From: a virus
Virus record (IMG/VR): IMGVR_UViG_3300007523_000062
Span: 1 to 28,321 of that record
Reading direction: 5' to 3' (one strand)
DNA length: 28,321 bases
Part shown: positions 1 to 28,321 of the stretch, piece by piece
How the letters are laid out: each line of letters starts with the position of its first letter
How positions within the stretch are numbered: the first letter of the stretch is position 1
The notes under the pieces: generated by a model
Seen by the model: only the letters and a program-made list of their open reading frames with translations
Databases searched by the model: none
What the model was told of the DNA's origin: nothing
Program-made: the position numbers and the translations under genes

Positions 1-2
1 GG

Positions 3-106
3 AAGCAAACTTGGCAAAGACTAGAATGAAAGTATTTAAGCAAACTTGGCAAAGACTAGAATGAAAGTATTTAAGCAAACTTGGCAAAGACTAGAATGAA
101 AGTATT
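3..106. repeat. 35-bp tandem repeat, three copies
   Basis: Three head-to-tail copies of a 35-bp unit begin at 3, 38 and 73. The unit opens with AAGCAAACTTGGCAAAGACT and closes with AGAATGAAAGTATTT. The copies are identical apart from the last base of the third, and there are no spacers. The bases before position 3 do not continue the pattern, so the array seems complete on the left. The period is not a multiple of three and stops occur in the unit on both strands, so it does not encode a repeated peptide. It lies just downstream of the resolvase gene. It could be a regulatory array, a replication or recombination site, or an assembly artefact; the sequence does not decide. Confidence 0.9.
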
Positions 107-133
107 CTAATAACAATAAACATGAGTATATAC

Positions 134-802
134 CTACTTTGAGCCGGGATTTTTTTCTATATATTGAGTTGATGCTTTTATTAATTCAGTAAGAAAAAAA
201 GCGTCAATAAGGTCATCAATTGGCTTTGGTACTTTTTTATTATCATAGCCTATATTGTCTCTACAATATTCTACAAGTGGAATATTATGTGCATATTTAT
301 TATCCAAGAAGAATGGCCATATAGCCTCCTTATTCATATTACCTTTGTTAATGAATTTTTTAATAGTACTTGGAGCAATAGTCAACATATCTACAACTTC
401 AAGTCTCTCTATCATTTGCATCTTTAATATAGCAGCTCCAGCAGCCAAATCAATTATATTATTCGTACCGCCGCTTGAGCCATAGCTTGAGCCTTCGAAC
501 GAAACAATACAAGGGACGTCTGCTCCAGTGATTTCAATAATCATATCTATTATTGTTTTAGAAGTATGTGAATGTCTTAAAACTTTAATCATTTCACTCT
601 TAGAATAATCTGCATTATTAGTCCAGTCCGGTTGATGCACTATTTGAACATTATCTAAGAGATTTAATTCCCCTTGAATTTTTTGTTCTGCCTTCGTGCC
701 AGTTCCCGGCTTAAGGTACCCGATAAAATGATAAAAGTTGCTCTCAGTAAATATACAGATTCCTGGAGAATTGAGAGAAAAATCAATTGAGATGAAGTTC
801 AT
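134..802 (-). CDS. RuvC-like Holliday junction resolvase (RNase H fold)
   Basis: The 222-aa protein has the layout of a RuvC-type nuclease. The first strand carries D7 in ISIDFSLNSPGICIF, a central strand carries E103 in IVSFEGSSYG, and a C-terminal helix carries an acidic cluster, PIDDLIDAF (D196, D197, D200). K148 and nearby lysines precede that helix. This arrangement of one Asp, one Glu and late Asps is the metal-binding set of RuvC/RNase H resolvases, which cut four-way DNA junctions. In a T4-type phage the likely role is to resolve branched replicative DNA before packaging, the job done in T4 by the unrelated gp49. It is the last gene of the leftward run, 11 bases after its neighbour, with the A-rich leader TTAAAAAATAA before ATG. 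Related RNase H-fold nucleases cannot be excluded. Confidence 0.7.
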   Translation of the reverse strand: MNFISIDFSLNSPGICIFTESNFYHFIGYLKPGTGTKAEQKIQGELNLLDNVQIVHQPDWTNNADYSKSEMIKVLRHSHTSKTIIDMIIEITGADVPCIVSFEGSSYGSSGGTNNIIDLAAGAAILKMQMIERLEVVDMLTIAPSTIKKFINKGNMNKEAIWPFFLDNKYAHNIPLVEYCRDNIGYDNKKVPKPIDDLIDAFFLTELIKASTQYIEKNPGSK

Positions 803-813
803 TTATTTTTTAA

Positions 814-1182
814 TTAGACACGAGATCCCAAAGCGCTCCCCAAAGCAGCTCCCACAAGTCGGCTGGTGAGCATTTCGAACATTATACCCGATTGAATTCC
901 TAGAATATTTGCTATGGTTTTACCTATAGTTTTACCAAGTGCAAAACCGACTAGCCCTCCAAATATAGAACCTAAAAGTCCTTCGTTAGTAAGGTCTTCG
1001 TTAAATGCAGAAATATCGTAAGATCCATCACTGTTTCTGTACTTCTTTGAAAATTCCTCTAATGCAGCATCTACCTTAAATTCTAATTCCTCAGTCCATT
1101 CCGATTGAAGTGACTCATTTAGAATTGACATTTCTTCATTGGTAATATTTTGCCCCTCTAAGTATTCTAAAAATGTTTTCAT
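814..1182 (-). CDS. Small protein with capsid-targeting-like N-terminus and glycine-zipper C-terminus
   Basis: The 122-aa protein begins MKTFLEYLEG, close to the T4 capsid-targeting sequence (IPIII begins MKTYQEFIAE). The motif L21-N22-E23 before S24 fits the [L/I]-x-E cleavage rule of the T4 prohead protease. Residues 24-66 are acidic and probably helical. The C-terminus is hydrophobic and glycine-rich: residues 68-95 include GSIFGGLVGFALGKTIGKTI and residues 109-121 include LVGAALGSALGS, spacing typical of glycine zippers that pack in membranes. I infer a head-internal protein whose mature part could enter the host membrane during DNA entry. The alternative is a small membrane protein such as a lysis or superinfection factor. 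It starts 2 bases after the 97-aa gene, which shares the same N-terminal signature. Confidence 0.55.
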   Translation of the reverse strand: MKTFLEYLEGQNITNEEMSILNESLQSEWTEELEFKVDAALEEFSKKYRNSDGSYDISAFNEDLTNEGLLGSIFGGLVGFALGKTIGKTIANILGIQSGIMFEMLTSRLVGAALGSALGSRV

Positions 1183-1184
1183 AA

Positions 1185-1478
1185 TTATTTAATTTCTTTT
1201 GATATGTTTTCGACTAATTGCCATACGTCTATTTCAAAAACAATACCCGCCCCTTGATTTCCTAATCTAAACACAAATGCATCCTTTAAAGCTTTAATAT
1301 TGTTAATTCTATTAAGTATAAATTCAGCCATTTGATTTTTTGAATGAGAATCAAACGTCTTTGCGTCAGGAATAAAGGAAATGTACATCACCCCATTATT
1401 ATTATAATGAGTAATTGTAAACGTAAAGCCCTTTGAACTTAATTTAGCCTCGTTTATAAATGTATTAAATGTTTTCAT
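1185..1478 (-). CDS. Small protein with T4-like capsid-targeting N-terminus
   Basis: The 97-aa protein begins MKTFNTFINEAKLSSKG. This nearly matches the T4 internal-protein targeting peptide (MKTYQEFIAEA), including the position of I8-N9-E10 before A11, where T4 gp21 would cut. After the predicted cut the remaining 87 residues look like a small alpha/beta domain with alternating strands and one helix (about residues 46-67). I recognise no known fold or function. By analogy with T4 internal proteins it may be packaged with the DNA and delivered to the host, but it could equally be a scaffold or core component. The start is supported by the leader GATATATAATTAAATAAA directly before ATG. Confidence 0.55.
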   Translation of the reverse strand: MKTFNTFINEAKLSSKGFTFTITHYNNNGVMYISFIPDAKTFDSHSKNQMAEFILNRINNIKALKDAFVFRLGNQGAGIVFEIDVWQLVENISKEIK

Positions 1479-1496
1479 TTTATTTAATTATATATC
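1479..1496 (-). promoter_or_regulatory. Candidate late promoter/leader motif GATATATAATTAAATAAA
   Basis: On the minus strand the 18 bases immediately before the ATG of the 97-aa gene read GATATATAATTAAATAAA. Very similar sequences lie upstream of the genes starting at 13014 and 26722, at different distances from the start codon. That favours a promoter over a purely translational signal. Here it abuts the ATG and overlaps the stop of the preceding gene. Confidence 0.4.
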
Positions 1497-1497
1497 T

Positions 1498-2049
1498 TTA
1501 GTCAATTTCTAGTACAATGTTAAATTTATTATAATAGAAGTTTAAATCAAATGTTGTAAACTCTGCTATGTTTGAACTCATATTTAATTCCAAATCGGAA
1601 ATTGAGTTTAAAATAGGTTTTTCAAATACTGCACTCATTATATGTATACCCTCTGCATCCATTATCTGTAATTTAACATCATTGATATATGGTTCTTTTA
1701 CGCCCTTCGAATAATAATACAAGAGAGTATCTTGCATAATCCAATAATTAATTAAACCATCTAATAATTGCATCGTAACTTTAAACTGCCTTTCAATAGT
1801 GTTTTGAATAGGTATTGAACCCCTATGATATGTTAAAGTACCATCATTTGGTGCAACTTCAATTGGATCAAACGATATTCCAGGAAGACCAACGCCTTGG
1901 ATTGAATAATTTATAAAATCAATTGGTTCTGTAATTAAATTACCTGGCATTCTGTTCAAATATTTTCTATATTTGTCAGCGACGTCCTTCGGTATAAATG
2001 TTCTTGGAAACTTAAAATTAAATAAGTTGTTTCTGCTGTTTAAAATCAT
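1498..2049 (-). CDS. Probable tail-tube-fold protein (gp19/gp54-like)
   Basis: The 183-aa protein is close to the length of T4 tail tube protein gp19 (163 aa). It shows the beta-rich pattern of tube-fold proteins: an N-terminal region with NYSIQGVGLPGISFDPIEV (about 47-65), a strand with basic residues before a helix (QFKVTMQLLDGLINYWIMQD, about 88-107), then strands KLQIMDAEGIHIMSAVFEKP and a C-terminal strand FTTFDLNFYYNKF. The helix with Trp followed by long strands resembles the tube monomer's central helix. I infer a tail tube or tube-initiating baseplate protein. The assignment rests on pattern, not a signature motif. It lies 1 base after the 696-aa structural gene. Confidence 0.45.
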   Translation of the reverse strand: MILNSRNNLFNFKFPRTFIPKDVADKYRKYLNRMPGNLITEPIDFINYSIQGVGLPGISFDPIEVAPNDGTLTYHRGSIPIQNTIERQFKVTMQLLDGLINYWIMQDTLLYYYSKGVKEPYINDVKLQIMDAEGIHIMSAVFEKPILNSISDLELNMSSNIAEFTTFDLNFYYNKFNIVLEID

Positions 2050-2050
2050 T

Positions 2051-4141
2051 TTAAATAATGTTTACATTTCCGTAGTACAATAGAGATTCGGTACTTCCAT
2101 TTTTGATGTTAATATAAAATCTATCAGCATTTAAGTTAGTATCGCTTTGATCAAATCTAACTGCTACGGATTTTGGAACCTTAAAGAAAACTTCTCCACC
2201 TCCTAAATCAACTCCCGGAAAGCTAGGGTCATGAGATACACGTTGTTCGATGTTACCACTCTTAATAATAAGAACTAAATCATCGACGTTAACAAGGCTT
2301 ATGCTCTTCATTGAATCTCCAGATGGTTGAGCGATTTTAAATTTAATGTAATTGTCTGAAACCTTAGATAGTAATATCGTTCCTTCTCCTTCATTTTTGT
2401 AATCCATGGACGTAATGTCATTTACTTCAGATCCACTTGTAGTGACTGATGTATTTCCAGCCATTATTCTATATGTGTCTAAAGCAACCTGAACATATTT
2501 TGTTTCTCCAACAGTAGGTCTAATTGAATTTACAAACTGATTTAATTCTCTATTAATACTAGTATTTGGCAAGGTGTTATAAACAACAGTCGGAGCAAAT
2601 CTAGAATTTAAGTTTAATTTTAATAATTTCTTCCCATATTTCTTAGGTTGAGTATAAATCAAGGATGCAGTTTTTATTATTTGAGTATTATCAGTTTCAT
2701 TGTATATTCTAAGATTAACAGTAAGTAAGAAGTTACTCGAAATTGATGAGTTCATAATAACTGGCCTGAATACAATTGCCTCATCGTAATTTGACGTTTG
2801 GGTAAATGTATTATTGAATGTGCTAATATAATTAAGTCCCAATTGTTCTGCAACTTGAACCTCATAAAATAAAGTAATATCATCGCTAGATGTTGAGATT
2901 CTACTAACTATATAATTTTCAAATCCAGCTCTAGATCCATCTTTTGTTCCATATATCTTAAAGTAATCCCCGTCGGTTGCATGCTCCACATTAACCGCGA
3001 TATCGACGAATTCATCTTCTTGTGAAAATGTTAGTGATTTTCCTTCTACTAGATTTATATAATCATATCCACCTATATTTATAACGCTACTGATTAACTT
3101 GAAATCGAACTCATAATTAGCACTTGTTGGTATATCATCAGGGTTTGAAGGGTTTAAGCTAGTTACTCCAAAGAATGTATTTTTAAAATCCATATTTCTT
3201 TCTTCAGAAAACATGTCAACCAATGAAGGTACTTTTATTTCAATGTATTTAGAGTAAGAGGATTCTCCCAAAATGAATGGTACTGGGTTTTGTGTTTCAA
3301 AACTTGAATGGTTTAAATATACAGTTGAATTGAAGTAATTATAAACTCCTGAATTTCTCTTTACTTTAGTTTGAAAAAGAAAGCCATCGTAATTTCTACC
3401 TTTAAACGAATATCCTGTTCTTAGATGTAATCGTATGGTGTCATAGAATACTGCATTGACTATATTGGTAGGAACAGGAACGACTGCTATTACTGAACTG
3501 GTTCCGTCCCACTCTTCAGAATCTAAATAATTTAATGTATTATTTAAAATTGCCATAGTACCAGGGACTGTTGTTGGTATTGCATAATACCTGCCAGATT
3601 CACCTGGTGCAGTTTTTATGTCATTTCCAGTTTGAGAGTCAGGAACTGAATATAAGGAGCTTGCTCTGTTTGAAACTTCAATCTCACCGCCTATAAATGA
3701 AACACCTAATGTGTTCGTATACTCATATGTAAATTTGCCATTAGTCAATGGATTATATGTATAAATGGTACCCTCCAGATTTCCAGTTCCATTTGGTATA
3801 TTAAATCCAGCAAGGTCTAAATTAATGTCATTAATAACTAAGTCACTTAAATCAAATTTGTAAGTATTTCCATTTCTTAGTAATAATAATCTACTAGCAA
3901 ATCCATTGATAACAACATATCCATTTGAAATGGTAACATTGAATTCTACAACATTATCTCCTAATTCATGAATTAAAAATCTAGAAGCACTATCATCATC
4001 TGCAACTGTGTTTAAATATTTAAGTTGACTCCCATTGTTGTCATTTTCAATTTTAACTAATTCAGGATTAGACTGATCATGATAAATAAATTCTAATAAT
4101 ACGTCGTCGTCGATTCTTATGAATCTTGATGATTTTGCCAT
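2051..4141 (-). CDS. Virion structural protein, beta-rich, unrecognised
   Basis: The 696-aa protein begins MAKSSRFIRIDDDVLLEFIY. It has no signal peptide, membrane segment or obvious coiled coil. The sequence alternates short beta strands and Asn/Ser/Thr-rich loops throughout, as in phage fibre, whisker and baseplate-arm proteins, and I see no enzyme motif. The C-terminal part (about 640-696) contains GVDLGGGEVFFKVPKSVAVRF and ends in further strands. Its position between the fibre/spanin-like genes and a tube-like gene supports a virion role. The exact location in the particle cannot be read from the sequence. The leader TTAGAAAAAGA before ATG fits the A-rich starts seen elsewhere. Confidence 0.55.
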   Translation of the reverse strand: MAKSSRFIRIDDDVLLEFIYHDQSNPELVKIENDNNGSQLKYLNTVADDDSASRFLIHELGDNVVEFNVTISNGYVVINGFASRLLLLRNGNTYKFDLSDLVINDINLDLAGFNIPNGTGNLEGTIYTYNPLTNGKFTYEYTNTLGVSFIGGEIEVSNRASSLYSVPDSQTGNDIKTAPGESGRYYAIPTTVPGTMAILNNTLNYLDSEEWDGTSSVIAVVPVPTNIVNAVFYDTIRLHLRTGYSFKGRNYDGFLFQTKVKRNSGVYNYFNSTVYLNHSSFETQNPVPFILGESSYSKYIEIKVPSLVDMFSEERNMDFKNTFFGVTSLNPSNPDDIPTSANYEFDFKLISSVINIGGYDYINLVEGKSLTFSQEDEFVDIAVNVEHATDGDYFKIYGTKDGSRAGFENYIVSRISTSSDDITLFYEVQVAEQLGLNYISTFNNTFTQTSNYDEAIVFRPVIMNSSISSNFLLTVNLRIYNETDNTQIIKTASLIYTQPKKYGKKLLKLNLNSRFAPTVVYNTLPNTSINRELNQFVNSIRPTVGETKYVQVALDTYRIMAGNTSVTTSGSEVNDITSMDYKNEGEGTILLSKVSDNYIKFKIAQPSGDSMKSISLVNVDDLVLIIKSGNIEQRVSHDPSFPGVDLGGGEVFFKVPKSVAVRFDQSDTNLNADRFYINIKNGSTESLLYYGNVNII

Positions 4142-4156
4142 TCTTTTTCTAATTTT

Positions 4157-4972
4157 TTAAAATCTAAGCCATTTAGGAGACCATATAAGTCCTATATTAA
4201 TAGAAGGACCTACACTTATAATTTGTTGATTGTTTAAGTTTATTCCATAACCAATTCCCATTCCTAATGACCAACCTGCTTTCTTTTTGTATGCTTGATT
4301 TAATTTATCGTTAACTAAATTGATATTTTCTATGTTTGTAAATTCAACTCCAGGATATGGCGTCGTTATTTTTAATTTTTTAAATCCATCATCATCAACG
4401 ATTGCAGCTTTAAGCTGTATTCCTTGTTCGAAATTAAATTTACTTTTAACTATTCTGATTTCATTATTATTTGTATTTCTTAAAATATCAACAGTTCCAT
4501 TAAACTTCCTCCAATTATATCTATCCCATTTTTTCTCATCATTAAATGTAAGAGTTGCGGTTGAATCGGTATGATTCACAACAATTCCGCCTGAATTAAT
4601 AATAGAATCTTTTATTCGAAGTTCTGCTGATAGTAGGGAATTAATGCCCTTAAGATTTGTATTGAGATTTAAAGAATTTACATAATCTTTAATAACTTTT
4701 TTATTCGTTTCAGTTAAAGTTCTAATGTCATATTCATATGATAATTTTTTAGCTACTAGTACTCCGTTTTTATTTCTTTCGAACCTAATAGTATCTTTCG
4801 ATGCATTGATATTATTAATGTTTCTAGTAGATATTATATTGTTGTTAGATATCTCGCGTTTTAGTGTTTCGTTTTTGTTACATTGCATCAATAGCAATAA
4901 TATTAATACACCTCCAATTATGAATGAAAGAGTACTGCGAGTTGTTGGTATATATTTTAAAATATGTATCAT
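4157..4972 (-). CDS. Single-pass membrane protein, possibly spanin-like
   Basis: The 271-aa protein has one N-terminal membrane segment at about 15-30 (LSFIIGGVLILLLLMQ) after a short basic stretch, followed by C31. LLMQC resembles a lipobox but has Gln before Cys rather than Gly or Ala, so lipidation is doubtful. The next ~100 residues are polar and probably helical, with N- and K-rich stretches (31-125). Residues 135-210 look beta-rich. The C-terminus (231-271, including GWSLGMGIGYGINL and SVGPSINIGLIW) has alternating aromatic/glycine strands like an outer-membrane beta hairpin and ends in Phe. An inner-membrane anchor, periplasmic rod and outer-membrane-like tail together suggest a unimolecular spanin that fuses the host membranes at lysis. 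A membrane-anchored virion factor is the alternative. Confidence 0.4.
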   Translation of the reverse strand: MIHILKYIPTTRSTLSFIIGGVLILLLLMQCNKNETLKREISNNNIISTRNINNINASKDTIRFERNKNGVLVAKKLSYEYDIRTLTETNKKVIKDYVNSLNLNTNLKGINSLLSAELRIKDSIINSGGIVVNHTDSTATLTFNDEKKWDRYNWRKFNGTVDILRNTNNNEIRIVKSKFNFEQGIQLKAAIVDDDGFKKLKITTPYPGVEFTNIENINLVNDKLNQAYKKKAGWSLGMGIGYGINLNNQQIISVGPSINIGLIWSPKWLRF

Positions 4973-4983
4973 GATAAAAATTG

Positions 4984-4996
4984 ATTTAATTATATT
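4984..4996 (-). promoter_or_regulatory. Leader motif AATATAATTAAAT
   Basis: This A/T motif lies on the minus strand within the 30-base gap before the membrane-protein gene. It shares TATAATTAAA with the motifs at 1479 and 13023. It sits 11 bases from the ATG. Given the overall A/T richness this single instance is weak. Confidence 0.25.
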
Positions 4997-5002
4997 AATT
5001 AT

Positions 5003-6295
5003 TTATGGCGTGGATTGTCCTGTTCCTAAGTCAGTCCAATATAAATCAGCATATCCCAAATAGATAATTTGAGGTAGTCTTTTTATTTGAAAAGATGTTC
5101 CAATGCTTCCTCCCACTATATTAATATCTGATGTTGTGATGGTTGATGTTATGTTATATACCCCTCCAACTTCAGGAAATGCTGCCATATCAATGTCAGA
5201 TCCACCTATTATATTTATAGTATCGTTGTCAATTTCAACAAAACCTTGGCTTGTTAACTCTGTAGATATTGGATTGTCTTCTATTAAATATGAGAATGAA
5301 TTCAAGTCCTCCGTTTGGTTCGAACTAGACATATTTTTCCAATCCTTACCATTACATATATACCACCCTAAATAATTTCCAATTCCTGCGCCAATTCGTA
5401 TTTCTATTGGAGAATCAGGGTCACCTGCTGTTTCTATTATCTGTGAGTTTATAAAATTAGAATTGTCTCCGAATATAGATGGAAGCATTGAAATAATAGT
5501 TCCATGTGCAATAGTAGCTCCTCCTATTTCATTTAGTGTTTTAAATCCTACTAATCCAGTTGCATCTAAGGCAACCGCTATCTTATTAATATCGGCTCCT
5601 GCATTATGGATAATCAATTGTTCATTAACAATTACAGGAGAATTAAATTCAGTGTTTACATTAAATATAACACCGCTATCTTCTATTGTAAATAGTGAAT
5701 CACCCGATATATTAGATTTAAACAAATGTCGAGTGGCTTTAGTAATAAAACTTGAATTTACAGGGTTAACGAATTCCATTGAAAAAACATGAGAACCGCC
5801 TACTACATTTGTCATTATAAAGTCAAACCCATTATCTAATACATCTGTAGTTGTAAATCTTAAATTAGATCTAAAATTGTTTTTCCTATTAATGATCCAT
5901 TGATATGGAGATAAATTGTCAACATCTGATAATGGTACAGGAATTCCATATACACTGTCATCAGTTGAAATAAACCCAATACTAATAACGGGGGCATTTC
6001 CCGAAATATGTCTCGGAAATAAAGTATTCCCGCTTAATCCTCCTAAGCTTCCATTCGCTATAATCCAGTGACTAGGTTCAGTATCCCCTGGTTCTCCTTG
6101 TTCTCCTGTTAATCCAATAATTCCAGGTATCCCTATGGGACCTTGTGTTCCTTGTGGTCCAGGTTCTCCATTGTTTCCTGGAGAACCTTGAGGACCTCCA
6201 CCATTAGAAACAATCTGATCAAAGTTATAATTTACTTTATCGAGTTTTACAGTATCACTGTCAGTAACATTTATGTGTTTAAGATTAATTGCCAT
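5003..6295 (-). CDS. Tail fibre protein with collagen-like stalk and tail-collar domain (short paralogue)
   Basis: The 430-aa protein has four visible parts. Residues 1-30 form a docking-type start (TDSD, then NYNFDQI). Residues 34-69 are 12 uninterrupted Gly-X-Y triplets (GPQGSPGNNGEPGPQG and on), a collagen-like trimeric stalk. Residues 75-260 are a beta-rich shaft. Residues 263-345 resemble a tail-collar domain, with AHGTIISM and GWYICNGKDW. The C-terminus ends in IIYLGYADLYWTD. The protein aligns along its length with residues 1-445 of the neighbouring 746-aa fibre, sharing IGFxS, VYxIP, GWYxCNG and IIGG signatures, so the two are paralogues. Such proteins are usually trimeric and bind the cell surface. 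The leader TATAAATATATAATAAAA precedes the ATG. Confidence 0.75.
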   Translation of the reverse strand: MAINLKHINVTDSDTVKLDKVNYNFDQIVSNGGGPQGSPGNNGEPGPQGTQGPIGIPGIIGLTGEQGEPGDTEPSHWIIANGSLGGLSGNTLFPRHISGNAPVISIGFISTDDSVYGIPVPLSDVDNLSPYQWIINRKNNFRSNLRFTTTDVLDNGFDFIMTNVVGGSHVFSMEFVNPVNSSFITKATRHLFKSNISGDSLFTIEDSGVIFNVNTEFNSPVIVNEQLIIHNAGADINKIAVALDATGLVGFKTLNEIGGATIAHGTIISMLPSIFGDNSNFINSQIIETAGDPDSPIEIRIGAGIGNYLGWYICNGKDWKNMSSSNQTEDLNSFSYLIEDNPISTELTSQGFVEIDNDTINIIGGSDIDMAAFPEVGGVYNITSTITTSDINIVGGSIGTSFQIKRLPQIIYLGYADLYWTDLGTGQSTP

Positions 6296-6313
6296 TTTTA
6301 TTATATATTTATA
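6296..6313 (-). promoter_or_regulatory. T4-late-promoter-like TATAAATA before the short fibre gene
   Basis: On the minus strand the gap before the 430-aa fibre gene contains TATAAATA (6306-6313), identical to the T4 late-promoter core, followed by TATAATAAAA and ATG. In a sequence this A/T-rich an eight-base match can arise by chance. If real, transcription would begin only a few bases before the ATG. Confidence 0.3.
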
Positions 6314-8554
6314 TTAGCATGTGGATATATTATCAACACGTCCAGTTCTATTCGATGCCACTATTATTGTACCGTAAGTATTATCAGTTCCCATGACCAC
6401 TGAATTATATCGTATTGAACTAGAAGAAGGTATAAACTGATCTTTTATGTTAATAAGTGGAGGCGAATACCCATCAGGGTTAACCCATGATATTGCAACA
6501 TAAAGAATATGGTTATAAATTTTTATATAGTCTAAATTAGTGAGAGAGGGTCCACCTCCTGATGTTGTAGGAAATGCAATATCAGCAGTTTCAATATAAG
6601 TGATATGTGATGTTCTATTAATAATACATCCAGAGTAAATAGTTCCTTCGTCTATTATTTCAACCGGTTGTGAATCACTAGAGTACTCGGGATTACTCAC
6701 ATTTAAGTTATCTAATGTAACTCTAAATACATAATTTAACGAAAAAGATACTCCTACAAAGGACACACCATCCCAGTATCTTCGAACCCCTGTTAACATA
6801 TCCCTATACCATCCAGCGGCGGCATTTAGACCAGTGGCATTATATCGAAGTATAGACGTTGTTTGAAATGTTGATCCAGTCGTAATGTTCATTACATTTG
6901 ATACCAGGTCATCTGGAAAATTCAAATTTTCAACATATGAGTCAAACACTAAGTCTATAACACATCGCACTCCTCTTTGGCTAAACGCAGTACCATTCCA
7001 ATATATAGGGTAACCTGCAGTATTTTTATACCATCCGATTGGAGCATATGTATTAGTTCCAAATATAAATAGTTTGTGTAAATCTGTTAATATATTAAAA
7101 ACATTCCATTCACCACTTCCATGTAAATTAGTCCATGAATATGTAATATTCGCCTGTGAACTACACGTTAAAGATGAAGTTGAAAGATTTGTTGTTAATA
7201 ATATTGGTATGGTAGGTATCAATGGTACAATTACTTCATTATTTGACCACTTTAAATTTTCATCATCTAAATATACGATATGAACCATCTTGCTAATATA
7301 ATGTGTTGCAGGTGGAACAAACGAATCCGATGTTAATAAATCTCCATCAAAATCGTGATTATTATCTAAGAACTCATTATTAAATTCTATATTATATGAT
7401 CCTTCTGGAGTAACTAACGCGTTCATAGACAAATTATATCCACCTATAATGGCATGGTTATTATTTTCAGTCTCTACATGTATTTGAGAACCTCCATTAG
7501 ATCCTATATCATAATTAAACCTATTTAAGTTTGGCGTTTTTGTTCTATTAGTACCTTCTGTTGTTTCCCATGTTTCACCATTACATAGGTACCATCCTGC
7601 GAACATGGTATTGACTTTACCTCTGCCATATATATTGTTCAATATTGGCAATCCTACTTGAATTAAACCAACCTGGTCTAGAGAAAAACTATTAATAAAA
7701 TCATTTTCAGAAATAGAAACAATAGAACCTATAGGAAATGCAGTTGAAATATCTATTTTGTTTTTCCATTCGACATGTCCAGCCACTCCATTTGAAACTA
7801 AAATATCTCCAACATTTGATTCTACATTATATCTAAACCCAGCATTAGACTCATTATTACTTAAATGTACTACTGGTATTGTCGGATCTCCAACTTTAAT
7901 TAAATCAGCATTAATACTAAGTGCATCTATATCTCCAGTTCTAAATACGGTGTTCTTAGAAACCCACTGCAATGTATACTCACTGTTTTGTTGATTAAAT
8001 GGCAATGATGGAACAATATGAATTTCATTACCTTCAATACCTTCTAATCTTAAATCGAAACCCTCATTTTCATCACTGATTCCTCTATTATCTAGACGTA
8101 AATGCGACGTTTTAGTAACGTCTCCCTCTCCTAATGGTTCAATGTTAATAATTTGAACTGGTAAGTCACTCCAATATGACGGTATATTATAAACTTCTGA
8201 ACCACTTAAAAAACCAATTCGCATAGATGTTGGCCATGTTTCTACGTCGCTTATACTATTTTTTCTAAGATATAAATAATTAGAAGCATCCGCAGCTATA
8301 TTCAACCATTCGTTTACACCAGAAATACCTTTATTACCCCTGATTCCCTGCAGCCCTTGTATTCCACCAGAACCAGAAGAGCCAGGTGATCCAAAGAAAC
8401 CATCATCTCCAGTATATCCAGGAGGTCCTGGCATACCTCCCATGGCCAGCTGATAAAAGTTGTTATTAATCTTATCGATCTTGTCGGTTGACCACCAAGT
8501 GTTGTTGTTTACATCCAGGTCCGTTATAAAAATCCCTTTTAAGTTGATATCCAT
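6314..8554 (-). CDS. Tail fibre/adhesin with collagen-like stalk, tail-collar domain and duplicated C-terminal module
   Basis: The 746-aa protein starts with a docking-type segment (residues 1-37, TDLD then NNNFYQL). Residues 40-78 are 13 Gly-X-Y triplets (GPPGYTGDDGFFGSPG and on). Residues 80-260 are a beta-rich shaft, and residues 273-346 are a tail-collar domain (FPIGSIVSIS, then GWYLCNGETW), a family found in T4 gp12-like short fibres. The part up to about 445 is paralogous to the 430-aa neighbour. The extra 300 residues contain two related segments, about 484-539 and 553-616, each with G-W-Y, a short insert, and Y-W-[N/D]-G-x-x-F. The long extension is the likely receptor-binding part. 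Its ATG overlaps the preceding stop as TAATG, implying translational coupling to the 1486-aa gene. Confidence 0.75.
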   Translation of the reverse strand: MDINLKGIFITDLDVNNNTWWSTDKIDKINNNFYQLAMGGMPGPPGYTGDDGFFGSPGSSGSGGIQGLQGIRGNKGISGVNEWLNIAADASNYLYLRKNSISDVETWPTSMRIGFLSGSEVYNIPSYWSDLPVQIINIEPLGEGDVTKTSHLRLDNRGISDENEGFDLRLEGIEGNEIHIVPSLPFNQQNSEYTLQWVSKNTVFRTGDIDALSINADLIKVGDPTIPVVHLSNNESNAGFRYNVESNVGDILVSNGVAGHVEWKNKIDISTAFPIGSIVSISENDFINSFSLDQVGLIQVGLPILNNIYGRGKVNTMFAGWYLCNGETWETTEGTNRTKTPNLNRFNYDIGSNGGSQIHVETENNNHAIIGGYNLSMNALVTPEGSYNIEFNNEFLDNNHDFDGDLLTSDSFVPPATHYISKMVHIVYLDDENLKWSNNEVIVPLIPTIPILLTTNLSTSSLTCSSQANITYSWTNLHGSGEWNVFNILTDLHKLFIFGTNTYAPIGWYKNTAGYPIYWNGTAFSQRGVRCVIDLVFDSYVENLNFPDDLVSNVMNITTGSTFQTTSILRYNATGLNAAAGWYRDMLTGVRRYWDGVSFVGVSFSLNYVFRVTLDNLNVSNPEYSSDSQPVEIIDEGTIYSGCIINRTSHITYIETADIAFPTTSGGGPSLTNLDYIKIYNHILYVAISWVNPDGYSPPLINIKDQFIPSSSSIRYNSVVMGTDNTYGTIIVASNRTGRVDNISTC

Positions 8555-11500
8555 TATGCTTGTAATTTGATATGTATCTTGAAATTATATGAATATTCAA
8601 GTTTTTTATTATATATTAATCTAAAACTTAATCCATCATTCTGATACCTTTGAATATTAAAATTTGTAAGTTCGTTGTAACCATTTAAAGTTAATTGTGA
8701 AACATCTCCAACAGAAATAAAATTTGTAATTAAACCTTTTCCTTCAATTCCATATATATTAATAGAATCAATAATAAATCTAGGATATATGTTTGATTTT
8801 GCATATAGTACTAGATCGTCCTTAATCGAATTTTGGTCGCCATGTGAATTAGCAGCATTGATGTATCTCCCAAAATATGTTTCAATTCCATCCTCTATTA
8901 ATTCGTCAAGTATTGCTGTCGATAAATATATGTCGGCTACAACTTGAGACGCATCTTCGTACCAATGTATAGAATTTACATTAGCTTGAACTAATCTTAT
9001 TTTATCAAGAGCTTCAATAGTGCTCTCTCCTGTATTTGTGAATTTAGTAATGTCATATGTATCTCTAACCTTCATAATTGTTGAAGCCATAAACGATTTC
9101 TTTTCAACAGGGCTTAGTGTTCCATTAGCTATAGTTGAACTTCCACCTGAAATTGCTTTAGTAAAATGATCTTTAGAATACTTTGACTTGAATATATTCA
9201 AGTCCTTTTTGTCAATAGCAATCTCCCCAATCAATGGATATAATGGAAGCTTGTCTGAAGTCAGAGAAAGTTTCAATATATTTTTAGAATCTTGTTCGTT
9301 TACTTTATGATAAAAGTAGTTATTAATAAATCCATAATCATCCTTGTTTTCTTTAAATGAATCAAATGCAAGTCCCAGACCATTAAATTTTTTATAAGAT
9401 ATTAATTTATAATCTATTGAATTAATATCAATGACTCTTCCCGATGAATAAAAATCAGAGAAAGAAACAATATTATTAAAAAGTGGATTATAATCTCCAT
9501 TCATTCTCCTAATAATTGAAACATAACCACCGTCAGCTCTATCATCAATAATGCTTCCAACTTCTCCTGGCGTCAATTGATATGCCTTTGGTCGGTCAGG
9601 GTCTGGTTTAGCTATAATCAAAGATGGTTTTATAATTTCAACTCCTGATTCTATCGAAAGAGAAAAATCATTATTTGAGATGGAATTATCAACGCCTATT
9701 GTTATATAATTAATAGAATTAAAGGTATTGAACTTACTAGCAAACTGGTATGCACTAATTTCGTTTAATAAATTGGCAAATTCATTTACTCCTCCTTTTA
9801 AATATTTATACTTAAAGGTTTCACCTACATCTGATGTAATTAAAGAGAATTGATTAGGGTTTAATCTATCTCCTGAACTGTCTTCTCGTCCGCTTACTAC
9901 ATTAAATTTATATGGCCAGCCATTTACTATGATTGATTCGTCACTAACCACGTCTATAACTTTTACTGCATACACGTCTCCACCTAATATTTTAAAATAT
10001 ATCCATGAATAGTTTCCAAGTTCATCGCGCTTAATGTGTTTTTTAAAACGAGCAGTTCCATCGGAAATTGAAATAGAAGAAGCATTAAGCGTTGCCTTTT
10101 TGTTCTCATTTCCAGGTTCTCCATCAAAACCAGAACTCTGAAAATCAATGTCAAATGGCACCTTTGTATCTATGATATGTTCTTCTTCATCAACAGTCAA
10201 CTTTATGTCTTTTAACGTGTACATTAAATATCGGTTCAATTGGTTAATGTTATTTTGCACGACACTTAATTCTATATGCACACATATGAATTTGAATACA
10301 TCGTTTTTTACTGTAGTTATAACAATTGCATTTGATTCCAGGTTCTGGCCTGTATTATAAACCATAACAACCCCAAATTTATAATCACTAATATCGACAT
10401 TTTTTATAAATTCAGTTGGAACTACATTAATGTTTTCCTTTCTTTTTTGAAACACATATCTAAGACCTCTAAATACTGTTGATGAACTCTTCTCTGAATT
10501 ACCATTGTCGAATTTACTATAAAGTTTTTTATATGTATTATCATACCAAGTATTATCGACATTATCATAATATCCGTTCCAGTTAAAATGAGACTCAAAA
10601 TAATCGAAACCAATGTCCTTCAATTTTACTAAAGTTATTCCTCCGTCATCTGCGAAATCTACATAATTATTGAAATCCCGAGAGGCATTTCCATTTCTTA
10701 GTTCGATAGGAATCCCATTCATATGAAAATATTCCATATTAAGATGTTCAACATTCCTTCCCGAATTTATATTAATATTAGGGGAAAGATTATCCTCCCC
10801 AAAGGCTTCATTTACATTTAATATATATGGGAGATTACGTGCATTGGATGCATTCTTAAGCTCGAATTTACAAATGGTCGGAACTACTCTACTAATAATG
10901 GAAGTTTCCTTCAAATTATTTTCTAATAGTCTGTCATACTCATTTTTTAAGATAATTCTGTTTGTGTTTTCTTCTATACTTTCAACATCTAATACAGGAT
11001 TAAGCCCTGCATAAAATTTAGCCAGGTCGATTTCAGAACTATCATATAACATATCTCCTAAACTTGAATTTCGTGTAGAGTAAAAGTCGAAATCGAAATC
11101 TTTAAAGTCGTAAGCTGAAAATTTCCCATGGATTGTTTTATATTCATGGTAGATATCGAATTCGCGTTGATTGCCATTCAATGTATATAGCCTGGAGTTA
11201 AATATGACTCTGTAATACTCAATATTAAACGGGTCTCGTTCGATTTCTATTATTCTTATAAATTTATTAGAATCAATATTATTAATATATTCTCCAACTA
11301 TCACATTTCCAATCTCTGTGGACTTAATTAGAAGAATATGTCCATCCTCAGATCCACCAACAGTTGTATATATAGTCCAATCTATAAATAATGTGTCGTT
11401 CCCTGGAAACATAGAGCCGACGTATTCATCCGTCAACCCAATATTATTTAATTCACCTTTATCAACGCTTATAAAATCTGCATAATTGGAATTATAAATC

Positions 11501-13014
11501 CCTAATGCATTATGTCTTCTTTTATTACCATCTACATGCTCTTCTATTATAATAGAAGTATCAACCACATGCGTTTTATATGTAACGGCATCACCATTAT
11601 TGATTGCAGAAGAGAACGCTATAGCAATTTGCTGAAGAGAACCCTTTGACGAGAACCTGTTACCAATTGCTCTTCCAGCATGTATATCTTCATCCGCTAT
11701 TATAACATAGTCTCCTAAATTATATTGAGATATTTCTATTTCTGTTTTATCTCCCATGAATACACGGTCTCCATGGGCTGGAACCTCCTTAATACGAACT
11801 GTTATAAATCCCTTATAGTTTGGAATCGGAGAAGAATAATCAACCACTAATTTCTTACCATTTTTAGAAAATCCGCCGAAAGATTCCAGTGAACTTTCAT
11901 TCGGTGATATTATGAATTTATAAGATAGTATGTTTTTTATAGAATTTATTACATGGTAAAAATTTCCGTTAACGTCTTTGATATATTGCAAAGATGGAAT
12001 TCTGAATTGATCTGGATTTGGCAATAGATCGAAATCTGTTAATAACATAGTATCATGTAATGTTTTATATGAACCTTTGTTAACATTTAATTTTCCTTTT
12101 GGATCGAAACCATTAACACTGAATGAACCCTCATCAATGTCATCGACATAAATCCCAAAGTATCTATAAATTTTATAGTTGTCTGCAGTACTATCATCGA
12201 ATAAAAACTCTAAGTTAATTATATTAGCAGATACAATTCCATTTCTCTCGAACCCCTGTGTAATAGTCTGATTATTAAAAATTTCAGGATAATCCACTTG
12301 AGTATAATATGTATCAAGCTGTTCCGCTCTATTAACAAACCCACCGTTTACAATATCTATTCCATTAAAAAAGGATTGAGAACCTTCTTTGAAGTTTATT
12401 GTTAAAGCAGAATTAGGAAATCTTTTATCGTTCGCATGTCTGTTTAAATACTCTCCAATCTTTGAAGACTTACTTAAATCAAACGTCTTGATAATAGTTG
12501 CATTTTTAAGAAGCTCTAAAATCCTATCATTTTGTCCCGAAGTCGACTCTAAATATTCATTTTTATAATCGGTCCCTTCTATTCTGTATAAAACAAACTT
12601 AGTAGGTATTTTCTTTTCAATCCAAATTGGAGCAAATATTCTATACTGCTCACCATATAACTTGGTATTGTTTTGAATTGCGCCATACTGATATTGATCT
12701 TCATACTGGAATTCATAGTCAGAGTATACCGTAGAGTCTGATATAGTTCTCAATACATCATATCGTTGTGTTAGAGGCATGCCCTTATAAAAGTTGGCAA
12801 TATCAATAGAATATATTCCAGACTCTTTTATATCGAATTTTTGATATGTAATATTTGATAGTTCCTTATTAGCTCTAAATGCACTTAAGAATATATTCCC
12901 TATAGAGTCAACCAATACTTTAATATTGCTTGTTAACTTAGGGTTTGTTCTTAATATAGCAAAAGACTTATCGTCTATTGAATTATTCTCTATGTCGGTG
13001 TTAATTCCAGCCAT
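8554..13014 (-). CDS. Very large virion structural protein (1486 aa), tail/baseplate region
   Basis: The largest protein here has no signal peptide, membrane segment or enzyme motif that I can see. The N-terminal ~120 residues include SFAILRTNPKLTSNIKVLVD, then EQYRIFAPIWIEKKIPTKF. The middle is a long succession of beta strands and acidic loops. Near 1245-1275 there is an aromatic/Pro segment, KLPLYPLIGEIAIDKKDLNIF. I recall similar large structural proteins in other Bacteroidota phages but cannot name a family. Location between baseplate genes and the collagen fibres suggests a baseplate periphery or fibre-attachment component. It follows a 69-base gap with a strong copy of the leader motif and is translationally coupled to the downstream fibre gene. 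Confidence 0.55.
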   Translation of the reverse strand: MAGINTDIENNSIDDKSFAILRTNPKLTSNIKVLVDSIGNIFLSAFRANKELSNITYQKFDIKESGIYSIDIANFYKGMPLTQRYDVLRTISDSTVYSDYEFQYEDQYQYGAIQNNTKLYGEQYRIFAPIWIEKKIPTKFVLYRIEGTDYKNEYLESTSGQNDRILELLKNATIIKTFDLSKSSKIGEYLNRHANDKRFPNSALTINFKEGSQSFFNGIDIVNGGFVNRAEQLDTYYTQVDYPEIFNNQTITQGFERNGIVSANIINLEFLFDDSTADNYKIYRYFGIYVDDIDEGSFSVNGFDPKGKLNVNKGSYKTLHDTMLLTDFDLLPNPDQFRIPSLQYIKDVNGNFYHVINSIKNILSYKFIISPNESSLESFGGFSKNGKKLVVDYSSPIPNYKGFITVRIKEVPAHGDRVFMGDKTEIEISQYNLGDYVIIADEDIHAGRAIGNRFSSKGSLQQIAIAFSSAINNGDAVTYKTHVVDTSIIIEEHVDGNKRRHNALGIYNSNYADFISVDKGELNNIGLTDEYVGSMFPGNDTLFIDWTIYTTVGGSEDGHILLIKSTEIGNVIVGEYINNIDSNKFIRIIEIERDPFNIEYYRVIFNSRLYTLNGNQREFDIYHEYKTIHGKFSAYDFKDFDFDFYSTRNSSLGDMLYDSSEIDLAKFYAGLNPVLDVESIEENTNRIILKNEYDRLLENNLKETSIISRVVPTICKFELKNASNARNLPYILNVNEAFGEDNLSPNININSGRNVEHLNMEYFHMNGIPIELRNGNASRDFNNYVDFADDGGITLVKLKDIGFDYFESHFNWNGYYDNVDNTWYDNTYKKLYSKFDNGNSEKSSSTVFRGLRYVFQKRKENINVVPTEFIKNVDISDYKFGVVMVYNTGQNLESNAIVITTVKNDVFKFICVHIELSVVQNNINQLNRYLMYTLKDIKLTVDEEEHIIDTKVPFDIDFQSSGFDGEPGNENKKATLNASSISISDGTARFKKHIKRDELGNYSWIYFKILGGDVYAVKVIDVVSDESIIVNGWPYKFNVVSGREDSSGDRLNPNQFSLITSDVGETFKYKYLKGGVNEFANLLNEISAYQFASKFNTFNSINYITIGVDNSISNNDFSLSIESGVEIIKPSLIIAKPDPDRPKAYQLTPGEVGSIIDDRADGGYVSIIRRMNGDYNPLFNNIVSFSDFYSSGRVIDINSIDYKLISYKKFNGLGLAFDSFKENKDDYGFINNYFYHKVNEQDSKNILKLSLTSDKLPLYPLIGEIAIDKKDLNIFKSKYSKDHFTKAISGGSSTIANGTLSPVEKKSFMASTIMKVRDTYDITKFTNTGESTIEALDKIRLVQANVNSIHWYEDASQVVADIYLSTAILDELIEDGIETYFGRYINAANSHGDQNSIKDDLVLYAKSNIYPRFIIDSINIYGIEGKGLITNFISVGDVSQLTLNGYNELTNFNIQRYQNDGLSFRLIYNKKLEYSYNFKIHIKLQA

Positions 13015-13022
13015 GTAGGGAC

Positions 13023-13042
13023 TTTATTTTAATTATATATCC
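13023..13042 (-). promoter_or_regulatory. Candidate late promoter GGATATATAATTAAAATAAA
   Basis: This 20-base minus-strand motif lies 8 bases before the ATG of the 1486-aa gene, in the 69-base gap after the 1224-aa gene. It agrees at 18 of 20 positions with the motif at 26740-26759, and its core GATATATAATTAAA is identical to that at 1481-1496. The unusually long gap and the motif suggest that a new transcript starts here, serving the large protein and the fibre genes. Confidence 0.45.
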
Positions 13043-13083
13043 CTTAAAATAGAAGCGGCTGTTAATAGAATTACCTAGGTATT

Positions 13084-16000
13084 TTAAAAATGTCCTATTT
13101 CTGGGAATGAGAAGTCAATGTTTCCCGCTGACAAATATCTACGTCTTCCTCGTGATCCAAGGAAGTTAGAATTATAATTAGATAGCATTGCTCCTGTTAT
13201 GTTGTTAATGTTTTTACCCTGAGATGTATACTTCGCATGTACTTCTATATCGAATTTAAAATCATTCTTACCGAAGTCTAATATATCAATTCCAATTTTT
13301 TTAGCGTAACTTAAGTTTGTTAATATATTATTTAAAATGCCACCCACTAATCCAGTTCCAGAGGATCCTGCTCCATAATAATCTGTCATTCTATATTGGA
13401 ACACAATGTCTAAAGAAATAGAGTTAGCGCTTCCACCTGGTATGATTTTCTTACCGTTTTTATTTGATGCGTCTACTATTAACGAGTCAACGTTCAATGG
13501 CGATATATATAGAAATGACCCACATGAATGTCCTCCCAATAAATACTGGTCTTCAGGGGCAAACCCATTTTTAATAGTTTGCCTCAATCCAATTATATTA
13601 TCGCTATTAACGGTATTTAATATACGTAGAGGGGTCTGTTTTTTTCCATGAGCATCAGTCGATCTTCTTACAGCAGTTTTTGGCATTCCCACTAATCCAT
13701 TACTTGCAATTTTTAATAAAGCATTGTCCGCATTCGATGAATATCCAGTAATAATAGGATGGTCAATATGTATATACATGCCATTTGAATATGATTGGAA
13801 GTCAATATCAACACCAATAGTGGTAGTGGTTTTTGTACCATTTACACCAGTATACCCACCAGACCATATAAAATCATTTTCACCAGAATTTGCATCCGTG
13901 AATATATTTTGAGTAGCTGCAGAAAATGATTTAGATCCTGATCCTACTATTTCAGTAACACCGAAAATTGGGTACGATAAACCGTATTCGTATTTATCAT
14001 AGCTCGGAGTACTTGGTACTGATGGATCTATATCACCATTTGCATTTGAAGAGAGTAAACCACTTTCATCGAATATATACAGGTTGTCGTCATTCGCAAT
14101 ATTCTTAAATCGCGAATATATGAACTGTCCTTTCACTTGAGTTGATTGTTCTGGCCCACTATTAAAATAACTTTCATCTAAACCTTTTATATTCTGATAA
14201 ATGACAGGAACCATATCGTATCTTGCCTCTTCACTATAATATCCATCATACGCGTTATTAGCAGTTCCAGTCCCAAGACCAAATATAGTGTTGTTAGTAG
14301 ATACATGGGCTGGTTGTGTTGTATCTCCAATTATTCTAGCAATTAATTCAAGATCAGTTGCTTTAGTATTAGACAATTCCAATTTAAAGTTTTTAGTAAC
14401 GATGTAACCTTTTCCTCCAGTAGTTGGAATTTCTTGGATATAATATCCAGCAAACAATTGAACTGTTGTATTATTTGTAACGGGTGTAATGTTTCCATTC
14501 TCATCAATTATACGTACTAGCAATTCTCCAGTAGTTCCTTCAATAATTGCTCTCAAGCTCAATATTTCATTTTGTAGTGATAGCAATTTTTCATACACCG
14601 AAACTGGAGACAATATGTCTGTTAAAAAACCTGATGCAATTTTATTTGCATTATGTGCAAATGTTTGATTTCCAACATCAAATGATTCTCCAACGTGTTT
14701 ATATATGCCGGCAGACTCTAAGTCTTGTATTATTTGCACCTTTAATAAATCTAATTCATTTACCTTTATAACATTTCCAAGAGAATCTGTATTGAATTGC
14801 CCTTGTGGAAATTCAATTTTTTGGATTGATGACCATTCTGATTCTAAAGGATTGGATGGAAATCCAGCTTCAGAAATAGATTTAATCATAAATTCAACTA
14901 TTTCTCCAGGATTAATTGATATTTCAAAAGAGTTAAAGTTTACTGCACTTGCATTTTCTTCGCTCTCCATTATCCAATTGAATTTGCCATAAGAGTTTTT
15001 CTCTCTCTTTCTAATTGGACCTAACAATTCAGTCCAATTTGAAAATACTGCAGTTTTTTCTGTACCAGTTACACTATCTATAAATTTGATTTGGTCAATT
15101 GTTGACGTTTTTCCAGACGTTGATACATATCTGTATCTAATCTTAAATTGAATAACTTCTTGAGAAACCTGGTTTCCAATAGACTTAGGATTTGGAACTG
15201 ACCAAAACCCTCTAACTCTATATTTAGGTGAAACTAATTGAATATTTGACGAATCGCCTGCTGCTTTAATTTCATTGACAGTTGATGTGAACAATTTAGA
15301 TTCAGATTCACGTTGCAACACTAGTGAAATTAATTCGTTATTGTGACTATCCTTTTCTGCACTAGACGTAAATTTCTTAGTATTAATCAGTGATTTTTTT
15401 TGTTTTATCGACTCATCAATTTTATTTAACGACTGTTCAGTTGTAAATTTATCAGATTTTAATTGTTTTATTTTTTCTGTAGTAGAATTGTCAGTTAAAT
15501 GGCTGTTGATTTGCACTACTTTGAAATTTACAATATCAATCAATGGCGCAGATGGTTTTATTCCAACCGCTGAAGGAGGAATATAATCAACTTTTAGTGA
15601 TTTGATAAATTGTCCAAAGTCTGCCACTTCATTTTTGTAATATTCAGCAAGCTTCACTTTATTACCAGAAACATCTGTTATCTCCAAGTCATTAGAATAG
15701 AATCCAACTCCCGGTGAATAATTTTCAGCAGGTATTTTTGAATTAGGATCTATTGGCTTAATGAAAACAATTTGTCTTTCATTAAATGCGACATTAATTT
15801 CAACGTTTAAATTAGATTCTACCTCTTTATAAATTCCTAACTGTTCAACTCCTATTTTTATAGATTCAGACCCTTCTAACAATAGAAGCTCAATTTGAGT
15901 AGTAGATCCATCAATCGAAAGAACCTGATATCGTGTTCTATAATTGCCAGAGTTAACGATTAATGAATCTCCAAGTTTAAGAGATTCCGTATCTTTAAGT

Positions 16001-16758
16001 ATTTTTGTCGAATCAGTATATGACAATTTATTAAGTGTAAAAAGTTTAACACCTTTTACCTGGTTAATACCATCTATTATAATATTCTTCTGTACATTAT
16101 CAATTTTAATAACATCGAAGAATCCATTGTATTTTATCTTTCTAATCGGCATATCAACAACCTGAGAATCTAGATAATAAAGCCAATTATTATCATTAAT
16201 ATCGGTCATTAATTCTGAATATGATATCTCACTTCCACCTTTATATATTTCATCGAATGAATTAATCGATGCAGCATCATTTTCATTAAAAATAAATCTT
16301 TCAACATATACCTTCTCAGTTTCGACAGGAATCTGTCCACTAACATCTAAATTTATTGTTAATAGAGGATTTAAAAATTCTTCGAAAAAATCATTTAGTT
16401 TTGTAGTAAATATAGTCGGAGACACCAGTGTTGTTATTGAAGGAGAAGGACCCTTTAGCCTCGATGTATGAACGGTTCTATAAGTACCATCCTTTAATCT
16501 TACATTAGCGTTTGAACCTTCCAAACCACTAATTGACACGATATTATTATTTAGTCGATCGAGCTCTCTCTTCAAATAACCAAACGCTGGTATCTGAATA
16601 GTTTCCATTAGGTTAGTTTTACTATTAAAAAGGTCAATTGTAACAGTCTCCTTGTCAGTGGTTATTGCTTCGTTAATTCGTTTAACAGTTTCTAATGAGT
16701 TAGTGTTTAACTCAAGAAACTGTTCAAGTAACTGTGATATTGAATTGCTAGCGCTCAT
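13084..16758 (-). CDS. Large virion structural protein with coiled coil and fibronectin-III-like domain
   Basis: The 1224-aa protein starts with a helical region (residues 1-75, LLEQFLELNTNSLETVKRIN). Residues 100-135 include a Ser/Pro segment and LNDFFEEFLNPLLTI. A strongly charged coiled coil covers about 425-500 (KIKQLKSDKFTTEQSLNKID and on). It is followed at about 505-650 by a fibronectin-III-like domain (IQFKIRYRYVSTSGK, a Trp strand, then VEFMIKSISEAGFPSNP and SEWSSIQKIEF). The C-terminal half is beta-rich, with many Gly/Asn loops. This architecture fits a long trimeric tail or baseplate appendage. I recognise no specific family. It starts one base after the preceding stop, so it belongs to the same transcript as the 645-aa gene. 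Confidence 0.55.
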   Translation of the reverse strand: MSASNSISQLLEQFLELNTNSLETVKRINEAITTDKETVTIDLFNSKTNLMETIQIPAFGYLKRELDRLNNNIVSISGLEGSNANVRLKDGTYRTVHTSRLKGPSPSITTLVSPTIFTTKLNDFFEEFLNPLLTINLDVSGQIPVETEKVYVERFIFNENDAASINSFDEIYKGGSEISYSELMTDINDNNWLYYLDSQVVDMPIRKIKYNGFFDVIKIDNVQKNIIIDGINQVKGVKLFTLNKLSYTDSTKILKDTESLKLGDSLIVNSGNYRTRYQVLSIDGSTTQIELLLLEGSESIKIGVEQLGIYKEVESNLNVEINVAFNERQIVFIKPIDPNSKIPAENYSPGVGFYSNDLEITDVSGNKVKLAEYYKNEVADFGQFIKSLKVDYIPPSAVGIKPSAPLIDIVNFKVVQINSHLTDNSTTEKIKQLKSDKFTTEQSLNKIDESIKQKKSLINTKKFTSSAEKDSHNNELISLVLQRESESKLFTSTVNEIKAAGDSSNIQLVSPKYRVRGFWSVPNPKSIGNQVSQEVIQFKIRYRYVSTSGKTSTIDQIKFIDSVTGTEKTAVFSNWTELLGPIRKREKNSYGKFNWIMESEENASAVNFNSFEISINPGEIVEFMIKSISEAGFPSNPLESEWSSIQKIEFPQGQFNTDSLGNVIKVNELDLLKVQIIQDLESAGIYKHVGESFDVGNQTFAHNANKIASGFLTDILSPVSVYEKLLSLQNEILSLRAIIEGTTGELLVRIIDENGNITPVTNNTTVQLFAGYYIQEIPTTGGKGYIVTKNFKLELSNTKATDLELIARIIGDTTQPAHVSTNNTIFGLGTGTANNAYDGYYSEEARYDMVPVIYQNIKGLDESYFNSGPEQSTQVKGQFIYSRFKNIANDDNLYIFDESGLLSSNANGDIDPSVPSTPSYDKYEYGLSYPIFGVTEIVGSGSKSFSAATQNIFTDANSGENDFIWSGGYTGVNGTKTTTTIGVDIDFQSYSNGMYIHIDHPIITGYSSNADNALLKIASNGLVGMPKTAVRRSTDAHGKKQTPLRILNTVNSDNIIGLRQTIKNGFAPEDQYLLGGHSCGSFLYISPLNVDSLIVDASNKNGKKIIPGGSANSISLDIVFQYRMTDYYGAGSSGTGLVGGILNNILTNLSYAKKIGIDILDFGKNDFKFDIEVHAKYTSQGKNINNITGAMLSNYNSNFLGSRGRRRYLSAGNIDFSFPEIGHF

Positions 16759-16759
16759 A

Positions 16760-18697
16760 TTATCTTATAATTTCAAGTTCAAATGTATTATTTATTTCGT
16801 CAACACATATTAATTCAAAGTATGGTTTAGAACTTAATATATTTTCAATATCAATAGATGCTTTTAAAATCCATCCAAGAACATTAGACTTGTCTGTGTA
16901 TATATTGATCTTGTTTAGTCCTAAATATGGCAATGTATTCTTAAAAGAAAACGTAATAGTTTGACCTTTCTTCCAAGAATTAATACTGTCGTCAAGGTAT
17001 ATATTCAAATCACCTGTAAGAACCCCAGAGTTAGTGTTGACTCTAATTAAATTATCAAACGGTCTAACTCGAGTTATCAGTCCGGTCGATGCAGAAGTTG
17101 ACATGTTAAATGGATTTATTGCATTTACAGTGGTTCCGTTCACCCCTCCAATGACATCATAATTGAACAAATCGTTCAATGTATATCCATTGTTATCGTT
17201 TATGATTTTTATAAAGTTACTGTTGGTTTTATCTATCTTCATACCTACTCCTGCCTTTATAATGTTTGTATTATATTGAATTTCCGATGGAATAACTCCC
17301 GATATAACTAAATTCAACCTGGTATTAACCGACGTTATCATATCTAATATTGACGTTGATTTTGCATAGTTTAAAGCTGCATTTTCTAAATCAAGTTCTA
17401 ACGCTTTAATTCTAGATGCAAAATCCATTGAAGTACCTTGTGCACTTAGATGTGCAATTAGATTCTCTATGTCATTAACCCTCTGGGTCATTGTTGCATA
17501 TGTGTTTGCAGCATCGACTAATAACCTTGCAGCATTTTCAAGAGCAGTCGTTGTGTTCAAGAAAATGTCCATCGAGAATGTTGAATAGTCATTTATGTTT
17601 ACCTCTACTCCTACATTGTCTAGAGATGAGTTAAATTTAACATTTAGTTTAAGGGCGAACGCATTACCATTTAATCCAGTAACATCATTTGGTTTATATT
17701 TAGTCAATTCTGGTATATATGAACCTTCTGAATTAGGGTCATTTTTAAAATTATCTAATATTAATATCCCATATAAATTAGTAGACTTATTAGCGGTGTT
17801 TGATTTTGAATATAAATCATAGTATATTAATATGGCGTTAAATCTGAAGTCTCCTCCTCTCTTAGAATAATCCAATAAATTATTTAGTTTCGGATCAGTT
17901 GCAATTTTAGCATATATTGAAGGGTTCCATTCGATACCATAATTATATAAATCGATTGGGTCTAAGCTTATAGAACCGTAAACATTGTCAGCCAAAGATT
18001 CTAAATCCAAATAGGAATCAGGGTGTGTTTGATTAACTCTGCCGTTAATGTAATCCGTAGGTAAATATGACGTTGCTGTAGTATTAAAGTTATTTGATTT
18101 GAATAAAATGTCAGGTGTATAACCAACCGATGATGGTACATTTACAAATATTTCATTATATGTATTTCCCTGATAATTTTTATCATTAGACACGTCGATA
18201 TTTCCAATATACTTAACGACTCTAGAATAGTTGTTTCCAGAATCAGTAGTGTCTTCGTCTTCTACTACTCTTGAACTTCCTGCAACTGATTGTTGTGTGT
18301 TAGCGTTCTTAACTTTAAATGCACCGATATGGTGCAGCCACTTAAAGAATATTTTTTCAGCATCTGATGTATATATTGATTCATCAAAATCATCATCTGT
18401 TAAAATAAAGTTTTCAAAGTTAAGGGCGTAATTTTGAAATGTTTGTGCAAAATCAACATTAGCATCTCCATGTGCCATATATGGCGAACCACTTCTTTTA
18501 TGTAAATTTTCAAATTGAATATAGTTTTCCCCATTTGAAGGAGTGGACACTACAGGAATATCCAAAAGTGCAAACTTAGAATATTCGAAATTGATGTCAG
18601 GGTTGTAATATGCACGCGTCAAATCTCTAGCAGCTCCAGAGAATGCATACATAGTCCCGCCTTGTTCCTGTGGAATCCTTATTAATGGTGTTGCCAT
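16760..18697 (-). CDS. Virion structural protein with central coiled coil
   Basis: The 645-aa protein begins MATPLIRIPQEQGGTMYAFS. The N-terminal 370 residues are mixed, with aromatic-rich stretches (for example ALNFENFILTDDDFDESIY). Residues 382-465 form a helical coiled coil (LENAARLLVDAANTYATMTQ and on). The last ~180 residues are beta-rich. No catalytic motif is apparent. Gene order (baseplate wedge genes, small fibre, this gene, then two very large structural genes) suggests a baseplate or fibre-network component that oligomerises through the coil. The start has the leader AATAAAAATAAATAGCTTAA, with a 26-base gap from the preceding gene. Family membership is not recognised. Confidence 0.55.
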   Translation of the reverse strand: MATPLIRIPQEQGGTMYAFSGAARDLTRAYYNPDINFEYSKFALLDIPVVSTPSNGENYIQFENLHKRSGSPYMAHGDANVDFAQTFQNYALNFENFILTDDDFDESIYTSDAEKIFFKWLHHIGAFKVKNANTQQSVAGSSRVVEDEDTTDSGNNYSRVVKYIGNIDVSNDKNYQGNTYNEIFVNVPSSVGYTPDILFKSNNFNTTATSYLPTDYINGRVNQTHPDSYLDLESLADNVYGSISLDPIDLYNYGIEWNPSIYAKIATDPKLNNLLDYSKRGGDFRFNAILIYYDLYSKSNTANKSTNLYGILILDNFKNDPNSEGSYIPELTKYKPNDVTGLNGNAFALKLNVKFNSSLDNVGVEVNINDYSTFSMDIFLNTTTALENAARLLVDAANTYATMTQRVNDIENLIAHLSAQGTSMDFASRIKALELDLENAALNYAKSTSILDMITSVNTRLNLVISGVIPSEIQYNTNIIKAGVGMKIDKTNSNFIKIINDNNGYTLNDLFNYDVIGGVNGTTVNAINPFNMSTSASTGLITRVRPFDNLIRVNTNSGVLTGDLNIYLDDSINSWKKGQTITFSFKNTLPYLGLNKINIYTDKSNVLGWILKASIDIENILSSKPYFELICVDEINNTFELEIIR

Positions 18698-18723
18698 TTA
18701 AGCTATTTATTTTTATTAGTGAA

Positions 18724-19302
18724 CTATAATTGCGATATGCTTGCGTTATTTGAACATATTATATAGAATGTTGATGTTTCATCAACAAATCTTAAAGTTA
18801 TTGATCCACCATCATTAAGTACAATCGAAGTAGCACCTATTATATTATTAACATCAAATGTAATACTACCAGCATTCGCAATTAAAGTAATTTCCTGTCC
18901 GTCCTCTGCGTCGCTTAGTATTAAATTAGTTATAGGCGGAGCAGCATCTAAAATATATGTTGTTTTATCATACATATTTACACCAGAAGGTAGAGATGTA
19001 ACTCCACTTGATACTGAGTGTTTTAAACTTCCATTTAATGTCACATCAAAATTGAATTCTGCTGGAACATTAGTGACAACTTCTGTATCAGTAACCTTGA
19101 ACGCCGATACACTACCACCAGTTGGCAATATATCTAATGCTCCTCCTTTAATTGAACCTGTTAATGTTAAAGTTTCATTTTCAAAATCTAATAAATTTGA
19201 AATGTCATCTAATTCATCTTTAATAGATTTAAAATTAGAGTTTAGTACAATTCTTGATGATGAAACCGAGTCTGTCCCAAAGATGTTTGTTATATTTGCC
19301 AT
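18724..19302 (-). CDS. Small fibre-type protein with shared N-terminal docking motif
   Basis: The 192-aa protein starts MANITNIFGTDSVSSS, followed by LNSNFKSIKDELDDISNLL. The TDS...N-x-N-F-x-x-I pattern also occurs at the N-termini of the two collagen fibres. A short helix (about 24-40) leads into a repetitive beta region with Gly, Thr and Ser (about 44-100). A C-terminal domain then follows, with TNLILSDAEDGQEITLIANAG and SIVLNDGGSITLRFV, which looks like the compact beta tip common in phage fibre proteins. I infer a short trimeric tail spike or fibre tip that docks on the same baseplate site type as the larger fibres. It follows the 932-aa gene after one base. Confidence 0.55.
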   Translation of the reverse strand: MANITNIFGTDSVSSSRIVLNSNFKSIKDELDDISNLLDFENETLTLTGSIKGGALDILPTGGSVSAFKVTDTEVVTNVPAEFNFDVTLNGSLKHSVSSGVTSLPSGVNMYDKTTYILDAAPPITNLILSDAEDGQEITLIANAGSITFDVNNIIGATSIVLNDGGSITLRFVDETSTFYIICSNNASISQL

Positions 19303-19303
19303 G

Positions 19304-22102
19304 TTAAACGATTTTTAATATATTTTTATTTATTTTATTTCTATTTCCATTAACATCAGTTAACTCCAATTCAATTGTATAGTCTCCTTTGTGCTTAAAT
19401 AAATAGGTTAGCCACGTGTTATTTGAATATATATCATCTATTTTTTTACTATTATTTTTAAGAGTCCATTTACATCCGATGATTCCAGGCATATTCGATA
19501 TATCATATGAGAAAGTCACATGGTTCAACATGTGGACTTCTATATGTGTGTCAATTACATGTATATCATGAAAGCTTGGATTATATATTGTAAAGTGAAT
19601 TTCTGAATCTTGTAATATAGTTCCTCCTAAAACACTATCGAATTTAACACTAGAATAGTCATGCGTTCTTGATGGTGATTCAGCCACTACTAGGATATAT
19701 TCGCACATATCTTCTCCAATAGGGCCAGTCCCTGTTGATTCATTATTATCAGAATCTACCAATATTGGATTGTAATTAAATTTAGACAATAAAGGGTGAG
19801 CATTTGGATCTAACGAAGAAAGTTCCTCTGCAATTAATGTCCACCCTTGAATATCATATTTGTTAATTGGATATGTAGATTGAATGATATATGTGTCAAC
19901 TATTTCTAAGTTTGTATTAGGATCTATTTGTTCTATTTCTAAAACATGACCATTCACATGACCGGTATCTTGTCTTAAATCCATTTTAAACGATGAATGT
20001 ATATCTCCACCTACTCGCATCATATTCCAATTAACTTCAGTCCCATCATCCCATACATGATTTCGCAACTCCTTCCATTGATATGGTCCAGGAGTCTCTG
20101 AAAATCCGAATGGAGACGCAGAATCTAAATATCTTCTTACTGTAGAAAATTCAGGGCTATCCACATCGTCATGCACATAGTTTGCCCTATCTAGTGTCAA
20201 ATAATACGTTGCAATAATACTATCAATAGTCGCGATGTTTTCTCTTGACCACTCCCATTCACTGCCTGATACGTCATAACTATACGTGTATTCGTTCCAA
20301 CTTAATTTAGGAGACATTTTTTGTAATAATCCATATACTTCAACATTTTTATTTTTTACTTCAAAATAGTTTGGTATTCTATAATAACTTCTCACGTTGT
20401 ATAAGTCATAAACCGCAAGTTCTACTGAGTATACTCCGCTATATGGTAATACTATTGGGAATTGTTGGTATCCTGGATGCCATATTTGGTTTCCAGTTGT
20501 AGGCTCAGCCCAATATCCAACGTTTCCTCTAAATGATTTGAAGTAATCTCTAGGTCCTTTAACAATCCACTCCATCTCATAGATTCCCTGCTTCCACCAA
20601 TTATCCCATTCCAACATGTGATTTCCAGTGGATTCACCATCTATGAATGTAAATTCCGCATCATCCCATGTATCAATAAATGACTTTGCATTTAATACAA
20701 TAGGGCATCCTATAGGTATACCTCTTAGAGTATTGAAACTTGATAATTCTGTGTTATAATATGAATCATAAAAATTTATAATCGAACTAGATATTTCTTC
20801 GCGTTCAGTATCTGAAAGATTTGCGAAATTTTGAGAGCGTCCTGTTAATCTATAGTCAACCTTTCTAAGATCTTCAATATATAACTGCTTTTCAATCGGG
20901 TATCTACTGAAATCCACATTGGAACCAGCAGTTTGGTCTTTAATGATATGTTGATTATTCCAAACCTTCATGTTGAATTGTGAAAAATAATCACCTTCTC
21001 CTGTAATATCAACAATTTTGGCATTAAGCGGCAAATATGTTGATTGTAGTTTTTTCTTAAGTCCATATAGTTTTATAATAACTTCATCAGGGCTATAGTC
21101 AGATGACTCTTTTACTGTAGGGATGTCCCAAGAGTCTACTCCGCCATCCGCCTCATTTAATCTATAAACAATAGAAAATCTACTGGTCTTTTTTATATTT
21201 GAATTCGGTAATTCGTTATTATTATTTTTATTTGCTAGAAATCCAACCGTATCTTGGTTTGGAATCGCAACTGCTAATAATTTTCCAAAGTTTTCAGATT
21301 GCTCATTAATATTTAACCAATATTCCTTTAACGTCAAATTATTATAACCATAAAAATCAATAGCATTTAAAAGCGCCTTATATGTTCCAATAAATGGTTT
21401 TATTTCTGATGCTTGTAGAAGCAACTCCTTTCTTTTTTGATTCATCAATATCCAGTCCGGTGCAAACTCCATAATATTGGAATCTTTAAGTATCATATAT
21501 TCATCCTCTGACATGGACATCCCAATATTAGAAAGTAAAACCGTAAGTCTTTCATCCTCAGACTCAGTTTCACCATATATTCTGATACTGGCTATAAGTA
21601 TTTCATTACCATTATTAACTTCGAATATATCTAAAATCCCTGTATGATAATTATCGTCATGACTCATTAATGCAATGTTGCATTTAATTGGAATCATCGA
21701 CATATTAGTTTTAATCTTTTTTATTCCATTAACTTCACCTTCAAAATATGCAGGATCTGGTGGTAATATTGGATGCACTTGAATATTATCTTTTGTAATT
21801 TCAAGTCTTCCATTATTATTGGAAGCGCTATACATGAAAATATCTTTGCTGAATTCATATCCATTGAAGAATTTGAATTTGAATTGCGTTTCTCCTAACA
21901 TTGTAGCAATTGGAGTAATATACTGGTCGTTACCCAATAAACCTTGCACTTGTTCTAAAATATAAATCGTTAATGTTTCATATAGACCTGTTGAAACTAT
22001 TGGTAAATAACACACACCCTCCCATATATTAGTATCGGAATTATATAATAAGTTTAAGTCGTTTGACTCACTGTCAAAAAACCTTAAATTTGGATATGCC
22101 AT
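19304..22102 (-). CDS. Baseplate wedge protein, gp7/gpI-like, with PKD-type domains
   Basis: The 932-aa protein follows the gp6-like gene, as gene 7 follows 6 in T4 (gp7 is 1032 aa). Residues ~222-262 (KRKELLLQASEIKPFIGTYK, then LLNAIDFYGY and KEYW) fit the conserved helical segment of P2 gpI-type proteins, in which a helix and G-T-x-x-A-L precede an F-G-Y/W element. Two Ig/PKD-like domains seem present: about 470-582 (ending SGVYSVELAVYDLYNV) and 845-932 (CKWTLKNN, then FKHKGDYTIELELTDVNGN). A Trp-rich stretch occupies about 499-545. In the T4 baseplate, gp7 joins two gp6 copies in the wedge core. The added PKD domains could hold peripheral proteins or face the cell surface. The gp7 assignment rests on order plus the gpI-like segment. 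Confidence 0.65.
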   Translation of the reverse strand: MAYPNLRFFDSESNDLNLLYNSDTNIWEGVCYLPIVSTGLYETLTIYILEQVQGLLGNDQYITPIATMLGETQFKFKFFNGYEFSKDIFMYSASNNNGRLEITKDNIQVHPILPPDPAYFEGEVNGIKKIKTNMSMIPIKCNIALMSHDDNYHTGILDIFEVNNGNEILIASIRIYGETESEDERLTVLLSNIGMSMSEDEYMILKDSNIMEFAPDWILMNQKRKELLLQASEIKPFIGTYKALLNAIDFYGYNNLTLKEYWLNINEQSENFGKLLAVAIPNQDTVGFLANKNNNNELPNSNIKKTSRFSIVYRLNEADGGVDSWDIPTVKESSDYSPDEVIIKLYGLKKKLQSTYLPLNAKIVDITGEGDYFSQFNMKVWNNQHIIKDQTAGSNVDFSRYPIEKQLYIEDLRKVDYRLTGRSQNFANLSDTEREEISSSIINFYDSYYNTELSSFNTLRGIPIGCPIVLNAKSFIDTWDDAEFTFIDGESTGNHMLEWDNWWKQGIYEMEWIVKGPRDYFKSFRGNVGYWAEPTTGNQIWHPGYQQFPIVLPYSGVYSVELAVYDLYNVRSYYRIPNYFEVKNKNVEVYGLLQKMSPKLSWNEYTYSYDVSGSEWEWSRENIATIDSIIATYYLTLDRANYVHDDVDSPEFSTVRRYLDSASPFGFSETPGPYQWKELRNHVWDDGTEVNWNMMRVGGDIHSSFKMDLRQDTGHVNGHVLEIEQIDPNTNLEIVDTYIIQSTYPINKYDIQGWTLIAEELSSLDPNAHPLLSKFNYNPILVDSDNNESTGTGPIGEDMCEYILVVAESPSRTHDYSSVKFDSVLGGTILQDSEIHFTIYNPSFHDIHVIDTHIEVHMLNHVTFSYDISNMPGIIGCKWTLKNNSKKIDDIYSNNTWLTYLFKHKGDYTIELELTDVNGNRNKINKNILKIV

Positions 22103-22104
22103 TT

Positions 22105-22374
22105 TTATTTAATTTTTTTGTCGTTTCTTCTGACAGTATATGATTTGTACATTTTTAAATATGTTACCGAATCCACCCAATCTGCCACAACGTGTTGAAT
22201 CATGGTAATAAAATCATTCATTGTATCATTGCGCTGAATGTACTTTGAAATTGAACCACTTAGAATATTTGCACGATAATCATTTCCTTCATGCAGTCTT
22301 TGGTCCATTATTGAAAGCCTTGTATCGTAGCTTTTTACTTTTCGTACTTTTAATATATTACTAAAAATGTTCAT
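22105..22374 (-). CDS. Small basic protein between gp6- and gp7-like wedge genes
   Basis: The 89-aa protein begins MNIFSNILKVRKVKSYDTRL. It is mostly helical and basic at both ends (RKVKSYDTR near the start, RRNDKKIK at the end), with one Trp in VVADWVDSVTYLKMYKSY. Its ATG overlaps the stop of the gp6-like gene as TAATG, and the gp7-like gene starts 2 bases after it. Strict coupling to two wedge genes argues that it is real and made in similar amounts, probably as a small wedge or assembly factor. I do not recognise a family. Confidence 0.6.
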   Translation of the reverse strand: MNIFSNILKVRKVKSYDTRLSIMDQRLHEGNDYRANILSGSISKYIQRNDTMNDFITMIQHVVADWVDSVTYLKMYKSYTVRRNDKKIK

Positions 22375-24194
22375 TATATCGATTTTCTATTTTGAGCTTG
22401 TATTATACTAAACACTGTATTTGGAACAGCCGGCTCATCAAAATAAATTGATAACGCTGCCATCTCCCCCATTTTAACAGCGTCAGGTACGTTTATATTA
22501 TCTCTATCGGCCCATCCTCCTCTAAATAATGCAACCTCTTCCTTCTCTAATATAATATCTCCAAATGAGTCTAGACTTATTATATTTTCCGGAAGTGCTG
22601 CTCCTGGTTCAAAATTAATATGGGACTTGGTAACATTTCTTTTAAAGAAAACATAATGCTGTTTGCCATTTCCAATATCTTCGAGGACTGGCGTAGATGG
22701 AGTCACTGTTACTGTTTCACTAACATAATACCCGAGTCTTCTTGCAGTTTCTTCCTTTTCAGAAACAAATCTAACATTTACAGAGTCGATTCCTTCAACG
22801 CCTTCCAATATTGCAATAATATCAGACTTAGGCAAACGATCTCTTCTAGTAATATTTATTAAGTATTGTGAAATCTTTGAACGAATCTCAGTGAACAAAT
22901 TAGTTTTATTAAATCCTTCAAAATATCTTACTTTAATATCCATTCTAAAATATTGGATTTTAGGCTCTACTATTTTAACTTCAGTGGTTACCATCTGCTG
23001 ACCTGAATTTTCTAAGGTTCTAAGAATTCCATTCTTTTCATCTTCAGAGAAAAAGAATTCCTCTTGATGTAGACTAAAATAATCAGTATTCGATGTAAGT
23101 TTTCGTGCAGTGTCAGGAAGCATGAACAAATAAATAACATTATCATCATCAATATAACCATCTTCTGTTGTATTATATGCATCAAGATATGAAAACATGC
23201 CATATCGAGATAGGAAATGCTCATAGTTATTAGGAGTTGCCAATACAAATGAATGTGATTGTAAAGGCGCTATTAATTTAGTAAGGTCTATACTTTCCGG
23301 GTCAGACCCCATAGTCGGAGCAACTGTAAACGAAGATTCTAATATTTTATTTAAGTTATATGAGTTTCCAAGAGAATCAAATCCTTCATTTTCAAATTTA
23401 AAATTAAGATCCTTTGAACCTGTTAAATTTCCCTTTGTTCCATCCGTTATGATGTATTCAACACCAATTGAAGAGCCAGCTGGTGGAATTAAACCAAATG
23501 AACCATTTCCGAAATAAATATCAAGTCCTCCTGTTATTCCAGTTTTAACGATATACCCCTTTGTCCCTACCTTCATATCATAAAGAGAATCATATTTTGT
23601 CCACAATTCACTGTTTACACTTACCCTAACCGAATGATGATCTGTATTCTTTTTGATTATCACATTAAATGATTGCAATTTATTTCCAGTTCCGGTAAGA
23701 TTTTGCTTTTCAAGTTTACCTTGAATAACTGGTATATAGATATATTCAGGATTGTTTGTTTCTATTCTAAATTGATCGTTGTTTGTTTTTAAGACATATG
23801 TCAATCCATTTTTGGTGGCCTTTATTATAGTATTTGCTGGAATGTTAATGGCATCCCCTGATATCTCGTTAAATGCAATGGTGCTTAATCTTATTCTTAT
23901 CTCTCCAACTGCCGATGTTCCTCTGAATGCGTCATGTCCAGCAAGTCTCGCAAGGCCATATATGGATGCATGATTTTGTGCAGTTAGAATATTTTGTTCA
24001 ACCAATGCATCTTCAATATAAAGAAATACAAATTGCGTAAGTTCTGTAAGCACTTCAAGTATTTGGGAAAACGGCGATGCTGTTGTAAATAAGTCACCCC
24101 CACGTCCATATACTCTTGAAATATACGTCCTCGTGTCGAAGATCATCTCACTAGCTTTAATTCTAGCTTTTGATAAAAATTTTAATTCTGCCAT
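22374..24194 (-). CDS. Baseplate wedge protein gp6-like (baseplate J family)
   Basis: The 606-aa protein is close to T4 gp6 (660 aa). Its core matches the baseplate-J family: residues ~205-257 contain KVGTKGYIVKTGITGGLDIY, then FGNGSFGLIPPAG and EYIITDGTKGNL, the characteristic F-G-x-G...G-x-x-P...Y...G-x-x-G-N pattern. The C-terminal part has YFRMDIKVRYFEGFN followed by a helix and GVEGIDSVNV, as in the J/gp6 tail domain. Such proteins form the iris ring at the heart of the baseplate. I chose ATG at 24194 (MAELKFLSK) rather than a TTG at 24242. The ATG has the usual A-rich leader (AAAAAAAATAAAGAG) and leaves a 13-base gap, whereas the TTG would run into the gp25-like gene. Confidence 0.85.
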   Translation of the reverse strand: MAELKFLSKARIKASEMIFDTRTYISRVYGRGGDLFTTASPFSQILEVLTELTQFVFLYIEDALVEQNILTAQNHASIYGLARLAGHDAFRGTSAVGEIRIRLSTIAFNEISGDAINIPANTIIKATKNGLTYVLKTNNDQFRIETNNPEYIYIPVIQGKLEKQNLTGTGNKLQSFNVIIKKNTDHHSVRVSVNSELWTKYDSLYDMKVGTKGYIVKTGITGGLDIYFGNGSFGLIPPAGSSIGVEYIITDGTKGNLTGSKDLNFKFENEGFDSLGNSYNLNKILESSFTVAPTMGSDPESIDLTKLIAPLQSHSFVLATPNNYEHFLSRYGMFSYLDAYNTTEDGYIDDDNVIYLFMLPDTARKLTSNTDYFSLHQEEFFFSEDEKNGILRTLENSGQQMVTTEVKIVEPKIQYFRMDIKVRYFEGFNKTNLFTEIRSKISQYLINITRRDRLPKSDIIAILEGVEGIDSVNVRFVSEKEETARRLGYYVSETVTVTPSTPVLEDIGNGKQHYVFFKRNVTKSHINFEPGAALPENIISLDSFGDIILEKEEVALFRGGWADRDNINVPDAVKMGEMAALSIYFDEPAVPNTVFSIIQAQNRKSI

Positions 24195-24207
24195 CTCTTT
24201 ATTTTTT

Positions 24208-24561
24208 TTAAATTGATATGGTAATCCCATATCGGTAGTCAACTATAATATCTATAAAAACCACGTTCTTATCGGTAAATGATGCAAATTCCACAGTGAC
24301 ATTGACTGGTATTTTAGCAGAGAGTGGAATCCATCTACTAATTGCTTCTTTCACTACCCCCTGTAGCATTGTGTCATTATACATAAACGAATATACATAA
24401 TCCTCAAGATTGAGTCCAAATTCAGGCTCTCCCATGACATCTCCCTTTACAGTGAACAATAAATTCTCAATTTGTGTTAAAATTAAGGCAATATCTTCAT
24501 CAACCTGCAACTGATCTGGATCAAAGTTTGGATCACCTATTGCTTTTATATACAGTTCCAT
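24208..24561 (-). CDS. Baseplate wedge protein gp25-like
   Basis: The 117-aa protein matches the gp25/W family in length (T4 gp25 is 132 aa) and in its central signature LLFTVKGDVMGEPEFGLNLE (residues 34-53), where L-L-x-T-x-x-G-x-x...P-x-F-G is diagnostic. It is followed by a helix (VVKEAISRWIPL) and strands (PVNVTVEFASF, VVFIDIIVDYRY). In contractile tails this small wedge protein binds gp6 and provides the handshake strand on which the sheath starts to assemble. Position directly before the gp6-like gene agrees with that role. Despite its historical name, family members generally lack lysozyme activity. Confidence 0.9.
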   Translation of the reverse strand: MELYIKAIGDPNFDPDQLQVDEDIALILTQIENLLFTVKGDVMGEPEFGLNLEDYVYSFMYNDTMLQGVVKEAISRWIPLSAKIPVNVTVEFASFTDKNVVFIDIIVDYRYGITISI

Positions 24562-24580
24562 AAACTATCTATCTCTATTT

Positions 24581-25414
24581 TTATGAGGAATGGAACATCC
24601 AGTCGACACCCTCATCTCCTTTGATTTCCTCAATCAAACTGCTTAATTCTTCTTCACCCAATCCTTTGATTAAATCAGGATTAATTTGAATGTTTCCAGG
24701 AAGTGTAAATCCAAATATCCCTAGTTTTTGCCCTAATGATATTTTAATCTTAGCAGAACAATATCTAAAAAACGCCTCATCTTGAAACAACGCGCATTCT
24801 GGAATAGTTTCATATATATTTAAAACTACGTCTCTTTTAGGAGTTTCTCCTGTGAACTTGAGTTCATGTGTTAGTTGACTATAATGAAAACTATAAGGGT
24901 TTTGAAATATTTGTCTAGCCATATCAAAGAAACTTTGATTTACTATGTAATATTCTAAGTTTTCTGCTGCGTTTACAATAGCGGACCCCCCTGAAATTCC
25001 ACCAGCAAACATTCTTTCTATTGAAAAATCTCCTTGTGCAAATTTAATATCTAAGCCTCCTCCAGAACCACCACCAGTTTCAAATACTCCATATACTGAC
25101 CATACTTCACCTCCACCAGTCACCGTATTCATTTTAGGAAGTGTAAATGAACGTTTAGCCTTAAAGTGATCCGAATGAAACATTTCCTTAGGTATAACCA
25201 TGAAGTTTTCTTTAACAGAATATTCATAGTTTTTATAAAACCATTGCTTCGCACGTTTTACTATATTTTGAACCTCCTTTCTTGGGAGATTCATAGGTAT
25301 CATACATGAGCCAGTAATATCATCCGCTAAATCGTTTACAAATATGTTAAAACATTCAGCATCCCATCCGGGATCTTGCTGATTATCAGAACCTCCTACT
25401 AATATACTTCCCAT
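24581..25414 (-). CDS. Virion structural protein, possibly neck/connector type
   Basis: The 277-aa protein has an N-terminal helical part with AKQWFYKNYEYSVKENFMVI (about 75-94) and a Gly-rich loop (TGGGEVW to GGGSGGG). A second helix carries NQSFFDMARQIFQNPYSFHY, and a C-terminal region has DEAFFRYCSAKIKISLGQKL followed by FTLPGNIQINPDLIKGLGEE. The last pattern (helix, L-G-x-x-L, then L-P-G-x-x-x-N) resembles structural proteins found near neck genes in marine T4-like phages, but I cannot assign it to gp13, gp14 or another family with certainty. The location just upstream of gp25-gp6 suits a neck, connector or baseplate component. The leader AAAAATAAAATAAAGAA before ATG supports the start. 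Confidence 0.5.
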   Translation of the reverse strand: MGSILVGGSDNQQDPGWDAECFNIFVNDLADDITGSCMIPMNLPRKEVQNIVKRAKQWFYKNYEYSVKENFMVIPKEMFHSDHFKAKRSFTLPKMNTVTGGGEVWSVYGVFETGGGSGGGLDIKFAQGDFSIERMFAGGISGGSAIVNAAENLEYYIVNQSFFDMARQIFQNPYSFHYSQLTHELKFTGETPKRDVVLNIYETIPECALFQDEAFFRYCSAKIKISLGQKLGIFGFTLPGNIQINPDLIKGLGEEELSSLIEEIKGDEGVDWMFHSS

Positions 25415-25429
25415 TTCTTTATTTTATTT

Positions 25430-26722
25430 TTATATTGCTTTAGATTTAACAATTTCAACATTATTAAATTTAGCTAATTTTTTATCATACATACCTTCTC
25501 TAAATATGCCACCATTCATAGTTCCTTTAAATGTACCCTTACCATATACATAACAGTCAGTAGCGACACACGTTCCATGTACATATGACCCATCTAGCTT
25601 TGAAGAGTTTATTTGAGTACCTTTGTAAAAATTACAATAGTGAATATCAGAGCCATTAACATCGCATGAATATATATCGCAATTCTTGAATTCTCCTGTT
25701 AAAAAACAATTAATAAATTCATATCCTACTAAATCAACACAGTATTCAAGTCTACCGCCATTAACCTGTATTTTACCTGAATCTGAGTCATAGTTAATAT
25801 GTCCCTTTGAAAGATCTCCAAATGTGAATAATCTAATAACCGCATGTTTAACACTTGGCCAATAAAGATCTACAATCCTTGGATCTTCTTTTAAATCAAC
25901 AGTAAACTTAACATCCTTCCAATTATCTTTAATTGTCTTCCAATCCTTTCTAGCATCAATAATACGTTTATTTTCAGCAACTATCCTTTTAAGTTCAATT
26001 GAATTTAAAGTGTTAAACTCATTATTTTCTGATGAATTCCATATTTGCAATAGAAATTGGTCTAGAAGGTACAATATAGTTGATGTCTTCTTATGCCAAT
26101 CGGATCCTCCTATATACCTAAATTCAAGATAATTTTTATGTCTCTTGTCAAAATTAACGCCGTAATACTTAGAGTCAGGATATGTAAAGTTTTGTTGGTT
26201 TATATGATTACCATCAAAAAAGTAAGTATCTTCTTTTGGTATAATAAACTTAATAGATTTAGCGTATGCAGAATTTTCTCTTTTTGGAAAAAACTTAAAC
26301 ACTTGTTCTTCATTAAAATCTAAAATGAATTTAAGAACATTCATTTTAGAGATTCTGTATTTATTATCAATCTTAGATTTGTCAAAAGAAAGGTTTAAGT
26401 GAATTGATGTTCTATCATTCGTAGATCCATTTTCTTCTATCCACTGACATACATTAATAATCATTAGTCGCGCTGCATTATATGGAAGAGCGCCAGTTAC
26501 AAGTTCTAGCAGTTTTGCGCCTCCAGACATGTCTGGCTCTATTTTAAACGAGTCCTGTGTTACTTCAAAGTCACTATGTGCTTTAGTTTCAACATGAATT
26601 GTTTTGCCAAGCAGAACCGCTAGTTTTTTTGCAGTCTCATCTGCACTGAAATTTGAGAAAAATTCGAATTCAACCCCGCAAAGGGCATTTTGAAGAATGT
26701 GTACTGAATTAATATGATTCAT
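25430..26722 (-). CDS. Amidoligase-like (glutamine-synthetase fold) protein with Cys-rich pentapeptide-like tail
   Basis: Residues ~14-215 carry marks of the COOH-NH2 ligase (amidoligase) family: GVEFEFF (16-22, E18 and E20), D64 in KIEPDMSGG, LLELVTGALPYNAA (71-84, E73), H108 in SIHLNLS, and YLEFRYIGG (198-206, E200 and R202). These enzymes use ATP to join a carboxylate to an amine; the substrate here is unknown. Residues ~335-405 are built of five-residue steps (EFKNC, DIYSC, DVNGS, DIHYC, NFYKG), a pentapeptide-repeat or beta-helix-like tail with seven cysteines between 328 and 390. The gene sits among virion genes, so a role in modifying a virion protein or the cell wall is possible. Active-site assignment is by pattern only. 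Confidence 0.65.
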   Translation of the reverse strand: MNHINSVHILQNALCGVEFEFFSNFSADETAKKLAVLLGKTIHVETKAHSDFEVTQDSFKIEPDMSGGAKLLELVTGALPYNAARLMIINVCQWIEENGSTNDRTSIHLNLSFDKSKIDNKYRISKMNVLKFILDFNEEQVFKFFPKRENSAYAKSIKFIIPKEDTYFFDGNHINQQNFTYPDSKYYGVNFDKRHKNYLEFRYIGGSDWHKKTSTILYLLDQFLLQIWNSSENNEFNTLNSIELKRIVAENKRIIDARKDWKTIKDNWKDVKFTVDLKEDPRIVDLYWPSVKHAVIRLFTFGDLSKGHINYDSDSGKIQVNGGRLEYCVDLVGYEFINCFLTGEFKNCDIYSCDVNGSDIHYCNFYKGTQINSSKLDGSYVHGTCVATDCYVYGKGTFKGTMNGGIFREGMYDKKLAKFNNVEIVKSKAI

Positions 26723-26739
26723 TGATTTTATCCCGAAAA

Positions 26740-26759
26740 TATATTTTAAATATATATCC
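26740..26759 (-). promoter_or_regulatory. Candidate late promoter GGATATATATTTAAAATATA
   Basis: This minus-strand motif lies in the 54-base gap before the amidoligase gene and ends 17 bases from its ATG. It matches the motif at 13023-13042 at 18 of 20 positions. The different distance to the start codon at each site argues for a promoter element. Confidence 0.45.
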
Positions 26760-26776
26760 TCTAAAAATTATCAGTA

Positions 26777-27607
26777 TTAGATGCTATTGATAGCTTGCTC
26801 TATTTTATTTTGAATTTTAGCATTATTTTTAGAAATAACATCAATCCATTGTTGCAAACTTTTAATATTCATATATTTCCAATGAGATATATTGTATTGT
26901 TTTGACTTTTCACGTTCTGCATTAAAGAAATTCTCATCGTCATTATAATTTCCTGCAGCGCCTCTACCCAATATTACATCCCATGTAGGCCACTCTGAGT
27001 GTGGTTTGTTTTTTAAAGAACCATCTCCTTCTAAATATTTTTGCCAAATTTCTTCATCATTAAATTTAGAATTTATAGATATTATTTCCAGGTTTTTCTC
27101 TATTTGTCTATTATTAATTTCTACTTCTTTATTTAATTTTTCAAGTTTTGTTAGCTTCTTAATTTTATCTCCATATTCTTTAGTATCAGCGGTTTGGCCA
27201 GTGATCGGTAAATCTGTTGAAGTGATATATCTGTAATGTGCGATCTGAATATTAAAACCTCCGGCGATAATAACCTCGGTACTCAAACTATATGCAATAC
27301 CATCCCTTTGAATCTGTGCAGATATTTCTAAATTGCCTTTTCTAGAATGGCTTGCGCTTATTGATATGAGTGAATCTGAGGGCAATGTATATTTTTCTAT
27401 AGATTTAACCATGTCAAAGATTATGTTTAATCTAGTTAATTCCCTGTCATAAGATGTAAATACCATGTCGGATTTCTCCAAGTAGTATGCTTCAGTTTTA
27501 TTAACTAAATCTAAGATTGATGGTTCCAATGTGTCTAAAATAACGTTAATTATTCTGCCGCTATTCGATTCATTGATAAAATGCTGATATGTCTTTAAAT
27601 TACCCAT
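26777..27607 (-). CDS. Putative head-internal protein with capsid-targeting-like N-terminus
   Basis: The 276-aa protein begins MGNLKTYQHFINESNSGR. K5-T6-Y7-Q8-x-F10-I11 matches the T4 internal-protein targeting core (KTYQ-x-FI), and I11-N12-E13 before S14 fits the T4 prohead-protease rule. The rest is alpha/beta. There is a helical N-terminal half, strands at about 80-125 (ISISASHSRKGNLEISAQIQ, then AGGFNIQIAHYRYI), a coiled-coil helix (about 145-178, KLTKLEKLNKEVEINNRQIE) and a Trp-containing C-terminal part (PHSEWPTWDVILGRGAAGN). I recognise no enzymatic family. It is the first gene after the terminator at 27644-27672, so it starts a transcript. It could be an ejected effector, a core scaffold protein or a structural protein. 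Confidence 0.5.
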   Translation of the reverse strand: MGNLKTYQHFINESNSGRIINVILDTLEPSILDLVNKTEAYYLEKSDMVFTSYDRELTRLNIIFDMVKSIEKYTLPSDSLISISASHSRKGNLEISAQIQRDGIAYSLSTEVIIAGGFNIQIAHYRYITSTDLPITGQTADTKEYGDKIKKLTKLEKLNKEVEINNRQIEKNLEIISINSKFNDEEIWQKYLEGDGSLKNKPHSEWPTWDVILGRGAAGNYNDDENFFNAEREKSKQYNISHWKYMNIKSLQQWIDVISKNNAKIQNKIEQAINSI

Positions 27608-27621
27608 GTTTTATTTATCTG

Positions 27622-27633
27622 TTAATTATATGT
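27622..27633 (-). promoter_or_regulatory. Leader motif ACATATAATTAA after the terminator
   Basis: On the minus strand ACATATAATTAA sits between the terminator and the ATG of the 276-aa gene, followed by CAGATAAATAAAAC. A promoter is expected here because the upstream transcript ends at the hairpin. The motif shares TATAATTAA with the other candidate sites. Confidence 0.35.
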
Positions 27634-27643
27634 AAATATAAAC

Positions 27644-27672
27644 AAAAAAGCCCATATAAAAAAATATGGGCT
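27644..27672 (-). terminator. Rho-independent terminator of the S1-domain gene
   Basis: On the minus strand AGCCCATAT, a six-T loop and ATATGGGCT form a perfect 9-bp stem, followed by five further Ts. It begins about 30 bases after the stop of the S1-domain gene. On the plus strand there is no T-run after the stem, so it works for leftward transcripts only. Confidence 0.88.
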
Positions 27673-27702
27673 CTAATATTTTCAAAAAGTTATTAACATT
27701 TT

Positions 27703-28321
27703 TTATAGTTTCAAGAACACCTTTCTAGTGGAAACATCTATACGCGTAATTTGAACTGTTATGTTATCACCATTCACTAGAGAATCTATTTTAATTTCGT
27801 CTGGCAATTCCGATACATGAAGTAATCCAATAATGCCTGCTCCAATATCTACAAATACCCCGTATTCTTTAATGGATTTAATAGTTCCTCTTACCTCTAC
27901 TGGAAATGCAGTATACCTTGTAATAACATCAGCCCATGGGTCTATTATTTCAACATGTTCAAGTTGAGTAAGCATGATTTTAGTATCACTAATTACTTCT
28001 TTTACTCTGAACTCAATAATATCGCCTGGGTTAATTTCTCTATTTTGTTGTTTTTTAGCCATTTCTGGATTTAAGTCGTTTGTGTATATCATTCCTGTTA
28101 AACAATTGTCAAACCCAACAAACACACCATATTTAGTAGAACCTGTAACCACTCCTTCTTTCATTTCTCCATAATTGTTTATAAGGTTCTCAACTGCACC
28201 TGGAATCAACGCCTGTAAATATTTTCTATGTGATACTATTACTGTTCCTTTTTCTGGAGAGTAGCTCATTGGAACAACATATAACTGTGTATTAATTAAT
28301 ACATCAAAGTATACTAGTTTA
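27703..28321 (-). CDS. Multi-S1-domain RNA-binding protein (5' end outside window)
   Basis: Two complete S1 domains are visible. Counting from the Met codon at 28269, the first covers ~34-105 (EGVVTGSTKYGVFVGFDNCL, then TGMIYTNDL) and the second ~122-188 (VEVRGTIKSIKEYGVFVDIG, then GLLHVSEL). The Y-G-V-F-V and G-[ML]-[IL]...[ND/SE]-L patterns are characteristic of ribosomal protein S1 repeats. The frame stays open past that Met to the edge of the window (17 more codons, beginning KLVYFDV), there is no A-rich leader before the Met, and VSHRK looks like the end of an earlier S1 repeat. The gene therefore starts outside the window. A phage S1-like protein could steer ribosomes to phage mRNA or act in RNA turnover. 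Followed by a terminator. Confidence 0.85.
   Translation of the reverse strand, partial: KLVYFDVLINTQLYVVPMSYSPEKGTVIVSHRKYLQALIPGAVENLINNYGEMKEGVVTGSTKYGVFVGFDNCLTGMIYTNDLNPEMAKKQQNREINPGDIIEFRVKEVISDTKIMLTQLEHVEIIDPWADVITRYTAFPVEVRGTIKSIKEYGVFVDIGAGIIGLLHVSELPDEIKIDSLVNGDNITVQITRIDVSTRKVFLKL

Follow-up and report, generated by a model that had tools for sequence, protein, structure and literature searches.

The window analysed here (28,321 nucleotides, the whole of a 28-kb fragment recorded as IMGVR_UViG_3300007523_000062) carries two adjacent small genes on its minus strand, flanked on that strand by two syntenic markers: a tail tube gene upstream (1498..2049; phrog_45, E = 2.2e-9) and a gene for a RuvC-like Holliday junction resolvase downstream (134..802; phrog_159, E = 4.5e-12). 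Both open reading frames lie where the original prediction had put them, with a 97-aa protein (p97) encoded at 1185..1478 and a 122-aa protein (p122) at 814..1182. A third gene with the same kind of N-terminus, encoding p276, is found at 26777..27607 (minus strand). Elsewhere the window holds tail and baseplate genes, such as those for a gp6-like wedge (phrog_219, E = 7e-38) and a gp25-like wedge; an ORF among the baseplate genes (25430-26722) combines an amidoligase-like N-terminus (PF12224, E = 3e-7) with pentapeptide-like C-terminal repeats, and another ORF, beside p276 (27703-28269), encodes a phage protein with two S1 RNA-binding domains (PF00575, E = 5e-21). At the extreme end of the contig (3-106), a 35-base unit is repeated three times, perfectly and head-to-tail, possibly as an assembly edge.

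No DNA-level similarity of the window to described phages was found. Its wedge protein is 41% identical to that of LR756500.1 (462 kb), a metagenomic huge phage, and has weaker matches in other 634-735 kb records, the Lak phages and Tenacibaculum phage pT24. Judged by protein comparison, the source phage is placed near the metagenomic huge phages, and its kinship with Prevotella and Tenacibaculum phages suggests a host among the Bacteroidota. The tail tube query recovered 245 related stretches from IMG/VR, of which 80 loci (on contigs of up to 236 kb) were kept. Two contigs (G016, IMGVR 3300027976_002258; G017, IMGVR 3300032462_000111) are 99.8-99.9% identical to the window across 14-18 kb, and all three evidently represent the same phage.

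The original prediction rested on a resemblance between the N-termini of p97 and p122 and the capsid-targeting sequences (CTS) of T4 internal proteins. Mutagenesis of T4 IPIII has assigned targeting to positions 4 and 7 and processing to positions 8 and 10, under the rule L/I-X-E (PMC9026906). The start attributed to IPIII, MKTYQEFIAE before A, was confirmed in the T4 genome (NC_000866), where IPII begins in the same way. The p97 leader, MKTFNTFINE (1449..1478), matches at all four positions, with aromatic F4 and F7, hydrophobic I8 and E10, and is followed by the small residue A11 (predicted cut E10/A11; here and below, a slash after E marks the cut). A degenerate pattern, MKT[FY]xx[FY][ILV]xE, has three matches in the whole T4 genome: ipII, ipIII and the 54-aa gene 61.1. 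The latter (NC_000866 18966-19130, hypothetical) has a CTS-like start, MKTFKEFIKE, and may encode a further T4 internal protein.

Homologues of p97 were recovered from three of the 80 tail-tube loci (L021-L023), always between tail tube and p122, and from one further contig. The leader is kept in them: in an alignment of four homologues M1, K2, T3, F4, I8, N9 and E10 do not vary and P1' is occupied by A or G, at a whole-protein identity of only 33-35%. One homologue (G018:193637-193945, IMGVR 3300012346_000380; 42% identity, E = 4e-23) has a longer leader, MKHTTNFESFINE/A, with the same FINE/A ending, and is part of an array of about 15 genes, nearly all leader-bearing. In the AlphaFold model of p97 (pLDDT 70), residues 1-8 are disordered and a compact beta-alpha domain has its first strand from residue 11, as expected if residues 1-10 are removable; we regard p97 as an accessory protein, predicted to be packaged in the capsid and processed to an 87-aa alpha/beta domain. 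A fold search of the PDB with this model gave no match at E <= 0.001 (IPI* was not among the 50 best), profile searches with p97 and p122 against the PDB sequences returned nothing, and Pfam and PHROGs gave only weak matches to p97, with no recognised domain. The similarity of its residues 1-21 to phrog_2667 'internal head protein' (E = 0.063) was too weak to count.

The two mature parts are unrelated, as had been proposed (the p97 and p122 bodies fall into separate BLAST clusters), and p122 has quite another distribution. It is present beside the tail tube gene in 81 of 81 sequences, in the constant order tail tube - p122 - RuvC-like resolvase (the resolvase adjoins it in relatives too), and measures 120-122 aa where complete; with constant length and place in all 81 loci, it is not an accessory, variable gene. 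Its leader-like start, MKTFLEYLEG (1153..1182), has G at position 10 in the window, while relatives have mostly E10, then mostly Q or E. Because position 10 is not E here and varies elsewhere, processing at residue 10 is not conserved, and with G10 only the site at 21-24 of the N-terminus fits the cleavage rule in the window. The original prediction therefore holds for the second p122 element, L21-N22-E23/S24 (site 1, 1111..1122), which follows the rule and is conserved, but not for a complete T4-type leader. At site 1, each of the 44 distinct sequences has L-x-E-S (or, once, L-x-E-A), where x is N, T, Q, K or E.

Beyond what had been predicted, a second site, T65-N-E67/G68 (site 2, 979..990), reads T-N-E-G in 44 of 44 distinct sequences, with a T at P3 that departs from L/I-x-E. 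Both sites are kept in G018, G020, G022 and G023; the counterpart of site 2 is INE/G in LR756500 (48% identity) and VDE/G in Lak-C1, and the Lak homologue can be aligned only from about site 2 onward. After E67 follows a glycine-rich helical segment, shared with LR756500 and the Lak phages; this glycine-zipper C-terminal domain (817..981; PF13488, E = 7e-4, under the Pfam cut-off) is the sole part kept in Lak phages and the predicted mature product. The structure model of p122 (pLDDT 51) was too low for use. Considering the constant length and position, and the conserved glycine-zipper C-terminus, we favour the reading that p122 is a conserved core head or ejection component, putatively processed and membrane-active, and not a variable effector. 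The conservation around both sites (ESLQSEW, TNEG) is wide and could instead be structural, which, together with the constant position after the tail tube gene, would suit a tail or baseplate-assembly protein whose helices and glycine zipper serve the tail or a membrane without proteolysis. We consider this unlikely in view of the two invariant x-x-E/small sites, the CTS-like start, and the position of the Lak-C1 homologue, about 4.4 kb from the protease domain; the tail tube gene of T4 (gene 19), moreover, itself adjoins head genes. The core head or ejection component remains our preferred reading of p122.

The leader of p276, likewise not part of the original prediction, comprises residues 1-13 (27569..27607), MGNLKTYQHFINE/S, with the ending INE/S. 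Across 38 related loci the start follows K[TS][YF]xxF[ILV]NE/S with few exceptions, and P3 changes only among I, L and V in nearly all of them. The homologue in pT24 is leaderless, and that in G022 (located among other leader genes) has an alternative leader, MKTVKLFEQFVNE/S, with a VNE/S ending; hence, the leader appears to be a module.

A prohead protease of the T4 gp21 type (Peptidase_S77, PF03420; positive control T4, E = 4e-113) accompanies these genes in relatives. Of the first 15 tested, the 11 with 145 kb or more all had it above cut-off, and none of the four fragments below 95 kb did; G018 and G020 bring the long p122/p276-bearing relatives with the protease to 13, and LR756500 and Lak-C1 have it as well. 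It was not found in the 111-kb G019 (a distant contig bearing only a distant p276 homologue), on the two contigs near-identical to the window, or on the 28-kb window, which stops short of the portal/protease region; as the window is a fragment, this absence does not refute the original prediction. Contig G021 (IMGVR 3300032462_000022), from the metagenome that also yielded G017 (99.86% identical to the window) and of similar G+C (0.317 vs 0.319 in G017), holds the portal gene, the protease fusion, the capsid gene and several leader genes, including MKTFNDFINE/S just after the capsid gene; G021 is a candidate segment that likely belongs to the same phage as the window.

In relatives, the protease is the N-terminal part of an ORF of about 600-690 aa (phrog_207 head maturation protease, E = 1.5e-40), which adjoins the genes for the portal (phrog_213, E = 1.7e-69) and the major head protein (phrog_138, E = 5.7e-41). 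Its His and Ser motifs (the LDHP and SSR segments) can be aligned to those of T4 gp21, and the protease domain terminates in a conserved [VI]NE/[AS], the motif that also ends the leaders. In most relatives, the small gene that separates portal and protease begins with KTFEQF or KTFEEF, and in G018, G022 and G023 with IKTFEQFIFE before A or N; in T4, this interval is occupied by core genes 67 and 68. The single-ORF fusion of protease and scaffold-like region (L091:5510-7432 and homologues) contains repeat-like acidic inserts whose length differs from relative to relative. A second, short Peptidase_S77-like ORF (G001:156286-156684, 132 aa; PF03420, E = 1.7e-8) lies far from the head cluster and recurs in two near-identical contigs. 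The alignment of major capsid proteins offered LYE before D or N and IIE before S or G as candidate cleavage sites, neither of them clear, and these were excluded from the evidence.

The extent of leader use was surveyed in seven of the longest relatives, read whole, and in LR756500, with the motif [FY]xx[FYW][ILVM]xE[ASGNTQ] starting in the first residues of simple longest-ATG frames and with expectations drawn from the internal density of the motif. We stress that inspection preceded the choice of this motif; it fixes four positions, those known from T4 IPIII mutagenesis (PMC9026906). Further proteins starting in this way, for which a search had originally been suggested, are p276 in the window and 3-17 motif proteins per genome in relatives, against 0.1-0.4 expected (observed/expected: G004 17/0.12, LR756500 16/0.39, G001 15/0.41, G018 11/0.30, G005 10/0.19, G007 9/0.28, G010 6/0.29, G020 3/0.24). 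Among control genomes, T4 yielded two (IPII and IPIII), phiKZ, pT24 and Lak-C1 (320 kb) none, and P-SSM2 four, two of which are CTS-like. These two P-SSM2 proteins (NC_006883 100269-100529 and 158143-159417) start MKSFKQFLEEA and MKSFSQFLTET, and it may be that CTS-like leaders label cyanophage head proteins, too.

When the sequences behind the leader were compared by BLAST, 134 leader proteins fell into 66 families, and in an alignment of 51 of them the leader alone (MKxIKLFExFxNE) was common to all. Its usual form is MK[HK][IV]K[LT][FY]E[QED][FY][ILV]NE, then mostly A, S or G. Leader genes are often in tandem, as in G018:193196-200277, where nearly all of about 15 successive genes (including the p97 homologue) carry one. 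A pattern scan of IMG/VR gave, among the matches listed, up to five on one 9-kb stretch and at least 47 more families. Since the search pattern itself constrained P1', the P1' statistics of the pattern-selected set were discarded, and the cut site was evaluated with N-terminal [FY]xx[FYW][ILVM] only, leaving the downstream residues free. E then occupied P1 in 126 of 182 distinct N-terminal cases, compared to 120 of 997 internal ones (odds ratio 16), and was followed by A, S or G in 71/126 N-terminal and 26/120 internal cases (P1' is another residue in 44% of N-terminal cases with E). The p-values of this test overstate, as orthologues were removed solely by exact 15-residue identity; the effect is large regardless.

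We reason that capsid targeting and prohead-protease processing are well supported as predictions, given the conserved leaders, the retention of P3, P1 and P1' alongside a variable P2, the finding of the protease in almost every long relative and the leader on the small protein encoded between portal and protease. Two other explanations of the shared N-terminus were weighed against these data. The leader could be a tag for another site in the cell (e.g., a replication compartment or a membrane), its E-[ASG] end being incidental or cut by a host protease; several leader proteins are indeed enzymes (ATP-grasp, AAA ATPase, GNAT, nucleotidyltransferase-like) that need not be in the virion. This we find quite improbable, as conservation picks out the same positions that are important in the T4 CTS (PMC9026906), the gene lying between portal and protease has the same leader, the protease fusion shares the [VI]NE/[AS] motif, and the same regular expression recovers T4 IPII and IPIII and gives none in phages of other head types. 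The tandem arrays and quick turnover of bodies could also indicate a recombination handle or a footprint of paralogy, with bodies exchanged at a conserved 5' end, in which case the leader would play no part in targeting. That the leader is such a handle alone seems highly improbable: constraint falls on the aromatic, hydrophobic, E and small positions and not on the rest, P3 of p276 varies among I, L and V only, and p122 and p276 are single-copy conserved genes that retain the leader; besides, body swapping and targeting are compatible with each other. Hence, we consider it probable, on comparative sequence grounds, that these N-termini serve as T4-type capsid-targeting sequences, p97 being a member of a repertoire and p122 a core component, with packaging, cleavage and injection as the predicted consequences.

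Most bodies behind the leader are without a known domain. The Acb1 anti-CBASS family (PF23474) was detected above cut-off on leader proteins of five relatives (G018:198662-199201, equivalent to L233:18662-19201; G007:3684-4226; G001:205091-205342; G004:2655-2903; G022:155484-155738), with two HxT motifs where inspected and matches of about 30 bits, compared to 202 bits for T4 Acb1 itself. Other bodies resemble a zeta-toxin-like P-loop kinase, GNAT, PNK3P-like phosphatase, CHAP and cytidylyltransferase-like domains, and those of LR756500 include LRR proteins and a DUF2201 metallopeptidase/VWA protein. The leucine-rich repeat proteins (LR756500.1 13446-14282, 180972-181730, 198758-199531 and 331856-332545) recall secreted effectors of bacteria. 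Some long leader proteins are conserved across genomes (ATP-grasp, AAA ATPase and a 913-aa protein); thus, not all leader proteins need be anti-defence proteins, and the long or enzymatic ones, being less typical of small injected inhibitors, count against so general a reading.

In T4, IP1-3 each inhibit a different GmrSD nuclease, and internal proteins number three in T4 and at least ten kinds across the T-evens (PMC12373910). The original prediction had placed both p97 and p122 in the class of IPI*, as possible effectors. For p97 this assignment fits, since most relatives lack the gene, its body evolves quickly and one homologue is arrayed with an Acb1-like enzyme; for p122, an invariant core gene, it does not. 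As no PDB fold match was obtained at E <= 0.001, the function of p97 is judged from its company only, and we favour an injected anti-defence or takeover protein by analogy. Alternatively, p97 might be packaged yet structural or inert, as a DNA-condensing or filler internal protein and no anti-defence effector, which would agree with its lack of a recognised domain and with the implication of T4 IPIII in head morphogenesis (PMC9026906); sporadic presence, quick divergence and the Acb1-like and other enzymes in the homologous array make this alternative possible but doubtful.

The sequence of events that we propose for the preferred reading starts, by extension from T4 biology, with the leader aromatics (4 and 7 in MKTFNTF) binding the prohead core, such that the protein would be enclosed at shell formation. 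The scaffold-fused gp21-type protease would then cut [L/I/V]-x-E before A, S or G (a step strongly backed by conservation), leaving the mature protein inside the head, and the DNA would carry the mature proteins along into the host. In this scheme p97 would be one of a large and fast-changing repertoire, in a clade that joins unrelated bodies to one type of leader, and its most likely role, considering T4 IPI-III and the Acb1-like members, would be to blunt host defence or to aid early takeover. The same targeting and protease would act on p122, where cuts at E23/S24 and E67/G68 would release a glycine-zipper domain of 55 residues; this would most likely be a head or ejection component with membrane activity at DNA entry.

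For this clade of uncultured huge phages as a whole, we lean towards the 10-14 residue leader being a loading tag for a modular, fast-changing packaged arsenal, released by the protease-scaffold protein and injected with the genome, a preloaded anti-CBASS-type enzyme included. The arsenal behind this reading comprises as many as about 17 genes with the motif in a genome and, in the sample examined, more than 100 body families, nearly all without known function. Injected proteins act ahead of phage gene expression, which makes them prime suspects for disabling first-line bacterial defences, but with no similarity between their bodies they are difficult to recognise. Here, the leader appears to label them: if the reading is true, it alone would list hundreds of candidate anti-defence or takeover proteins from metagenomes, turn unknown genes of huge phages into a testable list, give genes such as p97 a concrete function class, and enlarge the T4 internal-protein principle far beyond T4.

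That principle is itself already known from T4. Nothing in the literature searched (most subscription papers and preprints were outside its scope) describes this leader or such a repertoire for huge phages, and as far as that literature shows, novelty lies in how large the repertoire is, in its presence in this huge-phage clade, in the Acb1-like leader member and in the two-site glycine-zipper core protein.

Among known systems, the inner-body and ejection proteins of phiKZ and SPN3US are comparable in that giant phages package head proteins processed C-terminal to E (here as a prediction), but their propeptides often exceed 100 residues, the SPN3US motif is A-x-E (PMC5694885), and phiKZ has no N-terminal match to this leader. 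The Acb1-like leader proteins share with the anti-CBASS phosphoesterase Acb1 (PF23474) a match above cut-off and the two HxT motifs; those of the relatives, unlike T4 Acb1, have a CTS-like leader. To our knowledge, T4 Acb1 has not been described as an internal protein. The protease corresponds to T4 gp21 in its above-cut-off Pfam match, its LDHP/LNHP and SSR segments and its gene position between portal and major capsid protein, whereas the separate gp21 and gp22 of T4 are replaced here by one ORF of 600-690 aa with protease and scaffold-like region. The closest parallel is offered by T4 IPI, IPII and IPIII (Straboviridae), with their 10-residue leader, aromatic residues at 4 and 7, I or L at 8, and E10 followed by A. 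In contrast to that length, the commonest leader here has 13 residues (MKHIKLFEQFINE), and, instead of the three internal proteins of T4, relatives have 3-17 motif-positive proteins per genome, with about 65 body families in eight of them. As with the T4 internal proteins, unrelated bodies are coupled to a gp21-type protease, in a set that varies between relatives.
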